This document shows positions 1-64,000 of a stretch of 64,000 nt of DNA, in pieces. The DNA is from Candidatus Margulisiibacteriota bacterium (GTDB lineage Bacteria > Margulisbacteria > Riflemargulisbacteria > GWF2-39-127), in assembly GCA_003242895.1 (NCBI GenBank), contig QKMY01000031.1, positions 1 to 64,000 on the forward strand, written 5' to 3'. The translations under genes and the position numbers were made by a program. How positions within the stretch are numbered: position 1 is the stretch's first letter; each line of letters begins with the position of its first letter. The notes beneath the pieces are model-generated. The model was not told the origin of the DNA, did not search any database, and saw only the letters and a program-made list of their open reading frames with translations.

Positions 1-118
1 TTTAGTTCGCCTAACCTATATTCGCTTTTGCTCATATCTTGGTCAGATTTTGATTTGATAGATTACTATCGGCTTCGGTTAGATTTTAGATGATTTGATT
101 CGGGGGAGATTATCTTTA
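1..118. other. No gene seen at left edge
   Basis: AT-rich stretch with stops in every frame that I followed. I see no coding sequence or RNA gene. It may be the tail of an intergenic region belonging to a gene outside the window. Confidence 0.4.
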
Positions 119-147
119 TTGTTAGCTTATATAGACTCTGTTATAAT
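119..147 (+). promoter_or_regulatory. Sigma70-type promoter for exbB/exbD
   Basis: TTGTTA at 119-124, a 17-nt spacer and a perfect TATAAT at 142-147. It lies about 30 nt upstream of the AGGGG ribosome binding site of the ExbB-like gene, a normal leader length. Seen by eye; no transcript data. Confidence 0.6.
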
Positions 148-186
148 TAAATAAATCGTTATATAAATTTTCAGTAGGGGATGAAT

Positions 187-804
187 ATGTTTCAAAATAT
201 GAGTATCATGGAGTTCCTGCAACAGGGTGGCTATGTTCTGTTGCTATTATCAATCTGCTCAGTTGTTTCCTTTTCGGTTATGCTGGAGCGGTTCATAGTT
301 ATGGTTAACCTGAAAAGCAAGACAAAAAAGTTCATTCCTCCACTCATATTCAAACTTAAAAAGCACAAATACGACGAAGCGTTAGCTATGTGTGAAGAGA
401 ATATGTCAGTTGTAGGCAACTTGTTTTTGTCAGCGATAGAACGAAAAGATAAGCAAAAAATAGTGATAGAAGAAGCGATGCAAAGAAATGGTGCGAAGTT
501 AGCGCTCTACCTTGAAAAGAGATTAAGCATCCTTGCGACACTAGGAAGTATTAGCCCGTTTATCGGTCTTTTTGGTACTGTTGTAGGCATAATTAAAACG
601 TTTCATTCATTATCCCTTACTGACGCTTATTCTTCTAATCTTGTATCGAACGGAATTGCAGAAGCCCTTATCAATACAGCTGCAGGATTATTCGTTGCGA
701 TACCGGCGGTAATTGCTTTTAACTACTTTACCCATAAAATCCAACTTTTTCTAAAAGAGCTCGAGATAGCTAGCTCTGAAGCCATTGAATTACTAACGGA
801 ATAA
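187..804 (+). CDS. exbB: MotA/TolQ/ExbB-family proton channel protein
   Basis: Inner-membrane proton channel subunit that uses proton motive force to energise an outer-membrane or envelope process with an ExbD/TolR partner. About 205 residues, normal for the family. Hydrophobic segments sit near residues 15-35, 115-140 and 160-185, and the conserved region around SPFIGLFGTVVGIIKTF and AGLFVAIPAVIAFNYF is typical. An ATG at 181 abuts the AGGGG at 176-180, so I prefer the ATG at 187, six bases downstream. The ExbD-like gene follows after 6 nt, so the two are co-transcribed. TolQ or a paralogous ExbB cannot be separated by sequence alone. Confidence 0.88.
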   Translation: MFQNMSIMEFLQQGGYVLLLLSICSVVSFSVMLERFIVMVNLKSKTKKFIPPLIFKLKKHKYDEALAMCEENMSVVGNLFLSAIERKDKQKIVIEEAMQRNGAKLALYLEKRLSILATLGSISPFIGLFGTVVGIIKTFHSLSLTDAYSSNLVSNGIAEALINTAAGLFVAIPAVIAFNYFTHKIQLFLKELEIASSEAIELLTE

Positions 805-810
805 TTACTT

Positions 811-1224
811 ATGCTTAAATTTCAAGATAATTCGAAAAAACTGATGTCAGAAATTAATATTATACCATTTACTGATATTGTACTGGTTATATTAATTACG
901 TTCATGGTTACAGCTCCGGTCCTTATTCAGTCAGCAATCAAAGTAAAACTACCCAAGACGCAATTAAGCAATCCCGTAACACAGAGCGATAACGTAAAAA
1001 TAGTTATTACCGAATCTAATAAAATATACTTAAATGATAAAGAGCAAAGTCTCGCTTCTTTTGAGTCTCAGATTGAGGTTTTGCTTGCTGATAAGGCAGC
1101 TGTGATCGTAAATGCCGATAGGAATACCAACTACGGAATCGTTGCAAAAGTCTTGAGTATTGCGCAAAAACACGGAGCAGCCAAACTGGAGTTGCTGACA
1201 CAATACCAATCAGAAAACAAGTAA
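811..1224 (+). CDS. exbD: ExbD/TolR-family biopolymer transport protein
   Basis: Partner of the preceding channel protein. It is 137 residues long, with a short cytoplasmic N-terminus, one membrane helix at about residues 20-40 that carries the expected membrane aspartate (NIIPFTDIVLVILITFMV), and a periplasmic domain of about 90 residues. The order ExbB then ExbD with 6 nt between them is the classical arrangement. No TonB-like gene follows, so the energised receptor is unknown. No strong ribosome binding site precedes the ATG, suggesting translational coupling. Confidence 0.85.
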   Translation: MLKFQDNSKKLMSEINIIPFTDIVLVILITFMVTAPVLIQSAIKVKLPKTQLSNPVTQSDNVKIVITESNKIYLNDKEQSLASFESQIEVLLADKAAVIVNADRNTNYGIVAKVLSIAQKHGAAKLELLTQYQSENK

Positions 1225-1309
1225 ACCAATTTGTATTTAACCTGGATAATCAGAATTTCTAGTTCTTAAAACTGCTGATAATTGAGACCCTTCTTTATTG
1301 AATTATTGA

Positions 1310-3922
1310 TTATAATATATCTGGTTTGTCAGCAGCTTTGTTTTGTTTCTCCTGGGTTTGATCGATTATTTTTGTGAGTTCTTCTAACGTTTTGATTTTA
1401 AAGTTTTTTGTTAACGATTGACTTTCTATGTCCATTTTTTTAAGCTTCTCGATAAGCTCCTCGAAGCTGCTTTGCAGATCAGGAACTACCTCTTGTTTTT
1501 CGACGGTTTTGAGCCATTCGTTTATTTCATATATTTTGTTGTGCGCATTTATATTTGGGAGAAACAGCTTAATATAAGGAATATTAAAATCAATTATAGG
1601 GTCCTCATTTAGGTTTTTAGAATCAGAAACATCTACGTATTGGGCAATATTTCCTAGTTTTTTAAACTCTTTGGAATTGACCAATGTCGAAATTAACAAA
1701 AGTGACTTAAAAGATTTAGATGATATATCTATGACTCCCATACTTTGGACGATCAAGTGCTTGAATCCTCTAATCCTGTTTTCGCGTACTTTTTCATGAT
1801 TTTCATCGCAGATATACGTTAGCTCTAACATCTGGTGCAGTTGTTTTCTCTGTTCTGTTATCTTAATAATGAAATCGCTTAGGGTATTATTAAGTCCATT
1901 TGGTCCTTGAGTACTTAAGACACCTAAAACTTTAATTTCGTCTAATAGTTTTCGAAGAGGTAGTCTAGCTTTGTTGAATTTAGTCTTGTCAATCTCTTTC
2001 AACAAACTGCCTCTGTATTTTATCAAAGTTCTTAAAAAATTTTTAATGAGAGGGGATTCAAGCGATGCTGCTTCGCTTAAGTCTTGAGAGGTTGTCTCAA
2101 AGCGGTGTTGCATATCTTGTAGCATTCCCTGAATAGAATCATTTAGAATATTCATTTTTTTTGCTACGTCATTAAGATAATCTATCTCTTTGTGCTTAAT
2201 TAGGGTCGTGTAAATATCTATGTTTTTTTGTAATGACTCAATCAGATTGACAAGCGTGGTATGTTCCTGTTTTACTGGCGCGATCATAATTGAACCGATT
2301 TCCAAGTTGTATAAAACGCCTTTTCTTTTCAGAGTATCGAATGAATTTTTAATAGTTATTATTTGTGATAATTCGTCCAGATACTCTAACAGTGATTTGA
2401 CACAACTGTAGAAGAAATTTTTTTCCGGAATTGATTTAAGGTCGTATATAGTACTCTCATAAATTTTTTGTAATGACAGGTTCTTAATTTGTTTTAATTT
2501 GCTGCTCAACTGGTCAATTATATTAGTTTTCTGCCATTCTACAGGAATCTCAGCTTCTATTGTTTCTAATATGGTGTTTCCCATAGTACAACTATCTTCT
2601 ATAATTTTACTATTCCTGTCGTTTATCAAACTTACGAGGGTATTAATATTAGCCCTGATATTCTTTAGAGTACGTAATGCAGTGTTAAATGTTTCTACTT
2701 CTCCCGTGAGATAATAGGGGGTTCTAAAATCTATTTTCCATTGATTCAATCCGGCTTCTACCTGTTCTTTTCCATCCTGATTCAATACTCCCCAAGCTAC
2801 CAAAATATTAACGGCATCCGTTATACTTTTTTCTACCATTTCCAGCGTATGCTTCTGGTTTTTATCGATGGTGACTTGCGGATATTCGATAACTGTACCC
2901 ACATTATCAGCATTGATTCGATCCTTGTTTTTTTCCTGAAGAACATTTTGGTAAAATTTGGAAATGTAGTCATTAATCTCAGTTTGCAGTTCGTTTTCTA
3001 TGGTTTCATTTTCTAGTGAAGCTATTTCGGGATTTATCAGTTGAGCGACATAATCCTTAAGTTCAGTTAATCGGCTATTGTCATCAAATTCATCCCAGAA
3101 AACTTCGGTGAATTCTTGAGTCGCTTGTTTTGCGGAAGCCATTAAATACGATTTTGTTATGCTCAATGAATCTTCGAGTTTTGAAGTATTGACCTTTGTT
3201 TTTTTTTTGTTGATGGTGAAGGATTCCGTGAAACTGGTTATAGCTTGGTCTAGGGTATAATCCTTAATGAGTTCTGTGCCTAGTAGCTGTTTAATCCCTG
3301 TTGCGTCAGTATACATTTCCCTGATATGTTCTTCTTTATATATAGAAAAAATATTATTATTCTGACTGGCAGAATAATAGGGGTCTTTTTTGTCTTTATG
3401 TAACCCAATCCCAACTAAAATAATCTTTTTGCTATGAGAGTTAACGACATAAAATAACGCCGAGCCGGGATCTAATTTAATATGTCCGACTTTACCTCCT
3501 CCAACATAACTCAGTGAACCTATGATTTTGTTTTCTAGAATCCAATTTTGATAAATATATAGAGTTTTATAAGCAATTTTCTTTCTTAAATCTTTATAAG
3601 AATTATCTTTCCATTGCCTCATAAGGCTAGTTGAAGTAACTAACTCGAAAAATGAGTCATGAGTAACAGAACCATAATCGACGAGTGAGATAGTGCTGGT
3701 TTTTTTTATTTCCGTACTATCTTTTATATCTTCTACAATACTTGTTTTGTCCCTCTTATTATAAGGTTGAGGGAACAAATAATTGATATCCTGTGTGTAT
3801 TGGATTGGAATGTTGATCATCTGCATAAGAAACTTTATTCTATTTTTAATAGATTCAATTATTTGCTTATTTGTTTTTACTCTATTTACAGCTGCCGAGA
3901 TATTAATTATTTTGGTTTCCAT
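1310..3922 (-). CDS. Large uncharacterised helical protein (870 aa)
   Basis: I do not recognise a family. The protein is 870 residues, rich in Lys, Glu, Asn and Ile, without an evident signal peptide or membrane helix, so probably cytoplasmic. Residues of about 135-190 look like a compact beta-containing segment (YVGGGKVGHIKLDPGSALF, then KKIILVGIGLHKDKKDP); most of the remainder reads as long amphipathic helices with possible coiled coils. A good AAGGGA ribosome binding site lies six bases before the ATG. It stands alone on the minus strand, convergent with exbD. Probably lineage-specific. Confidence 0.75.
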   Translation of the reverse strand: METKIINISAAVNRVKTNKQIIESIKNRIKFLMQMINIPIQYTQDINYLFPQPYNKRDKTSIVEDIKDSTEIKKTSTISLVDYGSVTHDSFFELVTSTSLMRQWKDNSYKDLRKKIAYKTLYIYQNWILENKIIGSLSYVGGGKVGHIKLDPGSALFYVVNSHSKKIILVGIGLHKDKKDPYYSASQNNNIFSIYKEEHIREMYTDATGIKQLLGTELIKDYTLDQAITSFTESFTINKKKTKVNTSKLEDSLSITKSYLMASAKQATQEFTEVFWDEFDDNSRLTELKDYVAQLINPEIASLENETIENELQTEINDYISKFYQNVLQEKNKDRINADNVGTVIEYPQVTIDKNQKHTLEMVEKSITDAVNILVAWGVLNQDGKEQVEAGLNQWKIDFRTPYYLTGEVETFNTALRTLKNIRANINTLVSLINDRNSKIIEDSCTMGNTILETIEAEIPVEWQKTNIIDQLSSKLKQIKNLSLQKIYESTIYDLKSIPEKNFFYSCVKSLLEYLDELSQIITIKNSFDTLKRKGVLYNLEIGSIMIAPVKQEHTTLVNLIESLQKNIDIYTTLIKHKEIDYLNDVAKKMNILNDSIQGMLQDMQHRFETTSQDLSEAASLESPLIKNFLRTLIKYRGSLLKEIDKTKFNKARLPLRKLLDEIKVLGVLSTQGPNGLNNTLSDFIIKITEQRKQLHQMLELTYICDENHEKVRENRIRGFKHLIVQSMGVIDISSKSFKSLLLISTLVNSKEFKKLGNIAQYVDVSDSKNLNEDPIIDFNIPYIKLFLPNINAHNKIYEINEWLKTVEKQEVVPDLQSSFEELIEKLKKMDIESQSLTKNFKIKTLEELTKIIDQTQEKQNKAADKPDIL

Positions 3923-4075
3923 AATTTTCCCTTATAGTATAGTTTTGTATATTGTGGACAATTAATTTATCGAGGTAACTTGTAAATAATTGCAGATAAA
4001 CAACTTAATTAATTTTATGAGGAATGACTCCTGATTTGTAATTGAGGAGGAAGATTAGTCTGTGGCTTATACTTC
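3923..4075. other. Intergenic region, nothing assignable
   Basis: About 150 bases between two minus-strand genes. It must hold the upstream signals of the 870-residue gene, but I see no consensus promoter good enough to call and no terminator hairpin. Confidence 0.3.
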
Positions 4076-4903
4076 TTAGGCAGCTCTAGCTTCTTTTGAT
4101 TCGGGTGGGAATACATTATTGGCTGCAATTTCCAAGATAATATGGAGTGCGCGGTCAGGGTATTTCTCTGTCATTATCTTGATTAGTTCCCGGGCATTGG
4201 AACTTTGAAGAATGGCTGAATTGAAAGTTGTTATATAATTGCGAGTTTCTGTTAGGAGTACATGGATTCCTTCGTCGTCGCTGCCTGGTTGCTTGTGTCC
4301 GGCAATGACAGTTTTGGGATTCATATCTGCGAGGTGCTCAAGGTTATTTATCCATTTTAGGCGCTGTTCGTTGTCAGTCTCAGCCAGCCACACGTGAGTC
4401 CCGTTATAGGCAATATCTCCTCCTGCAATTGCTGATAACACTGGTATCCAGACTACCGTTGAAGATCGTACGTCTCCCTGTCCGACGTGAAGTATTCTTA
4501 GCTGGTTTCCTTCTAGGTCAATTGCATCATCATCGTAGGCGACCGGTTCGATAGGTACGTCAGGAACTTCCTCGCCATATACCGGCTTCCATTGTGCGAT
4601 TTTAGCAGCGAAGGTTTCTTCAATGACATCGAGGACCTCAGGTGCCGTAATGAATTGTGCTTCCGGGAATTGTTCGGATAGCACAGTGAAGCCCCAGTAA
4701 TGGTCAGGGTGACCATGCGTGACATATACTGTTGTCAGATTTTTGCCGGAATCTTTGATCTTTTTAGCCAGTTTGAGAGCATCGGTTTTGGTGAATTGGG
4801 CATCTATCAGGACCGCGTCCCTTGCTCCGGAAATAATTGTTGAGGTGATGAAAAAGGCGTTTTCCCCGCCAATGAACGTGTCGATTGAAAGTTGGTTGTT
4901 CAT
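4076..4903 (-). CDS. MBL-fold metallo-hydrolase
   Basis: Metallo-beta-lactamase-fold hydrolase of 275 residues. The zinc motif THGHPDHYWG gives H63, H65, D67 and H68. A further metal-ligand region is IAGGDIAYNGTHVW near 165-178, and IAGHKQPG near 205 supplies the last histidine. No signal peptide, so cytoplasmic; the substrate cannot be told from sequence. A GAAGGGAG ribosome binding site precedes the ATG. The gene looks somewhat less AT-rich than its neighbours, and the adjacent VOC pseudogene is another small-molecule enzyme, so the pair may have been acquired together; this is inference. Confidence 0.85.
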   Translation of the reverse strand: MNNQLSIDTFIGGENAFFITSTIISGARDAVLIDAQFTKTDALKLAKKIKDSGKNLTTVYVTHGHPDHYWGFTVLSEQFPEAQFITAPEVLDVIEETFAAKIAQWKPVYGEEVPDVPIEPVAYDDDAIDLEGNQLRILHVGQGDVRSSTVVWIPVLSAIAGGDIAYNGTHVWLAETDNEQRLKWINNLEHLADMNPKTVIAGHKQPGSDDEGIHVLLTETRNYITTFNSAILQSSNARELIKIMTEKYPDRALHIILEIAANNVFPPESKEARAA

Positions 4904-5091
4904 TAGTATGCTCCCTTCATTTTATTATACCTAATTGCTTATTCGAATTAGCAGCAACCGGCTATAATTATCGAGATAATATACCTATGCTTTGGTAAGT
5001 CAATTGGTAAATTTTGTTGGGGGATGGCTGGATGCTGGTATCAATGGTTTGGTTCGTTCCATTGATATGCATGGCAGAGCCAAGTGACCTG

Positions 5092-5472
5092 TTATTTGGG
5101 ACTGTGAAGACCTACCGTATTTCCTTCAGTGTCTTGGATTATAACAATGAATCCTTCCTCTCCAATAGAGAACTTTGGTGCTACTATTTTGCCTCCGGCT
5201 GTCTCTACGCGAGCTGCTACTTCATCAAGTTTTCCTTCTCAATTGAGATATACACGGGTCCCATCTTTTGACGGAACATAATTTGGTGATGGTGGAACTA
5301 AATCTCCACCCACTTCACCGTCCGGGCTCATTGGGAAAAAGCCAAGTTTTTGTCCCATAAATTCGCTGACTTTGATGGGGCCCCCCAGTATGTCTGAGTA
5401 GAATTGAACTGCCCGGTTAAAGTCTAAAGATGGTATATCAAACCAATTAATTGCACTTTTCGTAGCCGGTAT
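5092..5472 (-). pseudogene. VOC/glyoxalase-family protein, inactivated
   Basis: The minus strand reads as a full-length VOC (glyoxalase/bleomycin resistance) protein of about 126 codons: SAINWFDIPSLDFNRAVQFY, then LGFFPMSPDGEVGGDLVPPS, GTRVYLN, EGKLDEVAARVETAGGKIVA and ending EGNTVGLHSPK. Two lesions kill it: the expected start codon is ATA (5470-5472) with no alternative start downstream of the TAG stop that lies upstream, and an in-frame TGA sits at 5239-5241 after YLN. Reading on both sides of the TGA stays in one frame, so decay is recent. Confidence 0.85.
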
Positions 5473-5743
5473 ATTATCAGATTCGCTAAGAAAAACAAGA
5501 CTTTTTTTCGGGTTTATGAGAAGAATATTTTTTTCAAAAATCTAAGGCAGGATAGTTTCTTTTTTTACGATAGACCATGCCCTGGAAAATAGAAAAGTAA
5601 AAGGACAAAGGGTTAGTCTCCTGTTCTGACTACGGAAAGCCTACAGAATGAAACAGGAACTCACTATCAACTCTGAACCTCTTAAGTTGTCAGAGGCTAA
5701 AACTAATTCTAATAGAACGCTGAAGAAAAAGGTTGCAGTCATG
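5473..5743. other. Intergenic region, no supported gene
   Basis: It holds an AT-rich stretch upstream of the dead VOC gene and a short plus-strand ORF of 34 codons (from 5648) that runs a few bases into the end of the next minus-strand gene. I cannot support that ORF as a gene. Confidence 0.3.
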
Positions 5744-7369
5744 CTATATTAAGCAATGATGTTTAAGCCGGTTCAGGTATAGGTCGCGGAAGGAGAGGTT
5801 GTCTTTCACTTTGCTGACAATATCTTTTCCAAAGGGAGCTTTTACCCAGAAATAGCGGCGAAGGTCCTTGGAGAGGATTGTACGATTTTCAGATTCTTTT
5901 GTTACCCAGATAGAATAATCCCTGATATAAGATTCTAATAAGTCGCTTCGAGGATTACCATAGATTCTATAATAGTCAGCTATAGGGCCTTCTTTTTCCC
6001 ATGAAGACGGCATGACGAATTTGGCGTACTCCCAGCGGAATGACGCTAGCCCGGCAATTACAGACACCTCAATACTTTTATGGCTTACCAGGGGACATAC
6101 AATGCGGGCGGGACCATAGTCGCGATCATTCTTGTCGCAAATTTGCCAGCACATGGAATGGAGTCCATATCCCGGCGTAATAAGAACTACAGGGGGGACA
6201 TGTTTAATTCCATCTAAAGTAGCTCTTTGAAAAATTGTAGGATCAATGATTTCGTCGACTTTTTTGATATGCGTGGCTACTTTTGTTCTTGTGCAAAGAA
6301 CATCTTTATGGTTCCCAATGCTTGCGCTATCCAATATTGGTAACTTAAGTCCTCTTTTCCCGGCACTGATTTTTGCCATGAATTTTAAAGTGTCCAGTTC
6401 ATGCCGTAATGCCGGATCACCTTTCATATTCTTATATTCCTTTGAGGTTAATCTCGTTTTAATTTCATCTACAAGGCTTATTTCCCGTTTACCTTTATAG
6501 ATGCCCGGCAGCCATTCATCAAAGTAATAGACCGGATCATTATATATATTGGAATACGGGCTTTCGCAGATATACTCTATCAGTTGTTCCGAAACAAGCC
6601 TGATATCAATGATGCCGTAACGCAAGAACATTCTTTTTTGCAGAGAAAGTGACGCAGAGTTTATTGCTTGATAGGCTATTTGTTTATAAAGTGCCCAGAA
6701 CTGAACGATCAATTGCGGTTGTAAAGGTGTGTCTTCATCCTGGTTGCGCTTGTTGTTATAATATCGGTCCATAATATTTTTAATCTCAGCGGCTCCGGAG
6801 ATTCCTGCAAATAACTCTTCTTCATAATTATTAAAGGCGGTCTTTAACTCGGATTTTTCGTTTTCGATCTTATCAGTAAGCGTACTCTCTTGTGCGAGTT
6901 TTAATCGTTCCTCTCTCTCCTCTATCACTTTTATTATTGCTTTGTTAAATTTTTCAGCGTCTTTGGGTGCCAGTGCTTTTTGTTCTTTTGCGTAATCTGA
7001 TTCCTGATCAACGTCATGTGTGATGACATCTAAAACGGTTTGAACAAGTTGCGCTGATGTATAGGAAATCGGCAGGGTTTTTGTTATGTAGTGCTTAATA
7101 TCAGGAAAAATGACCTTGTCGGTCACCAAGACAATGTTACACTGCGGAAACCTTATATCTGCTTTGATTGTGTTAATTGTTTCAATTAAATGGGTATCAA
7201 AACTTTCCTGAACAAGAATAACGAGTAATGGGCTGTAAACTATTATTTTTGCAGGCAAGCTGATCATGTTGCTTATATAGATAACTTCATCAAATAATAT
7301 GTTGAGTTCATTGAGCTCTTTGATTTGGAGCTGCAAGCTTCTGTTGTTTGTAATAATGAATTTTGTCAT
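5744..7369 (-). CDS. Uncharacterised protein with receiver-like N-terminus (541 aa)
   Basis: Not recognised as a named family. Residues of about 1-120 alternate strands and helices as in a response-regulator receiver fold (MTKFIITN, AKIIVYSPLLVILVQ, CNIVLVTDK, then a helix after LPISYTSAQ), but I see no phosphoacceptor Asp at the expected strand end. A charged helical linker follows (130-200), then about 340 residues that include LITPGYGLHSMCWQICDKND and a basic C-terminus. No signal peptide or membrane helix. AAGGGA lies eight bases before the ATG. Single-gene unit with a long leader region upstream. Confidence 0.75.
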   Translation of the reverse strand: MTKFIITNNRSLQLQIKELNELNILFDEVIYISNMISLPAKIIVYSPLLVILVQESFDTHLIETINTIKADIRFPQCNIVLVTDKVIFPDIKHYITKTLPISYTSAQLVQTVLDVITHDVDQESDYAKEQKALAPKDAEKFNKAIIKVIEEREERLKLAQESTLTDKIENEKSELKTAFNNYEEELFAGISGAAEIKNIMDRYYNNKRNQDEDTPLQPQLIVQFWALYKQIAYQAINSASLSLQKRMFLRYGIIDIRLVSEQLIEYICESPYSNIYNDPVYYFDEWLPGIYKGKREISLVDEIKTRLTSKEYKNMKGDPALRHELDTLKFMAKISAGKRGLKLPILDSASIGNHKDVLCTRTKVATHIKKVDEIIDPTIFQRATLDGIKHVPPVVLITPGYGLHSMCWQICDKNDRDYGPARIVCPLVSHKSIEVSVIAGLASFRWEYAKFVMPSSWEKEGPIADYYRIYGNPRSDLLESYIRDYSIWVTKESENRTILSKDLRRYFWVKAPFGKDIVSKVKDNLSFRDLYLNRLKHHCLI

Positions 7370-7691
7370 ATTCTAATCCCTTATCTGCAACATTCAGTAG
7401 CACTATATAAATTAGTATACCACAATATCAAATGCGACGAGAAACGAGCTTTAACTATGTAAATCTTCTGTTTTTCCTTTAAAAACATCTTGTTTTTTTG
7501 TTGTGAGGCTATTAATTGTGGTTGTTTTTTAATGAATGGGCATAATCTATTCTCTTTATATTCTTTAGATATTCATGTAAATCTAATGCATTTAACCTTA
7601 AATTAAGAGTAAAAAAACTTAACGTATTATAAAATACTCTTCAATTTGGTATAATGGATGAGCAATGAATACTGAGAGGGGGTATATTATT
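7370..7691. other. AT-rich divergent intergenic region
   Basis: About 320 bases between the divergent 541-residue gene and the cyclophilin gene. It contains T-rich tracts and a perfect TATAAT at 7650-7655, about 37 nt before the cyclophilin start, with only a weak -35 match (TTATAA at 7627-7632, 17 nt away). A small inverted repeat GTATT-N4-AATAC overlaps that -35. Nothing coding is seen. Confidence 0.4.
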
Positions 7692-8267
7692 ATGAAGAAA
7701 CATATCGGATTAGTACTTGCAGCAATAACAGTAATAACAGGCATAGCTTATGCCGAATTAACAAATGATTTCAAAATAACGAAAGAGAGGATTGATAAAA
7801 TGGTAAAACAACAAGCAGTTATCACTATGGAAAAAGGCGGAGAAATCGTCATCGATTTTTTTCCAAAAGAGGCACCGAATACCGTTGCTAATTTCATTGA
7901 GCTTACAGAAAAGAATTATTATGACGGACTGACATTTCACCGTGTCGTTCCGAAGTTCGTAGCGCAAGGTGGAGATCCGTCGGGGAATGGTACCGGTGGT
8001 CCAGGATATCAGATCAAAGCAGAATTTAACAAAAATCCGCATCTAAAAGGTACTGTTGCAATGGCAAGAAGTATGGATCCGGATAGTGCCGGCAGCCAGT
8101 TCTATATTTGCCTTGAGCCTCAACCATATCTTGATGGTCAATACACAGTATTCGGTCAAGTTGCAAAGGGAATGGATATTGTCGATAAAATTCAGATAGG
8201 CGACAAAATGAAAAGTGTCAAAATAATTGAAAAAGGTAAAGCTAAAGATAAAGCTAAGGCTAAATAA
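7692..8267 (+). CDS. Cyclophilin-type peptidyl-prolyl cis-trans isomerase, exported
   Basis: Catalyses proline cis-trans isomerisation in protein folding. The translation shows the cyclophilin core: FFPKEAPNTVANFIELTEKN, YYDGLTFHRVVPKFVAQGGD, GGPGYQIKAEF, GTVAMARSMDPDSAGSQFYI and YTVFGQV. An N-terminal signal peptide (MKKHIGLVLAAITVITGIAYA) predicts export to the periplasm. The GAGAGGGGG at 7673-7681 places the start at ATG 7692, not at the earlier in-frame ATG at 7665. The C-terminus is a Lys/Ala-rich tail of about 12 residues. rlmN follows directly. Confidence 0.9.
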   Translation: MKKHIGLVLAAITVITGIAYAELTNDFKITKERIDKMVKQQAVITMEKGGEIVIDFFPKEAPNTVANFIELTEKNYYDGLTFHRVVPKFVAQGGDPSGNGTGGPGYQIKAEFNKNPHLKGTVAMARSMDPDSAGSQFYICLEPQPYLDGQYTVFGQVAKGMDIVDKIQIGDKMKSVKIIEKGKAKDKAKAK

Positions 8268-9302
8268 TTGGTGATAAACGTGGATGATAAAAAAGATTTA
8301 AAAAAATTAAATTCCAAACAGCTCGAAGAGTTTATTCTGGAAAACGATATAGAAAAATATAAAGCAAAGATCATATGGCAGTGGATATATAAAAAATACG
8401 TGACTGATTTTAATGCAATGACCAATCTATCCAAGCGGGATAGGGAAGTGTTGTCAGAAGTTGCCTATATATCCACTCATGAGATCGCTGATAAAAAAAC
8501 TTCAGGAAAAAGTAAAACAACGAAGTATGTTTTCAAGCTTGAAGACGGGTCTCTAGTTGAAAGCGTGTTTATACCTTCTATCGACCATAGCACCGTTTGT
8601 ATTTCTTCGCAGGTTGGGTGTGCTCAAGGCTGTGTTTTTTGTGCGACAGGTGCCCAAGGCTTCAAGCGCAACCTTAAATCGCACGAGATCGTGGAGCAAG
8701 TCCTGGCTATTCTCCGTGAAGGGAAAAATGTTGATTATATCGTGTTTATGGGGATGGGCGAGCCGCTGATAAATATTGATAATGTTATTCAGAGTATCAG
8801 GATTATCAATGATCCTAATTCAATAGGTATAGGCGCTCGTAAGATAACGGTCTCAACTGCAGGTATGATCCCTAATCTTATAAAGCTTGCGGATTCTGAG
8901 CTCGGGGTTAATATTGCCATATCGCTCAACGCAACAAGCAACCATGTCCGAAGTTCTCTGATGCCGATTAATGAAAAATACCCGATCAAGAAACTAATGG
9001 AAACAGCAGAATATTGCCAGAAGAAATCAGGAAGACGGATCACTTTTGAGTATATATTGCTTGAAGGGATCAATGATTCGGAAAAAGATGCAACAGACTT
9101 GTCTAAGCTTATGAAGATGCTTATTTCTCATGTTAACCTTATAGGTTTCAATCCGAGTCCTGATCTTGATCCTAAGTTTGTACCGTCCACAAAGGTGAGT
9201 AATTTCAAGAATATTTTATTAAAAAACGAGATAAGTGTTACCGTGAGACATAGTACTGGACAGGATATCTTCGGAGCATGCGGTCAACTTGCAGGTAAGT
9301 AG
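8268..9302 (+). CDS. rlmN: 23S rRNA (adenine2503-C2)-methyltransferase RlmN
   Basis: Radical-SAM enzyme that methylates A2503 of 23S rRNA and A37 of some tRNAs. It is 344 residues. The cluster motif CAQGCVFC (CX3CX2C) lies near residue 117, preceded by CISSQVG, followed by MGMGEPL and FEYILLEGINDS, with the C-terminal RHSTGQDIFGACGQL carrying the second catalytic cysteine. No ATG is available near the start: TTG 8268 or GTG 8271 begins immediately after the cyclophilin stop, so coupled translation is likely. GH57 follows after 2 nt. Confidence 0.95.
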   Translation: MVINVDDKKDLKKLNSKQLEEFILENDIEKYKAKIIWQWIYKKYVTDFNAMTNLSKRDREVLSEVAYISTHEIADKKTSGKSKTTKYVFKLEDGSLVESVFIPSIDHSTVCISSQVGCAQGCVFCATGAQGFKRNLKSHEIVEQVLAILREGKNVDYIVFMGMGEPLINIDNVIQSIRIINDPNSIGIGARKITVSTAGMIPNLIKLADSELGVNIAISLNATSNHVRSSLMPINEKYPIKKLMETAEYCQKKSGRRITFEYILLEGINDSEKDATDLSKLMKMLISHVNLIGFNPSPDLDPKFVPSTKVSNFKNILLKNEISVTVRHSTGQDIFGACGQLAGK

Positions 9303-9304
9303 CT

Positions 9305-10702
9305 GTGAGGATACCTCTTTGTGTCCATACGCATTTTTACCAGCCTTCCCGAGTAGATCCCTTTTCCGGAGTGATACCGCAAGAATATGGTTCACAGCCT
9401 TATTCTAATTTTAACGAAAAGATTCTTGATGAATGTTATAAACCAAATGTCCGGCTTGGGAATATCGATAAAATAAGTTTCAATATAGGTCCGACACTCG
9501 CAGACTGGATGGAATTGAAGGCTAGGGATACTTATGAGAAATATCTTGCGATTGATAATTCCCTATGCGTTAGGACAGGTACCGGAAATGCAATTGCTCA
9601 GGGATATAATCATGTAATCCTGCCTTTGTTGGATGATTTTGACAAAGAAGTGCAGATATACTGGGGTATTTGTGACTTCAAATACCGGTTCCGGCGTCAA
9701 CCTCTCGGTTTCTGGCTGCCCGAAACTGCTGTCGATGATGCGACATTGCGGTTATTAGTCCGGCACGGGATAAAGTATATTTTCCTCGCACCATGGCAAG
9801 TTAATGACCGGATCGAAAAAGAGATACCACACGTCATTAAGGTCGATAACAAGGACCTCATTGTTTTCCTCTATAACGATCCTTTAACGCGATTACTTAT
9901 CAATTATAAGAAACGATTCTCTGCTTCAAGTTTTATAGAATACGGATTGCTGTCGCATGTCGATTATGCCTATAATACAGAGAAGCAAAATAAAGCTGTC
10001 ACTCTTGTTTCCGATGGAGAATTTTTCGGTCATCATATGAAGGGCAGGGAAAATGTCCTTGCGAGAGTATTACAAGCTCACCCGACAGTGCTGCCGTCCC
10101 ATTATCTGGACAAGATAAATAAGCTTCCGGAGACTCGTCTAAAAAATAATACGAGTTGGACGTGCTTTAATCATCTCAAACGATGGCGCGGAAGCTGTAA
10201 CCTGACCAGCAAATCCTGCATTTACCAACGGGAATGTTATATAAAGGATAATAGTTGGACGGAAGCATTATGGAATATTTTTGACACTGTAAAAAAAGAT
10301 GTATATTCATCGTATCTCACCTTTGCCTCGTACTACTTTGAGTTTCCGGATAAGCTTATTCTGGAATATATAAACTATAAAAAAGGGCTAGCCACTTTTA
10401 ATCTGTTTTGTGACAAAGCCAATCCTCGTAACCGTCTTGAGGATGATTCTAAAAACAGCTTAATACGGTATCTTGAAGCTGTTTATTATTGTCAGTTAAT
10501 GTTTACCAGCTGTGGTTTTTTCTTTGAAGATATCGACCGGATTGAACCGAAGAATAACCTTAAATATCTTAAAAAGGTCCTAACATTAATGCAGCCAAAT
10601 TTCCCTGTAAACTATCAAGTTAATCTGATAAGTGAATTGTCTCTTATAAAAAGTACCCGCAATCCTGATAAACATGCCGGTAGTTTTTATAGAGAAATAT
10701 AA
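9305..10702 (+). CDS. Glycoside hydrolase family 57 protein
   Basis: GH57 enzymes act on alpha-glucans (amylase, branching or 4-alpha-glucanotransferase activity). N-terminal CVHTHFYQPSR with a metal/catalytic histidine pair, NIGPTLADWM, GFWLPETAVD near residue 138 and SDGEFFGHH near 237 are typical of the DUF3536-type GH57 group, although 465 residues is short for that group (often about 800). GTG start at 9305. Together with glycogen phosphorylase 5 kb downstream it points to storage glucan metabolism. The exact reaction is not decided by sequence. Confidence 0.82.
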   Translation: MRIPLCVHTHFYQPSRVDPFSGVIPQEYGSQPYSNFNEKILDECYKPNVRLGNIDKISFNIGPTLADWMELKARDTYEKYLAIDNSLCVRTGTGNAIAQGYNHVILPLLDDFDKEVQIYWGICDFKYRFRRQPLGFWLPETAVDDATLRLLVRHGIKYIFLAPWQVNDRIEKEIPHVIKVDNKDLIVFLYNDPLTRLLINYKKRFSASSFIEYGLLSHVDYAYNTEKQNKAVTLVSDGEFFGHHMKGRENVLARVLQAHPTVLPSHYLDKINKLPETRLKNNTSWTCFNHLKRWRGSCNLTSKSCIYQRECYIKDNSWTEALWNIFDTVKKDVYSSYLTFASYYFEFPDKLILEYINYKKGLATFNLFCDKANPRNRLEDDSKNSLIRYLEAVYYCQLMFTSCGFFFEDIDRIEPKNNLKYLKKVLTLMQPNFPVNYQVNLISELSLIKSTRNPDKHAGSFYREI

Positions 10703-10723
10703 ATGCGTTAGCGTATATTTATT

Positions 10724-10752
10724 TTGCTGTAAGAACTCTAATATGTTACAAT
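10724..10752 (+). promoter_or_regulatory. Sigma70-type promoter for the tripeptidase gene
   Basis: TTGCTG at 10724-10729, 17-nt spacer, TACAAT at 10747-10752, about 35 nt upstream of the peptidase ATG. It suggests that pepT-like and xer genes form a unit separate from the GH57 gene. Confidence 0.55.
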
Positions 10753-10787
10753 GGGTTTGGATAGAAAATTGATTGTAAAGGTTTTTT

Positions 10788-11906
10788 ATGCTGAACACTG
10801 AGCGGCACTTAAACGAGTTTCTGAAGCTTATTCGAATATCAAGCCCATCAAAAAATGAAAAAAGTATTTCCCAGTATTTATTTCATTTATTTACAGATCT
10901 TGGATTTAATCCGGAATATGATGGAAGTGCTCCTTGTACTGATTGTAATTCTGATAACATAATCATCTATATACCTGGAAAAACCGATAGTCCTGTCATT
11001 ATGCTGAGTGCGCATATGGATACCGTAATTCCTGGTGATAATATCGTGCCTGTTGTTGAGGATTCGTATATTCGAAGTGATAGAACTACAATCCTCGGTG
11101 CTGATGATAAAGCAGGAATTGCCGGTATAATAGAGGCAGTTCGTATATTAAAAGAACGAAATATTCCGCATTTGCCACTGCTTATCGTTTTTACTTGTGC
11201 AGAAGAAATCGGGCTTGTCGGGGCAAAATACCTTAATCTTAATCATCATAAAGCTGATTATTGCTATGTCCTTGATAGCGGTGGTGATATCGGCACAATT
11301 GTTAATCAAGCTCCTTTTCAAGAAAGTTTTAAGGTTGAAATATATGGTCAAGCTGCACATGCAGGGATAGAGCCAGAGAAAGGCAAGAGTGCTATATTCG
11401 CTGCAAGCCGGGCAATTGCATCGATGGAGGTCGGACGTATAGACCATGAGACCACAGTTAATATTGGAATGATTTCCGGTGGATCAGCTACCAATATTGT
11501 CCCGGAACTTACATCGTTCAAAGGTGAAGTTCGAAGTCTTATCGAATATAAAATGGAAGCTGAGCTTAGTAAAATTAAAACCGCTATCGACAAAAATTGT
11601 AAATTGCTAGGTGTTAAATACTCGTTTTTCCACAAAAGAGAATATAATGGCTACAGCTTTACAGCTGCGGATGACCCAATGAAATATTTGATAGCAGCGA
11701 TTGAACGAGCCGGTATACATCACTCGATTGTGTATTCCGGTGGCGGAAGCGATGCTAACGTTTTTAATTCAATCGGTATCCCCTCAATTGTGCTCGGTAC
11801 CGGTATGGAAAATGTTCACACCAAAGAAGAGAAAATATCTATCAAGAATTTGAATAATCTTGTCAGTGTACTTTTGGAACTGGCTACAGGTTATAATGAC
11901 CGATAA
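10788..11906 (+). CDS. M20-family aminopeptidase, tripeptidase T type
   Basis: Zinc-dependent exopeptidase of the PepT/M20 group, 372 residues. Metal ligands are visible in order: SAHMDTV (H and D), GADDKAGIAG (D), TCAEEIGLVGA (catalytic and metal E), YCYVLDSGGDIG (D) and ENVHTKEE (H). The dimerisation domain is inserted at about residues 185-290 (QAAHAGIEPEKGKSA). No signal peptide, so cytoplasmic peptide turnover. AAAGG precedes the ATG. The recombinase gene overlaps its last 11 nt. Confidence 0.88.
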   Translation: MLNTERHLNEFLKLIRISSPSKNEKSISQYLFHLFTDLGFNPEYDGSAPCTDCNSDNIIIYIPGKTDSPVIMLSAHMDTVIPGDNIVPVVEDSYIRSDRTTILGADDKAGIAGIIEAVRILKERNIPHLPLLIVFTCAEEIGLVGAKYLNLNHHKADYCYVLDSGGDIGTIVNQAPFQESFKVEIYGQAAHAGIEPEKGKSAIFAASRAIASMEVGRIDHETTVNIGMISGGSATNIVPELTSFKGEVRSLIEYKMEAELSKIKTAIDKNCKLLGVKYSFFHKREYNGYSFTAADDPMKYLIAAIERAGIHHSIVYSGGGSDANVFNSIGIPSIVLGTGMENVHTKEEKISIKNLNNLVSVLLELATGYNDR

Positions 11907-12792
11907 CAAAACAATACCATTTTTATTAGAAAATTTTCTGATTTTCCTCAAATACGAAAAAGGTTTTTCCGATAATACTTTATCCGCCTATAAGGAAGAT
12001 CTTGTTCAACTCAATAGGTTCTTTAAAGGTCAACCAATTACGCTGCTTACGATTACAATTATCAATAATTATGTGATTTTTATGAAAAAGAATGGAAAAT
12101 CCGTAAGAACGATCAGCCGGAAGCTAGCTTCAATAAAAACTTTTTTTAAATTTTTAATTGTTGAGAATATTATCTCTGATAATCCATCCGACCTAATAGA
12201 GTTTCCCAAGTTGCCCAAAGTATTGCCTAAAGCATTAAGTCAACGAGACATGAAGCAATTGCTTGATTCCATGGACATCAACAACCCTATGGAGATTCGT
12301 GACAAGGCGATAATTGAGATGCTGTATGGGAGCGGAATGCGGGTAACCGAAATCGTTTGTCTTAAGCTTTCAGATGTTCAGGTGGAATCAGGGTTTATCA
12401 AATGTCTTGGGAAAGGAAACAAAGAACGATTCGTTCCAATTGGTAAACACGCACATGCTATGCTGCAGGTCTATTTAGCTCAATCGAGGCCAGTTCTCAG
12501 TAAGAATGAGAAAGAAGACCACTTGTTTTTAAACAGGTCAGGAAATAAGATATCCCGCGTCAGTATCTGGGCTATCATAAAGAAATATAGTGCCTATCTA
12601 AAGTCCGATAAACATATTTCGCCACACACGATGCGACATAGTTTCGCCACACATTTACTCGAAAATAACGCTGACCTGCGAAGCGTTCAGGAGATGCTTG
12701 GCCACAAAAACATCTCGACCACTCAGATATATACCGGTGTTAGTAAGAAATACTTGAAAGAGGTATATTTCAAATCCCATCCTCGAGGATAG
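11896..12792 (+). CDS. xerD: Tyrosine recombinase, XerC/XerD type
   Basis: Site-specific recombinase, probably for chromosome dimer resolution at dif. It is 298 residues. The N-terminal SAM-like domain reads FLIFLKYEKGFSDNTLSAY. The catalytic domain has the Arg I region GSGMRVTEIV, a Lys region (KGNKERFVP), HTMRHSFATHLLE (H-x-x-R), LGHKNISTTQIYTGV with the histidine and the nucleophilic tyrosine. I use ATG 11896 with AGG upstream, inside the end of the peptidase gene. It could be XerC or XerD; housekeeping context argues against a phage integrase. Confidence 0.85.
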   Translation: MTDNKTIPFLLENFLIFLKYEKGFSDNTLSAYKEDLVQLNRFFKGQPITLLTITIINNYVIFMKKNGKSVRTISRKLASIKTFFKFLIVENIISDNPSDLIEFPKLPKVLPKALSQRDMKQLLDSMDINNPMEIRDKAIIEMLYGSGMRVTEIVCLKLSDVQVESGFIKCLGKGNKERFVPIGKHAHAMLQVYLAQSRPVLSKNEKEDHLFLNRSGNKISRVSIWAIIKKYSAYLKSDKHISPHTMRHSFATHLLENNADLRSVQEMLGHKNISTTQIYTGVSKKYLKEVYFKSHPRG

Positions 12793-12897
12793 TTAATACC
12801 CTTTTTCATAATAGTTCTTTAATCTTTTCATGATATGTAATAAAATGTGTTAGTTGTTTAATCGGTATCATCGATAGCATTAGGAGGAGAAGTTTAT

Positions 12898-13554
12898 TTG
12901 CTCGTTTCTATAATAATAAATATCCTCATTTTCATTACGCTCATTTTTTCTATAATTATACATGAAGTTGCTCATGGATATGTCGCATTTTTTTTTGGTG
13001 ATACGACAGCAAAGAGAAGTGGAAGATTAACGCTTAATCCCCTAAAACATATAGATCCTGTCGGGACAATTATTTTACCGCTTCTCCTCCGATTGAGTAA
13101 CTCTCCGGTAGTTTTCGGATGGGCGAAGCCGGTACCGGTTAATACAATGAATATGCGCAATCCCAAAACCAGTATGGTACTGGTCGCAGCCGCAGGGCCA
13201 TTATCGAATATCATTCAAGGGCTGTTTTTAATATTAATCGGGCGAGTTCTTTTAATGACAATTAATTATCAGGTGCCCACAATTGCAAGTTCAATTATCG
13301 CGGTCGCTATAACTGTATTAGGGTGGGGAGTCTTTTATAACTTTCTACTAGCCTTTTTTAATCTCATTCCAATACCGCCGCTTGATGGTTCAAGAATCCT
13401 TCGTTTTTTTATGCCTTCAAGACTTCAAGTGCTCTTTGACAAATTGGAACCATATGGAATTCTTCTGATTTTCATAGTTCTTTACTTTTTTAGAGACGCT
13501 TTTGATTATGTTTATAAACTGATAATATATGTCATAGGAAATTTGATGTATTAA
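12898..13554 (+). CDS. Site-2 protease family (M50) membrane protein
   Basis: Intramembrane zinc metalloprotease of the short YwhC-like group, 218 residues. HEVAHGYVAFFFGD near residue 22 gives HExxH inside the first membrane helix; the third ligand lies in NLIPIPPLDGSRIL near 155. FGWAKPVPVN is the conserved loop. Four to five membrane helices. TTG start at 12898 preceded by a strong AGGAGGAG. Substrate unknown; no anti-sigma factor nearby. Frequently found beside pseudouridine synthase genes, as here. Confidence 0.88.
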   Translation: MLVSIIINILIFITLIFSIIIHEVAHGYVAFFFGDTTAKRSGRLTLNPLKHIDPVGTIILPLLLRLSNSPVVFGWAKPVPVNTMNMRNPKTSMVLVAAAGPLSNIIQGLFLILIGRVLLMTINYQVPTIASSIIAVAITVLGWGVFYNFLLAFFNLIPIPPLDGSRILRFFMPSRLQVLFDKLEPYGILLIFIVLYFFRDAFDYVYKLIIYVIGNLMY

Positions 13555-13624
13555 TCAATGCCGTAGTTTAAGTTAATAAGCTTTATTGTACAAAAATTTA
13601 TTAAAGATTATCGGAAGAGAATTT

Positions 13625-14356
13625 ATGGTAGTAGAACGGTTACAAAAATACTTAGCAAACGCTGGAATCGGGTCACGGAGAGCATGTGAAAAGTTCATCG
13701 AAGAAGGACTAATAACACTTAATGGAACCGTCATAAGAGAGTTAGGAATAAAAATCGACACAGAGAAAGACAAGGTCCTTTATAAAAAAGCGCCAATTCC
13801 GCAGCAACAAAAAAAAATGTATTTCAAAATGTACAAACCGAAAGACTATATAACTACTGCTTCAGATCCAAAACAGAGAAAAACCGTCTATGAACTGCTT
13901 CCAAATAATCTTCCAGTAAGAGTCTATCCTGTCGGTAGGCTAGATCGGAATACGAGCGGTTTATTGTTTTTTACAAATGATGGTGAACTAGCTAATAATT
14001 TGATGCATCCTTCAAAAAAAATATCTAAAACATACCGGGTAACGATTGATTCCAAAATCACAAAAAAAGCTGTTGAAAAATTAGGTTCAGGCATAATGCT
14101 TGAGGACGGAATGACCTTGCCGGCTCAAGTTGAAGTAGAATTAATACAATCAGATAAAACTATTTTTTTGCTTACCATTTATGAAGGACGTAATCGACAA
14201 GTAAGAAGAATGAGTGAATCCCTAGGATTAAATATTACCGCATTAAAGCGCTTAACTTTTGGAACATTAATGCTGGAAAACATGACTCCCGGCAAGGTGA
14301 AAGAACTTTCGCTTAATGAAATAAAAATGCTTCGTTCTTTAGCTAAAAAGAGTTGA
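13625..14356 (+). CDS. rluB: RsuA/RluB-family 23S/16S rRNA pseudouridine synthase
   Basis: Converts a specific rRNA uridine to pseudouridine. It is 243 residues. An S4-like domain (RLQKYLANAGIGSRRACEKFI) starts right after the ATG at 13625, which has GGAAGAG upstream; the earlier TTG at 13586 would add an unlikely extension. The catalytic motif is PVGRLDRNTSGLLFFTNDGE, followed by KTYRV and YEGRNRQVRRM. RluB, RluE, RluF and RsuA are hard to separate; RluB is the best guess. Confidence 0.88.
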   Translation: MVVERLQKYLANAGIGSRRACEKFIEEGLITLNGTVIRELGIKIDTEKDKVLYKKAPIPQQQKKMYFKMYKPKDYITTASDPKQRKTVYELLPNNLPVRVYPVGRLDRNTSGLLFFTNDGELANNLMHPSKKISKTYRVTIDSKITKKAVEKLGSGIMLEDGMTLPAQVEVELIQSDKTIFLLTIYEGRNRQVRRMSESLGLNITALKRLTFGTLMLENMTPGKVKELSLNEIKMLRSLAKKS

Positions 14357-14361
14357 TTTGG

Positions 14362-14391
14362 TTGACGTTGCTGAGGATTCCGTGATATAGT
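14362..14391 (+). promoter_or_regulatory. Promoter of tRNA-Met
   Basis: TTGACG at 14362-14367, 18-nt spacer and TATAGT at 14386-14391. The tRNA begins 14 nt after the -10 box, which fits a short 5' leader. The downstream receiver gene may be co-transcribed. Confidence 0.65.
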
Positions 14392-14404
14392 CATTATATC
14401 AAGT

Positions 14405-14481
14405 GGCGGCGTAGCTCAGATGGTTAGAGCACACGGCTCATACCCGTGGTGTCAGTGGTTCGATTCCACTCGCCGCTACCA
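14405..14481 (+). tRNA. tRNA-Met (CAT), elongator type
   Basis: A 77-nt cloverleaf with encoded CCA. Acceptor GGCGGCG pairs with CGCCGCT (G1-U72 wobble), the D-arm is GCTC...GAGC, the anticodon stem CACGG/CCGTG encloses loop CTCATAC (anticodon CAT), and the T-arm is GTGG/CCAC around TTCGATT. The initiator hallmark of three G-C pairs GGG/CCC is missing, so it is elongator Met. Overall it resembles Firmicute elongator tRNA-Met; tRNA-Ile2 (CAT with lysidine) is a less likely alternative. Confidence 0.93.
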
Positions 14482-14497
14482 TTAAATAGGGGGAAAA

Positions 14498-14902
14498 ATG
14501 AAACCTCAAACTCAATATAAGATACTAATTGCGGATGATGAGACGACTCTTCGCCAAAGTTTAGCATTTGTATTTAAAAAAGAAGGATATGAGGTTTTTA
14601 TTGCCGTAGACGGCGAAGAAGCGATAAAGAAAGCAGAACAAATTAGCCCGGATCTAATAATTATTGATTTTTCTATGCCAAACATTGGCGGCTGGGAAGC
14701 AGCAAAAAAAATCAGGGAAATCAAGCAATGCAGAATGACACCAATAATTGGCTATACAGCCTATAGTGACGAAGAATCCAGAAACCAAGGGTTTGCTAAT
14801 GGGTTAAATGAAATTCTTCAAAAACCATTAAATGTAGATGAGTTGAAAGCTATCGTAGCGGATTACCTTTCCACCGGTTCCTTAATTAAAAAATTAAACT
14901 AA
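14498..14902 (+). CDS. Stand-alone response regulator receiver protein
   Basis: Receiver-only protein of 134 residues. Acidic pair ADDET near residue 11, phosphoacceptor Asp in PDLIIIDFSMPNIGG near 56, a Thr in IGYTAYS near 87 and the Lys in EILQKPLNVDEL near 108. No output domain, so it acts by protein contact or in a phosphorelay. GGGGG lies upstream of the ATG. It lies 16 nt after the tRNA. A separate cheY lies in the flagellar operon, so this one probably serves a different pathway. Confidence 0.88.
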   Translation: MKPQTQYKILIADDETTLRQSLAFVFKKEGYEVFIAVDGEEAIKKAEQISPDLIIIDFSMPNIGGWEAAKKIREIKQCRMTPIIGYTAYSDEESRNQGFANGLNEILQKPLNVDELKAIVADYLSTGSLIKKLN

Positions 14903-15029
14903 ATCTGAATTTCCCATGCTTATATGTTAAATGTAAAGATAGAGGGTAATTATTATACAGAGATTTTATGTTCGGCAATTAATAAAATATATTTCGAAAA
15001 AAATATTTAATTTTCATGAGGAGGCTATT

Positions 15030-17579
15030 ATGATTGGTCTAGGAGTACCATCAGATCCAGTAAACGCAACAATAAAGGTGGAGCAAGCTGTAAACGTTTT
15101 AAGAGAAAAAATAGAATATCATCTAAAATACACCATGGGTCTTGGACTAAGTGGAACCTCGTTGAATAATGCGTCTAAACAAGAAATATACACGGCTTTA
15201 TCATTGGCTCTTCGTGAGCGAATTATGGAAAAATGGATAGAAACTAATGATGCATATATCGAAAAAGATGTTAAGCAATTATTCTATTTTTCTCAAGAGT
15301 ATTTAATGGGAAGAGCACTTAGCAATAATCTAATTAATCTAGGTGCACAAAAAGAAGTTAAAGAAGTTATCGAATCGCTTGGATACAATCTCAACGAAAT
15401 AGAAGATGTTGAAATGGAAGCGGGGCTTGGCAATGGAGGTTTAGGAAGATTAGCAGCTTGTTTCTTAGATTCACTAGCCTCATTGAAGCTTCCTGGTCAT
15501 GGGTATGGTCTCTATTATCAATATGGAATTTTTAAGCAAACAATCCTAAATGGTTATCAGGTTGAGAATCCTGATGAATGGTTAAAGTATGGGAATCCTT
15601 GGGCTATCATAAATGAGAGGGATGCAGTAAAAGTACAGTTTGGTGGTCGACTCATAAAAAAAACCAATCAGAATGACGAAGAAATTATTGAGATGGAAGG
15701 CTGTGAGTCAGTCTGTGCGCTTCCGTTCGATGTTCCGGTTGTAGGATTTAGCGGGAATGTAAATACTCTGCGACTCTGGCATGTTTTTCCGGATTATACA
15801 AGATTTGATATTGAATCATTTAATCAAGGGAATTATCCGGATGCTTTTGAGTTCATCAATCCAAACGACCTTAGTATCACCGCGGTACTTTATCCTAATG
15901 ATAATCATTATGAAGGCAAGCGTTTACGACTTAAACAAGAATACGCATTGGTATCGGCAAGCTTACAAGATATCATCAGGAAATTTGAAAAAACTCATAA
16001 ATATTATGGGGATTTTCCTCAAAAAATTGCTATTCAAATCAATGATACGCATCCGGCGCTGGTTATACCTGAATTAATGAGGATATTAGTTATCGAAAAG
16101 AAGTTTGAATGGGATGAAGCCTGGGAAATAACTACAAATACAATTGCTTATACTAATCATACGGTTTTGCCAGAAGCACTAGAAGAATGGCCTGTCCACA
16201 TGATTAAAGAACTGCTTCCTCTTCATTTTGATATTTTAGAAGAAATCAATGAAAAATTTTGTGACGAAGTAAGAGATAAATATAAAGACGAAACCTATGA
16301 AGTTCGAGAAGATATCGTAAGAAAAATGTCAATTATTGAAAATGGAAGTGTAAGAATGGCTCACTTAGCTATTGTTGGAAGTCATTCTGTTAATGGTGTT
16401 GCTGCCTTACATACGCAAATACTAAAAGATAGGGCGTTACGTAACTTCTATATTATGTATCCTGAAAAATTCAATAATAAGACGAATGGAGTGACTCCTC
16501 GCCGGTGGCTTTTGAAGTCAAATCCTTTGTTATCTGAATTAATAACCTCAAAAATTGGTTTTGGATGGATTTCAGATCTTTCTGAACTTAAAAAACTAGA
16601 GAGTTATATTGATGACGAAGTATTTATTAATCAACTAATGGATGTCAAAGCTAAGAACAAAGAAGCTCTAACAAGCTATATTTTTGAATATAATCCTGTG
16701 AAAGATGCTAATGGTGAAATTGTTGAAAGGATAGAAATTAATCCTGATTCAATATTCGATGTGCACGCCAAGAGACTTCACGAATACAAACGCCAACTCA
16801 TGAATGCGTTACATATTATGATGTTACATAATGAAATAAAAGAAAACCCGGACAAAGTGTTTGTACCTCGTACCTTTATTTTTGCAGCTAAAGCTGCTCC
16901 TGGGTATCAAATGGCAAAAGATATTATAAAGTTTATAAATATTTTAGCCCGCAGAACCAACAATGCTCCAGAACTTAGAGGATTAATAAAAGTGGTTTTT
17001 TTAGAGAACTATAATGTATCTCTTGCAGAAAAACTTATTCCTGCAGCTGATCTCAGTGAGCAAATCTCGACAGCAGGGTTTGAAGCTTCTGGAACCGGAA
17101 ACATGAAGTTCGCATTGAACGGTTCCCTGACTATTGGAACAATGGATGGTGCTAATGTAGAAATGGCTGAAGAAATTGGTGAAGAAAATTTGTTTATTTT
17201 CGGTATGAGGTCTGAAGAAGTGAAAAAGTTACAAGAAGCTGGTACTTATAATCCCTGGAATATTTTTAAAGAAAAACCGGAAGTAAAGAAGATAATTGAT
17301 CAACTGTTTCAAGGAATACTAGCTCGTGATGCATCTGAGAGAACCGTGTTGCAGCGACTGGCTAATAATTTGATGCATGGTGGAGATTTCTATTATGTAT
17401 TGGAAGATTTATCAGCATATAAAGCAGCACAGGATGAAGTCGCAGAATTGTACAAAAATAGAATAGCATGGGGCAAGAAAGCACTTCTTAACATTGCAAG
17501 AGTAGGAAAGTTTTCCAGTGATCGAACAATACTGGAATATAATAAGGATATTTGGGGATTACTTCCAGTATCAATTTAA
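15030..17579 (+). CDS. glgP: Glycogen/starch/alpha-glucan phosphorylase
   Basis: Releases glucose-1-phosphate from alpha-1,4-glucan using phosphate and PLP. It is 849 residues, the full family length. Motifs: LMGRALSNNL, EAGLGNGGLGRLAACFLDS near 130, NDTHPALVIPELMR near 338, NGVTPRRWL near 487, HEYKRQLMN near 587, and the PLP lysine in GTGNMKFALNG near 692 before DGANVEMAEE. GAGGAGG precedes the ATG. A strong terminator follows, so it ends its unit. Works with the GH57 enzyme in glycogen turnover. Confidence 0.97.
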   Translation: MIGLGVPSDPVNATIKVEQAVNVLREKIEYHLKYTMGLGLSGTSLNNASKQEIYTALSLALRERIMEKWIETNDAYIEKDVKQLFYFSQEYLMGRALSNNLINLGAQKEVKEVIESLGYNLNEIEDVEMEAGLGNGGLGRLAACFLDSLASLKLPGHGYGLYYQYGIFKQTILNGYQVENPDEWLKYGNPWAIINERDAVKVQFGGRLIKKTNQNDEEIIEMEGCESVCALPFDVPVVGFSGNVNTLRLWHVFPDYTRFDIESFNQGNYPDAFEFINPNDLSITAVLYPNDNHYEGKRLRLKQEYALVSASLQDIIRKFEKTHKYYGDFPQKIAIQINDTHPALVIPELMRILVIEKKFEWDEAWEITTNTIAYTNHTVLPEALEEWPVHMIKELLPLHFDILEEINEKFCDEVRDKYKDETYEVREDIVRKMSIIENGSVRMAHLAIVGSHSVNGVAALHTQILKDRALRNFYIMYPEKFNNKTNGVTPRRWLLKSNPLLSELITSKIGFGWISDLSELKKLESYIDDEVFINQLMDVKAKNKEALTSYIFEYNPVKDANGEIVERIEINPDSIFDVHAKRLHEYKRQLMNALHIMMLHNEIKENPDKVFVPRTFIFAAKAAPGYQMAKDIIKFINILARRTNNAPELRGLIKVVFLENYNVSLAEKLIPAADLSEQISTAGFEASGTGNMKFALNGSLTIGTMDGANVEMAEEIGEENLFIFGMRSEEVKKLQEAGTYNPWNIFKEKPEVKKIIDQLFQGILARDASERTVLQRLANNLMHGGDFYYVLEDLSAYKAAQDEVAELYKNRIAWGKKALLNIARVGKFSSDRTILEYNKDIWGLLPVSI

Positions 17580-17604
17580 TAGTCTTTAATTTGATTTTAT
17601 CAAG

Positions 17605-17630
17605 AAACGCAGGGGTGCCTGCGTTTTTTT
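17605..17630 (+). terminator. Rho-independent terminator after glgP
   Basis: Perfect 9-bp stem AAACGCAGG / CCTGCGTTT with a 4-nt loop (GGTG), running into seven or more T residues. It lies 25 nt after the glgP stop. The clearest terminator in the window. Confidence 0.92.
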
Positions 17631-17631
17631 G

Positions 17632-17660
17632 TTGATAAATGCCAAATTATAAAATATAAT
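17632..17660 (+). promoter_or_regulatory. Promoter of the RRM protein gene
   Basis: TTGATA at 17632-17637, 17-nt spacer and perfect TATAAT at 17655-17660, starting immediately after the glgP terminator. It leaves a leader of about 60 nt before the start codon, long enough for the cold-responsive leaders seen with some RNA-binding protein genes (inference). Confidence 0.65.
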
Positions 17661-17725
17661 TTGTGAAATTTACCATTATTTTATACGATATAAATGTAAC
17701 TCTACAAAATACAGGGGGCATTAAA

Positions 17726-17956
17726 ATGAGTGGTAGTTTATATGTCGGAAACTTGTCATGGCAGACAACCGAAGATGATTTGATGATATTATTTGGCCAA
17801 CATACAAAAGTTAAAGATGCAAAAATTATTACAGATAGAGAAACTGGCAGATCTAAAGGGTTTGCGTTTGTTGAAATTCCTGAAGAAGATGTTGAGAAAG
17901 CAATTTCGGCATTAAATGGGTTTGAATTAAACGGTAGAGAAATTATTGTAAACTAA
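17726..17956 (+). CDS. Small RNA-binding protein with one RRM domain
   Basis: Single RNA-recognition-motif protein of 76 residues. RNP2 is LYVGNL at residues 5-10 and RNP1 is RSKGFAFVE near 43-51; NGFELNGREIIVN is the last strand. It stops directly at the domain end, without the Arg/Gly- or Lys-rich tail common in bacterial RRM proteins. ATG 17726 with AGGGGGC upstream is preferred over an ATG at 17663. Likely a cold-shock type RNA chaperone; monocistronic between a terminator and a convergent gene. Confidence 0.9.
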   Translation: MSGSLYVGNLSWQTTEDDLMILFGQHTKVKDAKIITDRETGRSKGFAFVEIPEEDVEKAISALNGFELNGREIIVN

Positions 17957-18021
17957 AAGTCGGAGAGCCTGGATATTGTCTTTGTTTTTAAAGATCAGTT
18001 AGTCCTATTTCTGGGAATATA

Positions 18022-19635
18022 TTAAATATATTCGATAAGGGCAAAATAAAGAACTGGAATCTTAATTTTGAGTAAAAGTATTTTTGGGTAAACTTTTTCT
18101 GCCAGGTTACTATGGAACTTTGAGATTGACTTAATTTTAATATTTTTTGATGCCGCAATATAATTATATTCGCTATCTTTATCAATGATCACATATATTG
18201 TTTTATTTGTTTTTATAACTTCTTCTAATTTTTCAAGAGATGTTTTATGAATTGCCTTTTTGAGCTCAAAAGAAAAGGAAGTCTTATTTCCTCCTATATT
18301 ATATATGGGGTAATTACTCTTATTATCTTCAATTTCCTTATTAACTGATTTTATATATTTTACCGAATCATTTGAGATATCGAGGGGTTCATAAAAGTGA
18401 ATTACACAGAAAAACAATAATCCAAGAAGTGCAGAAAAAATGATCGGCTTGTTACGAGAAAATAGCATTTTAATGAAAAGAATTATTGTTCCCATTGCAT
18501 AGATAATAAGAATATCTGTTCTATAGACTGCTTTTAAAATAACGAAACTGCTTATTATTGCAATAAGAATAATAGAGCTTAATCCAATTATTGTAATGTT
18601 TACAGGTTTATGATATTTTTCGAGGAGTTTTGCGCTTAATAATCCAAGGTAAGGAATTGCAGGTAGGTAATAATAGCTGAGAACTTCATTGAAGGTAAAA
18701 ATGCTGAGAACAATTCCGAACAATAAAATTGCAATGATTTTATAGCTTTCTTCTTTAACAAAAGAAAAGAAAGGCACAAAAAATGACAAAGGAAACATAT
18801 AATATAGAAAGTTAAGCGGGTTCTTAACAAAAAAATTAAGAATAAAAGTAAATGGATTGTGCAAATAGTCCAGCAAGGGAAACCGGTGATCAACTTCCTT
18901 TAGCCCGACAGTCAGATACATATTGCTATAATTTTTATAATAGAACAAAAAAAACAAAATAATAAATATAAAAATCATTGAACCAGGAAAACTGATGGCT
19001 CTTTTTGCTGCTACAACGAATTTGTTTTTTCCATGAATCATAAGATATAGAATAATCCAGGAAGCTAGAAATAGAAGAATTAATGGTCCTTTTGTGAAAA
19101 ACACGAGAGCTAAAAAAAAATAAGCTGTTGCTTTTAGGTACGGATTGTTTTTTATAATGCCTATATGCAAAGAGACAAAAGACAACAGAATTAATAATGT
19201 TAAAAATATCTCGAGTTCCACTCGTCTGCTAAAATGCAAATATACAGGAGTAAAAAATATTAGTGCTAAAACAAGAAATCTATTTTTTATTTTTAATATA
19301 TATGAGGCGTAAAGAAAAGTGATAATGAGAATTAGTAACGAGGCTATAACCGAAGAGAGCCTCCCTGTAACTAAATTTGTATTTCCCATAATTTTATAAA
19401 ATAGCATCACATAATCATAGTAGATTGGCGGTTTTGTAAGTATTATCTCGTTTCCAAGAACAGGAATTAGATATTGATTCTTCTGGAACATCTCTCGGGC
19501 AATTTCAGCTCTGAATTCAGATCCATCTCCAATACTTATGATATTAAGATTGTAGAGAAGAAAAGATATTACTACTAAGGAGAACAGTCCCCCTTTAAAT
19601 ATATTTTTAAAAAGAATAATCTTATTCGGTTTCAT
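18022..19635 (-). CDS. Glycosyltransferase family 39-like membrane protein (ArnT type)
   Basis: Polytopic membrane glycosyltransferase using polyprenyl-phosphate sugar donors, 537 residues, about 11-12 hydrophobic helices. The first periplasmic loop reads GDGSEFRAEIAREMFQKNQY followed by LTKPPIYY, the acidic and Lys-Pro-Pro pattern of ArnT/PMT enzymes. The soluble C-terminus is about 120 residues. It overlaps the upstream LAB_N gene by 14 nt, and with the GT2 gene forms a three-gene operon: GT2 loads sugar on the lipid carrier, ArnT-like transfers it to lipid A or another envelope acceptor. Confidence 0.85.
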   Translation of the reverse strand: MKPNKIILFKNIFKGGLFSLVVISFLLYNLNIISIGDGSEFRAEIAREMFQKNQYLIPVLGNEIILTKPPIYYDYVMLFYKIMGNTNLVTGRLSSVIASLLILIITFLYASYILKIKNRFLVLALIFFTPVYLHFSRRVELEIFLTLLILLSFVSLHIGIIKNNPYLKATAYFFLALVFFTKGPLILLFLASWIILYLMIHGKNKFVVAAKRAISFPGSMIFIFIILFFLFYYKNYSNMYLTVGLKEVDHRFPLLDYLHNPFTFILNFFVKNPLNFLYYMFPLSFFVPFFSFVKEESYKIIAILLFGIVLSIFTFNEVLSYYYLPAIPYLGLLSAKLLEKYHKPVNITIIGLSSIILIAIISSFVILKAVYRTDILIIYAMGTIILFIKMLFSRNKPIIFSALLGLLFFCVIHFYEPLDISNDSVKYIKSVNKEIEDNKSNYPIYNIGGNKTSFSFELKKAIHKTSLEKLEEVIKTNKTIYVIIDKDSEYNYIAASKNIKIKSISKFHSNLAEKVYPKILLLKIKIPVLYFALIEYI

Positions 19636-19891
19636 TTCTTCTTTTCGCTTTTATAAGTGATATATTTCTCATATAAATAAATGTATTGAAAAAATAGCCC
19701 AGAAAGAATACGATATCTTTTTTAAAAATTGAGTACGCTAATAGCAATAGACTTCCACTAATGCTTAAATACCAGAAAATTGGCGGGATGACGCTCTGTT
19801 TTTTGAATTCGGAATATATCCATTGGATTAAAAACCGGCAACAGAAGAGGGTTTGACCTAATAAGCCAATAACTAGGAATATCTTACTCAT
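19622..19891 (-). CDS. Lipid A biosynthesis N-terminal-like (LAB_N) membrane protein
   Basis: Small membrane protein of 89 residues matching the LAB_N domain found at the N-terminus of some lipid-A-disaccharide synthases: GLLGQTLFCCRFLIQWIYSE, then PPIFWYLSISGSLLLLAYSI and LGYFFNTFIYMRN. Three helices. It overlaps the genes on both sides (8 and 14 nt). Stand-alone copies usually sit between an ArnC-like and an ArnT-like gene, as here, and may help carrier-lipid flipping or substrate presentation; that role is inference. Confidence 0.85.
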   Translation of the reverse strand: MSKIFLVIGLLGQTLFCCRFLIQWIYSEFKKQSVIPPIFWYLSISGSLLLLAYSIFKKDIVFFLGYFFNTFIYMRNISLIKAKRRNETE

Positions 19892-20603
19892 TATTGATCA
19901 CTTTATATCGGATAGTTCTTTTTTGCATCCATTTCACTGCAAGGCAATCAATAAAGGCAATAAACATTCGGTTCAAAGTAGTATATTTTGATTTGCCGAA
20001 CCTTCTCGGATTGTGGCTAACTTCAACTTCTATAGATTTTCCTCCTTTTAATTTTACCAATGTAGGAAAAAATCTATGCATTCCTTCAAATAATGGAAAT
20101 GATTTCGCATATTCTTGTTTAATTATTTTTAAAGAACATCCTGTATCTGTAATATTTTCATTGGTGATGATATTCCTGATCGAATTTGCAATTTTTGAGG
20201 ATATTATTTTTACTAGAGAATCTTTTCTGTGCTTTCGTATTCCGCAAACAATATCGTATTTTGGAATATACTTAAATAGTGCGGGAATATCTTTAGGAGA
20301 GTTCTGTCTATCTGCATCAAGAGTAACAATATATTGTCCTTCAGCTTCCTCAAAACCTGCCGATAAAGCAGCTGTTTGTCCATAATTTCTATTAAAACTA
20401 ATTACTCTTATGCGGTTATGATTCTTTGAAATGTTTGAGAGTAGCGAGATACTATTATCTGTACTTCCATCATTAACATAAATAATTTCATAAGAATAGG
20501 GTAGCTTGTTAAGTACCTCAAGAAGCTCAGTGTTAATTGCAATAAGATTCTCTTGCTCATTAAACACTGGAATGATTACTGATATATACTTGGTTTCTAC
20601 CAT
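19884..20603 (-). CDS. Family 2 glycosyltransferase, dolichyl/undecaprenyl-phosphate sugar transferase type
   Basis: Transfers a sugar to polyprenyl phosphate at the inner membrane. It is 239 residues with GT2 motifs: SVIIPVFNEQENL, YEIIYVNDGSTDNS, FNRNYGQTAALSAGF, VTLDADRQNSPKDIP (D-x-D), TDTGCSLKII and HNPRRFGKSKYT. No C-terminal membrane helices are apparent, unlike ArnC, so it is more like DPM1. First gene of the minus-strand trio. Confidence 0.88.
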   Translation of the reverse strand: MVETKYISVIIPVFNEQENLIAINTELLEVLNKLPYSYEIIYVNDGSTDNSISLLSNISKNHNRIRVISFNRNYGQTAALSAGFEEAEGQYIVTLDADRQNSPKDIPALFKYIPKYDIVCGIRKHRKDSLVKIISSKIANSIRNIITNENITDTGCSLKIIKQEYAKSFPLFEGMHRFFPTLVKLKGGKSIEVEVSHNPRRFGKSKYTTLNRMFIAFIDCLAVKWMQKRTIRYKVINNE

Positions 20604-20813
20604 CTAAACAACCTAACGATGAAAAACAGTAATCAGCCGATATATAGTAATTTACGGAGGCATTATATTTAATACAATGCTTTATGTCCAGCCTAATCTA
20701 CGGAGAAAATAAGGGTACCTTATGGCATTACTATAAATATATTGAGAATTTTACCCTAATGGTTATCTAGAATATGAAAACTTTATAAGTTATGCTAAAA
20801 TATCACTACAATT
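20604..20813. promoter_or_regulatory. Divergent intergenic region between two sugar-transfer operons
   Basis: About 210 bases between divergent glycosyltransferase genes. On the plus strand an extended -10, TGCTAAAAT with the hexamer at 20796-20801, lies only 12 nt before the ATG at 20814, and there is no Shine-Dalgarno sequence, so the plus-strand transcript would have a very short leader. No clear -35. Confidence 0.4.
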
Positions 20814-21890
20814 ATGAAGAACAAAAATATCCTACTAATTTCACATTTTTCTAATTTATCAGGAGCGCCTATCAGTTTAGCATTGCTAGCGAAGTGTCTT
20901 CGGAACAGAGGATATAATCCCGTGTTTTCTATCCCGGCTAAAGGTCAATTAGAGGATTTGCTCAAACAATTGGGCATTGCATACGAGATTACCGGCACTA
21001 TATTCTCCCTTTATTACCTTAGAAAGATCATCCAAAAATATAATATTCAAGTAGTTCATGCCAATACAATTATCGCAGCTCCCGGTGCTATTCTTGCCTG
21101 GGTGATGAATAAAAAGCTTGTATGGCACATCAGGGAGGATATTTCACAGAACAAGGTGATGATAAAAATTATCGAACGAATTTCTGACAGAATAATAATT
21201 CTGTCTCAAAGCATGAAAGTTTATTTTAAAGAAGAGATAATTGCTGATAAATTAAAAATTATTCACAATGGTGTTGATTTTTCGCTATTTAAAACTCTTT
21301 CTGAAGATGATAAAAGTCAACTTCGTCAAGAGTTGTCTATTGGAAAGGACGAAAAAATCGTCACCGTAATAGGAACTGTAGAAAAAAGGAAAGGGCAATT
21401 GTACTTTATTGAAGCTATTAAGCTGTTGAAAGAGATTAATAATGTTACCTACCTTATCGTAGGAAATTCTCTTCCAGGTCAGGCCAGGTATAAAAAAAGA
21501 CTGGAAAAAGAGTGTTTTATAAATAATTTAAGTAATGTTAGATTTCTTCCGGCACGAGCAGATATTCCGAAATTATTACAGATAACAGATATCGTGTGTG
21601 TACCTTCACTTGCAGAGCCTTTCGGACGCGTAGTTGTTGAAGGTATGGCGGCAGGAAAACCGGTAATCGGTTCAAATGTCGGAGGAATACCGGAAATTAT
21701 CGATAATCAAAAAACTGGAATCCTCATTAATCCGGCAGATGGAATCAGTTTAGCCAAGGCAATTAGTTATTTGTTAGGCAATTCTGACATTTGTGACCAC
21801 ATGGGAAAGTCCGGCTTTACACGTGCACATGAGTTTTTTAGTATTGAAGCTCATGCGGAAAAAATTGCTATGATTTACGAAGAACTATAG
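20814..21890 (+). CDS. Family 4 glycosyltransferase
   Basis: GT-B retaining glycosyltransferase, 358 residues. N-terminal ISHFSNLSGAPISLALLAKC, central IHNGVDFSLF, VIGTVEKRKGQLYFIEAI and the C-terminal donor motif SLAEPFGRVVVEGMAAGKPV with the E-x7-E pair and GSNVGGIPEII. Cytoplasmic face of the membrane. Starts a run of surface-polysaccharide transferases. No ribosome binding site is visible before the ATG. Confidence 0.9.
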   Translation: MKNKNILLISHFSNLSGAPISLALLAKCLRNRGYNPVFSIPAKGQLEDLLKQLGIAYEITGTIFSLYYLRKIIQKYNIQVVHANTIIAAPGAILAWVMNKKLVWHIREDISQNKVMIKIIERISDRIIILSQSMKVYFKEEIIADKLKIIHNGVDFSLFKTLSEDDKSQLRQELSIGKDEKIVTVIGTVEKRKGQLYFIEAIKLLKEINNVTYLIVGNSLPGQARYKKRLEKECFINNLSNVRFLPARADIPKLLQITDIVCVPSLAEPFGRVVVEGMAAGKPVIGSNVGGIPEIIDNQKTGILINPADGISLAKAISYLLGNSDICDHMGKSGFTRAHEFFSIEAHAEKIAMIYEEL

Positions 21891-21920
21891 CTAAGGTGAT
21901 GATACATGTGGGAGGATTAG

Positions 21921-22796
21921 ATGACAATAGATATTTCTATTATAATTGTTAACTGGAATGTAAAGAACCTCTTAAAGGATTGTCTTGTATCTATAGAAAA
22001 TGCGAAACATACATTAGTAATAGAGACTATAGTCATCGATAATGCATCAAGTGATGGGTCATCTGATATGGTTAAACAGGAATTTCCTGGTGTTATTCTC
22101 ATCGCGAATACAATGAATAAAGGATTTGCTGCCGCTAACAATCAGGGAATCGCTATTGCAAAGGGTATTTATAATTTTATTTTGAATCCTGATACCGAAC
22201 TTGAACCTGATACTCTTATCAAAATGCACAGCTTCATGGAATTACGTTCTGATGTAGGAATGATAGGCCCTCAGCTGTTTAATACCGATGGTTCGTTGCA
22301 GCCATCCTGCAGAAGATTTCCACGGCTGAGGTTTCAACTTTTTAATAAGCTTTTTTTAAGTACACTATTTCCCAGAACCTATTTAAATGGATATATGATG
22401 GGGGATTTTGATTATCTAAAAACTGCTGAAGTTGAGCAACCAATGGGCGCTGCGTTATTCGTAAGAAAATCAGTTGTTGATAAAATCGGTAGGATGGATG
22501 ATCATAATTTTGTCTGGTTTGATGAGGTAGACTGGTGCTATCAGCTAAAAAAAGCTGGCGAAATAATCCTTTTTTACCCAGAGGCTAAACTTACGCACCA
22601 TCAAGGAAAAAGTTTTCGTTTATGGAGAAATCCCTTTTCGGGAATTGTCTGGCTGAAAAGCCGGCATTATTTTCTTAAAAAAAATTATGGAATAGTAAAG
22701 GCTTTAACTTATGTATTCATTGATTTCCTGTTTTATTGTATATACGCATCAATAATAATTGCAATTATAATATTTTTTATAAATAGATTTGCTTAA
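21921..22796 (+). CDS. Family 2 glycosyltransferase, rhamnosyltransferase-like
   Basis: 291 residues, WbbL-like GT2: ISIIIVNWNVKNLLKDCL, VIDNASSDGSSDMV, NKGFAAANNQGI, FILNPDTELEPDTL (D-x-D) and VWFDEVDWCYQLKKAG (catalytic acidic region). A C-terminal hydrophobic helix lies at about residues 262-290. GGAGG precedes the ATG. Shares about the same layout with the next GT2 gene, so the two probably arose by duplication and add successive sugars. Confidence 0.88.
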   Translation: MTIDISIIIVNWNVKNLLKDCLVSIENAKHTLVIETIVIDNASSDGSSDMVKQEFPGVILIANTMNKGFAAANNQGIAIAKGIYNFILNPDTELEPDTLIKMHSFMELRSDVGMIGPQLFNTDGSLQPSCRRFPRLRFQLFNKLFLSTLFPRTYLNGYMMGDFDYLKTAEVEQPMGAALFVRKSVVDKIGRMDDHNFVWFDEVDWCYQLKKAGEIILFYPEAKLTHHQGKSFRLWRNPFSGIVWLKSRHYFLKKNYGIVKALTYVFIDFLFYCIYASIIIAIIIFFINRFA

Positions 22797-22965
22797 TTGT
22801 TTTTTTTCGTCTTATAACACTCACTATGTATCTAATCCATTACCATGCTACGTTAAAAATAATATATAAATCACCTGTTATCCTACATATCTTTTCATGG
22901 TATTATCAAACTGAAAGTTGAAAATACTAGGATAAAAAGCAAGAAAGACGAATAATTATTTAACT

Positions 22966-23841
22966 ATGATTATGTTTAATAAACAAAAGATTAATTGTAC
23001 TTTATCAATTATTATTGTTAATTTTAATAATAAAGAGTTATTGCTTGAATGTCTTTCGTCGATAAAGTCTAAAGTTAATGATATAATATATGAAATAATA
23101 GTTGTCGATAATGCCTCAACAGATGGCTCTCCAGAAGTTTTACAAGAAGATCACCAGGATATCGTATTAATCTCTAATAACGAAAATAGAGGATTCAGTG
23201 CTGCAAACAATCAAGGTGCCGCCAGAGCTGCCGGAGATTATTTGCTATTCCTCAATAACGACACAAAAATTATTGACGGAAGTTTTGATAGGATGATACG
23301 TGTATTTTCTAACCAAAATATTGGGATGATCGGGCTTGGACTAATTAATAAAGATGGAACTCCACAGGTACAAGGAGGATTGTTTGGGAAAAAGTTTTGG
23401 AAGAGTAAGAGTATGCTCTATGTTGATTTTGTAATTGGAGCGGCAATGGTTATCCCGAAGCAATTATTTACTGAAATTGGCGGATTTGATGAAAATTACA
23501 AGTTTTTTAATGAAGACATTGATATATGTAAAAAAATAAAACAGGGAAACTATCGTATCGTTTTTTACCCTGACGTGAAAATTATCCATTATGGCGGAAG
23601 TATGAATCGATATTTATCGGAATTTTCAATTATTGAAGGATATACCGGCGGATTATACTTTTTCAAGAAGCATTATGGTAAGGTTCTATTGCCAATCTAT
23701 AAAATATTAGTTATTACCGATTTGTTGTCACGGATTATAATTACGACAATAAAAAAAATATATGATCAAGAGCCAGAAAGAATTCTGCAAATGAAAGAAG
23801 CTTATTATAAAACGATAAGGTTGGTGATTAAATATTCATGA
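22966..23841 (+). CDS. Family 2 glycosyltransferase, rhamnosyltransferase-like
   Basis: Paralogue of the preceding gene, also 291 residues: LSIIIVNFNNKELLLECL, VVDNASTDGSPEVL, NRGFSAANNQGA, LFLNNDTKIIDGS (D-x-T form of the acidic motif) and FFNEDIDICKKIKQG. A 170-nt AT-rich gap separates it from its neighbour. Start may be ATG 22966 or 22972. Its last 4 nt overlap the TPR gene. Confidence 0.87.
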   Translation: MIMFNKQKINCTLSIIIVNFNNKELLLECLSSIKSKVNDIIYEIIVVDNASTDGSPEVLQEDHQDIVLISNNENRGFSAANNQGAARAAGDYLLFLNNDTKIIDGSFDRMIRVFSNQNIGMIGLGLINKDGTPQVQGGLFGKKFWKSKSMLYVDFVIGAAMVIPKQLFTEIGGFDENYKFFNEDIDICKKIKQGNYRIVFYPDVKIIHYGGSMNRYLSEFSIIEGYTGGLYFFKKHYGKVLLPIYKILVITDLLSRIIITTIKKIYDQEPERILQMKEAYYKTIRLVIKYS

Positions 23842-24563
23842 GAAAACTATCATTACGTTTAAATATATTTACTGTTTTTCTTCTGTTAACATTAATTATT
23901 AGCAGTGGACATGCGATTGCGAAGATTCCTCCCGATTTATTAACCGAGTATAATAATAACAAAAAATATGCCCTGCAGAATCAAAACAATGCAGAGCTTT
24001 GGTACAGTTACGCGATGACTTGTGCGTACATCGGAAAAGTTGAAGAAGGGTTAGACGCGTTAAAGAAAGTAGATGCTGCCGATCCAAACTATGCAAAAAA
24101 AATGACGCCTGTGTATAAAGAAAAAATAGAGGCAGACCCGCAGAATTGGAAAACCCGTTTTTATTATGCATTTTCTGTTTATGCACTTACGTTAGATCGA
24201 AGAAAAAAAAATATTTCTAAAGAAGAAGCTCGAGTATTTCAGGAAGAGGCTTTTGGGCAGTTTAAGGATATCACTCATTTATTAGGGGATAAGAATTTTG
24301 TAAGTGCTTGGGCATATGGCTATATGGGCGCGATACGAGGAGAACAGGAGAAATTCGACGAAGCTATCGGCTATCTTAAGAAAGGTCTAAAAATCGAACC
24401 GGATGGTACCGCGCTACACATGGCTCTTGGATACGCTTATATGAAGCGAGGGAATTGGCTAGGATTCGTAGGCGAAACGCTGACTGTTGGCAGGCTTAAG
24501 GCGGAAGAACAACAAAGTAATCAGAACAATGAGAAGAGTGGTAATGAACAGAACGATATTTAG
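23838..24563 (+). CDS. Exported TPR-repeat protein
   Basis: 241 residues with a signal peptide (hydrophobic residues 9-27, cleavage likely after HAIA) and at least three TPR-like units (AELWYSYAMTCAYIGKVEEG, then DEAIGYLKKGLKIEPDGTAL, MALGYAYMKRG). Probably periplasmic scaffold. Overlaps the GT2 gene upstream by 4 nt and the LptC-like gene downstream by 20 nt, so it is translated with them. No specific partner can be named. Confidence 0.82.
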   Translation: MRKLSLRLNIFTVFLLLTLIISSGHAIAKIPPDLLTEYNNNKKYALQNQNNAELWYSYAMTCAYIGKVEEGLDALKKVDAADPNYAKKMTPVYKEKIEADPQNWKTRFYYAFSVYALTLDRRKKNISKEEARVFQEEAFGQFKDITHLLGDKNFVSAWAYGYMGAIRGEQEKFDEAIGYLKKGLKIEPDGTALHMALGYAYMKRGNWLGFVGETLTVGRLKAEEQQSNQNNEKSGNEQNDI

Positions 24564-25089
24564 AAAATTAATGGTCGTTACAATAATTGTAGTGTTTATA
24601 TTTTTAATACTTTGGGTCCTAACAAGGCCCCAGGTCCTTAACTTGGGTGTTACTACTGAAGAAAAACCTGATTTTGTTTTCGAGAATCCTATAATAGTTG
24701 AAAACAATAGTGGAATGAAAACATGGCAAATTCAAGCCTTAAAGGGCGAATTTTACAAAAAAAATCAAGTTGCCTTCATGATTAACGTGACAGCTAATAT
24801 CATCACCCAGAATAATCCATACATATTACTTAATGCACCGAAAGCCAAGATTGACTTAAAAAACAATAAAGTAACTTTTTATAATAGTTTTTTACGACAA
24901 CTATCAGGTGATATTTCTCTAAAAGTAGACGAGATGACTTGGTTCTACGATAAATATTTGATTAAAGGCAGGGGCAATGTTAAACTTTTGAGAAACAATG
25001 TGACCGTTGATGCCGATAGCTTTGAAGTTTTTATAAATGAGAATAAATTTATCTTAAAAAACAGACCTAAGTTACAATTTTCTTACTGA
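24544..25089 (+). CDS. lptC: LptC-like LPS export component
   Basis: LptC is the bitopic inner-membrane protein passing lipopolysaccharide from LptBFG to LptA. This protein has one N-terminal membrane helix (residues 8-30) and a beta-rich periplasmic domain (FENPIIVENNSGMKTWQIQA, FLRQLSGDISLKVDEMTWFY, IKGRGNVKLLRNNVTVDADS), 181 residues, typical length. Start chosen at ATG 24544 because GAAGAGTGG lies before it; ATG 24529 is in frame and possible. The lptA-like gene follows. Confidence 0.8.
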   Translation: MNRTIFRKLMVVTIIVVFIFLILWVLTRPQVLNLGVTTEEKPDFVFENPIIVENNSGMKTWQIQALKGEFYKKNQVAFMINVTANIITQNNPYILLNAPKAKIDLKNNKVTFYNSFLRQLSGDISLKVDEMTWFYDKYLIKGRGNVKLLRNNVTVDADSFEVFINENKFILKNRPKLQFSY

Positions 25090-25145
25090 AACTTGTTGAG
25101 GTTCTAACATTGTAATTCATTATTTGTATAAAGGAGTATGAAAGT

Positions 25146-25706
25146 ATGGCGCTTTATTTTAGCGATATAAGTAAATCGAGAAATCTTAAAATTCTATTTC
25201 TTATAGTATTTCTGTGTATTAATTTGATTTCGGCAGCATATTCGAAGGAAAATGTTTTTATTGAAGCTAACACCTTTATATTTAGCGGAAATGATAAGAA
25301 AGTTCATGCTGATGGTAATATAGAGATATTACAAAAAGATATCAAAGTAATAGGGCAAAAAGCCGAATATACACAAGATAAGAAAGAAATAACAATATGG
25401 GAGTCTGTTAAACTAACGTATAAGGATATCGTTATGAACTGTAACAAAATGATTGTTGATAGCGTACATGAAATTGTATATGCTGAAGGAGATGTTCATT
25501 ACTTATACAAAGACATTGTTGGTCAAAGTGACAAAGCAATATTCTATTCAAAAGATGAGCGAGTTCTTTTACAAGGTAATACAGAGGTAAAGCAGGGAAG
25601 TGATTTTATTAAAGGTAATGAAGTTCTTATATCCATTAAGGATAATCAGATAAAAACTATTGGTAGAACTAAAATAAAATTATCTCCGGAAAAAATGGTG
25701 AAATAA
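25146..25706 (+). CDS. lptA: LptA/OstA-like periplasmic LPS transport protein
   Basis: OstA-family protein of 186 residues: signal peptide (hydrophobic 17-32), then repeated beta-strand units of the OstA fold (FIEANTFIFSGNDKKVHADG, AEYTQDKKEITIWESVKLTY, VYAEGDVHYLYKDIVGQSDK). Such repeats assemble into the periplasmic bridge between LptC and LptD. Pairing with lptC supports the call. AAGGAG lies upstream. lptB is not in this window. Confidence 0.82.
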   Translation: MALYFSDISKSRNLKILFLIVFLCINLISAAYSKENVFIEANTFIFSGNDKKVHADGNIEILQKDIKVIGQKAEYTQDKKEITIWESVKLTYKDIVMNCNKMIVDSVHEIVYAEGDVHYLYKDIVGQSDKAIFYSKDERVLLQGNTEVKQGSDFIKGNEVLISIKDNQIKTIGRTKIKLSPEKMVK

Positions 25707-25718
25707 ATTATTAATATT

Positions 25719-26411
25719 ATGGCAACCCCTGGCAATAGATATTTTACTTTTTCTCCTGAAAAAGATATTTTGATTGTCTTTTCTGGGAAGGGATTCCATT
25801 TGCCGGAATCCATGATACAGGATTTTGCTTTAAATAATGCTATTAGTGTGCAAGCCGAGCAAGTTCATGGCTCCAATATCAGCATATCTACAGATAAATC
25901 TCCGCTATTTTTTAAGGCTTCCGATGCAATCATCACCATCGAAAAAAACCATGCTTTATTTATCAGGACAGCCGACTGTGTCCCTGTGCTGATGTATGAC
26001 CGGAAGACAAAGGCTATTTGTGCAGCACATGCAGGATTAAAAGGCACTATCGAAAGAATCGTTCCTACCTGTATAAATAAAATGCAGGAAATTTACGGAT
26101 CATCGATAGCTGATATTTATATATATATCGGTCCGTGTATTCATCAATGCTGTTACGAAGTAGATCAGCCAATTATAGAGAAAATCAAAGAGTTTCCTTT
26201 CTATCAGGAAATTATTTCTCCATCAAGAAACGACCATTTTATGTTAGATCTGCAAAGCTTTAATATTAAACTCATCAAAAGTATGGGTATTGCTGAAGAA
26301 AACATATTTTCATTAGATTTATGCACCGGATGCAGAGATGATTTATTCTATTCATTTCGAAAACGAAAAGAGTCGAACAGGATGTTTTCAATGATAATAA
26401 GAAAAGGCTAG
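25719..26411 (+). CDS. pgeF: PgeF/YfiH-family peptidoglycan editing factor (laccase-fold, purine nucleoside phosphorylase-like)
   Basis: 230 residues of the YfiH/LACC1 family. Metal ligands: AEQVHGSNI (His), TADCVPVLMYD (Cys) and AAHAGLKGTIERIV (His). GPCIHQCCYEVD and CTGCRDDLFYSFRK are conserved family segments. Members are reported to act as purine nucleoside phosphorylases or to edit peptidoglycan precursors; no sequence feature decides which. No ribosome binding site is obvious. Confidence 0.87.
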   Translation: MATPGNRYFTFSPEKDILIVFSGKGFHLPESMIQDFALNNAISVQAEQVHGSNISISTDKSPLFFKASDAIITIEKNHALFIRTADCVPVLMYDRKTKAICAAHAGLKGTIERIVPTCINKMQEIYGSSIADIYIYIGPCIHQCCYEVDQPIIEKIKEFPFYQEIISPSRNDHFMLDLQSFNIKLIKSMGIAEENIFSLDLCTGCRDDLFYSFRKRKESNRMFSMIIRKG

Positions 26412-26413
26412 TT

Positions 26414-27385
26414 ATGTACAGAAACCACTATAACATTGAGTCAGAGACAAAGACGGAATCAAAGCTGGATATATCACGCTCTTTTGATCTGATAGTTATT
26501 GGTGCAGGACCTGGAGGTTTGACCGCTGCTATAGGTGCGGCACAAAATGGCATGAGTGTCCTTCTCATAGAAAAGGATTTTGTCGGCGGAAGAATCAGTG
26601 CAATCGGGACTGTTCATAATTACCTTGGTGTCCGAATCGGCATTTCCGGTGAAGAACTTGTAAGACTGATGGAAAAACAAATCAAGGAATCAGGAATCAC
26701 TATTGTATGGGATGAAGTCGTTGATATTAAGCTTATTGATAAGCATGTATTTGTTTGTACTGAAAAAAATACTATCTATTCGTCACCTTACGCTATTTTA
26801 GCAACAGGATTAAGCCCTAAAAAACTTGGAATACCCGGTGAAGATAAGTATTTTGGGTTAGGTGTTTCATATTTTGCTATGGCTGACAGAGAATATTTCA
26901 GAAATAAAACTATTGCGATCGTGGGCGGCGGTAATTATGCACTTGCACAAGCTTTTTCCCTTGAAGATATAGCTGAAAAGATTATCATTGTATACCGACA
27001 GGAAGACTTAAAAGGGATTACCTCCTTTAAAGAGAATATACGATATAATACTCGATATACGACAAAACTAGGATATTATGTTGAAGAAATTTATGGAGAC
27101 CAAATGATTTCAGGGTTGTTATTGTCTCAACGGTCCTCCGGTAAGCTTGAACGAATTGAAGTCGATGCTGTTGTAGTTTGTGTTGGCATGTATCCTAAAA
27201 CAGGATTCATCGGTCATCTCATGACATTAGATGAAAAAGGTTTTATTCTGACCGACGAAACTATGCGAACGTCTTGTGATCAGCTCTATGCGGTAGGAGA
27301 TATACGATCGAAAATGATTAGACAGATTGTGACGGCTTCTTCTGACGGCCTCATAGCATCAAAAGCAATTTTCGAGCGATATTAA
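26414..27385 (+). CDS. Thioredoxin-reductase-like flavoprotein lacking the CxxC
   Basis: 323 residues with the two dinucleotide-binding folds of TrxB-type enzymes: IVIGAGPGGLTAAIGAAQNG (FAD) near 28-47, ILATGLSPKKLGIPG, IAIVGGGNYALAQAFSL (NADPH) near 168 and YAVGDIRSKMIRQIVTAS at the end. The redox-active Cys-x-x-Cys normally just before the NADPH fold is replaced by SYFAMADREYF, as in TrxR-like ferredoxin-NADP reductases, so it is not a classical thioredoxin reductase. It starts 2 nt after the PgeF-like gene. Confidence 0.87.
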   Translation: MYRNHYNIESETKTESKLDISRSFDLIVIGAGPGGLTAAIGAAQNGMSVLLIEKDFVGGRISAIGTVHNYLGVRIGISGEELVRLMEKQIKESGITIVWDEVVDIKLIDKHVFVCTEKNTIYSSPYAILATGLSPKKLGIPGEDKYFGLGVSYFAMADREYFRNKTIAIVGGGNYALAQAFSLEDIAEKIIIVYRQEDLKGITSFKENIRYNTRYTTKLGYYVEEIYGDQMISGLLLSQRSSGKLERIEVDAVVVCVGMYPKTGFIGHLMTLDEKGFILTDETMRTSCDQLYAVGDIRSKMIRQIVTASSDGLIASKAIFERY

Positions 27386-27690
27386 TAATTTGACTCTTAC
27401 AATTAAAATAGTAAAATAGAGAATAGGAACATTGTTTGTATTTATTATCCATGCGCCAGATATTTGAAAGTATTTATTTAACATAGGAAATAATGAATAG
27501 GAGAGAATGAAACATTAATCCCCCCCAGTTTCTTTTCTCCTATTCCCTATTTCCTATTGCATGATTATTTAGATATAACTGTTCCTGCTTTATGCTATAA
27601 CCTATAATCTGTATAACCTACAGGATATAGGTTGTTGAATTTTCAACATAATACTATAAAAAAAGAAAGTAAAGATAAAGGTAAAGACAT
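27386..27690. promoter_or_regulatory. Leader region of the flagellar operon
   Basis: About 300 bases without a gene. TTGACT at 27390-27395 and TAAAAT at 27412-27417 (16-nt spacer) form a possible promoter. A long imperfect hairpin (27483-27557) and two small perfect inverted repeats follow: AACCTA-N7-TAGGTT at 27615-27633, and GTTGAA-TT-TTCAAC just after. No sigma28 consensus is visible. Confidence 0.4.
27483..27557. repeat. Long imperfect inverted repeat upstream of the flagellar operon
   Basis: Left arm ATAGGAAATAATGAATAGGA at 27483-27502 pairs with the reverse complement of the right arm in 27530-27557 (TCCTATTCCCTATTTCCTAT, preceded by TTCTTTTC) with two mismatches; the loop is about 25 nt and contains a C-run. 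The TATTCCC/TATTTCC repeat unit looks like degenerate 7-nt repeats. Confidence 0.65.
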
Positions 27691-28980
27691 ATGGCTGATT
27701 CAATAAATGCAGGAAGCGGGGGCGGTATTCATCCAGGGGCTCCTGTAATATGGCCATCCAGCAAACAAGTTCAGCAAGTGCAGCAGACTCAACAAACTCA
27801 GCAAGCAGGTCAAGCAGTAACCGTACCTGCACAAGCTGCAAAAGAAACCTCTGTTACTCAGCAAATAGCGCAGCAGGCCCAACAAGCTCAGCAGTTTGGT
27901 AAACCAACAATAGCTCGATCGTTATCAAAAACTGATATTTCGGCGCAATTAGTTCAACTTGGACTGCCGGTAACAAATGACAATATCCAACTAGCAAATA
28001 AAATGCTTCTGCATGGTCTTGAATTAAGTTCCGAGAACTTCAATTCATTATTTAATATTCTAAAAAATACCGGGGGACAGTCGTCGACACAACAGGCTGC
28101 GTTAGTTGCGCTTAGCAAGGGCCTTCAAAATGAACAAGGAGTTATTAAGCCTCTCGAATCGTTTCTTGCCAATAATCCTCAACTTGCGAAACAGTTATTG
28201 TCTCTCAATAATGCTATGGAGAGTTTTAAGTCATCTATTCTAGGCGGGAGAAATTTGCTGTCTCCTCAATTATTAACCCAGCTTACCCAGATACTTACTG
28301 CAATGGATGATAAATACAAAAAGTTATTGAACGGTGAATCCGGTATTGAAAACTTTATGGAAAAGTTTTTACGTGGCGGCTCTCTTGAAGAGATGCGAGC
28401 ACTAAAGTCGCTGTTGTTCGGCGTAGCAAAGCAATTAATGAATAATCCTAACGAAGCCCTGTCTAGAGACTCAAAACAGCTGGCAAAAGCATTCATTGGT
28501 TTAGGAAAAAGCCTTGATGAAGTTATGCAAAATATTACGGCGCAAGCTATTCTGTCAAAGCCAGCGTCTCGTCAAGATGCTGCCTTGCCGGATAAATATG
28601 CCTATTGGCAAATACCAAATACCATGGGGCAGATGCCAGGAACCCTTGAAATACTTATTAAAAGAGATGAAGGCAATAAAAATGCTAAAATCAATCCTAA
28701 TCGTACAAGAATTATCCTTAAGGTGGAATCAGAAGAACTAGGGGAAATTACTATTATGGTTGATATTGAAGATAAGAGTATATGGTACGTGTTTAACAAT
28801 GAGAATGATAAAGTCAGAGAATTTATTATGGCAAATGCTGTCATTCTTCGGGATAGAATGAACCAACTCAATTGGAATGTTAAAGGAGTTCAATCTATTC
28901 GGAGAACGGTGGATCTAAAAAAATATTTAATTCCGACAATAAATATTGATACCTTAAAACGAATTAGCACAGAGGCATAA
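27691..28980 (+). CDS. fliK: FliK-like flagellar hook-length control protein
   Basis: 429 residues. The N-terminal third is Gln/Ala-rich and low complexity (QQVQQTQQTQQAGQA). The C-terminal part, about residues 320-405, has the Flg_hook (FliK C-terminal) pattern: beta-strands TRIILKVESEELGEITIMVD followed by a helix and MNQLNWNVKGVQSI. This domain signals hook completion to FlhB. First gene of the flagellar operon; the flhB-tail gene follows after 11 nt, which supports the call. Confidence 0.75.
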   Translation: MADSINAGSGGGIHPGAPVIWPSSKQVQQVQQTQQTQQAGQAVTVPAQAAKETSVTQQIAQQAQQAQQFGKPTIARSLSKTDISAQLVQLGLPVTNDNIQLANKMLLHGLELSSENFNSLFNILKNTGGQSSTQQAALVALSKGLQNEQGVIKPLESFLANNPQLAKQLLSLNNAMESFKSSILGGRNLLSPQLLTQLTQILTAMDDKYKKLLNGESGIENFMEKFLRGGSLEEMRALKSLLFGVAKQLMNNPNEALSRDSKQLAKAFIGLGKSLDEVMQNITAQAILSKPASRQDAALPDKYAYWQIPNTMGQMPGTLEILIKRDEGNKNAKINPNRTRIILKVESEELGEITIMVDIEDKSIWYVFNNENDKVREFIMANAVILRDRMNQLNWNVKGVQSIRRTVDLKKYLIPTINIDTLKRISTEA

Positions 28981-28991
28981 AGAGACAAACA

Positions 28992-29333
28992 ATGGATAAT
29001 CAAAAAGATAAAAACGAACCTAAAAAAGATTTTAAGATAGCTGCAGCACTTAAGTACGATGTTGACAAAGATCCTGCTCCAATAATTTTAGCATCTGGAA
29101 AAGGATCTCTCGCAGATGAAATACTTAAGATTGCTGAAGATAATAACATTCCGCTCTATGAAGATGCCAATTTAGTAAATTTGTTAGCTTCGCTGGAGGT
29201 TGATACTGAAATCCCTCCGGAATTGTACGTCTTGGTTGCAGAAGTTTTATCGTTTGTATACAAACTCGATAGAATGAAACAGAAGAAAGAACAGATTTCC
29301 CGACGGCTTACAGAGATGAAGGGAAAAGACTGA
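28992..29333 (+). CDS. FlhB cytoplasmic-domain-like protein (YlqH type)
   Basis: 113 residues matching the C-terminal cytoplasmic domain of the export-gate protein FlhB without its membrane part: AAALKYDVDKDPAPIILASG, then PLYEDANLVNLLASLEVDTE and IPPELYVLVAEVLSFVYKLD. The NPTH autocleavage motif is absent, as in the stand-alone YlqH family that often sits next to fliK. A short N-terminal Lys/Asp-rich tail precedes it. It may modulate substrate switching. Confidence 0.87.
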   Translation: MDNQKDKNEPKKDFKIAAALKYDVDKDPAPIILASGKGSLADEILKIAEDNNIPLYEDANLVNLLASLEVDTEIPPELYVLVAEVLSFVYKLDRMKQKKEQISRRLTEMKGKD

Positions 29334-29335
29334 AA

Positions 29336-30100
29336 ATGATGCAGGCAAGCGTTGTTCTGATTTTCAGTATGATAGTGTTATCAAATTACGTCTATGCAAA
29401 TGAAAAAACGATAGAGATTGCTAGTAATTCTTTACAGAGGACAGAATATAAATATAAATTATTAATGGATAATATGGTCAATGCCAAGACTCCCGGATAC
29501 CGTGAAGTGAGCGCAAAAGACGAAATGACGAGGCGAGGGGATGTCGAATCGAGTTCGTATTACAACTATTCTCAAGGTGAGTTCATTCATACTTCAAGAA
29601 AGTTTGATGTTGCTATTGAAGGCAAAGGATTTTTTACCGTTGCAACAAAAGAAGGAACGCTGTTGTATACGAGGGATGGAAGGTTTACTCTTGATTCAGA
29701 AAATAGGTTATGCACATATTCTCAAAATTTTCTTGTAATGGGAGAGCTTGGTCCGATTATTATTAATGAGCCAGATAATACTTCTATCACTGAGACAGGG
29801 AAAATTGTTAAAGAAGATTTTGTTGTCGATAAACTAAAGATTTCATCTTTTAAAGACCTTACTGTGTTAGCTCCAGCTAATGGAAGTTTTTTTTATGTGA
29901 AATATGATAATTATTCGACCATTGATTTTGCGGAGGATAGCAAACTAAAAATAGGTTATATAGAAGGTCCTAATACTAATTTATCCCGGCAACTCTCAGA
30001 TATTGCTCAGGTACAAAAAAAATATGACGCTGATTCGAGAGTAATTCAGTTCCGGTTAAAATCTATGTCAAGTAGTTTAGAAATGGGTAAAATACAATAA
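29336..30100 (+). CDS. flgF: FlgF-like flagellar rod protein with N-terminal signal peptide
   Basis: 254 residues. Core FlgF/FlgG pattern: NSLQRTEYKYKLLMDNMVNA, KTPGYRE, GEFIHTSRKFDVAIEGKGFF, YTRDGRFTLDSENRL, and a C-terminal heptad helix (DADSRVIQFRLKSMSSSLEM). Unusually a hydrophobic stretch ending VYA precedes the rod N-terminus (MMQASVVLIFSMIVLSNYVY), reading as a Sec signal peptide. Normal rod proteins have none because they leave by the flagellar type III apparatus. A shorter start inside the hydrophobic region (Met12) would shorten but not remove it. flgG follows. Confidence 0.82.
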   Translation: MMQASVVLIFSMIVLSNYVYANEKTIEIASNSLQRTEYKYKLLMDNMVNAKTPGYREVSAKDEMTRRGDVESSSYYNYSQGEFIHTSRKFDVAIEGKGFFTVATKEGTLLYTRDGRFTLDSENRLCTYSQNFLVMGELGPIIINEPDNTSITETGKIVKEDFVVDKLKISSFKDLTVLAPANGSFFYVKYDNYSTIDFAEDSKLKIGYIEGPNTNLSRQLSDIAQVQKKYDADSRVIQFRLKSMSSSLEMGKIQ

Positions 30101-30153
30101 ACTGATAAGTTTATTTAAACCTCAGCTATAATAGAATAAAAGGAGGAAGTTAT

Positions 30154-30948
30154 ATGTTTCGACAGCTTTATGTTGGTGCAACAGGAATGAATGCCCTTGA
30201 GCAGGATATGGTAGTTATTACAAATAACGTCTCAAATTCAAAGACTACTGCTTTTAAAAAAAGCAGAGCAGAAATGGAGAATTTATTTCCGCAAGTACTC
30301 GACGAGGCAGTATCTGAAATCGACTCGGAGACCAAACGGCCTGCTGGAATTGAATTTGGTTCAGGAGTCAGAGTTGTTTCAACTCCAAAAGACTTTGCTC
30401 AAGGAACTCCTGAAATAACTTCCAATCCGCTTGATCTTATGATTCAAGGCGAAGGTTTTTTTACAGTACGCATGCCTGATGGGACGCTAGCCTATACCAG
30501 AGCCGGAAATTTTCATAGGGACGATGCCGGGAATATAGTGGATCCCAATGGTCATATCCTTGAGCCTAGTATTGTTATTCCTCAGGATGTAACCGGAATT
30601 CGTGTTTCTGCTGATGGCGGCATGTATGTTAAGATAACTAATGCTATGCAAGAAAATCTCATAGGACAGCTTTCTATTTCAAAGTTTTCTAATCCAGCCG
30701 GATTAGAGAGCATTGGTCAAAATCTTTATCGTGATTCGTTATCTTCTGGTGAAGCTGCAGAAGGTGTTCCGGGAAAAGATGGTTTTGGGACAATCGCTCA
30801 GTTTTCCCTTGAAGGGTCTAACGTTGATATTGTCGATGAAATGATGAAAATGATCATAACCCAAAGAGCTTTCGATATTATATCCAAGTCTATTCAGGTT
30901 GGCGAGAATATGCTTCGATCAGCTATAGAGATAGCTAAGGTTACATAG
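30154..30948 (+). CDS. flgG: Flagellar distal rod protein FlgG
   Basis: 264 residues, standard FlgG length. N-terminus MFRQLYVGATGMNALEQDMV with the rod motif TNNVSNSKTTAFKK, central LMIQGEGFFTVRMPDG, LAYTRAGNFHRDDAGNIVDP and the C-terminal GSNVDIVDEMMKMIITQRAF. No signal peptide. AGGAGG lies before the ATG. The distal rod spans the P and L rings encoded downstream. Confidence 0.95.
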   Translation: MFRQLYVGATGMNALEQDMVVITNNVSNSKTTAFKKSRAEMENLFPQVLDEAVSEIDSETKRPAGIEFGSGVRVVSTPKDFAQGTPEITSNPLDLMIQGEGFFTVRMPDGTLAYTRAGNFHRDDAGNIVDPNGHILEPSIVIPQDVTGIRVSADGGMYVKITNAMQENLIGQLSISKFSNPAGLESIGQNLYRDSLSSGEAAEGVPGKDGFGTIAQFSLEGSNVDIVDEMMKMIITQRAFDIISKSIQVGENMLRSAIEIAKVT

Positions 30949-30963
30949 AATTAAGAGTGATAA

Positions 30964-31680
30964 ATGATTAAATGTAATTTCTTTTCAGGTTTGCTTTTTT
31001 TTTTGTTATTTAATGCACTAGTGTATGCAGAATCATTTGAAAATAATTCATTTAAAACGAGCTTCTGCACCTTATTGAAACAAGAAATTATGAAAAGAAA
31101 TTCGCTATATTATAATTCTGAGATTATAGTTGATTTTTTGTATATCCCCAAAAAGCTCGAACAGGTGGAACTAAAAATTTCTTCTTTAGAACTAAAAATT
31201 CCAAGTCGACTCACTAACGTTATTGGTAAATTAGTCGTTCCAACTTTTGTTGATGGGAAAAAAAATAATGTAATTGTCTCTGTCAAAATTATTAAAGATA
31301 TTGTTGTTGCTTCAGCTAATATAAAAAAATACGATATTATTTCTTCTGATAAAATTTGCATAAAAAAATACGATTTATCTTCCGTACCATCCAATGTGAT
31401 TCTTGACCCGGCTACTATAATAGATAAAGAATCCGTTACCAACATTTCAAAGGATACGATAGTCCTTGACTGGATGATTCGGAATGTTACATTAGGCAAG
31501 AAAGATAGTGATGTGCAGATAGTTGCAAAAACAGGTGATGTTACTGTAAAATGTACGGGAAAGTTACTTCAGGATTCTTCGATTAATAATTATGTATGGG
31601 TACAAAATCCGAAATCGAAAAAAAAACTTAAAGGAATACTAGTTGATAGTAAAACTGTAATAGTAGACGTGTTGGAATGA
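30964..31680 (+). CDS. flgA: Flagellar P-ring assembly chaperone FlgA
   Basis: Periplasmic chaperone for FlgI. It is 238 residues with a signal peptide (hydrophobic 6-20, ending VYA), a divergent N-terminal region and a C-terminal SAF-like domain ([58 protein letters not shown]). Located between flgG and the ring genes flgH and flgI, as in many flagellar operons. Confidence 0.88.
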
Positions 31681-31696
31681 TAAGAGGAGAGGGATA

Positions 31697-32050
31697 ATGT
31701 TAAGGTTTATATGTAAGTCAAAAATTCATCGGGCAACGGTATCCGACAAAAACATTAACTATGAAGGAAGTATTACTATTGATAAAAAATTGTTATTGCT
31801 GTCAAATATTTTCCCTTACGAAAAAGTTCAGGTAGTTAATATAAATAATGGGAAAAGATTTGAAACATATGTGATTGAAGGAAAAGAAGATAGCGGCGAA
31901 ATATGTATGAATGGCGCAGCGGCAAGACTTGTTGAGCTAGGGGATAAGATCATTATTATAGCCTATGGCATGCTCTCTGATGAAGAAACAAAATCTTTTT
32001 TGCCTTCCGTTGTCTTGGTAGACGAAAAGAATCAACCGATTGCAAAATAA
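31697..32050 (+). CDS. panD: Aspartate 1-decarboxylase PanD
   Basis: Pyruvoyl enzyme that makes beta-alanine for pantothenate and coenzyme A. It is 117 residues. The self-cleavage site is in [13 protein letters not shown] (Gly24-Ser25), catalytic Lys9 region [13 protein letters not shown], and [28 protein letters not shown] follow. All processing residues are present. It lies 16 nt after flgA inside the flagellar operon, a context with no obvious functional link; no other pan genes are in this window. Confidence 0.94.
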
Positions 32051-32302
32051 AATATTACAGACAATTATCGATATTTTTCTCTTAATGGTTTAAATAATTA
32101 TTAATTTATTATAAATACCTGGTTTTTTGTTGTTTTTTTGATTGTTATATTCGAGATAAAAAAGAGCAATTATTAAAAACTAGTCAATAACCTAGAAAAT
32201 AGTTGGGTTTGTCTTGACTCTGCAATTTTTTTTGTGATAATATTTATTATAAGTAAAGAGAGTAATCAAAAATAAAAATAATTATTAGAAGCAGGAAATA
32301 TT
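32051..32302. other. Intergenic region before flgH
   Basis: 250 AT-rich bases between panD and flgH. Contains the promoter described separately; no hairpin terminator and no ORF that I can support. Confidence 0.4.
32215..32244 (+). promoter_or_regulatory. Internal promoter for flgH and downstream flagellar genes
   Basis: TTGACT at 32215-32220, 18-nt spacer containing an eight-T run, TAATAT at 32239-32244, about 60 nt before the flgH start. It implies a second transcription unit beginning at flgH. Confidence 0.55.
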
Positions 32303-32917
32303 TTGAATAATAAATTAATAACATTATTTTTTCTCATAATGATTATAGGCGGTATTGTTTATGCAGATTCTTTATGGAAAGAAGAATCAAAATCGCCGTA
32401 TGTAAGAAATAATCCATTAAAAGTAGGCGATATTATTACAGTCGAAATAATCGAATCAACTACAGCGTTACAACAAGCACAGACTGATTTATCAAAGAAA
32501 TCTGATGTTAATATTGATATATCCTCATCATGGGAGAGGATAGCGAACATAGTTTCCGCTACAAATTCAAAAAGCGAACGACATGATAATAAAGCTGAAT
32601 TATCAGGCGGGGATGATTATAGAGGAAAAGGACAGACAACCCGGAAGAGCGTAGTTAAGGCCAAAATCACGGTGATGGTAACGGGAAAGATTGATGATAA
32701 CATTTTTGATGTAGAAGGTACTCATCAGGTCAAAGTGAATGATGAAATGGAAAAGATATATATTAAAGGAAATATTAGAAAACAAGATATTTCAAATGAA
32801 AATACTGTTTTCTCTAACCAGATAGCAAATGTGCAAATATCTGTTGAGGGTAACGGTACAGTTTCTTCTAAACAGAATCCTGGTATTATGACAAGATTAT
32901 TTGGATGGTTGTTCTAA
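32303..32917 (+). CDS. flgH: Flagellar L-ring protein FlgH without lipobox
   Basis: 204 residues. Recognised by SLWKEESKSPYVRNNPLKVG, DIITVEIIESTTALQQA, and the C-terminal EKIYIKGNIRKQDISNENTV ... FSNQIANVQISVEGNG. Signal peptide of about 21 residues ends VYA before DSLW. FlgH is normally a lipoprotein with a Cys at the mature N-terminus; here there is no cysteine at all, so it should be cut by signal peptidase I. TTG start with AGCAGGAAA upstream. flgI follows. Confidence 0.9.
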   Translation: MNNKLITLFFLIMIIGGIVYADSLWKEESKSPYVRNNPLKVGDIITVEIIESTTALQQAQTDLSKKSDVNIDISSSWERIANIVSATNSKSERHDNKAELSGGDDYRGKGQTTRKSVVKAKITVMVTGKIDDNIFDVEGTHQVKVNDEMEKIYIKGNIRKQDISNENTVFSNQIANVQISVEGNGTVSSKQNPGIMTRLFGWLF

Positions 32918-32954
32918 GGTAATTAAATTATTTTTTTTACGAAAGAGATTGTAT

Positions 32955-34022
32955 ATGAGACGTAATTATTTAATAAAGGTATTTTGTATAATATCTCTCG
33001 TTCTTTTAGTTGATGTAGGCAATGCTGCAAATGTCAGAATAAAAGATATTGGAAAAATTCTTGAAGCTCGTGATAATCAGATTATGGGCTTTGGTCTTGT
33101 GGTTGGTCTGAAAAATACCGGTGATTCTTCCAGGACGGAGTTCACTAAAATTGCACTAGGTAATTTGCTCAACAACATGGATATCACTAGTCTGTCGGAT
33201 TCATCATTCAAAAGCAAAAATGTTGCTGCTGTAATGATAACAGCAGATTTGCCGTCCTTTCTAAAGCCTGGGCAGAGAATTGATGTTGCTGTTTCTTCAC
33301 TCGGTGATGCTCGTAGCCTTAAAGGAGGAACATTGCTTCTGTCCCCACTCAAGGCAGCTGATGGAAATGTATATGCAGTAGCTCAGGGAGCTTTGGTTGT
33401 CGGCGGAATTGATGAATCTTCCGCAGAAACAGTATACGCCAGGAATCAAACTACGGTTGGAAGGATTAATGGCGGAGCAATTATAGAAAAAGAAGTTCAT
33501 GTCGATCTTACATCAAAAAAATATTTGACAATAGTGCTCAATAGCCCTGATTTTACGAATGCCTCAAGAGTGTCGTATGCAATTAATTCTTCAGGCATGG
33601 CAAGAAGTAAAGCAAAAGATGCAAGTACTATTGTTGTCGAATTAACTGATGATTACAAACAAAATATTGTAGATTTTATATCTAGAATTGAAAAACTATC
33701 AATTAATCCGGACGCAATTGCGAAGATAGTTATCTCAGAAAGAACAGGCACTATAGTTATTGGAGAGAACGTTAAGCTAACTGCGGTGGCGGTAACTCAC
33801 GGACAAATAAGCGTAAAGATCGATAATGATGAACTTCTGCACCAAACTAACATTAAAGTATATGAGAAACCATCTAAGCTAGTACAAGTCTCCTCAGGAG
33901 CTAATCTAGCGAGTCTGGTGAAAGCCTTGAATGCAATAGGAACTACGCCTCAGGATCTTATTTCAATATTGCAGGCAATAAAAAAAGCAGGAGCTTTGAC
34001 AGCGGAAATAGAGATTATTTAA
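32955..34022 (+). CDS. flgI: Flagellar P-ring protein FlgI
   Basis: 355 residues from ATG 32955 (signal peptide MRRNYLIKVFCIISLVLLVD..GNAA). Conserved: RIKDIGKILEARDNQIMGFG, LVVGLKNTGDSSRTEFT, VAVSSLGDARSLKGGTLLLS, GAIIEKEV, ISERTGTIVIGENVKLTAVA and VKALNAIGTTPQDLISILQA. All parts of the periplasmic ring protein are present. An earlier in-frame ATG at 32901, inside the end of flgH, would add a pointless extension. Confidence 0.95.
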   Translation: MRRNYLIKVFCIISLVLLVDVGNAANVRIKDIGKILEARDNQIMGFGLVVGLKNTGDSSRTEFTKIALGNLLNNMDITSLSDSSFKSKNVAAVMITADLPSFLKPGQRIDVAVSSLGDARSLKGGTLLLSPLKAADGNVYAVAQGALVVGGIDESSAETVYARNQTTVGRINGGAIIEKEVHVDLTSKKYLTIVLNSPDFTNASRVSYAINSSGMARSKAKDASTIVVELTDDYKQNIVDFISRIEKLSINPDAIAKIVISERTGTIVIGENVKLTAVAVTHGQISVKIDNDELLHQTNIKVYEKPSKLVQVSSGANLASLVKALNAIGTTPQDLISILQAIKKAGALTAEIEII

Positions 34023-34034
34023 AGGAAGCCTTAA

Positions 34035-34361
34035 ATGAATAATTTGAGTATTGATCCTATGCAGAGATATGAGTACCTAGATCTGATTGACAAGCAGAAG
34101 CGAGTCAATAAAAGTAATACAAACGAAGAATTTTTAAATATGGTTATTGAACAAATTTTTTTGAGCAAAATATTAACAACGAGCAGCCATATTAATGATA
34201 ATACCGATAGCGAAGAGCCGGAGGATGTAGTGACTTTTCAAAAAAATGGAATTATGGATGACTATTTTAAGCAAAATGTTATTTCGCAATTAACAGAATC
34301 AGATTCATTTGGATTACTAGATGCACTAAAAAAACGGGGATTTAGTAATGACGTTAAATGA
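34035..34361 (+). CDS. flgJ: FlgJ-like rod-binding protein (no muramidase domain)
   Basis: 108 residues, matching only the N-terminal rod-capping half of FlgJ: FLNMVIEQIFLSKILTTSSH, GIMDDYFKQNVISQLTESDS, FGLLDALKKR. The peptidoglycan hydrolase half is absent, as in many non-enteric bacteria where a separate hydrolase acts. Position after flgI is the standard one. Overlaps the sigma factor gene by 14 nt. Confidence 0.8.
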   Translation: MNNLSIDPMQRYEYLDLIDKQKRVNKSNTNEEFLNMVIEQIFLSKILTTSSHINDNTDSEEPEDVVTFQKNGIMDDYFKQNVISQLTESDSFGLLDALKKRGFSNDVK

Positions 34362-35118
34362 AGCTGCTGAAACTGAGAATAAAGCAAAAACAATTGCGAA
34401 ACTAGGTAAACTGAACGATAGTGTAGTTAAAGAGCATTTAGCAATGATTCAATCAATTTCGGCTAGTATTGCAGCTGGTGGAAAGCTTCCTCCTGGTATT
34501 TATTTTAATGACTTAATAAGTTATGGATATGAAGGTTTTCTTAAAGCTTATAGTAGTTTTGACCATGAAAAAGGCGCTCAATTTCAAACCTATGCAGCCT
34601 ATCGGGTCCGAGGTGAAATATTAGATAGATTAAGAAAAGAATGGAAATATAGAAATCCGATCTCATACAAGTCTGTTCAGGCTAAGATTCAGGATAAAAT
34701 CACCGAAGTTGTGCAAAGTACCTTAGAAATAGAGCAGGAAGGCGATCCTGAACCTAAAGAAGTTGGTGCAGAAGACGAAAAAAAAAGAAGAGCTGCCGAC
34801 ATCATTGCCAACTCCGCTGTAGTTTACATGTTGTCCCTAGATAATGAAGAAATTAAAGGACAATTGATTGGACAGGGGGATATCGCCGAAGAGTTGTTTA
34901 CTGAAATGGAATTTTCAAACGAAAGAAAAATATTATGGGAAGAAGTTACCTTATTAACTGATCAGGAAAAAGATTTTGTCTACCTTTTTTATGAAAAAGA
35001 AAAAACACAAAAAGAAATTGCAGAGATTATGTCCGTGTCAAAAAGTAAGGTAAGCAGGTTGCATGTGAAAATCTTAAAAAAATTAAGAAACCGTCTTACT
35101 AAAAGATTAAACAATTAA
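34348..35118 (+). CDS. fliA: FliA/WhiG-family flagellar sigma factor (sigma28)
   Basis: 256 residues. Region 2 reads FNDLISYGYEGFLKAYSSFD followed by FQTYAAYRVRGEILDRLRKE; region 3 begins RNPISYKSVQAKI; region 4 is LLTDQEKDFVYLFYEKEKTQ then KEIAEIMSVSKSKVSRLHVK. Directs late flagellar gene transcription. Regions 3 and 4 are separated by an acidic linker of about 40 residues, longer than usual. No FlgM gene is seen in the window. I see no sigma28-type promoter in the window either. Confidence 0.9.
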   Translation: MTLNEAAETENKAKTIAKLGKLNDSVVKEHLAMIQSISASIAAGGKLPPGIYFNDLISYGYEGFLKAYSSFDHEKGAQFQTYAAYRVRGEILDRLRKEWKYRNPISYKSVQAKIQDKITEVVQSTLEIEQEGDPEPKEVGAEDEKKRRAADIIANSAVVYMLSLDNEEIKGQLIGQGDIAEELFTEMEFSNERKILWEEVTLLTDQEKDFVYLFYEKEKTQKEIAEIMSVSKSKVSRLHVKILKKLRNRLTKRLNN

Positions 35119-35133
35119 CACAGGGTGAAAAGA

Positions 35134-35421
35134 ATGAGTATATTTAACCCATCAGTTGAAAAGTTAGAGAATGGTATTCAGAACTGTGCAAAAACACAAC
35201 AGGATATTGCCAAAAATATTGCCAATTTAAGCAATCCAAATTATGTTCCGAAGACGTTTGATAAAGAATTAGCTGAAGCACAAGGACGACTTGATAGAAA
35301 AGTGCTTATTGAAGATGAAATGACAAAAATGAGTAAAAATAGTGTTCGTTATAACACCTATGTTAAATTATTAACTATGAGATATCAAAACATAAGAAAA
35401 GTTGTTACGCTAGGTAAATGA
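35134..35421 (+). CDS. flgB: Flagellar proximal rod protein FlgB
   Basis: 95 residues, shorter than the usual 120-135. N-terminus NPSVEKLENGIQNCAKTQQD followed by IAKNIANLSNPNYVPKTFDK is the rod motif; the C-terminus VRYNTYVKLLTMRYQNIRKV is the partner helix. No signal peptide. AGGGTGA before ATG 35134 decides the start (a GTG at 35125 is in frame). flgC overlaps by 4 nt. Confidence 0.88.
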   Translation: MSIFNPSVEKLENGIQNCAKTQQDIAKNIANLSNPNYVPKTFDKELAEAQGRLDRKVLIEDEMTKMSKNSVRYNTYVKLLTMRYQNIRKVVTLGK

Positions 35422-35873
35422 TTATGCATCGTTATTTTATCATTATTTTTTTATTGTTTTTTTTTAATTCCTCTAGTTATGCAAAAGAGGGTATTGAAAA
35501 AGCGCTTGATACCAGTTCCAAGGCGATTATCGTTCAACAGGCACGAATGCAGATAATCGCAGAGAATATTGCAAATATAAACACAACCAAAACAGCTAAT
35601 GGCAAACCCTACAGAAGGAAAGATGTTATAATAAAAGAAACTACAGAAAGTGTCAAAATTGCGGGTGTTTATGAAGATAAAGAACCCTTTTTAAAGGTGT
35701 ATGATCCAGGACATCCTGATGCTGATAAACAGGGGTTTGTCTATTATCCAAATATCAGTATTTCGCGAGAAATGACCGACATGGCATACACTTCGAAGGT
35801 ATATGATGCTAATATTGCTGTTTACAATGCTGCAAAAAACATGGCTCAGGCAATAATTAATTTAGGGAAGTAA
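35418..35873 (+). CDS. flgC: Flagellar proximal rod protein FlgC with Sec-type signal peptide
   Basis: 151 residues. From residue about 24 it is an ordinary FlgC: EKALDTSSKAIIVQQARMQI, IAENIANINTTKTANGKPYR, YYPNISISREMTDMAYTSKV and a C-terminal helix. In front stands a textbook signal peptide: basic MIMHRYF, a hydrophobic core IIIFLLFFF and a SSSYA cleavage site. There is no start codon between the signal and the FlgC core, so it must be translated. Rod proteins normally lack Sec signals. It overlaps flgB by 4 nt; fliE follows. Confidence 0.9.
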   Translation: MIMHRYFIIIFLLFFFNSSSYAKEGIEKALDTSSKAIIVQQARMQIIAENIANINTTKTANGKPYRRKDVIIKETTESVKIAGVYEDKEPFLKVYDPGHPDADKQGFVYYPNISISREMTDMAYTSKVYDANIAVYNAAKNMAQAIINLGK

Positions 35874-35893
35874 TGAAAGGATGAAAATATATA

Positions 35894-36211
35894 ATGGATG
35901 AATTTAATGTAATTAAGAAAATAAAGTTTGGCGATGGTGAAACTACTAATTTTCTATTTAATGCAGATAAGATCAATTATATAGAACATCCCTTCCAGAA
36001 GTTTTTAGACTATGCGGTGGATTCTTTGAGCAAAACAAGTATTTCAGAAATACAAACAAACATGACACTCGATAATTATGCGGCAGGAAAGGCTTCTCTT
36101 GAAGAAGTTATGTTTTCTGAAAATAGAACTGGAATACAAATAAATATGGCAGTAACTGCAATCAATAATGTTGTTTCTTCCTTTAAAGAAATTCAACAGA
36201 TGCCAATATAA
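35894..36211 (+). CDS. fliE: Flagellar hook-basal body protein FliE
   Basis: 105 residues, located between flgC and fliF as usual. C-terminal half carries the FliE pattern: NYAAGKASLEEVMFSENRTG, IQINMAVTAINNVVSSFKEI, QQMPI. FliE joins the MS ring to the rod. No signal peptide. Confidence 0.85.
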   Translation: MDEFNVIKKIKFGDGETTNFLFNADKINYIEHPFQKFLDYAVDSLSKTSISEIQTNMTLDNYAAGKASLEEVMFSENRTGIQINMAVTAINNVVSSFKEIQQMPI

Positions 36212-36289
36212 CTATTACGATTACCGTACTATTATAAGAACAATTACCTGTAAGTGATTTAAGTAACCCGAATAAAGGAGTATATCGTA

Positions 36290-38017
36290 ATGGGTGAGCA
36301 AGAGAATTATGAAGAACCAAGTAGCCCCTCTAGACTATTAGGAACCAGAAGAAACATATTTATTATTATTATTATTGCTTTATCTGTAGTATTATTGATT
36401 GGTTTTTTTTCGGTTACTAAAAAATCTGCCAATTCAAGGAAAGTATATAAATATGCGGATGTATTTGAACGTCTTAGCAACGAGGAAGCAGCAAAATTAA
36501 GAGAGGAATTGAGTTTTGAAGGCATTCATTTTAAAACAAAAATTAATGGTAAATACAGCATTATTGAAATCAGAGAAGATGAAGCTGATGAAGCACGAAT
36601 AAAAATGGCCCAAAAAGGGCTGCCTGAAGGTGGAGTTGTTGGCTTTGAGATTTTCGATAAAGATTCAGGATTAGGTGTTACGGATTTTGATAAACGTATA
36701 AAGTTTATTCGAGCTATTAGCGGTGAGTTATCAAGGAACATATCTCGTATTAGTTCTATTGATAATGCAAGAATACAAATAGTATTACCTGAAGAAAAAA
36801 TATTCTCCATGAAAAAACCGGAAGTAACTGCATCCGTATTAGTTCAAAGAAAAAAAGGCGCAATTATAACTGTTGAGCAGATTCGTGGAATTATGCATTT
36901 GTGTGCGGCAAGTGTTGAGTCACTCAAGCCTGAGAATGTCGCAGTAATTGATATGGAAGGTCATATTCTAAGCGAAAAAGTGCTTGATGTCGGTAATGGC
37001 TCTAACCAAAAAGACGCAAAACAAAAAAGCGATGAGGATTCTGACGAAAACACTGGAACTATCGATAACTTTGAACAAGCAAGTTTAACCCAAACGGATG
37101 AATTGAATAGCAAAGATAATCTTTACAATAAAGAGTCGGTTGCAACTGGCAACCAGGTAGAAACGAAAGTAATTAATAATTCTACAACTGATTATTTAAT
37201 GATGAAAGTAAATATTGAGCAAGATTTTACTCAAAAAATTAATAAAGTATTAAATAAATTATATCCGGTAGGGAGCGCTTCCCTTATTACATCGGTTGAA
37301 TTATCTAGTAAGTCAGGCAGCTCAATACCCAGAGTATCAGGAATAAATGTTCTGATATTGATTGATTCACGTAGTGTTAATCTTACGCAATCTCTAAAAA
37401 ATATTACATTTAAATCTGTAGCCTCGGTTATCGGTTATAAAAAAAATCGAGACAATATTGAACTTCGAACTACTGCTTTTGCTAAAGTAACCTCTGATGA
37501 ACTGAATAGCAAATCAGTTGCAAAAGTTTTTGATTCTGAGAAAAAGAATACGAAGAAAAAGATGGAAGATAGTGATAAAGGCAAAAAATTATATAATGCA
37601 AAAACCACTCCATTATATGAGAAAAAACACTCGAACAACAAAGAAACTAAATTCTCAAATTCCTCAATAAACCGAAATTCTTATAATAGTGTAAGCTCTA
37701 AAAAAGCAAAGCAAAAGGAATTAATTGAAAAACAGTTCAAATATTTTAATATTAAGATTTTAGGAGCAATTCTTTTTGTACTCGCACTCCTGGTTGTTAT
37801 TAGTATAATTATTAAAAGGAAGAAAGAATCGAATAATTTTTATAGTAAAGAGTTTGAAGCTTCGGTGTTTAATTCAGAACGAAACAACAAACTAGATCGG
37901 GAAGCCGAGGGCTTGGAGCAAAATGAAGAAATAGACAAGATCAAAAACTTAGTAGATGAAGATCCGGACAAAATAGCTGCAGTATTAAAAGAATGGCTAA
38001 ATGATGAGAAATCCTAA
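36290..38017 (+). CDS. fliF: Flagellar MS-ring protein FliF
   Basis: 575 residues. First membrane helix at about 23-43 (IFIIIIIALSVVLLIGFF), then the ring-building motifs YADVFERLSNEEAAKLREEL, GVVGFEIFDKDSGLGVTDFD, LSRNISRISSIDNARIQIVL. A long charged, low-complexity periplasmic region follows (about 240-300 and 390-470), and the second helix is near 487-508 (ILGAILFVLALLVVISIII). The C-terminal KIAAVLKEWLNDE is the FliG-binding tail. AAGGAG upstream. Confidence 0.93.
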   Translation: MGEQENYEEPSSPSRLLGTRRNIFIIIIIALSVVLLIGFFSVTKKSANSRKVYKYADVFERLSNEEAAKLREELSFEGIHFKTKINGKYSIIEIREDEADEARIKMAQKGLPEGGVVGFEIFDKDSGLGVTDFDKRIKFIRAISGELSRNISRISSIDNARIQIVLPEEKIFSMKKPEVTASVLVQRKKGAIITVEQIRGIMHLCAASVESLKPENVAVIDMEGHILSEKVLDVGNGSNQKDAKQKSDEDSDENTGTIDNFEQASLTQTDELNSKDNLYNKESVATGNQVETKVINNSTTDYLMMKVNIEQDFTQKINKVLNKLYPVGSASLITSVELSSKSGSSIPRVSGINVLILIDSRSVNLTQSLKNITFKSVASVIGYKKNRDNIELRTTAFAKVTSDELNSKSVAKVFDSEKKNTKKKMEDSDKGKKLYNAKTTPLYEKKHSNNKETKFSNSSINRNSYNSVSSKKAKQKELIEKQFKYFNIKILGAILFVLALLVVISIIIKRKKESNNFYSKEFEASVFNSERNNKLDREAEGLEQNEEIDKIKNLVDEDPDKIAAVLKEWLNDEKS

Positions 38018-38032
38018 TGAAGGAATAATTTA

Positions 38033-38578
38033 ATGACAAAAATATCGGGACGAGAAAAAGCGACAATTTTATTATCAATAATCGGACATCAAAAAGCTGC
38101 CCAATTATTGCGAAGACTGCCGGAAGAGGTATCAAACCTACTGGCAGCAAGAGTTGCTGAATTACCAAAACCATCTTCAAATCAAATAGCTTTTCTTCTC
38201 AGCGAACTATCAACTAATGTTCTGGAAGCACCGAAAGATGTAATGTCAATATCCTCTTCCCAGATTAAAGAAACTCCTGCGGATATAACTGAAAGCAGTC
38301 AGTCGATACAGATAGGTTCTTCAGAGGAGCGATTACTCTCTCTCCCGCCAATGAAACTCGTCAATAGATTAAAAAATGAAAAATTCAGAATACAACGATA
38401 TATTCTATCAATTTTACCAGAGGGTAAAGCAAATGATATTTTGACTATCCTGGATTATAATAAAAAAAGAGCAGTTACGAATTTTGTTATTGAACAATTT
38501 GAATTTTCTGAAGAGATTAAACCTGTGATTATTGAGGCTATTCTCAGTAGTAATGAGGCTGAAAATGGCGCTAATTAA
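38033..38578 (+). CDS. fliG: FliG-like switch protein lacking the C-terminal torque domain
   Basis: 181 residues versus about 330-350 for FliG. The N-terminal domain (GREKATILLSIIGHQKAAQL, LRRLPEEVSNLLAARVAELP) would bind the FliF tail just upstream. The second half resembles the FliG middle domain (LVNRLKNEKFRIQRYILSIL, PEGKANDILTILDYNKKRAV), but the EHPQ FliM-binding signature reads EKFRIQ. The C-terminal domain with the charged torque helix is absent; the frame ends at a stop that overlaps fliH by 14 nt, so it is not a broken gene. A full FliG might lie elsewhere. Confidence 0.8.
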   Translation: MTKISGREKATILLSIIGHQKAAQLLRRLPEEVSNLLAARVAELPKPSSNQIAFLLSELSTNVLEAPKDVMSISSSQIKETPADITESSQSIQIGSSEERLLSLPPMKLVNRLKNEKFRIQRYILSILPEGKANDILTILDYNKKRAVTNFVIEQFEFSEEIKPVIIEAILSSNEAENGAN

Positions 38579-39599
38579 AAAAGGTTCTTTTATTGAGAAA
38601 GAAAAAAAAACGTTATCTTTTGAAAATGTTTCTCTTGAGAATAGTCATCGATTCGACTCAACTGATGAGGAAAAACTATCGATAAATCAGTCATTCGTAA
38701 ATAACTCTAGTAATGGCAGTGGGGCAAGTCTGCCTGATAGTACCAAGATTTCAACTGTTACTGATAACAAGGATAATTCCCAAATAGATCTATTAAAAAA
38801 AGAAAAGCAATTAATTGAACAAGAGATTATAAATTTAAAGCTTAGGGCAGATGAAGAAATTTCGATCCTAAGGAAAAATGCAATAAGTGAAGCTGAGATA
38901 ATTAAAAATGATGCCAGGGAAGAAGGTTACAATACTGGAAAGATAGAAGCAGAACAGCAATATACGCAAAAGATAGCAGAAATCGGGCAAGCTGTGAATA
39001 GCATAATGGATCATAAGAAAAGTATTATTAAAGAGACTGAAGGCGAGCTACTAAAACTTAGTATAAAAATTGCAGAACAAATTATTAGAAGTGAAATATC
39101 CTTAAATCAGGGGGTTGCATTAAACATTGTTTCCGAAGCAATCACTAAAATCACTGATAGGGATCGAGTAATGGTTAAAGTGAGTAAAAGTGATTTTGAT
39201 TTCGTACAAAAAAACAAAGATAGAATAATGACTATAATGGATGACATAAGAAATTTAACAATCCAGGAAGATGGAAGCATTGAACCGGGAGGCTGTATTA
39301 TTGAAACCGATCTAGGATATGTTGATTCCAGGGTTTCGATCAAATTGGAGGCAATAAAGGCAGCTCTGCTTAAGCTTTATAACAACAACAATCCCATGGC
39401 TAACAACAATATGATAAATAATCCACAACTTTCTCCAATAACGCAACCGAAAGTACAGTTTTCACAATCTCTTCCTATTGCTCAGTTAACAGAAGAAAAA
39501 GTTCTTAACGAAGATATCTACAACCAGGCTGAAACAATTGACGAGGATGATGACGACGATTTATTTGACTTTGATGATGGTGATGATTTGTTTAAATAG
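38565..39599 (+). CDS. fliH: Flagellar export protein FliH
   Basis: 344 residues from ATG 38565 (GAGGC upstream). A disordered Ser/Asn-rich N-terminus, long coiled coil at about 75-150 (DLLKKEKQLIEQEIINLKLR), then the FliH/YscL C-terminal domain (LLKLSIKIAEQIIRSEISLN; IQEDGSIEPGGCIIETDLGY). A further acidic tail of about 80 residues ends in an Asp-rich run. Negative regulator of FliI. Overlaps fliG and is followed by fliI. Confidence 0.87.
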   Translation: MALIKKGSFIEKEKKTLSFENVSLENSHRFDSTDEEKLSINQSFVNNSSNGSGASLPDSTKISTVTDNKDNSQIDLLKKEKQLIEQEIINLKLRADEEISILRKNAISEAEIIKNDAREEGYNTGKIEAEQQYTQKIAEIGQAVNSIMDHKKSIIKETEGELLKLSIKIAEQIIRSEISLNQGVALNIVSEAITKITDRDRVMVKVSKSDFDFVQKNKDRIMTIMDDIRNLTIQEDGSIEPGGCIIETDLGYVDSRVSIKLEAIKAALLKLYNNNNPMANNNMINNPQLSPITQPKVQFSQSLPIAQLTEEKVLNEDIYNQAETIDEDDDDDLFDFDDGDDLFK

Positions 39600-39653
39600 T
39601 ATTTTTTATAAATAATTACCTGTAATATCTAAATTTCCACATAAGGATTTTCT

Positions 39654-41051
39654 ATGCCTATTATTGATATGTCAAAGTATTATAAAATAATTGAAAAAAC
39701 AGAGCTTGTAAAAGTTGTAGGCAAAGTTATTCATGTTGTTGGTCTTATTATTGAAGCTCGGGTTGAAGGTGTGAGCGTAGGAGAATTGTGCACTATTTAT
39801 TTAGATGAAGGACATACTGTATACGCTGAAGTTGTTGGGTTCAAAGAAGGAAAAGTCTTGCTCATGCCTCTTGGCAGTATTGAAGGAATACGTCCTGGAA
39901 GCAAAGTTATAGCTTCGGGTCATTCTTTGCAAGTTAAGGTTGGCCAAAACTTACTTGGCAGAGTATTAGATGGACTGGGAAATCCAATGGATGGAAAAGG
40001 AGAAATTATAGCTGAAGAGCTTTATTCTCTTGATAGAGATCCTCCTGACCCGGTAATGCGGCCACGGATAGTAGATCCAATGGAAGTCGGCGTTAAAGCA
40101 ATTGACGGATTACTTACTATTGGGAGAGGTCAGCGAATGGGGATTTTTGCAGGCTCAGGTGTGGGCAAAAGTACACTCATGGGCATGCTTGTTAGAAATT
40201 CTGAGGCTGAGGTTAGTGTTATATCCCTAATCGGAGAACGAGGACGAGAGGTTCGTGATTTTATTGAAGAATCCCTTGGTGAAGAGGGTTTGAAAAAATC
40301 TGTCGTTATTGTTGCAACATCTGATAAACCTCCGTTGATAAGATTAAAAGGTGCGCTAGTTGGAACTGCTATCGCTGAATACTTTAGAGACCAGGGAAAA
40401 AATGTTCTTTTTATGATGGACTCTGTTACTAGATTTTCGATGGCTCAAAGGGAAGTCGGGTTAGCCTCCGGAGAACCTCCGACAACGAAAGGATATACCC
40501 CTTCAGTATTTGCACTTATGCCTCGCTTAATGGAACGTGCGGGAACGAGTCAGAAAGGTTCTATAACAGCGTTTTATACTGTGCTTGTCGAAGGTGATGA
40601 TTTTAACGAACCCATTGCTGATACTGCAAGGAGTATCCTTGATGGTCATATTATGTTGTCTCGTGATCTTGCAGCAAAGAACCATTATCCTTGTATTGAT
40701 GTATTGCATAGCGTTTCTCGATTATTTACAACTGTTACAAAAAAAGAACAGCAGAAGTCTGCAGGAAATATGCGGGAGGTCCTTGCCAGATATTCCGAGG
40801 CCGAAGACTTAATTAACATTGGCGCTTATGTAAAGGGAAGCAATCCAAAAATTGATAATGCAATAGCTAAAATTGATAAAGTAAACGATTTTCTAAAACA
40901 AGGCGTATTTGATAAATCGACCTATGATGAAGCTAAGAAAAAAATGTCAGGGATTTTCGGCGGCGAATTTTCTTTGTCGGAAAATACTAACAAGAACTCT
41001 GAATTCGATGGATTTGATGATTCTGATTTTGATGTATTTGATAATGTATAA
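39654..41051 (+). CDS. fliI: Flagellum-specific ATPase FliI
   Basis: 465 residues. Walker A GIFAGSGVGKSTLMGML near 164, GERGREVRDFIEESL, Walker B VLFMMDSVTRFSMAQREVGL near 247 and GEPPTTKGYTPSVFALMPRL. Full-length type III ATPase of the F1-beta family. An acidic C-terminal tail (EFDGFDDSDFDVFDNV) extends past the usual end. Confidence 0.96.
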   Translation: MPIIDMSKYYKIIEKTELVKVVGKVIHVVGLIIEARVEGVSVGELCTIYLDEGHTVYAEVVGFKEGKVLLMPLGSIEGIRPGSKVIASGHSLQVKVGQNLLGRVLDGLGNPMDGKGEIIAEELYSLDRDPPDPVMRPRIVDPMEVGVKAIDGLLTIGRGQRMGIFAGSGVGKSTLMGMLVRNSEAEVSVISLIGERGREVRDFIEESLGEEGLKKSVVIVATSDKPPLIRLKGALVGTAIAEYFRDQGKNVLFMMDSVTRFSMAQREVGLASGEPPTTKGYTPSVFALMPRLMERAGTSQKGSITAFYTVLVEGDDFNEPIADTARSILDGHIMLSRDLAAKNHYPCIDVLHSVSRLFTTVTKKEQQKSAGNMREVLARYSEAEDLINIGAYVKGSNPKIDNAIAKIDKVNDFLKQGVFDKSTYDEAKKKMSGIFGGEFSLSENTNKNSEFDGFDDSDFDVFDNV

Positions 41052-41111
41052 TTAGATCTATACCAGAAATGACATACGGACTCCTGATACTTAGTTCTAG
41101 GAAACGGATAT

Positions 41112-41582
41112 ATGGTTAAAAAACCTAAAATAGGAATATTTAAGTATAATTTAGGCTCTGTCTTGAAGGTGAAACTTATTCGAGAGAAGCAAGAGAAAGA
41201 AAAGTTTGCAGAAACACAACGGAAACTCGAAGAAGAAAAACGTAAAGAAGAAGAAATAAAGAATAATCATCGTCAGGCACAAAACGCACTGCGAGAACAT
41301 TTTGAAGAAGGTAAAAAAATTGACTTTTCACAAGTTTTTTTACGTCAGAATCAAATTGAAAATTTAAAAGAAAAAGTTGAAGTCCAAAAGAAAATCGCAA
41401 TTAAAGCCGAAGAGATAAATGAAGAACAGAGAACAAAGCTTGTAGACTCAATGAAAGAAAAGAAAATTATTGAAAAAGACAAAGAAAACAAGCTTAAAGC
41501 ATGGAAAGATTTAATGAATAAAGAAGAAATGAAGTTTATTGATGAAATTGCGACAACTAAATATAATAATGAAGTTATTTAA
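41112..41582 (+). CDS. fliJ: FliJ-like flagellar export chaperone
   Basis: 156 residues, almost wholly charged alpha-helix forming a coiled coil (LIREKQEKEKFAETQRKLEE), the FliJ pattern. Identification rests on its position directly after fliI and its length and composition; FliJ is poorly conserved. Would act as the stalk-like escort in the export ATPase ring. Confidence 0.78.
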   Translation: MVKKPKIGIFKYNLGSVLKVKLIREKQEKEKFAETQRKLEEEKRKEEEIKNNHRQAQNALREHFEEGKKIDFSQVFLRQNQIENLKEKVEVQKKIAIKAEEINEEQRTKLVDSMKEKKIIEKDKENKLKAWKDLMNKEEMKFIDEIATTKYNNEVI

Positions 41583-41662
41583 TAATAATTGATTAGTATT
41601 TTATTTTTTTTATGATACAATTTAAATAGCAAAAATTTATTTAAAGAGGAGTGTTATAATCA

Positions 41663-42019
41663 TTGGTTAAGATATTAGTTGTTGATGATGCTGCTTTTAT
41701 GAGAATGCGCTGTAGCAAGCTTCTTAAAGAAAATGGACATGAGGTCGTAGAAGCAGAAAACGGAACTATGGCAATAAGCAAATATAAATCTGAAAAACCT
41801 GACTTGGTGTTTATGGATATTACTATGCCTGAAATGGATGGAATTACGGCTGTTGCAGAGATTAGAAAAATTGACCCTGAAGCAAAAATAGCAATGCTAT
41901 CGGCAATGGGGCAGCAGTCAATGGTTATGGATGCTATAAAAGCAGGAGCTCGAGATTTTGTTGTAAAACCATTTCAACCGGAGAAAATAATTGCAACCAT
42001 TAATAAGCTTTTGAAATGA
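41663..42019 (+). CDS. cheY: CheY-type chemotaxis response regulator
   Basis: 118 residues, single receiver domain. Acidic pair D8-D9 (VVDDAAFMR), phosphoacceptor D52 (VFMDITMPEMDG), Ser in AMLSAMGQQ near 80 and Lys in FVVKPFQPEK near 102. TTG start at 41663 with GAGGAG eleven nt upstream, a rather long spacing. Located at the end of the flagellar operon, so it probably acts on motility. Confidence 0.88.
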   Translation: MVKILVVDDAAFMRMRCSKLLKENGHEVVEAENGTMAISKYKSEKPDLVFMDITMPEMDGITAVAEIRKIDPEAKIAMLSAMGQQSMVMDAIKAGARDFVVKPFQPEKIIATINKLLK

Positions 42020-42043
42020 TTTCCTTTTTACACGGAGAATGCT

Positions 42044-42568
42044 ATGGATCAATTATTAGAAGATTTATTATCAAATAATAGTAATAAAATATTAAAGGCA
42101 TCTATTGAACTTGCAAATAGGGGAAGTTTAGCTGTTTCATCGCTTATTGAATTATTAGAACAGGATTTAAGCGATGCAAAAAAACTGATTGTAGCAGGTG
42201 TACTCGCTAACATAGGTGAAGAATCTGTAGAAAAAGTCATCAATCTGATGAAGATGAACAATGAAACCAAGCTAATTGCGGCACTTATTTTAAAAGATAT
42301 AGGAAAGAACTCTGTCCCCCAATTATTGGAATGCCTTAATCATGAGTCTTCAGAAGTTAAAGCGTTAACCGCAGAAATACTAGGAGAAATAAATGATGTT
42401 CGAGCGCTCGATAAATTGAGAGAGTTAGCGAATGATTCATCCGATGAAGTTGTTATTGCTGCAAATGAAGCGATCAAAGAAATAGAAAAACCTTTTGCAT
42501 CTCGTGTAATAGACTCTGTTAAATATACCTCGCAAATTGAAAAAATCCTTAAAAATATAGATAAATAA
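42044..42568 (+). CDS. HEAT-repeat protein
   Basis: 174 residues made of HEAT-like helical pairs (ANRGSLAVSSLIELLEQDLS, LIAALILKDIGKNSVPQLLE, VKALTAEILGEINDVRALDK). No signal peptide. Such proteins are scaffolds. Co-directional with cheY, 24 nt away, so likely expressed with flagellar and chemotaxis genes, but no specific role can be given. Confidence 0.8.
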   Translation: MDQLLEDLLSNNSNKILKASIELANRGSLAVSSLIELLEQDLSDAKKLIVAGVLANIGEESVEKVINLMKMNNETKLIAALILKDIGKNSVPQLLECLNHESSEVKALTAEILGEINDVRALDKLRELANDSSDEVVIAANEAIKEIEKPFASRVIDSVKYTSQIEKILKNIDK

Positions 42569-42578
42569 CGTCAGTCCA

Positions 42579-43634
42579 ATGACAAACATTTCCCCAAAAG
42601 ATATTGAGTTTAAAATGAGCTATTTAACATGGCGACTTATTTTTAAACCTGAAATAGTTATCTATTCAATGCTGTCTATGTTTTGTGCTTTTATTTTCGT
42701 TTGGCATAAAATTGGTTATATATCTGTTTATAAGAGTTCTTTGCTCTTATTTTACATCATTTTACTTATAATTATTAATTTTCTTATCCATGAAATGTAT
42801 TTCATTAAACAAGATATATTAAAATTAAATCAATCCGATAACGTCAAAACCAAGAATAAAGATAAACAAAAGAACGAGTCAATTACGACTGACGAAGAAA
42901 GGAAAAGTAAGTACATTCTGAAAGTGGTTATGGGTATTTGTTTTTTATTTACTATTATGTTTCTTGTGATAGCAAAAATTTCTTTTGAAAGTATTTCCCA
43001 ATCATTAACTCTGTCTTTCTTAACTTTTGCGTATATCCTTTTTGCATTACCACCTTATTTTGTAACAAAGCGACACTTACTTAATGAAATTATTACCCTT
43101 GCATTCTGGAATAGTATCGGATTATGGGCAGTCTCATGCATTGTATCTAATGGAATTATATATAAACAACTCGTGACATTATTGTTGCCAATTTTCTTTT
43201 CAGGATTACTTTATGCTACCGTGAGGTATGGCTTATTGGAAAACAAAGTCTATGGTTCTGAATTTATTTCTGAAGCCCTCACTGGCTCAACTAAAAGTAC
43301 TGATAAAAAAAATAATGAGACTGTACTCAGTTCAAACTCAAAGTTTTTTTCATTGGATAAAAATAACTATTTATTAATTATGTTATTTTTGATAGGGTTG
43401 CTTTTCTATAGTATAATAAAGTGTTTTTTTATTAACTATATAGTAGCAGGGTTAAGTATCTTCAGCCTGATATGGGGAATAAATATTACTAAACAAGTTA
43501 TTTTCAAAGATTACGAAAAGATTGAACATCTTTCGTATTTATACAGGTCTACTAAAATTATTTTTTTATGGCTTAATCTATCGTTCATCGCAGGTTTAAT
43601 TGCTGATGTGATAATCAAATATAGACTAGTATAG
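42579..43634 (+). CDS. Uncharacterised polytopic membrane protein
   Basis: 351 residues with about eight or nine hydrophobic helices and two charged cytoplasmic loops (about 85-110 and 230-255). I recognise no family. It follows the HEAT gene after 10 nt, without a visible ribosome binding site, and ends the plus-strand flagellar unit. Function unknown; association with motility is only positional. Confidence 0.75.
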   Translation: MTNISPKDIEFKMSYLTWRLIFKPEIVIYSMLSMFCAFIFVWHKIGYISVYKSSLLLFYIILLIIINFLIHEMYFIKQDILKLNQSDNVKTKNKDKQKNESITTDEERKSKYILKVVMGICFLFTIMFLVIAKISFESISQSLTLSFLTFAYILFALPPYFVTKRHLLNEIITLAFWNSIGLWAVSCIVSNGIIYKQLVTLLLPIFFSGLLYATVRYGLLENKVYGSEFISEALTGSTKSTDKKNNETVLSSNSKFFSLDKNNYLLIMLFLIGLLFYSIIKCFFINYIVAGLSIFSLIWGINITKQVIFKDYEKIEHLSYLYRSTKIIFLWLNLSFIAGLIADVIIKYRLV

Positions 43635-43641
43635 AAAAAAA

Positions 43642-44742
43642 TCAATTATCTTTTAATAATTCGTGAGCAATTTTTTCGAAATAATTCTTGTCATTACAAT
43701 ACTTTATTGCTGTCTGAAACGATATCATTTGTTTATGGACCATACTCATCAGATCCTGCGAAAACAAATGCATACCTTCTTGTATTGAAGTCTCAATAAT
43801 CTTATACAAGTCCTGTAATTGACCAGATTTGATTATACTTTGCACCGAGTAGTTTGTTCTTAACACTTCCGTGGTTAAAATACGGGTTAGCGCAAGGGAC
43901 GGTACCAGCCGCTGACATATCACGGCAGCAAGTGTTCCTGATAACTGTTGCCTTATTTTTGATTGCTCATTTGATGGGAACAACGAAATTATGTGATCAA
44001 TTGTTTGAACGACATCATTTGTGCATATAGTTGACAAGACTAAATGACCTGCTTGCGATGCATTAATCGCTGCCTCAATAACTTCCGGAGAATTCAACTC
44101 TCCAACAAAGATAATGTCCGGATTTTGCTGAAGAGAGTTTTTTAGAGCACTGCTAATTGAGTTGCAGTCTATTCCGAGTTCTCGTTGCTGAATATAGCTG
44201 CTCATGTTTTCATAAACGAATTCAATGGGATCTTCGATAGTAATAATATGTTTATTCTGATTGCGGTTGATCATATTAATCATAGCTGCGATGGTTGTCG
44301 TTTTTCCATGACATGATGGTCCGGTGACAACAATCAATCCTTGTTCCAGTTCACATAACTCATATATCAATTGAGGCAGATTAAGCTGTTCAGGAGAAGG
44401 AATATCCAATGGAATGACTCTTATTGATAGAGCTATTGTTTGTTTTTGGATATGGACGTTGATTCTGAACCGTCCGACGTCCTTAGACTCTATTGAAAAA
44501 TTAGTATTTTTATGGTTTTCGAATTGTTGAATAATATAATCTTTTTTTATTGAGGAACACGAAACAATCTCAAGGCATTCTCTAAAGTATTGTTCCGAAT
44601 CATTAGCTGTGAGAGTCTCAAACCCTTCCAATTCGTTATTTTCACCATTAATGCGAAAGACAGGTTTGTAACCAGCAATTAATTGGATATGATAAGCATT
44701 ATTTTCACGTGCAATTGATAATATATCGATTATTTTAACCAT
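43642..44742 (-). CDS. pilT: PilT-like type IV pilus retraction ATPase, divergent
   Basis: 366 residues. Walker A is GPSCHGKTTTIAAMI (GPTGSGKST in canonical PilT), IEDPIEFVYENMSSYIQQRE is the Asp-box region, and Walker B region PDIIFVGELNSPEVIEAA keeps the Glu but lost the usual GEMRD continuation. The His box reads LSTICTND rather than TLHT. QRLVPS is conserved. These departures make its activity uncertain; it may be a PilU-like accessory motor. ATG 44742 chosen because the promoter lies directly upstream. No pilin genes are in the window. Confidence 0.82.
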   Translation of the reverse strand: MVKIIDILSIARENNAYHIQLIAGYKPVFRINGENNELEGFETLTANDSEQYFRECLEIVSCSSIKKDYIIQQFENHKNTNFSIESKDVGRFRINVHIQKQTIALSIRVIPLDIPSPEQLNLPQLIYELCELEQGLIVVTGPSCHGKTTTIAAMINMINRNQNKHIITIEDPIEFVYENMSSYIQQRELGIDCNSISSALKNSLQQNPDIIFVGELNSPEVIEAAINASQAGHLVLSTICTNDVVQTIDHIISLFPSNEQSKIRQQLSGTLAAVICQRLVPSLALTRILTTEVLRTNYSVQSIIKSGQLQDLYKIIETSIQEGMHLFSQDLMSMVHKQMISFQTAIKYCNDKNYFEKIAHELLKDN

Positions 44743-44748
44743 ATCTAT

Positions 44749-44777
44749 ATTATAAACATACAATTTGCAAATCGCAA
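44749..44777 (-). promoter_or_regulatory. Promoter of pilT, leaderless configuration
   Basis: On the minus strand TTGCGA (44772-44777), 17-nt spacer, perfect TATAAT (44749-44754), then only 6 nt to the ATG at 44742. A normal start point would coincide with the ATG, giving a leaderless mRNA; no Shine-Dalgarno is present. Confidence 0.6.
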
Positions 44778-45040
44778 TAAATTCCGTGTTTTTTTTGTTA
44801 ATTTGAAATCAATTGTTAGTTCAATCACTAATTTTATTTGTTCCTAACGTTTCAAATATTGATATGCCTTAATGTATGTTAATTAAACAAATATATCGAT
44901 AAAAGGTTTTAACATTGAGTAAAAAATGATATACTTATTGAAACAAATAACTATATTTAATCACACAAAAAACAAATAAATAACCAAGTAAAATACGCAA
45001 TGAGAATCAGGTTATTGTATGTTTGTTAGGAGGAGAGAAT
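44778..45040. other. Divergent AT-rich intergenic region
   Basis: About 260 bases between pilT and yebC. TTTAAC followed 16 nt later by TATACT, about 110 nt upstream of yebC, may be its promoter but is weak. No gene or hairpin seen. Confidence 0.3.
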
Positions 45041-45790
45041 ATGTCAGGGCATAATAAATGGAGCACCATAAAACATAAAAAAGCGAAAACCGATGCAGTA
45101 AAAGGGAAGGCCTTTACAAAAGTAGCACGAGAAATATTTGCTGCGGTAAAAGAGGGTGGGTCAGACCCAGAGGGAAATTCACGGTTAAGATTAGCAATTG
45201 AAAATGCTAAGAAAGTGAATATGCCTAAAGATAACATAAAAAACGCAATCCAGAGAGGGAATAAAGAAGGGGTAAACTTAGAGGATGTTATCTATGAAGG
45301 GTATGCGCCTTGTGGGGTTGCTGTTTTGATTATTACCATGACCGACAATAGAAATAGAACAGTAACAGAAATCCGGTCGGCTTTTAATAAAAACGGGGGC
45401 AGTATGGGTGATTCGGGCTGCGTCTCATGGATGTTCCAAAAAAGAGGGTTGATAACCATCAATGATGGAAAAACAACTGAAGATAAGATTTTTGATTTTG
45501 TTATTGATGCCGGCGCTGAAGATATTATTTCTCAAAGTGACGGTTCTATCGAAATTAGAACTTCGGTTGAATCATTTGAAGCTGTAAGAAAAGCTATTGA
45601 AACGAATAAAATCGAAATTGAAGATTCTGAGATAGCCTATCTTCCTACTACGACTTTGGCAATAAATGATCTTGAATCTGCCACAAAGGTTTTGAAAACA
45701 ATCGAGAAACTTGAAGAAATTGATGATGTACAGGATGTATATGCGAACTTTGAAATTCCGGATGAAATATTAGAGAAAGTAGCTGAATAG
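45041..45790 (+). CDS. yebC: YebC/PmpR-family translation or transcription regulator
   Basis: 249 residues, near-complete consensus: SGHNKWSTIKHKKAKTDAVK, VKEGGSDPEGNSRLRLAIEN, KVNMPKDNIKNAIQRGNKEG, GYAPCGVAVLI, MTDNRNRTVTEIRSAFNKNG and GDSGCVSWMFQKRG. The family was annotated as a DNA-binding regulator; members are also reported to relieve ribosome stalling. AGGAGGAG before ATG 45041. Confidence 0.96.
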   Translation: MSGHNKWSTIKHKKAKTDAVKGKAFTKVAREIFAAVKEGGSDPEGNSRLRLAIENAKKVNMPKDNIKNAIQRGNKEGVNLEDVIYEGYAPCGVAVLIITMTDNRNRTVTEIRSAFNKNGGSMGDSGCVSWMFQKRGLITINDGKTTEDKIFDFVIDAGAEDIISQSDGSIEIRTSVESFEAVRKAIETNKIEIEDSEIAYLPTTTLAINDLESATKVLKTIEKLEEIDDVQDVYANFEIPDEILEKVAE

Positions 45791-46503
45791 TGAGACCTTT
45801 AGGTGATTTTCATATACATACTATTGCAAGCGGGCATGCGTATAGTACGCTTAGCGAAATTATAAGCCATGCGAAATCAATTGGAATCAAGTATGTCGGT
45901 ATAGCAGATCACGGGCCAAAAATGCTGGATGGCCCTCATCCTTTCTATTTTTCTAATATGTCTGTTATTCCTAAGGAAATAAACGGGATAAACATTAAAA
46001 AAGGTATTGAAATTAATATTCTTGATGAACATGGAAATATCGATTTTGATGAGGATGCATTTAAAAAGCTTGACTACGCTATTGCCAGTTTCCACGAGGT
46101 TATAGGCCCTCTGGGGCTAAGTCCTGAAAAATATCTCAATATATATGAAAAAGTTGTAGTGAAACCCTACGTAAAAGTTATCGGGCATCCAGGTAATCCA
46201 AAGTTCCCGGTACTTATTCCAGAGTTTGTTGCATTATGTAAGGAGAACCATGTAGCTATTGAAATTAATAATTCCTCATTCATCCACACGCGAAAAGGCT
46301 CATACGATAATTGCTTTAGAATAGCGCAAGAGGCAAAAAGGCAGAATGCGGACTTACTGCTATCTTCTGATGCGCATATTCATTACGATGTAGCTAATTT
46401 TAGCAGTGCATTAGATCTTTTAGCTAAAGCTGAGATTCCGGAACAGTTGATTGTTAATTTCAACAAAGAAAAAATAGAAAGTTATTTTGATAAAAAATGG
46501 TAA
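45790..46503 (+). CDS. PHP-domain phosphoesterase (YcdX-like)
   Basis: 237 residues with PHP metal motifs: GDFHIHTIASGHAYSTLSEI (two His), GIADHGPKM, a Glu in KKGIEINIL, an SFHEVIGPLG segment, VIGHPGNPK and LLSSDAHIH near 195. GTG start overlaps the last base of the yebC stop, and its own stop overlaps the next gene, indicating coupling. Substrate unknown; the family includes phosphatases. Confidence 0.87.
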   Translation: MRPLGDFHIHTIASGHAYSTLSEIISHAKSIGIKYVGIADHGPKMLDGPHPFYFSNMSVIPKEINGINIKKGIEINILDEHGNIDFDEDAFKKLDYAIASFHEVIGPLGLSPEKYLNIYEKVVVKPYVKVIGHPGNPKFPVLIPEFVALCKENHVAIEINNSSFIHTRKGSYDNCFRIAQEAKRQNADLLLSSDAHIHYDVANFSSALDLLAKAEIPEQLIVNFNKEKIESYFDKKW

Positions 46504-47435
46504 ACCAAATTAATAATCCAGATAATTCAATGTATCAAGAAATTCACCTTTTCGAGCTTGTGAGCGCACTATGTTTTACAACCAATAAAAACATGTGGGA
46601 GAAAGATAACAAAGACTATCAATTATTCATGGCGATCAAATCAGGAGCAATGAGTTTAGATCTCTCTGATATGAAGGTTAGCCTGAACTTTACAAAATTT
46701 CTCGTTGGTCTGCTAATTTTTAGCATATACATTTACGAAAATATTGGGAAAAAATATGTTAACGTTGTAAAAAAACAAAGCAGTTCAGCCATAAACGTAA
46801 TGTTTTTTGATGGTGAGAGTTTTACTTTTGATGTACATAAATTTGACAATAATATGCTTCAATTTTTTAAAAAATCATTGAGACTATTGTTTAGCAAAGA
46901 CAATATGATGTTTAACCGGGAACTTCTTGTTCAATTGAGTAAAATGTATGATGCTGCCAGCCAACGATTATCAAAGGAAGTTAAATTTCTTCAAGAAATT
47001 ATAAAAATTAATGATATGACGGAAAGATTATGTACTAAGAATAAATTTAATATCAATGTCCTTTCAATTATTTTTGCATCAATGCCACAGAATTTCTTGA
47101 ACTCTTTTTTCATGCTTGCAGGAAATGAGATGAAGCAGGACTTTGAAATACAGACAGCAAATGGTATAAACGTTAACACAAAAGCTTTTTTTGCGCATGA
47201 TACAATCGATATCCTTGAATTATTTAATAAAATAAAATTTTTGATTATTTTGTATCAAAGTAATCAAGATTTGTTTTTTAGCTTAATGACTAATAAAGAG
47301 ATAATTGATTATTTACGATTAGTTTTTTCAGATACCAAAGTTTCGGATAATATTAGAGAAAATATTAAAGAGACGGTTGAAGGCCAGTACTTACCACGAA
47401 TTAAGACGATTGAAGCCTTTCAAAATATTTTTTGA
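46497..47435 (+). CDS. Uncharacterised protein (312 aa)
   Basis: No family recognised. 312 residues, mostly helical, with a single moderately hydrophobic segment near 67-85 (FTKFLVGLLIFSIYIYENIG). No clear signal peptide. Starts inside the stop region of the PHP gene (7-nt overlap), so the two are likely translated together. Confidence 0.7.
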   Translation: MVNQINNPDNSMYQEIHLFELVSALCFTTNKNMWEKDNKDYQLFMAIKSGAMSLDLSDMKVSLNFTKFLVGLLIFSIYIYENIGKKYVNVVKKQSSSAINVMFFDGESFTFDVHKFDNNMLQFFKKSLRLLFSKDNMMFNRELLVQLSKMYDAASQRLSKEVKFLQEIIKINDMTERLCTKNKFNINVLSIIFASMPQNFLNSFFMLAGNEMKQDFEIQTANGINVNTKAFFAHDTIDILELFNKIKFLIILYQSNQDLFFSLMTNKEIIDYLRLVFSDTKVSDNIRENIKETVEGQYLPRIKTIEAFQNIF

Positions 47436-47573
47436 AGCTTCTGCAACTAATTTATTTATTCGTTTTTAACAACATAATTATTATCAATAGAATTCAGTGC
47501 CCGCTATATTTGAGGTATTTTAACCGATTCTTTTTGTTTATATGAGAATAATAAATGCATTTTCTATTATAAT

Positions 47574-49286
47574 ATGACAATGAATATAAAAAAAATTGTA
47601 ATTATCCAATTATTAACACTTATAATTCCAGCTATAACTGTTCCTGTCAATATTTCAGCCATTACTTCTGTTAATTCCAGTAAAATATCAGAATCACTCG
47701 CGCAAACGGCATTTTTATTGGTGAAAGACAGCAAATATAATGAAGCTAGAAAATATATACAAGAGAGCCTTTCTTACAGCAAAAACAATTCTCTCTCATA
47801 TTATGTTTTAGGGATTTTAAGCGAAAAAGATAAAAGAATAAATGATGCTGTTGGTCATTACAAAAAATCAATATTATTAGATGAAGCCGCGTCGCTGGCA
47901 TATTTCCCATTAGGTAAAATCTACTTGCAGCAAAAAAAGTTTGATTGGGCACAGTTCAATCTTGAAAAAGTAACGAAGACTGATAAAAATAACAAAGAAG
48001 CTTATTACTGCCTCGGAAATCTCTATGGAATGACTAATAAGGATAATGAAGCGATTGCTCTCTATAAGAAAGCACTTGAACTCGATCCGAACTATAAAGA
48101 AGTTCATGCTAAACTAGGTATCCTTTATAAAAACCGTAATAGTTATGATCGTGCAATTGAACATCTAGATAAATCAATTAAACTAGGAGTTAAAGAGCCG
48201 TCTGTCTACCTGAGTGCCGGTATAATGAAAGGTTTTCAGGGGAAATACGATGAAGAAATCAATCTGTATAAAAAGGTACTAGCTATTGATGATAGTGTTG
48301 CGAGTGCACATATGAACCTCGCAGTTGCATACCTCTCAAAAAATGAAAACCTAAAAGAGGCGATGAATGAATTATTTCTGGCTATTGATTTATGTCCAAC
48401 GCTCAAGGAAGCGTATTATAATCTGGGCGTACTTTATGATAGACAGCAAGAATTTAAACTTGCTCAAAAAGCATTACTCAAAGCAATAGAATTAGATTCT
48501 AAATATACAGATGCCTATATAGCCGTCGCGGTTTCATTTACAAAAGTAAGTGACTATGTAAATGCAACTATCAGTTTTGATAAAGCCATGGAAATTGATC
48601 CGGACAGAGTCGAGTTATTGATTGATTATGCAGATATGCTGATAGGTTTGCATAAATATGATAGAGCCAGGGAGCTACTGATAAGAGCAATTCAGAACAA
48701 ACCGGGATCGATTGAAGCTCATTTTAATTTAGGGATTCTTTATGGCTTACTGAATAATAATATATTGGCAAAAAAAGAGTTCTACAAAGTAATTAAGCTG
48801 GATGCGAGAAACTATGAAGCGTATAATTATCTTGGACTACTCTATAGTTATTCTTCCGATTTAAAAAGCGCGCAATATTATTATAATAAAGCGATTGCGA
48901 TAAATCCCTTTTTTGAAGATGGATATTTTAACCTTGCAACGCTCTACGAACAACGAGGAAAATTAGGAGATGCTGTTAAATTATATTACAAAGTACTTGA
49001 GATAAACCCTAAATATGCTTATGCTCATAATAACTTAGGATATGTATATGAAAGGATGTCATACAGAGATCAAGCTGTTCAAGAATATCTCAAAGCTATT
49101 GCAATTGATCCGAAGCTAGTTCAAGCTTATTATAACTTAGGTAACATTTACGAAAAACAGCAAAAATATCTTGAAACAATAAAATATTATGAAAAAGTTT
49201 TAGAAATTGATCCATTTCATCGAGATGCTAAAAATAGAATTCAACTCGTAAAAAAAATGCTCGCTAAAAAGCACTGGATGTATTAA
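47574..49286 (+). CDS. Large TPR-repeat protein, exported
   Basis: 570 residues: an N-terminal signal-like segment (IVIIQLLTLIIPAITVPVNI) and roughly fifteen consecutive 34-residue TPR units with the usual A-L-Y-L-G and P pattern (AYYCLGNLYGMTNKDNEAIA, LYKKALELDPNYKEVHAKLG, AYNYLGLLYSYSSDLKSAQY, YAHNNLGYVYERMSYRDQAV). A periplasmic or surface scaffold. A perfect TATAAT at 47568-47573 abuts the first ATG; the second ATG at 47580 would be 6 nt downstream of it. Confidence 0.87.
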   Translation: MTMNIKKIVIIQLLTLIIPAITVPVNISAITSVNSSKISESLAQTAFLLVKDSKYNEARKYIQESLSYSKNNSLSYYVLGILSEKDKRINDAVGHYKKSILLDEAASLAYFPLGKIYLQQKKFDWAQFNLEKVTKTDKNNKEAYYCLGNLYGMTNKDNEAIALYKKALELDPNYKEVHAKLGILYKNRNSYDRAIEHLDKSIKLGVKEPSVYLSAGIMKGFQGKYDEEINLYKKVLAIDDSVASAHMNLAVAYLSKNENLKEAMNELFLAIDLCPTLKEAYYNLGVLYDRQQEFKLAQKALLKAIELDSKYTDAYIAVAVSFTKVSDYVNATISFDKAMEIDPDRVELLIDYADMLIGLHKYDRARELLIRAIQNKPGSIEAHFNLGILYGLLNNNILAKKEFYKVIKLDARNYEAYNYLGLLYSYSSDLKSAQYYYNKAIAINPFFEDGYFNLATLYEQRGKLGDAVKLYYKVLEINPKYAYAHNNLGYVYERMSYRDQAVQEYLKAIAIDPKLVQAYYNLGNIYEKQQKYLETIKYYEKVLEIDPFHRDAKNRIQLVKKMLAKKHWMY

Positions 49287-49298
49287 ACAATTCTGGTT

Positions 49299-50831
49299 TT
49301 AATGCTTAAAATGTCTCACGCCAGTAAAGAGCATTGGGATCCCGTACTCGTTACATGCATCGATAGACTCCTGATCCCTTAATGAGCCGCCCGGTTGTAT
49401 GATTGCCTTAATTCCAGCTTTATTTACGGTATCAACAGAATCTCTAAAAGGAAAGAATGCATCCGACGCCAGGACTGCTCCTGTGGCTTCGTTGCCAGCC
49501 TTTTTTAACGCGAGTTCTACAGCATCTACACGGCTCATTTGGCCAGCTCCAACCCCGACAGTTTTGCCGTCTTTTACGAGAAGAATTGCATTAGATCTTA
49601 TATGTTTAACTATTTTCCAGGCAAATAGCATGTCTGCGACCATATGTTGTTCCGGATGAAGATGTGTTACGCATTTCATTTCATCAAAGGGAACCTCTTT
49701 TGTATCTTTTACTTGTACCAAAAGACCTCCGGTTACTCTCTTCACGTCGTTCTGCTGATCATGGTTGAAATAATCATCAAGCACAATAACTCTGATGTTT
49801 TTTTTCTCCTGTAAAATTAATAACGCTTCATCTGTATACCCGGGGGCAATTACTGCTTCGACAAATAATTTTGACATCTCTTGTGCTACTTCACTATCTA
49901 CTATTTTATTCAATCCGATGATACTTCCGAAGGCAGACTTCGGATCACATGACAACGCTTTGTTGTAGGCATCCAACAGATTATTACCAAGCGCAGTGCC
50001 GCAAGGATTGGTGTGTTTGATAATTGTTACGGCCGGCTTAGTAAACTCTTTAGCGATTGACCAGGCAGCATCAAGGTCAATAAAATTGTTAAAAGAAAGT
50101 TCTTTTCCGTGTAACTGTTTGATATTTCCAAGTCCATACTCTCCGGGGACTTTATAAAATATGGCTTTTTGATGAGGATTTTCACCGTATCTAAGGTCCT
50201 GTGCTTTGTCGAGAGGGAGTGTCTTTGTATTCATGAATGATTCTTTGTTGCTTCCGATCTTTTTAGCTAAATAATTAGAAATAATTGCGTCATATCTTGC
50301 AGTATGGGAGTATGCCTGTACTGCCAGATCTTCTTTCAGTTCCAAAGGAAGAGATCCTTGTGATCTAAGATTATCTAAAATTGCCGGGTAAAATCCCGGA
50401 TCGACAACAATAATAACGTCACGATAATTCTTTGCGGCAGATCTGACCATGGATGGCCCGCCGATATCGATATTTTCTATTACGTCATGAAGTTCGACCT
50501 CCGGTTTTGCAATTGTCGCTTCAAAAGGGTATAGGTTTACACAGACAAGATCAATAGGTTCAATTCCTAATTCTTTGATTTTAGCCATATGTTCGCTGTT
50601 GTCTCGCAGTGCAAGCAATCCGCCGTGAACTGCTGGGTGTAAGGTTTTAACTCTTCCATCCATAATTTCAGGGAAACCTGTAATATCACTTACATCTTTT
50701 ACTGAAATCCCACTTTCTTTTAATGCTTTGGAGGTACCTCCGGTTGAAATAATTTCCCAGCCAAGATCCACAAGACCCATGACAAAATCAACTATTCCGG
50801 TTTTGTCTGAAACACTTATTAATGCTCGCAT
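49299..50831 (-). CDS. purH: Bifunctional AICAR transformylase/IMP cyclohydrolase PurH
   Basis: Last two steps of purine synthesis. 510 residues: IMP cyclohydrolase domain at 1-190 (ALISVSDKTGIVDFV, IISTGGTSKAL, PEIMDGRVKTLHPAVHGGLL) and transformylase domain (DLRYGENPHQKAIFY, IIKHTNPCGTALG near 265, GVGAGQMSRVDAVELALKKA, ASDAFFPFRDSVD, IQPGGSLRDQESI). AGGAGG before the ATG. Last gene of purM-purN-purH; convergent with the TPR gene, only 12 nt apart. Confidence 0.97.
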   Translation of the reverse strand: MRALISVSDKTGIVDFVMGLVDLGWEIISTGGTSKALKESGISVKDVSDITGFPEIMDGRVKTLHPAVHGGLLALRDNSEHMAKIKELGIEPIDLVCVNLYPFEATIAKPEVELHDVIENIDIGGPSMVRSAAKNYRDVIIVVDPGFYPAILDNLRSQGSLPLELKEDLAVQAYSHTARYDAIISNYLAKKIGSNKESFMNTKTLPLDKAQDLRYGENPHQKAIFYKVPGEYGLGNIKQLHGKELSFNNFIDLDAAWSIAKEFTKPAVTIIKHTNPCGTALGNNLLDAYNKALSCDPKSAFGSIIGLNKIVDSEVAQEMSKLFVEAVIAPGYTDEALLILQEKKNIRVIVLDDYFNHDQQNDVKRVTGGLLVQVKDTKEVPFDEMKCVTHLHPEQHMVADMLFAWKIVKHIRSNAILLVKDGKTVGVGAGQMSRVDAVELALKKAGNEATGAVLASDAFFPFRDSVDTVNKAGIKAIIQPGGSLRDQESIDACNEYGIPMLFTGVRHFKH

Positions 50832-50860
50832 TTAAATCCTCCTTCTGATATTTATCGATT

Positions 50861-51469
50861 TTAATTGTGTAGTTTGCTTTCGGTAATAAGTTTTATTGCA
50901 CGCCAGTATATATCATGCTCTTCTTTTAGTATACGGAGCGAAAGCGTTTTTTCTGTATCGTTATCGAGCACTGGAACGGTTCTTTGCATAATAATAGGCC
51001 CGGAATCAAGTCCTGCATCAACATAATGTACAGTGCAGCCTGAGTATTTAACTCCATAGTCTAATGCTTGCTTTTGAGCATGAAGTCCGGGAAAAGAAGG
51101 TAAAAGGGAAGGGTGAATATTTAAAATTTTACCTTCGAATGTATCAACGAATTCTTTGCCTAAAATTCTCATATATCCGGCAAGAATGATGAGGTCAGTG
51201 TCATATTCATTAATCTTTGATATTAAAGCAAGCTCGAATTGTTCTTTGGAGGAATAGCTTTTTCTGTTGCAGCATTCAGCCGGAATATTTTTGTTGTTAG
51301 CACTGGTAAGAGCCCCGGATTCCGGGTTATCACTGACAAGTACTTTTATTTCAGCATTGAGTTTTTCATTTTTAATGGCAGCATAGAGAGCTTCGAAGTT
51401 TGAGCCTCTACCGGAGGCCATAATTGCTAATTTTGTTGGCTCTAACTTGGTTTTTTTAAATAATTTCAA
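50861..51469 (-). CDS. purN: Phosphoribosylglycinamide formyltransferase PurN
   Basis: Transfers a formyl group from 10-formyl-THF to GAR. 202 residues: KLAIMASGRGSNFEALYAAI, LVSDNPESGALTSA, DLIILAGYMRILGKEFV, ILNIHPSLLPSFPGLHAQKQ with catalytic Asn/His, and GCTVHYVDAGLDSGPIIMQR with the catalytic Asp. About 12 extra residues precede the core. It overlaps purM by 14 nt. Confidence 0.96.
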   Translation of the reverse strand: MKLFKKTKLEPTKLAIMASGRGSNFEALYAAIKNEKLNAEIKVLVSDNPESGALTSANNKNIPAECCNRKSYSSKEQFELALISKINEYDTDLIILAGYMRILGKEFVDTFEGKILNIHPSLLPSFPGLHAQKQALDYGVKYSGCTVHYVDAGLDSGPIIMQRTVPVLDNDTEKTLSLRILKEEHDIYWRAIKLITESKLHN

Positions 51470-52442
51470 CTACCTGATCTCCTGGAATAATTTCTCCTAT
51501 GACAAAACCTTCCGGGATTCTACTGATCTCATCTTCCGGAATAATCATAACCATACCAATTCCCATATTAAACGCATGGTACATTTCTTTCTCTTCAACA
51601 AGGCCGGTTTCAACAATTTTTTGGAAGATTGCCGGTTTATCCCATGAATCCTTTTTTATCTGCGCATTACTGTTTTTCGGAAGGAGTCTGGCTACGTTCT
51701 CCGGTAATCCGCCGCCGGTTATATTTGCGATCCCGTTTATCGTAATATTTGCTTCTTTAAACTTCTTCATAACGTCGACATAAAGTCTCGTTGGAGTCAG
51801 CATTTCCTCTAAGATAGCGCGATCATCTTCAGGATTTCCTGTAATCAAAACTTTTCGGGCTAGAGAATATCCGTTTGAATGAAGGCCTGAGGAAGACAGA
51901 CCAACAATTTTCTGACCGTTTGTGATTTTTGAGCCATCTATTATTTTTTCTCTATCAACTATGCCAACCGCGAATCCTGCCAGGTCATAATCTCCCGGAG
52001 AGTAAACATCGCCCATTTCAGCAGTTTCACCACCAAGCAGTGCGCATCCGCATTCCTTGCAGCCATCGGCGATACCTTTAACAATATCTGCAATAATAGC
52101 AGGTTCAACCTTGTTACACGCAATATAATCAAGAAAAAAAAGCGGGTCAGCGCCGCAGCAAAGTATATCATTAACGCTCATGGCAACGAGATCGATGCCT
52201 ATAGTGTCATGCTTACCTAGAAGTATCGATACTTTAACTTTAGTTCCGACACCATCAGTTCCGGAAACCATTATCGGGTCATTATATTTTTTGAAATCCG
52301 GCTTAAAAAAACCGCCAAAAAAACCTATTTCTCCAATAACGCCTGGAGTGTACGTGCTTTTTACGAAATGTTTGATTCTGCGTACGACCTCGTATCCGGC
52401 TTCAACGTCGACTCCGGCTTGTTTGTATGTTATTTTTTCCAT
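51456..52442 (-). CDS. purM: Phosphoribosylformylglycinamidine cyclo-ligase PurM
   Basis: Forms aminoimidazole ribonucleotide. 328 residues: YKQAGVDVEAGYEVVRRIK, VSGTDGVGTKVKVSILLGKH, GIDLVAMSVNDILCCGADPL, ALLGGETAEMGDVYSPGDYD, SSSGLHSNGYSLARKVL, ITGGGLPENVARLLP. AAAGGAG lies 5 nt before the ATG. First gene of the purine operon under the promoter at 52493-52521. Confidence 0.97.
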   Translation of the reverse strand: MEKITYKQAGVDVEAGYEVVRRIKHFVKSTYTPGVIGEIGFFGGFFKPDFKKYNDPIMVSGTDGVGTKVKVSILLGKHDTIGIDLVAMSVNDILCCGADPLFFLDYIACNKVEPAIIADIVKGIADGCKECGCALLGGETAEMGDVYSPGDYDLAGFAVGIVDREKIIDGSKITNGQKIVGLSSSGLHSNGYSLARKVLITGNPEDDRAILEEMLTPTRLYVDVMKKFKEANITINGIANITGGGLPENVARLLPKNSNAQIKKDSWDKPAIFQKIVETGLVEEKEMYHAFNMGIGMVMIIPEDEISRIPEGFVIGEIIPGDQVVEII

Positions 52443-52492
52443 GACAGCTCCTTTGATAAAAGGTAAAAAGAAAATTTAATCAATCGGACTTA

Positions 52493-52521
52493 ATTATCGT
52501 ATAATTGCAATTACTTGTAAA
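52493..52521 (-). promoter_or_regulatory. Promoter of the purM-purN-purH operon
   Basis: On the minus strand TTTACA (52516-52521), 17-nt spacer, GATAAT (52493-52498), about 50 nt upstream of purM. I see no convincing purine riboswitch or PurR box in the leader, but the check was by eye. Confidence 0.55.
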
Positions 52522-52689
52522 GCAAAAATTAACGGATTGCATCGATTATTCAGGTTGATTTTGCTAAGTAATATAACAAAATTATGCAGATGTTTGTAAG
52601 TAGGGGTAACGGCATCTAAATAGAATTAGATTGTTCAAATTATCAAGACTGGATTATAATAATCATATTCGAGAACCAAAGGAAGCATA

Positions 52690-53652
52690 ATGCCATATTT
52701 TTCAGTTATAATACCTACTTTTAATCGAAGAGATATATTAAAAGAAACTATCTTGTCGTTATCGAGCCAGACTTTTACTGATTTTGAGCTGATAATCGCT
52801 GATGACGGGTCATCTGATGGCACGGAAAAAATGGTTGCCGAATTGAAAACCAGTTTTCCGGTTAGATATCAATGGCATAAAAATGCCGGCAGGTCAGCAG
52901 CTCGAAATATGGGGCTTAAAATGGCCAGGGGTAAAGTAGTTGTTTTTATCGATGATCATGTTTATTCGGACAGCCGCTTACTTGAAGAACATTATAATTT
53001 TCACCAAAAATATGGCGCAACAAAAATAAAGGTTATCCGCGGGTTTGCTCCCTTAGTCCGGGACAAATCCGAAATACCTGCCCAAGCTGCATATCAAGAT
53101 ATGAGTACCTTTAAGTTCAAAGGGGAAAATAATCCGTTTATATCCTTTTTTACCGGTAATGTTTCTATAGATAAAGCAGCTTTAGAAAAAGTCGGTGGGT
53201 TTGAGGAAGATTTCAAGGAATACGGGTTTCAGGATTCTGAACTTGGATATAGATTAGTTAAAGCCGGATACCATATCAAAGTTAATCCGAATGCGATTGT
53301 TTATGTTTTTTCCGCAAAATTAAGTTTTGAGAAACGGTGTGATAAGTCACGACAAGCAGGACATAGCGCAGTTGTGTTGCTTAAAAAGCATTTTTTCCTG
53401 GGAATTTATGTTGGAATCAATCCGTTCAACCTGTTTATGTTTATGCTGTTTTCTCTTAATAACCGCTATTTCCTGCACAAACTTTATTACAATAAATTAG
53501 ACCTTCTGGAAAATGGTTCTAAAGAACATGAAAAAGTGCAATCACGAATACGATATTATTATTTCTTGTTTGGCATTTACGAAAAACTATTCAAAACTAA
53601 ATCGTTACAGGAATATTATGCTCAGAAAAATCCCGGTTCTCCTTTATCATAA
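52690..53652 (+). CDS. Family 2 glycosyltransferase
   Basis: 320 residues: FSVIIPTFNRRDILKETIL, LIIADDGSSDGTEKMVAEL, NAGRSAARNMGLKMARGKVV, VFIDDHVYSDSRLLEEHYNF (D-D-H in place of D-x-D), GNVSIDKAALEKVGGFEEDF and GFQDSELGYRLVKAGYHIKV. The C-terminal GT2/GT7-type region and a basic tail follow. AAGGAAG upstream. Begins the polysaccharide cluster; overlaps the deacetylase by 35 nt. Confidence 0.87.
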   Translation: MPYFSVIIPTFNRRDILKETILSLSSQTFTDFELIIADDGSSDGTEKMVAELKTSFPVRYQWHKNAGRSAARNMGLKMARGKVVVFIDDHVYSDSRLLEEHYNFHQKYGATKIKVIRGFAPLVRDKSEIPAQAAYQDMSTFKFKGENNPFISFFTGNVSIDKAALEKVGGFEEDFKEYGFQDSELGYRLVKAGYHIKVNPNAIVYVFSAKLSFEKRCDKSRQAGHSAVVLLKKHFFLGIYVGINPFNLFMFMLFSLNNRYFLHKLYYNKLDLLENGSKEHEKVQSRIRYYYFLFGIYEKLFKTKSLQEYYAQKNPGSPLS

Positions 53653-54301
53653 CGTTGCACATGAAAGTGCTGATAAGTGGACGATTACTTCGGAACACTT
53701 CGAATCTATATTGATATATTTTAAGAAATATGGGTTTGATACTATTTCTTGCCGTGAGCTTATTGATTTGCGCGATACTTTTGTCCCTAAAAAAGTCTCC
53801 ATAGCTTTCGATGACGGACATCAGGGAATATATACAGAAGCATTTCCTCTCCTAAAAAAATATGGCTTTATTGCAACGATATTTCTTACAACCTCCTTTA
53901 TCAATAAATGCGAGGATAGTTTTGCCGGACTAACTTCAGGACAAATTCGAGAAATGGCTGATTATGGAATCGAAATCGGATCCCACGGGGTTACTCATGT
54001 TAATTTGAGGAAGTTATCATTACAAGAGCAAACGATGGAAATTGTTAACAGCAAAGATTTCATGGAAAATACCTTCAATATCGGAATCAATACATTTTCT
54101 TATCCTCATGGTTGCTACGATGATAATTTGAAACGTATAATTACTCGTGCCGGTTATACGTCGGCGTTCTCTGTTTTTAAAGGATATAGTACCCGATCGT
54201 TTGATCAATACGCGTATGATCGATTGGAAACGAGTAACTGTTCCCATCCTTTACGAGGGTTAGAGTTCAGGATTAAGACTAATGGGTATTATCTGTTCTG
54301 A
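53618..54301 (+). CDS. Polysaccharide deacetylase family protein
   Basis: 227 residues of the NodB/CE4 fold: PVLLYHNVAHESADKWTITS, then VSIAFDDGHQGIYTEAFPLL with the catalytic Asp and a metal Asp, FIATIFLTTSFI, GIEIGSHGVTHVNLRKLS with the metal histidines (H-x-x-x-H form), and NTFSYPHGCYDDNL. No signal peptide, so probably cytoplasmic or membrane-associated deacetylation of glycan precursors. Start at ATG 53618, with AGG upstream, inside the end of the GT2 gene. Confidence 0.88.
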   Translation: MLRKIPVLLYHNVAHESADKWTITSEHFESILIYFKKYGFDTISCRELIDLRDTFVPKKVSIAFDDGHQGIYTEAFPLLKKYGFIATIFLTTSFINKCEDSFAGLTSGQIREMADYGIEIGSHGVTHVNLRKLSLQEQTMEIVNSKDFMENTFNIGINTFSYPHGCYDDNLKRIITRAGYTSAFSVFKGYSTRSFDQYAYDRLETSNCSHPLRGLEFRIKTNGYYLF

Positions 54302-54377
54302 GCTGATGCTTTACACAAATTATTTGTTAAAGTATATTTAATTAATACACTCTACTATATATAAGATAGGTTCAATC

Positions 54378-55520
54378 ATGAAATTACTTTTTGTATTCGG
54401 CACCAGGCCTGAAGCAATTAAAATGGCACCGGTAATTATAGAATTGAAGAAATATCCGGAAATATTTGATGTTAAAGTCTGTGTAACGGCGCAACATCGA
54501 CAAATGCTGGACCAGGTGATGAATTGGTTCCACATCGCACCTGATTACGACCTGAATATTATGAAGCCCGGACAGGACCTCTACGATATTACCGCTAATG
54601 TTCTTGTCGAGATGAAATCTGTTTTACGAGAATCTGCGCCTGATCTTATCCTTGTTCAGGGAGATACGACAACCGTGATGGCAGCTTCAATAGCCGCATT
54701 CTATACTCAAATACCAATCGCCCATATCGAAGCCGGGCTCCGGACTAACAATTTATTGAGCCCATTTCCCGAAGAATTCAACCGCAGAGTAACGAGTATT
54801 ATTACGAAATATCATTTTGCCCCGACTAAGACTGCCTGTCAAAACCTGCTCGATGAAAGAGTCTTCAACGATGATATCTATGTTACCGGAAACACGGTTA
54901 TTGACGCATTAATGCTTTCAATGGAAAAAATTAAAGGTAATCTGGAAAAATACTATAAATTACCTCAATTTAAGGATATCGACTTCTCTAAGCAGCTTGT
55001 TCTTATTACTGCGCATCGACGAGAAAACTTTGGGCAGGAATTCAAGAATATGTGCGGCGGGATAAAGAGTCTTGCGAATACTTATCCTGATATCGAATTC
55101 GTTTATCCGGTCCATTTAAATCCGAATGTCCAGACGCCGGTAAATGAAATACTTACCGGGATTCCAAACATTAAACTCATTACTCCTCTCGATTACGAGA
55201 ACTTTGTATTTATGATGAGCAAGAGCAGAATCGTTCTTACTGATTCCGGGGGCGTACAGGAAGAAGCTCCCTCATTAGGAAAACCAGTGCTTGTCATGCG
55301 AAACAATACCGAAAGGCCGGAAGCTGTTACCGCTGGAACTGTTAAGCTAGTAGGCACAGACAACAACAAGATATTCAATGAAGTATCAAAGTTGATCGAT
55401 GATCCGGTATACTATCAAAAAATGAGCACTGCTGTAAATCCATATGGCGATGGCAACGCATCTTCCAGGATAAAAGCTATACTCGCCGGAGAGCAGTTCG
55501 TTGAATTTGGAAACAATTAA
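54378..55520 (+). CDS. wecB: Non-hydrolysing UDP-N-acetylglucosamine 2-epimerase
   Basis: 380 residues: LFVFGTRPEAIKMAPVIIEL, TAQHRQMLDQVMNWF, VQGDTTTVMAASIAAFYTQI, HIEAGLRTNNLLSPFPEEFN, YVTGNTVIDAL, ITAHRRENFGQEFKNMC and LTDSGGVQEEAPSLGKPVLV. Makes UDP-ManNAc, or with other substrates acts as WbpI. The nearby acetyltransferase and dehydrogenase suggest a UDP-ManNAcA or UDP-ManNAc3NAcA pathway. Confidence 0.93.
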   Translation: MKLLFVFGTRPEAIKMAPVIIELKKYPEIFDVKVCVTAQHRQMLDQVMNWFHIAPDYDLNIMKPGQDLYDITANVLVEMKSVLRESAPDLILVQGDTTTVMAASIAAFYTQIPIAHIEAGLRTNNLLSPFPEEFNRRVTSIITKYHFAPTKTACQNLLDERVFNDDIYVTGNTVIDALMLSMEKIKGNLEKYYKLPQFKDIDFSKQLVLITAHRRENFGQEFKNMCGGIKSLANTYPDIEFVYPVHLNPNVQTPVNEILTGIPNIKLITPLDYENFVFMMSKSRIVLTDSGGVQEEAPSLGKPVLVMRNNTERPEAVTAGTVKLVGTDNNKIFNEVSKLIDDPVYYQKMSTAVNPYGDGNASSRIKAILAGEQFVEFGNN

Positions 55521-55524
55521 AATT

Positions 55525-55845
55525 ATGGTAAAAGCCTTATCTAATGAGCAGATTAAAGCTAAAGTGATCGATATTATCAAAAAATACTGTCCTGAATGCC
55601 AGTTAATACTTATTGGGTCTCGAGCGAGAGGGGACAGTAATCCTCGATCGGATTTTGATTTTGTCATAAAAAAAAACTCGATACGACCAATTACGAAAAG
55701 TATAATTAAAGAAGAAGCAGATGCCTTGCCAACCCTTAAGATCATAGAAATAATCGATTATAATGATTTAGATGAGATGTTTAAAAAAAATGTTGATAGT
55801 GAAGGAATAGTGCTTTATGCAAACACCACATCAGATCCAGCTTGA
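55525..55845 (+). CDS. MNT-type nucleotidyltransferase, antitoxin of MNT-HEPN pair
   Basis: 106 residues. The minimal nucleotidyltransferase motif GSX10DXD is intact (IGSRARGDSNPRSDFDFVI), with a third acidic residue in KIIEIIDYNDLD. In MntA-HepT type modules this protein AMPylates and neutralises the HEPN toxin. ATG 55525 lies 4 nt after wecB. It overlaps the HEPN gene by 29 nt. It sits inside the polysaccharide operon, without a sign of its own promoter. Confidence 0.88.
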   Translation: MVKALSNEQIKAKVIDIIKKYCPECQLILIGSRARGDSNPRSDFDFVIKKNSIRPITKSIIKEEADALPTLKIIEIIDYNDLDEMFKKNVDSEGIVLYANTTSDPA

Positions 55846-56209
55846 TAATTTTAAAAACTCTTTTGATAGATTAGTTGAGGTTTTAGAAAGAAACATCGAA
55901 GATGATGATATTGTCCTTGATGCAACGATCCAACGATTTGAGTTTACTTTTGAAAATTCCTGGAAAACTATCAAGCTAGTCCTAAAAGATCAAGGAATAG
56001 AGTGTTTATCCCCGAGAGAATGTATAAAACAAGCATTCAGATATGGCTGGATACTTGATGAAGATACCTTCCTGAATCTATTAGAAGCAAGAAATCTCAC
56101 TTCTCATACTTATGCCAAACCGATAGCTTTAACCGTTTATCGCACCATTAAACAAAACGCTTCAGCATTCGAGTACCTTTATAAGAAAATACGAGAATTA
56201 TATTTATAA
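55817..56209 (+). CDS. HEPN-domain protein (HI0074 family), toxin of MNT-HEPN pair
   Basis: 130 residues, all-helical: QIQLDNFKNSFDRLVEVLER, DATIQRFEFTFENSWKTIKL and LLEARNLTSHTYAKPIALTV. R92-N93-x3-H97 is the RX4-6H ribonuclease motif of HEPN toxins. Pairs with the overlapping nucleotidyltransferase gene. Likely a tRNA- or mRNA-cutting toxin kept inactive by its partner; HI0074 itself is known as a nucleotidyltransferase-binding protein. Confidence 0.88.
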   Translation: MQTPHQIQLDNFKNSFDRLVEVLERNIEDDDIVLDATIQRFEFTFENSWKTIKLVLKDQGIECLSPRECIKQAFRYGWILDEDTFLNLLEARNLTSHTYAKPIALTVYRTIKQNASAFEYLYKKIRELYL

Positions 56210-56232
56210 TGCCACTTTTGAGGAAGTAATAA

Positions 56233-56802
56233 ATGGAAGAATACTTTGCACATGAATCAGCATATATCGATGAGCCGGTATCTATTGGCAAGGGAACCAA
56301 AATCTGGCATTTTTCCCATATTATGTCAGGTGCGCACATCGGAGAGAACTGCAATATAGGCCAGTCTGTTTATGTTGGCGGCAAGGCAAAAATCGGTAAT
56401 GGAGTCAAAATACAGAATAATGTTTCGGTTTATGATGATGTAGAACTGGCTGATTATGTGTTTTGCGGACCTTCTATGGTATTCACGAACGACAGGAACC
56501 CGAGGTCCAAGTATCCGAAAACAGGTGCTTATGTTCCGACAAAGGTTGGGTACGGCGCATCCCTAGGTGCCAATTGCACAGTCGTATGCGGCAATAGTAT
56601 CGGCAAATGGGCCTTTATTGGGGCCGGGTCGGTCATTACCAGGAATGTTCCTGATTTTGCTGTAGTGTATGGTAACCCGGCCAGGATCAAAGGGTGGATC
56701 TGCGAATGCGGAGAAATGCTCACCTTTGAGAACGGGAAATCCGAATGCAAAAAATGTAAAAGACTTTACACAAAGCAGAATGAAACTGTTACTGGTATAT
56801 AA
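56233..56802 (+). CDS. Left-handed beta-helix N-acetyltransferase (WbpD/WlbB-like) with C-terminal zinc ribbon
   Basis: 189 residues. Hexapeptide repeats of the beta-helix fold are visible: IGKGTKIWHFSHIMSGAHIG, CNIGQSVYVGGKAKIGNGVK, NVSVYDDVELADYVFCGPSM, then GASLGANCTVVCGNSIGKWA. The family acetylates UDP-3-amino-2,3-dideoxy sugars with acetyl-CoA. The last 35 residues add CECGEML and CKKCKRL, a four-cysteine zinc ribbon seen in some members. AGGAAG upstream. Confidence 0.88.
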   Translation: MEEYFAHESAYIDEPVSIGKGTKIWHFSHIMSGAHIGENCNIGQSVYVGGKAKIGNGVKIQNNVSVYDDVELADYVFCGPSMVFTNDRNPRSKYPKTGAYVPTKVGYGASLGANCTVVCGNSIGKWAFIGAGSVITRNVPDFAVVYGNPARIKGWICECGEMLTFENGKSECKKCKRLYTKQNETVTGI

Positions 56803-56908
56803 TTATGTATGTTTATATGCGAATTTCGTGTTATTCTCAAAAGGAAATCGTTGTGATAATATGAATCCCGCATCTTCGATGGTTTAAAATTTATGAGGGG
56901 GTAGGATT

Positions 56909-58228
56909 ATGAAAGAAATATACAACAAGTTAGTAAACAAAGACGCCAAATTAGCAGTAGTCGGCCTTGGTTATGTCGGTTTGCCTCTGGCAGTTGAATT
57001 CGGGAAAACCTTTGACACAATTGGATTTGATATTTCTGAAAAAAAAATTAACGAGTTAAAAAATAACAGTGATTCAACGAGAGAATTAACTGCTGAAGAT
57101 TTGATGCTGACACACATTGATTATACAAATGAGGCCGCCAGGTTAAAAGAAGCTTCATTTATTGTAGTCGCTGTTCCAACACCTATCAATGAAAGTAAAC
57201 AACCGGATTTAACTCCGGTAATTAAAGCTTCAACTACAATTGGCAAAAATCTAAGTAAAAACACAATAATAGTATACGAATCCACTGTTTATCCGGGAGT
57301 AACAGAAGATGAATGTGTGCCGATCCTTGAAAAAGAATCCGGGCTTAAATGCGGTATTGATTTTAAAGTAGGTTATTCACCTGAAAGAATTAATCCGGGA
57401 GACAAAGAACATACCGTTACCAAAATCCTGAAAGTAGTATCAGGGCAAGACGAAGAAACGCTCGATACCGTAGCTAACGTGTACGGCGCTATAATAACCG
57501 CAGGTATCTACCGTGCTGAGTCGATCAAAGTTGCTGAAGCTGCCAAGGTCATCGAAAATACTCAAAGAGACCTTAACATTGCCCTCATGAACGAACTTGC
57601 TATTATATTTAATAAAATGGGGATAAGTACCCGAGCAGTATTAGACGCTGCCGGAACTAAGTGGAATTTCATTAAAATGTGTCCCGGGCTCGTTGGCGGA
57701 CACTGTATTGGTGTCGATCCGTATTATCTAACGCACAAAGCCGAAATGCTCGGATATCATCCGCAAGTCATCCTTTCAGGCAGAAAGATTAATGACAATA
57801 TGGGCAAGTATGTTGCCGAGCAGACAGTTAAGCATCTGATCAAAGCAGGAAAGGCTGTAAAAGACTGCAAGGTGATGATTCTCGGGTTTACTTTTAAAGA
57901 AAACGTGTCAGACATCAGAAACACCAGAGTTATTGATGTCATAAACGAGCTGGAAGAGTATGGAATAAATGTCTTTGTGCATGATCCACTGATTAACAAA
58001 GACGATTTAAAGCATGAGTATAATATACGCTTGTATGATTATGATGAGATCCCGGCAGTTGACGCAGCTATTCTTGCCGTTGCTCATGACAAATTCAGTT
58101 ATTTAACGCCTGAAGTGTTAGGACAGAAGATAACAAACGGCAGTCACGCAAAAGTACTCATCGATGTAAAAGGATTCTATCGGAATCACCCGGGTATTAA
58201 GGATAATTATATTTATTGGAATTTGTAA
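56909..58228 (+). CDS. wbpA: UDP-N-acetyl-D-glucosamine/mannosamine 6-dehydrogenase (WbpA/WecC/TviB type)
   Basis: 439 residues: [20 protein letters not shown] (NAD fold), [73 protein letters not shown] with the catalytic region, [15 protein letters not shown] with the catalytic Cys, and [20 protein letters not shown]. Oxidises the C6 of UDP-HexNAc to the uronic acid. GAGGGGG lies upstream of the ATG. Confidence 0.94.
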
Positions 58229-58558
58229 AGGCGCGACTGTCGTTTCCCCTCATCCAAGCCAACCGGCATTCCGCGGGAAAAAGTGTAGAATTTCTAATAG
58301 ACTGTGTCAGCCGTGACCTTCTCCATGCAAAATGCACGTAGAAGGTTACCTGATAAACCTTCTACGCCAGGAACCCGCGTCTGCTTTTGCGTCATAGCCT
58401 AATAAATATCTATTAGACATATTTATGAATTCGTTTTATTATATTTGTGTTATTTAGTTTCTTTTTCAAAAACCAGTCATTCATGTTCATTTACTGAAGC
58501 AATAAATACTTCTATTTATTATTGCAGCATATTAATTTATATCGTATTAGAGGTTTAT
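58229..58558. other. Intergenic region with a strong hairpin
   Basis: 330 bases without a supported gene. The first 170 are less AT-rich than the surroundings and look like decayed or foreign sequence; they contain a perfect 10-bp hairpin (listed separately). The rest is AT-rich leader of the export gene, with TTAGAGG as its ribosome binding site. Confidence 0.4.
58338..58365. repeat. Perfect 10-bp inverted repeat
   Basis: GTAGAAGGTT, 8-nt loop ACCTGATA, AACCTTCTAC. No T-run follows on either strand, so not a simple terminator. A related GACCTTCTCC stands about 20 nt upstream, so a second pairing is possible. Confidence 0.75.
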
Positions 58559-60994
58559 ATGGGATTAAATAAAGTTATTGTTTTTATCGTCATACTATTT
58601 ATGACTACTGGTATAGCATATACCGCAGATTATTCGAAGGATGACCTGGAACTGCTCAAGCTAATGCAGGAAAAGCAAGGCAACAATGACATTAAAAGCC
58701 TTATAAGCAAATCCCAGAAAAACAATCAAAGGGCCACAATACAGAAAAAAGATGAAACAACAGACTCGGGTCCCTCGCCAATTGAAAGCGCCTACAAAAC
58801 GAAATCGTCACTTGATGTTAATCAAGAAATAAAACAGTTTGGTTACGATTTTTTCAATCTCAATTATCAAGATCAGCAAGACTATACGAATATGCCGGTC
58901 GGGGCAGATTATATTCTAGGTATCGGTGATAGTTTAAATATATATATCTGGGGAAAAATTCAACAGAAGTTTTCTGTGGCTGTAGAAAAAGACGGGAGTA
59001 TATTCCTTCCGAAATCCGGTAGGGTAAGTGTATTAGGTTTAACCCTGGCTAAGGCCAGGACCTTAATTCAAAAAAGTCTGTCGGAACAATTCGCTAATTT
59101 TGAAGTTAATGTTACTCTGGACCAATTACGGACAATTAATGTTTATGCCGCCGGAGAAGTTACCGCTCCGGGCGGATACCGGGTTACTTCCGTTGCCACT
59201 TTGTTTCATTTGCTTTATACGTCCGGCGGACCGACAAAGGTAGGCTCGCTTCGAAATATTCGATTAATCCGTAATAATGCTACGGTTGCTGTTATTGATC
59301 TCTATGATTATTTGCTATATGGCAAACAGTTTCGCCAGGTCCCTTTGAAAGAGGGCGATACCATTTTTGTCCCGGTAATCGGTCAAACGGTTGGAATAAC
59401 CGGAAGCATCAAGAGACCTGCGGTTTATGAACTTAAAGGGAATGAGTCCCTCGCGGATATTATTCGATATTCCGGCGGAACGAATGCCTCTGCACATAAT
59501 CAGAACATTCAATTAGAGCGTATTAATAATAATGGACAACGAGTCATTGCCGACGTTAAAAACGACAAAGCAAAACTCAGCATGAAAGTAAAAGACGGAG
59601 ATTTGATTAAGGTTGCAGCTGTAGTTGCTGCCAAAAGAAAAGTGGTTAAGATCATCGGCAATATCAAACGTCCCGGAGAATACGCGCTGGAAGACGGCAT
59701 GAGACTAGCAGATCTGGTTAAAAAAGCCGAAGGGATAATACCTCATACCTACATGTATAGAATTGAACTGGATAGAGTAGGTCCGGATTACGAATATTTA
59801 GTTAGTAATGATGAGAGTAATAAAAACCAGCCAAATAATGACGATAACATAACCAACAAGCTGGTTCCTTATAATTATGTCGATAAAACCGATAAAAAAG
59901 TCCATCGAATTATTCCGCTAAATCTAAGTAAGATCCTTAAATCAGATGCTAATGAAAACAAAAAACTCGAAGACGGGGATGTTATCAAGGTGTTTTCTGA
60001 AAAAGAAATGGACCCTGACGCTTCTGTCTACATCAATGGCATGGTACGCAATCCCGGTAGATATTCGATTTATGAAACTATGAAAGTAGTGGACCTGGTG
60101 TTTGCTGCCGGCGGGGCGAAACGAGGGGCTTATTTAGGCAGTATAGAGATTAACCGTGCCGGGACGGAAAAGCAGAGACGCATTATTAATGTCGATATCA
60201 AAAAAGCGATGAACAACCAATCCGACCCCTCCAATAATATAACGCTGTTACCTGACGATTATGTATATATTAAAGAGGACCTCGAATACAACCCGCAGAG
60301 AACGATTGTGCTTACCGGACAGTTAAAATACCCCGGAACATATATACTCCAAAAAAATGAAACATTGTCTTCAGTGCTTCTCAGGGCTGGCGGTTATCAA
60401 TCAAATGCTTTTATTAATGGAGCTGTTTTTACCAGGAAAGCTCTCAAAAATAACGAAAAAGAAATTAATCAGAAATTTAGACAATTAGAAGAAAAAAGGT
60501 TATTGCAGAAGCAAGTTAATGCCGGATTGGATGTAAAACAGCCTGAAAAGAAAATAACTGATATGATAGGCACCGAAGAAAAAGGCCGAATTATTATTAA
60601 TTTAAAACCTATTGATCAATTACATAGTTCTATTGATGATATAAGTCTTGAAGACGGCGATGAACTCTATATTCCGCTGACTCCTTCAACCGTCCAAATC
60701 CTTGGCGGGGTCTATAGCCCGGGAAGTGTTATTGTCCAACAAGATATGAAGATTGACTCTTACATGAAAAAAGTTGGTGGAGTTACTAAATACGCTGCGA
60801 TTAATGAGATTTATGTAATTAAGGCAAATGGCGAGGTTGATACAGATAAAGAGTATACACCTCAAGTCGGTGATACCATTGTTGTTCCGGAAGAGATCAA
60901 AAAAGAATTTGATCTCTGGAAGACGATTGTTGATACGGTGGATGTTTTGTCGAAAGTCGCTTTGACGTATACGGTATTTAATAGCATTAAATAA
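58559..60994 (+). CDS. Wza-like polysaccharide export protein with six SLBB domains
   Basis: Outer-membrane/periplasmic export channel component, 811 residues from ATG 58559 (AGAGG upstream; an earlier in-frame start at 58445 lies before the signal peptide). Signal peptide MGLNKVIVFIVILFMTTGIA without a lipobox Cys. Poly-export domain DYILGIGDSLNIYIWGKIQQ near 115-200, then six SLBB units beginning AAGEVTAPGGYRV, GITGSIKRPAVYEL, IIGNIKRPGEYAL, INGMVRNPGRYSI, LTGQLKYPGTYIL and LGGVYSPGSVIV. Many more SLBB units than Wza. Confidence 0.9.
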   Translation: MGLNKVIVFIVILFMTTGIAYTADYSKDDLELLKLMQEKQGNNDIKSLISKSQKNNQRATIQKKDETTDSGPSPIESAYKTKSSLDVNQEIKQFGYDFFNLNYQDQQDYTNMPVGADYILGIGDSLNIYIWGKIQQKFSVAVEKDGSIFLPKSGRVSVLGLTLAKARTLIQKSLSEQFANFEVNVTLDQLRTINVYAAGEVTAPGGYRVTSVATLFHLLYTSGGPTKVGSLRNIRLIRNNATVAVIDLYDYLLYGKQFRQVPLKEGDTIFVPVIGQTVGITGSIKRPAVYELKGNESLADIIRYSGGTNASAHNQNIQLERINNNGQRVIADVKNDKAKLSMKVKDGDLIKVAAVVAAKRKVVKIIGNIKRPGEYALEDGMRLADLVKKAEGIIPHTYMYRIELDRVGPDYEYLVSNDESNKNQPNNDDNITNKLVPYNYVDKTDKKVHRIIPLNLSKILKSDANENKKLEDGDVIKVFSEKEMDPDASVYINGMVRNPGRYSIYETMKVVDLVFAAGGAKRGAYLGSIEINRAGTEKQRRIINVDIKKAMNNQSDPSNNITLLPDDYVYIKEDLEYNPQRTIVLTGQLKYPGTYILQKNETLSSVLLRAGGYQSNAFINGAVFTRKALKNNEKEINQKFRQLEEKRLLQKQVNAGLDVKQPEKKITDMIGTEEKGRIIINLKPIDQLHSSIDDISLEDGDELYIPLTPSTVQILGGVYSPGSVIVQQDMKIDSYMKKVGGVTKYAAINEIYVIKANGEVDTDKEYTPQVGDTIVVPEEIKKEFDLWKTIVDTVDVLSKVALTYTVFNSIK

Positions 60995-61048
60995 TAAGTG
61001 ACGGAAATACAGTGACAAAATCTGATATTGATATATAAATGGCTTTAA

Positions 61049-61231
61049 GGAACTGAGTCTATTCATATACATATAGAATCAGCAGATTCATACGCCAAAT
61101 TTTGGCTTGAACCAATACAATTATCAAAATCGGTAGGATATAATGCTGTTGAGCTTAATAAAATACGCAAAATTATTTTTCAAAATAATTTACTGCTAAA
61201 GGAGAAATGGAATGAGCATTTCAATCGCTAA
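61049..61231 (+). pseudogene. DUF4160-family protein, 5'-truncated fragment
   Basis: Reading ESIHIHIESADSYAKFWLEP, IQLSKSVGYNAVELNKIRKI and LLLKEKWNEHFNR matches the C-terminal two thirds of DUF4160 proteins (HVHVE...AKFWLEP...G...EL..I...W...F). A TAA at 61046-61048 lies in frame just upstream and there is no start codon, so about 25 N-terminal residues are lost. Intact DUF4160 genes normally precede a DUF2442 gene, as this fragment does, with a 20-nt overlap. Confidence 0.72.
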
Positions 61232-61460
61232 GATATGGGAGCCTTTCGCTGAAAAAGTATGGTTTGATGATGTAAAATTATATATACAATTACTGGATGG
61301 CAGAGAATTATCTGTTCCACTGGAATGGTTTCCCCATTTGAGGGATGCTACTGTTGAGCAGAGAAATAACTGGCGTTTAATAGGACGAGGGCTTGGTATA
61401 CATTGGGAAGAAATAGATGAGGATATTTCGGTAAGTGCACTGTTGACTGGAGTTTCTTAA
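61212..61460 (+). CDS. DUF2442-domain protein
   Basis: 82 residues, clear DUF2442 pattern: KVWFDDVKLYIQLLDGRELS, VPLEWFPHLRDATVEQRNNW, LIGRGLGIHWEEIDEDISVS. DUF2442/DUF4160 pairs behave like small toxin-antitoxin or accessory modules; the biochemical role is not established. GGAG precedes the ATG. Its partner upstream is broken, so it may now be an orphan. Confidence 0.87.
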   Translation: MSISIAKIWEPFAEKVWFDDVKLYIQLLDGRELSVPLEWFPHLRDATVEQRNNWRLIGRGLGIHWEEIDEDISVSALLTGVS

Positions 61461-61487
61461 AAACAGTGACTGGAAAAACGGTGACGA

Positions 61488-61557
61488 GTGACTATTAAGG
61501 ATATTATTCAGGGTAGAGAAGGGTCAAAACCAAGAAATAAACAAATAGCAACTATTT
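61488..61557 (+). pseudogene. AlbA_2/RecG-like ATP-binding protein, fragment left of the inserted element
   Basis: The frame reads VTIKDIIQGREGSKPRNKQI and ATI, matching the C-terminal half of AlbA_2-type putative transcriptional regulators (usually ..GxSxPRNxLIAxIFxxxGLIEKxGSGI). It continues after the element at 61908. The N-terminal part is missing; homology begins directly at a GTGAC repeat. Confidence 0.65.
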
Positions 61558-61643
61558 AGGGTGCAGATACTTCCGGTGGGTATTCCCGCCTCTTTTCGCG
61601 GTAAACAGGATTATAGTTCTATGCAGAATAACTCTCCGCGTGC

Positions 61644-61663
61644 TTTCTCCAATTCTGGAGAAA
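61644..61663. repeat. Hairpin inside the inserted element
   Basis: TTTCTCCA, loop ATTC, TGGAGAAA: perfect 8-bp stem. It lies just downstream (minus-strand sense) of the DUF559-like fragment, but without a T-run after it in that direction. Confidence 0.6.
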
Positions 61664-61681
61664 ACAAACAGAAAAACATTT

Positions 61682-61880
61682 TCAGGTGATAGAGATCAAG
61701 TCAGCGATGAACTCTCTTGCCTGGTTCTTATAGATAAAGATTACAGGTTTTTGTCTAACAAATTTCTTCCCTAATTGCTTAGCCCGTAGCTTATCCCAGA
61801 CCATTTGTTCTGCGCGTGTCTGATTAGCTCTGAGATATCGTGCCTTCCTCGTTGCTGCTCCCTTCGGGTGGAAAGAGGCG
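61682..61880 (-). pseudogene. DUF559-like endonuclease fragment
   Basis: Minus-strand reading of about 66 codons: ATRKARYLRANQTRAEQMVW, DKLRAKQLGKKFVRQKPVIF, and REFIADLISIT, then TGA at 61682-61684. It matches the start of DUF559 (Vsr-fold, restriction-endonuclease-like) domains, where ..ARxLRxNxTxAExxLWxxLRxxxLGxxKFRRQ..I is typical. A TGA stops the frame upstream and no start codon is available; about half the domain is missing. Confidence 0.6.
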
Positions 61881-61907
61881 GCTCACCCACCGAAAGTATC
61901 TGCACCC

Positions 61908-62192
61908 CTATTTTTAAGGAAGCTGGAATTATTGAAAAGTACGGTTCCGGTATTTGCAGATGCCACCCAGAAGACCACCCAGAAGACCACCCAGAAAGCA
62001 TCGTTAGGAGAGAGGATTATTTCTATGATTGCAGACAATAAATCAATAACACAAAAAGAGCTGGCACTCAACCTATCTTTAAGTGTAAATACGGTAAAGG
62101 AATATATTACTAAATTAAAAAAGGAAAATAAGTTATTACGCATAGGTAGTGACAGAAATGGATATTGGGAAGTTGTTGAAGACAAAAAATGA
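61908..62192 (+). pseudogene. AlbA_2/RecG-like protein, 3' fragment with frameshift
   Basis: Begins FKEAGIIEKYGSGIC, then the frame shifts near 61955 into ADATQKTTQKTTQKASLGER followed by a winged-helix end (IISMIADNKSITQKELALNL, SLSVNTVKEYITKLKKENKL). The linker is a 12-bp tandem repeat (ACCCAGAAGACC, about three units, 61966-62000), a length-variable site that could explain the shift. The family has an N-terminal AlbA_2 ATP-binding domain, missing here. Confidence 0.7.
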
Positions 62193-62193
62193 G

Positions 62194-62328
62194 ATGCAGC
62201 AAAAAATTATCAAACATATCCTTTCATGCATTAAATATATTGATAATTTGTCTAATTCAATAGATAATTATAAAGTCGATCAAAGAATCTTAATCGGACT
62301 AATAAAATATCTTAAAAAGTGCAAATTT
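62194..62328 (+). pseudogene. C-terminal relic of a four-helix-bundle (23S rRNA IVP-like) protein
   Basis: The frame reads QQKIIKHILSCIKYIDNLSN, SIDNYKVDQRILIGLIKYLK and KCKF before running into the nucleotidyltransferase ATG. LIGLIKYLK resembles the C-terminal helix of S23/IVP four-helix-bundle proteins. A related DNA stretch precedes the last gene of the window (63776-63849), sharing TAATAAAATATCTTAA. No start of its own. Confidence 0.45.
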
Positions 62329-62655
62329 ATGCCTAGTAAAAAATTAATAGAGGAAATTGTAACAAGAATAAAAAACAGCGTAAAACCTGTAAGGATTATC
62401 CTGTTTGGCTCTTATGCTACCGGTAATATTAATGAAGATAGCGATGTTGATATCCAAGTAGTAATTGATACTGATAAAGAACCTCAAAACTATGAAGAGA
62501 GGTCTGAGAATTATTTAAAAATAAGCAGAGAATTAAAAGATATTCAAAAGAAAATAGCAATTGATCTTCTCGTATATACCCAAAAGAATTCGAAAAATTT
62601 AAAAGTATGGGAAGTATGTTTTCTAAACAAATACTTAAAACTGGAAAAGATTTAG
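62329..62655 (+). CDS. Nucleotidyltransferase-domain protein (MNT type)
   Basis: 108 residues from ATG 62329 (MPSKKLIEEIVTRIKNSVKP). GSX10DXD is intact: LFGSYATGNINEDSDVDIQV, and a third acidic residue in IAIDLLVYTQ. An upstream in-frame extension to 62149 would add an IVP-like relic and is not preferred. Its HEPN partner gene directly downstream is truncated, so this antitoxin may be a leftover of a broken module. Confidence 0.85.
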   Translation: MPSKKLIEEIVTRIKNSVKPVRIILFGSYATGNINEDSDVDIQVVIDTDKEPQNYEERSENYLKISRELKDIQKKIAIDLLVYTQKNSKNLKVWEVCFLNKYLKLEKI

Positions 62656-62656
62656 C

Positions 62657-62728
62657 ATGAAATTGATAACTCAGGAATGGTTAAAGTCTGCAAAGCGCGA
62701 TCTTGACGCGTCACCAATTCACGACTAA
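62657..62728 (+). pseudogene. HEPN-domain toxin gene, 5' fragment
   Basis: ATG follows the nucleotidyltransferase stop by 1 nt; reads MKLITQEWLKSAKRDLDA, the standard N-terminus of HEPN proteins, then departs into SPIHD and TAA. About 100 residues are lost. The break lies at GCGTCACCAATTCACGAC, sequence rich in the TCAC/GTGA motif found at the other truncations here. Confidence 0.75.
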
Positions 62729-62738
62729 CGGAGCAACA

Positions 62739-62777
62739 ATGAATCATAAAGATATTGATGTCTGGAAAAAGAGTTGA
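62739..62777 (+). pseudogene. Start of a four-helix-bundle (IVP-like) gene, truncated
   Basis: Reads MNHKDIDVWKKS then TGA. The first residues match the N-terminus of S23/IVP four-helix-bundle proteins and nearly equal the copy at 63605 (MNHKDLDVWK). Remaining sequence to 62905 has scattered similarity (LTKSF-like and QYLNYLE-like pieces in different frames), so it is probably a decayed full gene. Confidence 0.6.
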
Positions 62778-62905
62778 ATATATGAGTGTACACAAAGTTT
62801 TCTGAAAGAATAAATATATGGTATTATAAGCCAGATGGATCATTCACGAATTGGACAATATCTGAATTATTTAGAAAGCAAAATAATCGAAAGTTGTAAC
62901 GAAAA

Positions 62906-63232
62906 ATGACCAGACAACAATACTTAGAAATTATTAAAAATAAAATAAAAAAATATAATGTGTTATCAGTATATATTTTTGGAAGTTATGCTAAAGGTAC
63001 TGACCAGGAAAATAGTGATATAGATCTATTGATGATTCTGGATGATGACCAGCAGACGGAGCAGGTTGTTAACGCCTTGTCGATTGAGCTTTTCCCGAGA
63101 GAATATCCTATAGATATATTAGCATACACGAGGAATCAGATAAAAAGCAAACTTAAGTGGAATACTTTTTTTCAAAGCATTAAAAAAGAAGGAATACTCA
63201 TATATGGACAAGATGTTATCCGAGTGGATTAG
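62906..63232 (+). CDS. MNT-type nucleotidyltransferase, antitoxin of MNT-HEPN pair
   Basis: 108 residues. GSX10DXD motif intact: IFGSYAKGTDQENSDIDLLM; third acidic residue in YPIDILAYTR. No Shine-Dalgarno sequence is visible before ATG 62906; TAACGA lies just upstream. It overlaps the HEPN gene by 29 nt, the same overlap as in the pair at 55.5 kb, implying a conserved translational arrangement. Confidence 0.88.
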   Translation: MTRQQYLEIIKNKIKKYNVLSVYIFGSYAKGTDQENSDIDLLMILDDDQQTEQVVNALSIELFPREYPIDILAYTRNQIKSKLKWNTFFQSIKKEGILIYGQDVIRVD

Positions 63233-63608
63233 TCTAGCCAGTACTGATCTGGATTCTGCAAAAATACTATCAGATTCAAAAAAAGCAGTATCATCCGTTT
63301 CTATATATGAGAGCCATCAAGCTATAGAAAAAGCATTAAAAGCTTATTTGTATTACTTGGGTATCCCAATCTCTAAAATCCATGATTTGTTAAAGTTAGC
63401 AACCAGTATTTCTGCAAAAGATTCATGGATTAACAAATATATTGGCCAGATGCAGATGATTGATTCATATTATCCTAGGTTGCGATATCCATCTGGAGAT
63501 ACATTTACACAAGCTGAGGCTGAAAAGTGCTATATATTAGCGAAAGAGGTATTTCAGGCAATATATGAAAGACTATCAGAATTAAGCAAAGCATGTAACG
63601 AGGAATGA
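63204..63608 (+). CDS. HEPN-domain protein (PF05168-like), partner of the nucleotidyltransferase
   Basis: 134 residues: MLSEWISLASTDLDSAKILS, SIYESHQAIEKALKAYLYYL, ISKIHDLLKLATSI and YYPRLRYPSGDTFTQAEAEK. This is the classical HEPN family; it has no RX4-6H motif, so ribonuclease activity as in HepT is doubtful. Complete, in contrast with the truncated HEPN gene 0.5 kb upstream. Confidence 0.88.
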   Translation: MDKMLSEWISLASTDLDSAKILSDSKKAVSSVSIYESHQAIEKALKAYLYYLGIPISKIHDLLKLATSISAKDSWINKYIGQMQMIDSYYPRLRYPSGDTFTQAEAEKCYILAKEVFQAIYERLSELSKACNEE

Positions 63609-63763
63609 ATCATAAAGATCTGGATGTCTGGAAGTTAAGCATAGACTTAGTAACTGAAATTTATACTCTGACTAAGACTTTTCTAAAAGAGGAGATTCAT
63701 GGGAGCAGTGAGCAACTTACCTTCCTAGCATGCCAGCTTGCGAATCACTTGGAAACAGGTTGA
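63605..63763 (+). pseudogene. Four-helix-bundle (23S rRNA IVP-like) protein, degenerate
   Basis: 52 codons: MNHKDLDVWKLSIDLVTEIY, TLTKTFLKEEIHGSSEQLTF, LACQLANHLETG, then TGA. The first 33 residues match S23/IVP family proteins well (about 120 residues when complete); the SIPSNIAEG-type core is missing. A C-terminal relic follows at 63776-63849. The ATG overlaps the HEPN stop. Confidence 0.65.
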
Positions 63764-63775
63764 TCTTTTGTTTAA

Positions 63776-63849
63776 ATAAATAGATAATATTAACGTTGAT
63801 CAACGCAATTGATATTTGTATTAATAAAATATCTTAAGAAGTGTAAATA
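63776..63849 (+). repeat. Second copy of the IVP C-terminal relic
   Basis: TAGATAAT...GATCAACG...TAATAAAATATCTTAAGAAG resembles 62260-62320 (TAGATAAT...GATCAAAG...TAATAAAATATCTTAAAAAG). In both places it directly precedes a nucleotidyltransferase-type gene, so a cassette boundary is duplicated. Confidence 0.6.
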
Positions 63850-64000
63850 ATGGAATCAGAAAATAACAACAACACTAACAATCCCGGTTCACACCTGACA
63901 ACTGAAGATTCGCTCTCTTCGTTTTCCGACTCGCGCATCAAAATAGATGATATTATCAGTAGCGTGGTCATGCGATTAAAGCAACTTAATCCATATAAAG
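63850..64000 (+). CDS. Partial gene, probable nucleotidyltransferase-domain protein
   Basis: Runs off the window end; 50 codons seen. A disordered N-terminus (MESENNNNTNNPGSHLTTED) is followed by RIKIDDIISSVVMRLKQLNP and YK. The last part looks like the helix that precedes the GSX10DXD motif in MNT proteins, and the upstream repeat is shared with the nucleotidyltransferase gene at 62329. The catalytic motif itself is outside the window. Confidence 0.5.
   Translation, partial: MESENNNNTNNPGSHLTTEDSLSSFSDSRIKIDDIISSVVMRLKQLNPYK

Follow-up and report, generated by a model that had tools for sequence, protein, structure and literature searches.

A Sec-type signal ahead of the rod protein FlgC in a second, flagellum-like gene cluster of Margulisbacteria

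The rod, hook and filament proteins of bacterial flagella use the flagellar export apparatus, while FlgH and FlgI carry cleavable signals and use the Sec pathway (PMC8298488). In rod assembly FliE forms the first layer on FliP/FliR, followed by FlgB, FlgC, FlgF and FlgG (PMC12403130). The window studied here, a stretch of 64,000 nucleotides from a Candidatus Margulisiibacteriota bacterium, includes a flagellum-like cluster with an FlgC that resembles the proximal-rod FlgC of Salmonella (7cg0, 7bin), the family model scoring over its cut-off and the fold being the same over the mature part. It differs from known rod proteins, which use the flagellar export apparatus (PMC8298488), by a Sec-type signal peptide. 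Sec signals of the same style occur on FlgA, FlgH and FlgI of the same operon, but these, unlike FlgC, are not axial rod proteins.

Two known machines offer a comparison. The ordinary flagellum of the same genome (C57/C59) has the part list of MS ring, rod, P and L rings and export gate in common with the window machine, whereas the latter lacks the FliG torque domain, has rod proteins with Sec signals and occurs mostly in genomes without flagellin. The likeness to the virulence-type injectisome (non-flagellar T3SS), that of a motor-less export machine with a short axial structure, is inferred; unlike it, the window machine has FlgI/FlgH rings, a flagellar-type FliF, FlgB/C/F/G and FliE (no secretin data). 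The SctJ model gave 57.9 bits on the window FliF (cut-off 161.95) and the FliF model 168.3 (cut-off 129.75), so the SctJ mark of an injectisome is not met. A literature search of open-access papers found no account of rod proteins with Sec signals, nor of this Margulisbacteria system; priority is not established.

The gene order flgF-flgG-flgA-flgH-flgI-flgJ-sigma-flgB-flgC-fliE-fliF-short fliG-fliH-fliI-fliJ is, with some gaps, found throughout the phylum. In the window the features are the following:

27691..28980, + strand, FliK-like hook/rod length control protein (PF02120 over cut-off)
28992..29333, + strand, protein like the C-terminal domain of FlhB, FlhX type (PF01312 positions 261-335)
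29336..30100, + strand, FlgF-like rod protein (TIGR02490 flgF 111 bits, below the cut-off of 178.5; FlgEFG subfamily 93.7, over 70.25)
30154..30948, + strand, FlgG distal rod protein, no signal (Pfam)
30964..31680, + strand, FlgA P-ring chaperone, Sec signal, positive control (TIGR03170; signal rule)
31697..32050, + strand, PanD-like aspartate decarboxylase (PF02261, E=1.8e-49)
32303..32917, + strand, FlgH L-ring protein, Sec signal (sequence, cluster profile, signal rule)
32949..34022, + strand, FlgI P-ring protein, Sec signal (sequence and cluster profile; 37/40 homologues pass the rule)
34035..34361, + strand, FlgJ-like rod factor, no signal here (position and a profile built in the analysis; no NCBIfam FlgJ match)
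34348..35118, + strand, FliA/WhiG-type sigma factor (TIGR02479 120.7 bits, below the cut-off of 189.6)
35125..35421, + strand, FlgB rod protein, short, no signal (position; TIGR01396 35.9 bits, below 59.05; no Pfam match)
35418-35873, + strand, FlgC open reading frame, 151 aa, its ATG start overlapping the flgB stop
35418..35483, + strand, Sec-type signal peptide of FlgC, 22 codons, MIMHRYFIIIFLLFFFNSSSYA (translation and relatives; cleavage inferred)
35484..35873, + strand, mature FlgC rod protein, 129 aa plus stop (TIGR01395, 7cg0 fold)
35894..36211, + strand, FliE, no signal (PF02049 over cut-off)
36290..38017, + strand, FliF MS-ring protein (TIGR00206 168.3 bits, over 129.75)
38033..38578, + strand, short FliG, 181 aa, N/M domains (Pfam; no FliG_C match in the window)
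38532..39599, + strand, FliH-like protein, start uncertain (position and cluster profile)
39654..41051, + strand, FliI export ATPase (TIGR03497 661.8 bits, over 629.8)
41112..41582, + strand, FliJ-like protein (position and cluster profile)

The stand-alone FlhX-like gene sits after the FliK-like gene and before flgF; in L034 and L116, too, flgF is preceded by similar small proteins. The gene panD lies between flgA and flgH, a place kept in the class relatives L036 and L037.

The sequence-only reading had placed a Sec signal ahead of an otherwise ordinary FlgC, and this was borne out by the family model, the signal test and the relatives. The TIGR01395 FlgC equivalog covered residues 29-151 with 122.6 bits (cut-off 102.1), PDB FlgC chains were matched at the sequence level, and the AlphaFold model (mean pLDDT 84) was matched by Foldseek to Salmonella FlgC 7cg0 with E=1.3e-12 and TM 0.87 by target length. 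Residues 1-22 consist of MIMHRYF, the core FIIIFLLFFF and SSSYA before K23, with basic H4 and R5, ten hydrophobic residues F7-F16 and the -3/-1 site S20-x-A22, and they pass a rule-based type I signal test (positive n-region, hydrophobic core, small-x-small site). The predicted mature N-terminus is KEGIEKALDTSS, starting from K23 if cleavage takes place as inferred. When aligned with ordinary FlgC, the ordinary start coincides with this predicted mature start, and the signal is thus an addition ahead of a complete FlgC. On the signal, the window protein does not fit the description of FlgC as a type III exported protein without a Sec signal, although its export route is inferred. In the predicted model the first helix spans 2-53; an uncleaved signal would lengthen it, and removal is therefore likely, by inference, to be needed for rod assembly.

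Close relatives could have spoken against the signal by having a start at the FlgC core and an unconserved extension, as the sequence-only reading had foreseen, but instead 13 family-level groups have kept the extension as a Sec-type signal. FlgC N-termini were read in 41 phylum genomes, 40 of which were readable and one, of f15 (G032), was left undecided. The window-type FlgC has a signal in 26 of the 40 proteins and an ordinary start (e.g. MGLxxALDIS) in 14. The letters of the signals differ widely while the design is kept, with a basic start followed by a hydrophobic core and a small-x-small site. A paired control was provided by all eight class genomes, with two FlgC genes each, the window-type FlgC having a signal in 8/8 and the FlgC of the flagellar cluster in 0/8, where it starts with M(S/G)FF or V-GFF in all eight. 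Also in an outside control, FlgC starts in Lachnospiraceae and other bacteria, no signal was seen (a few frames were unclear). The contig search used a class-level alignment, the phylum-wide one being too diverse; related phylum contigs include 'Candidatus Margulisbacteria bacterium GWF2_35_9' and 'Candidatus Termititenax sp.'

Three trivial sources of the extension were considered and discarded. An artefact of AT-richness or AT bias was ruled out since family f4 has the FlgC signal at 52% G+C, and a frameshift was rejected as well. Chance origin was rejected because the design recurs in 26/40 phylum FlgC proteins as against 0/8 of the ordinary-flagellum paralogues; among the Met positions inside the window reading frames, 8 of 303 would count as a signal by the rule. 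From the sequence evidence, the presence and conservation of a predicted Sec-type signal on the window FlgC are well supported, and its cleavage, route and function are inferred.

The signal rule, a crude one used in place of SignalP, requires a basic n-region, a nine-residue core and a small-x-small site. It was passed by the positive controls FlgA (35/38), FlgH (35/40) and FlgI (37/40), and by none of the negative controls FliE (0/34), FliH (0/27), FliI (0/30), FliJ (0/21) and sigma factor (0/37). The rule has its limits, as also FliF membrane helices (22/38) and short FliG (12/35) pass, the latter probably by a hydrophobic N-domain helix (not inspected singly), and it cannot distinguish cleaved signals from anchors that stay uncleaved. 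Five passes labelled FlgG were rejected, since in these the profile had mis-assigned the FlgF-type gene that lies upstream.

Signals were found also on other rod parts: FlgB in nine families, FlgF in ten (the window FlgF being the weakest) and FlgJ-like proteins in seven (f4, f9, f10, f12, f13, f18 and f19). Locus L123 has clear Sec-type starts on both FlgB (MPYKKIITVIALVMGLTATSHAQ) and FlgC (MKKQHWIVITLIALCTLIPRGLVAQ), and neither FlgG nor FliE had a signal in any locus read. The window FlgF has a signal-like N-terminus, MMQASVVLIFSMIVLSNYVYA before NEK, which fails the charge rule because no K or R follows the ATG; an in-frame CTG two codons 5' of the ATG would add a Lys. The sequence-only reading had mentioned neither this start nor the FlgB and FlgJ signals elsewhere, nor the second, ordinary flagellum with its signal-less FlgC. 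The gene flgF is seemingly missing beside flgG in f2/f3 class relatives and in f4 loci (L036, L037, L103-L108, L131).

The trait tree was built from FlgI, FlgH and FliF with f15 excluded and the states assigned by family. On it the FlgC signal changes state once, one clade of 16 genomes being without it and the others with it; gain and loss cannot be distinguished from the tree counts. The signals of FlgF, FlgB and FlgJ are largely nested inside the part of the tree with the FlgC signal, which suggests, as an inference, a stepwise change. Fourteen genomes have the same cluster and no rod protein with a signal; the machine can therefore do without Sec delivery.

The ordinary flagellum of the same genome, on contigs C57 and C59, includes FlgB, FlgC, FliF, FlgD, FlgE, an FliM-type protein, FliP/Q/R, FlhB, FlhA, FlgK and others, with a full-length FliG of 333 residues, and flagellin is encoded elsewhere in the genome. 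A second export apparatus, with FlhA, FlhB, FliR, FliQ, FliP, FliO and FliN, is present on contig C22, together with an FliM-like protein, a 292-residue FlgE-like (hook-like) protein that lacks a Sec-type signal, and an FliK-like protein. FlhA, FlhB, FliP, FliQ and FliR of C22 and FliI of the window make up a flagellar-type export set, the link between the two being inferred: C22 was assigned to the window machine by its duplicate gene content and its FlhA clade, not by linkage in this genome (G000). The FlhA tree of nine sequences has two clades, a flagellar and a second-system one, and the latter is common to phylum members having only this system. Between FliP and FliQ of the second export operon lie two proteins without Pfam matches (L087:19323-19982 and L088:1-588, G000:C22), and the 219-residue intervening protein has relatives at the same FliP/FliQ place in L095 and L099.

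The suggestion of an unconventional basal body gained support from the motor and the filament. The FliG_C torque domain had no match in the window, the 181-residue FliG having N and M domains only, and the cluster FliG is 153-263 aa long in nearly all phylum loci. FlhA is present in 52 of 55 genomes and no flagellin was found in 47 of the 55, the eight with flagellin being exactly the class genomes with an ordinary flagellum.

FliG_C domains occur also elsewhere, in some other genomes mostly within long proteins unlike flagellar FliG. In three loci of G000 outside the flagellar clusters, long proteins end in FliG_M and FliG_C; one of these proteins has a signal-like start, the other two have S-layer and TPR domains. 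Their positions are G000:C19:46092-47741 (L089:6093-7742), G000:C14 (L090:5750-8485) and G000:C58 (L091:7640-10300). Similar FliG_C reading frames of 480-900 residues were seen in flagellin-less phylum members.

The FlgC extension can be read in other ways. It could be an uncleaved anchor to the inner membrane or the MS ring, making FlgC a collar and not a rod subunit, and the signal rule, which is passed by FliF helices as well, is blind to this difference. The anchor is nevertheless unlikely, as the core is short (ten residues in the window FlgC) and followed by small-x-small sites, the mature protein fits the rod FlgC fold from end to end, and signals occur also on FlgB, FlgF and FlgJ and on neither FlgG nor FliE. 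Early export substrates bear short hydrophobic export motifs, and so a modified type III export signal, with FlgC still passing the export gate, can be imagined too. The apparatus is there, and it is the usual route of rod proteins (PMC8298488), but neither FlgG nor FliE of this machine bears such an extension, which moreover resembles the FlgA/FlgH/FlgI signals of the same operon and not the flagellar FlgC starts; this we hold to be somewhat less probable still than the anchor.

It is also possible that no signal is made at all. The claim that no start codon lies between the signal and the rod domain holds for ATG and GTG and for the stretch past the core, but not for the core itself, where codon 13 is TTG; translation could begin there or at a rare ATT, and in some relatives an internal Met lies close to the FlgC core. 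Such a start is scarcely credible, as GGAGG Shine-Dalgarno-like stretches directly 5' of the signal start codon in many relatives support the long start, the signal is kept across 13 families, and in f2 relatives an internal start would cut away part of the D0 helix. Finally, the cluster could be part of the ordinary swimming flagellum as an alternative basal body or rod, since both clusters coexist in the eight class genomes. The duplicate part set is full, including two FliE and two FlhA, the short FliG has no torque domain and the system type occurs in flagellin-less genomes, which leaves this very improbable.

We consider it likely that the window encodes the base of a second type III machine, one derived from the flagellum, without a torque ring and with a proximal rod delivered by Sec. 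The sequence-only reading had offered periplasmic delivery or an unconventional basal body as alternatives; both have gained support, and together, although periplasmic delivery is still inferred. The limits of this explanation are that the signals are rule-based and without protein data, and that the window FlgF has no positive charge after its ATG.

According to the proposed mechanism, the proximal-rod subunits (FlgC, and FlgF, FlgB and FlgJ where they bear signals) would be synthesised in precursor form, pass the inner membrane via SecYEG, lose their signals to signal peptidase and add from the periplasmic side to a base of FliE, FliPQR and the MS ring. FliE, FlgG and the 292-residue FlgE-like protein would still be exported via the FlhA/FlhB/FliPQR gate, and FlgG and the short hook-like protein may form a fixed rod and a short needle through the FlgI/FlgH rings. 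The use would be secretion or attachment, not swimming, and without a torque-bearing rod the need to build the rod from inside may be relaxed.

This flagellum-like base, without a motor and usually without a filament, is probably a little-recognised machine for secretion or attachment, its function being inferred and stator data lacking. The chances are evenly divided on the wider reading, according to which it stands for a third class of type III machine beside the swimming flagellum and the injectisome, with an axis built by two routes and Sec use extending stepwise from FlgC to FlgF, FlgB and FlgJ. Flagellar axial proteins are understood to use the type III channel. A signal-bearing FlgC beside signal-less paralogues in the same genomes makes rod building from the periplasmic side testable. 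The finding also suggests that a motor-less relative of the flagellum exists across the phylum, which bears on the kinship of flagella and secretion machines.
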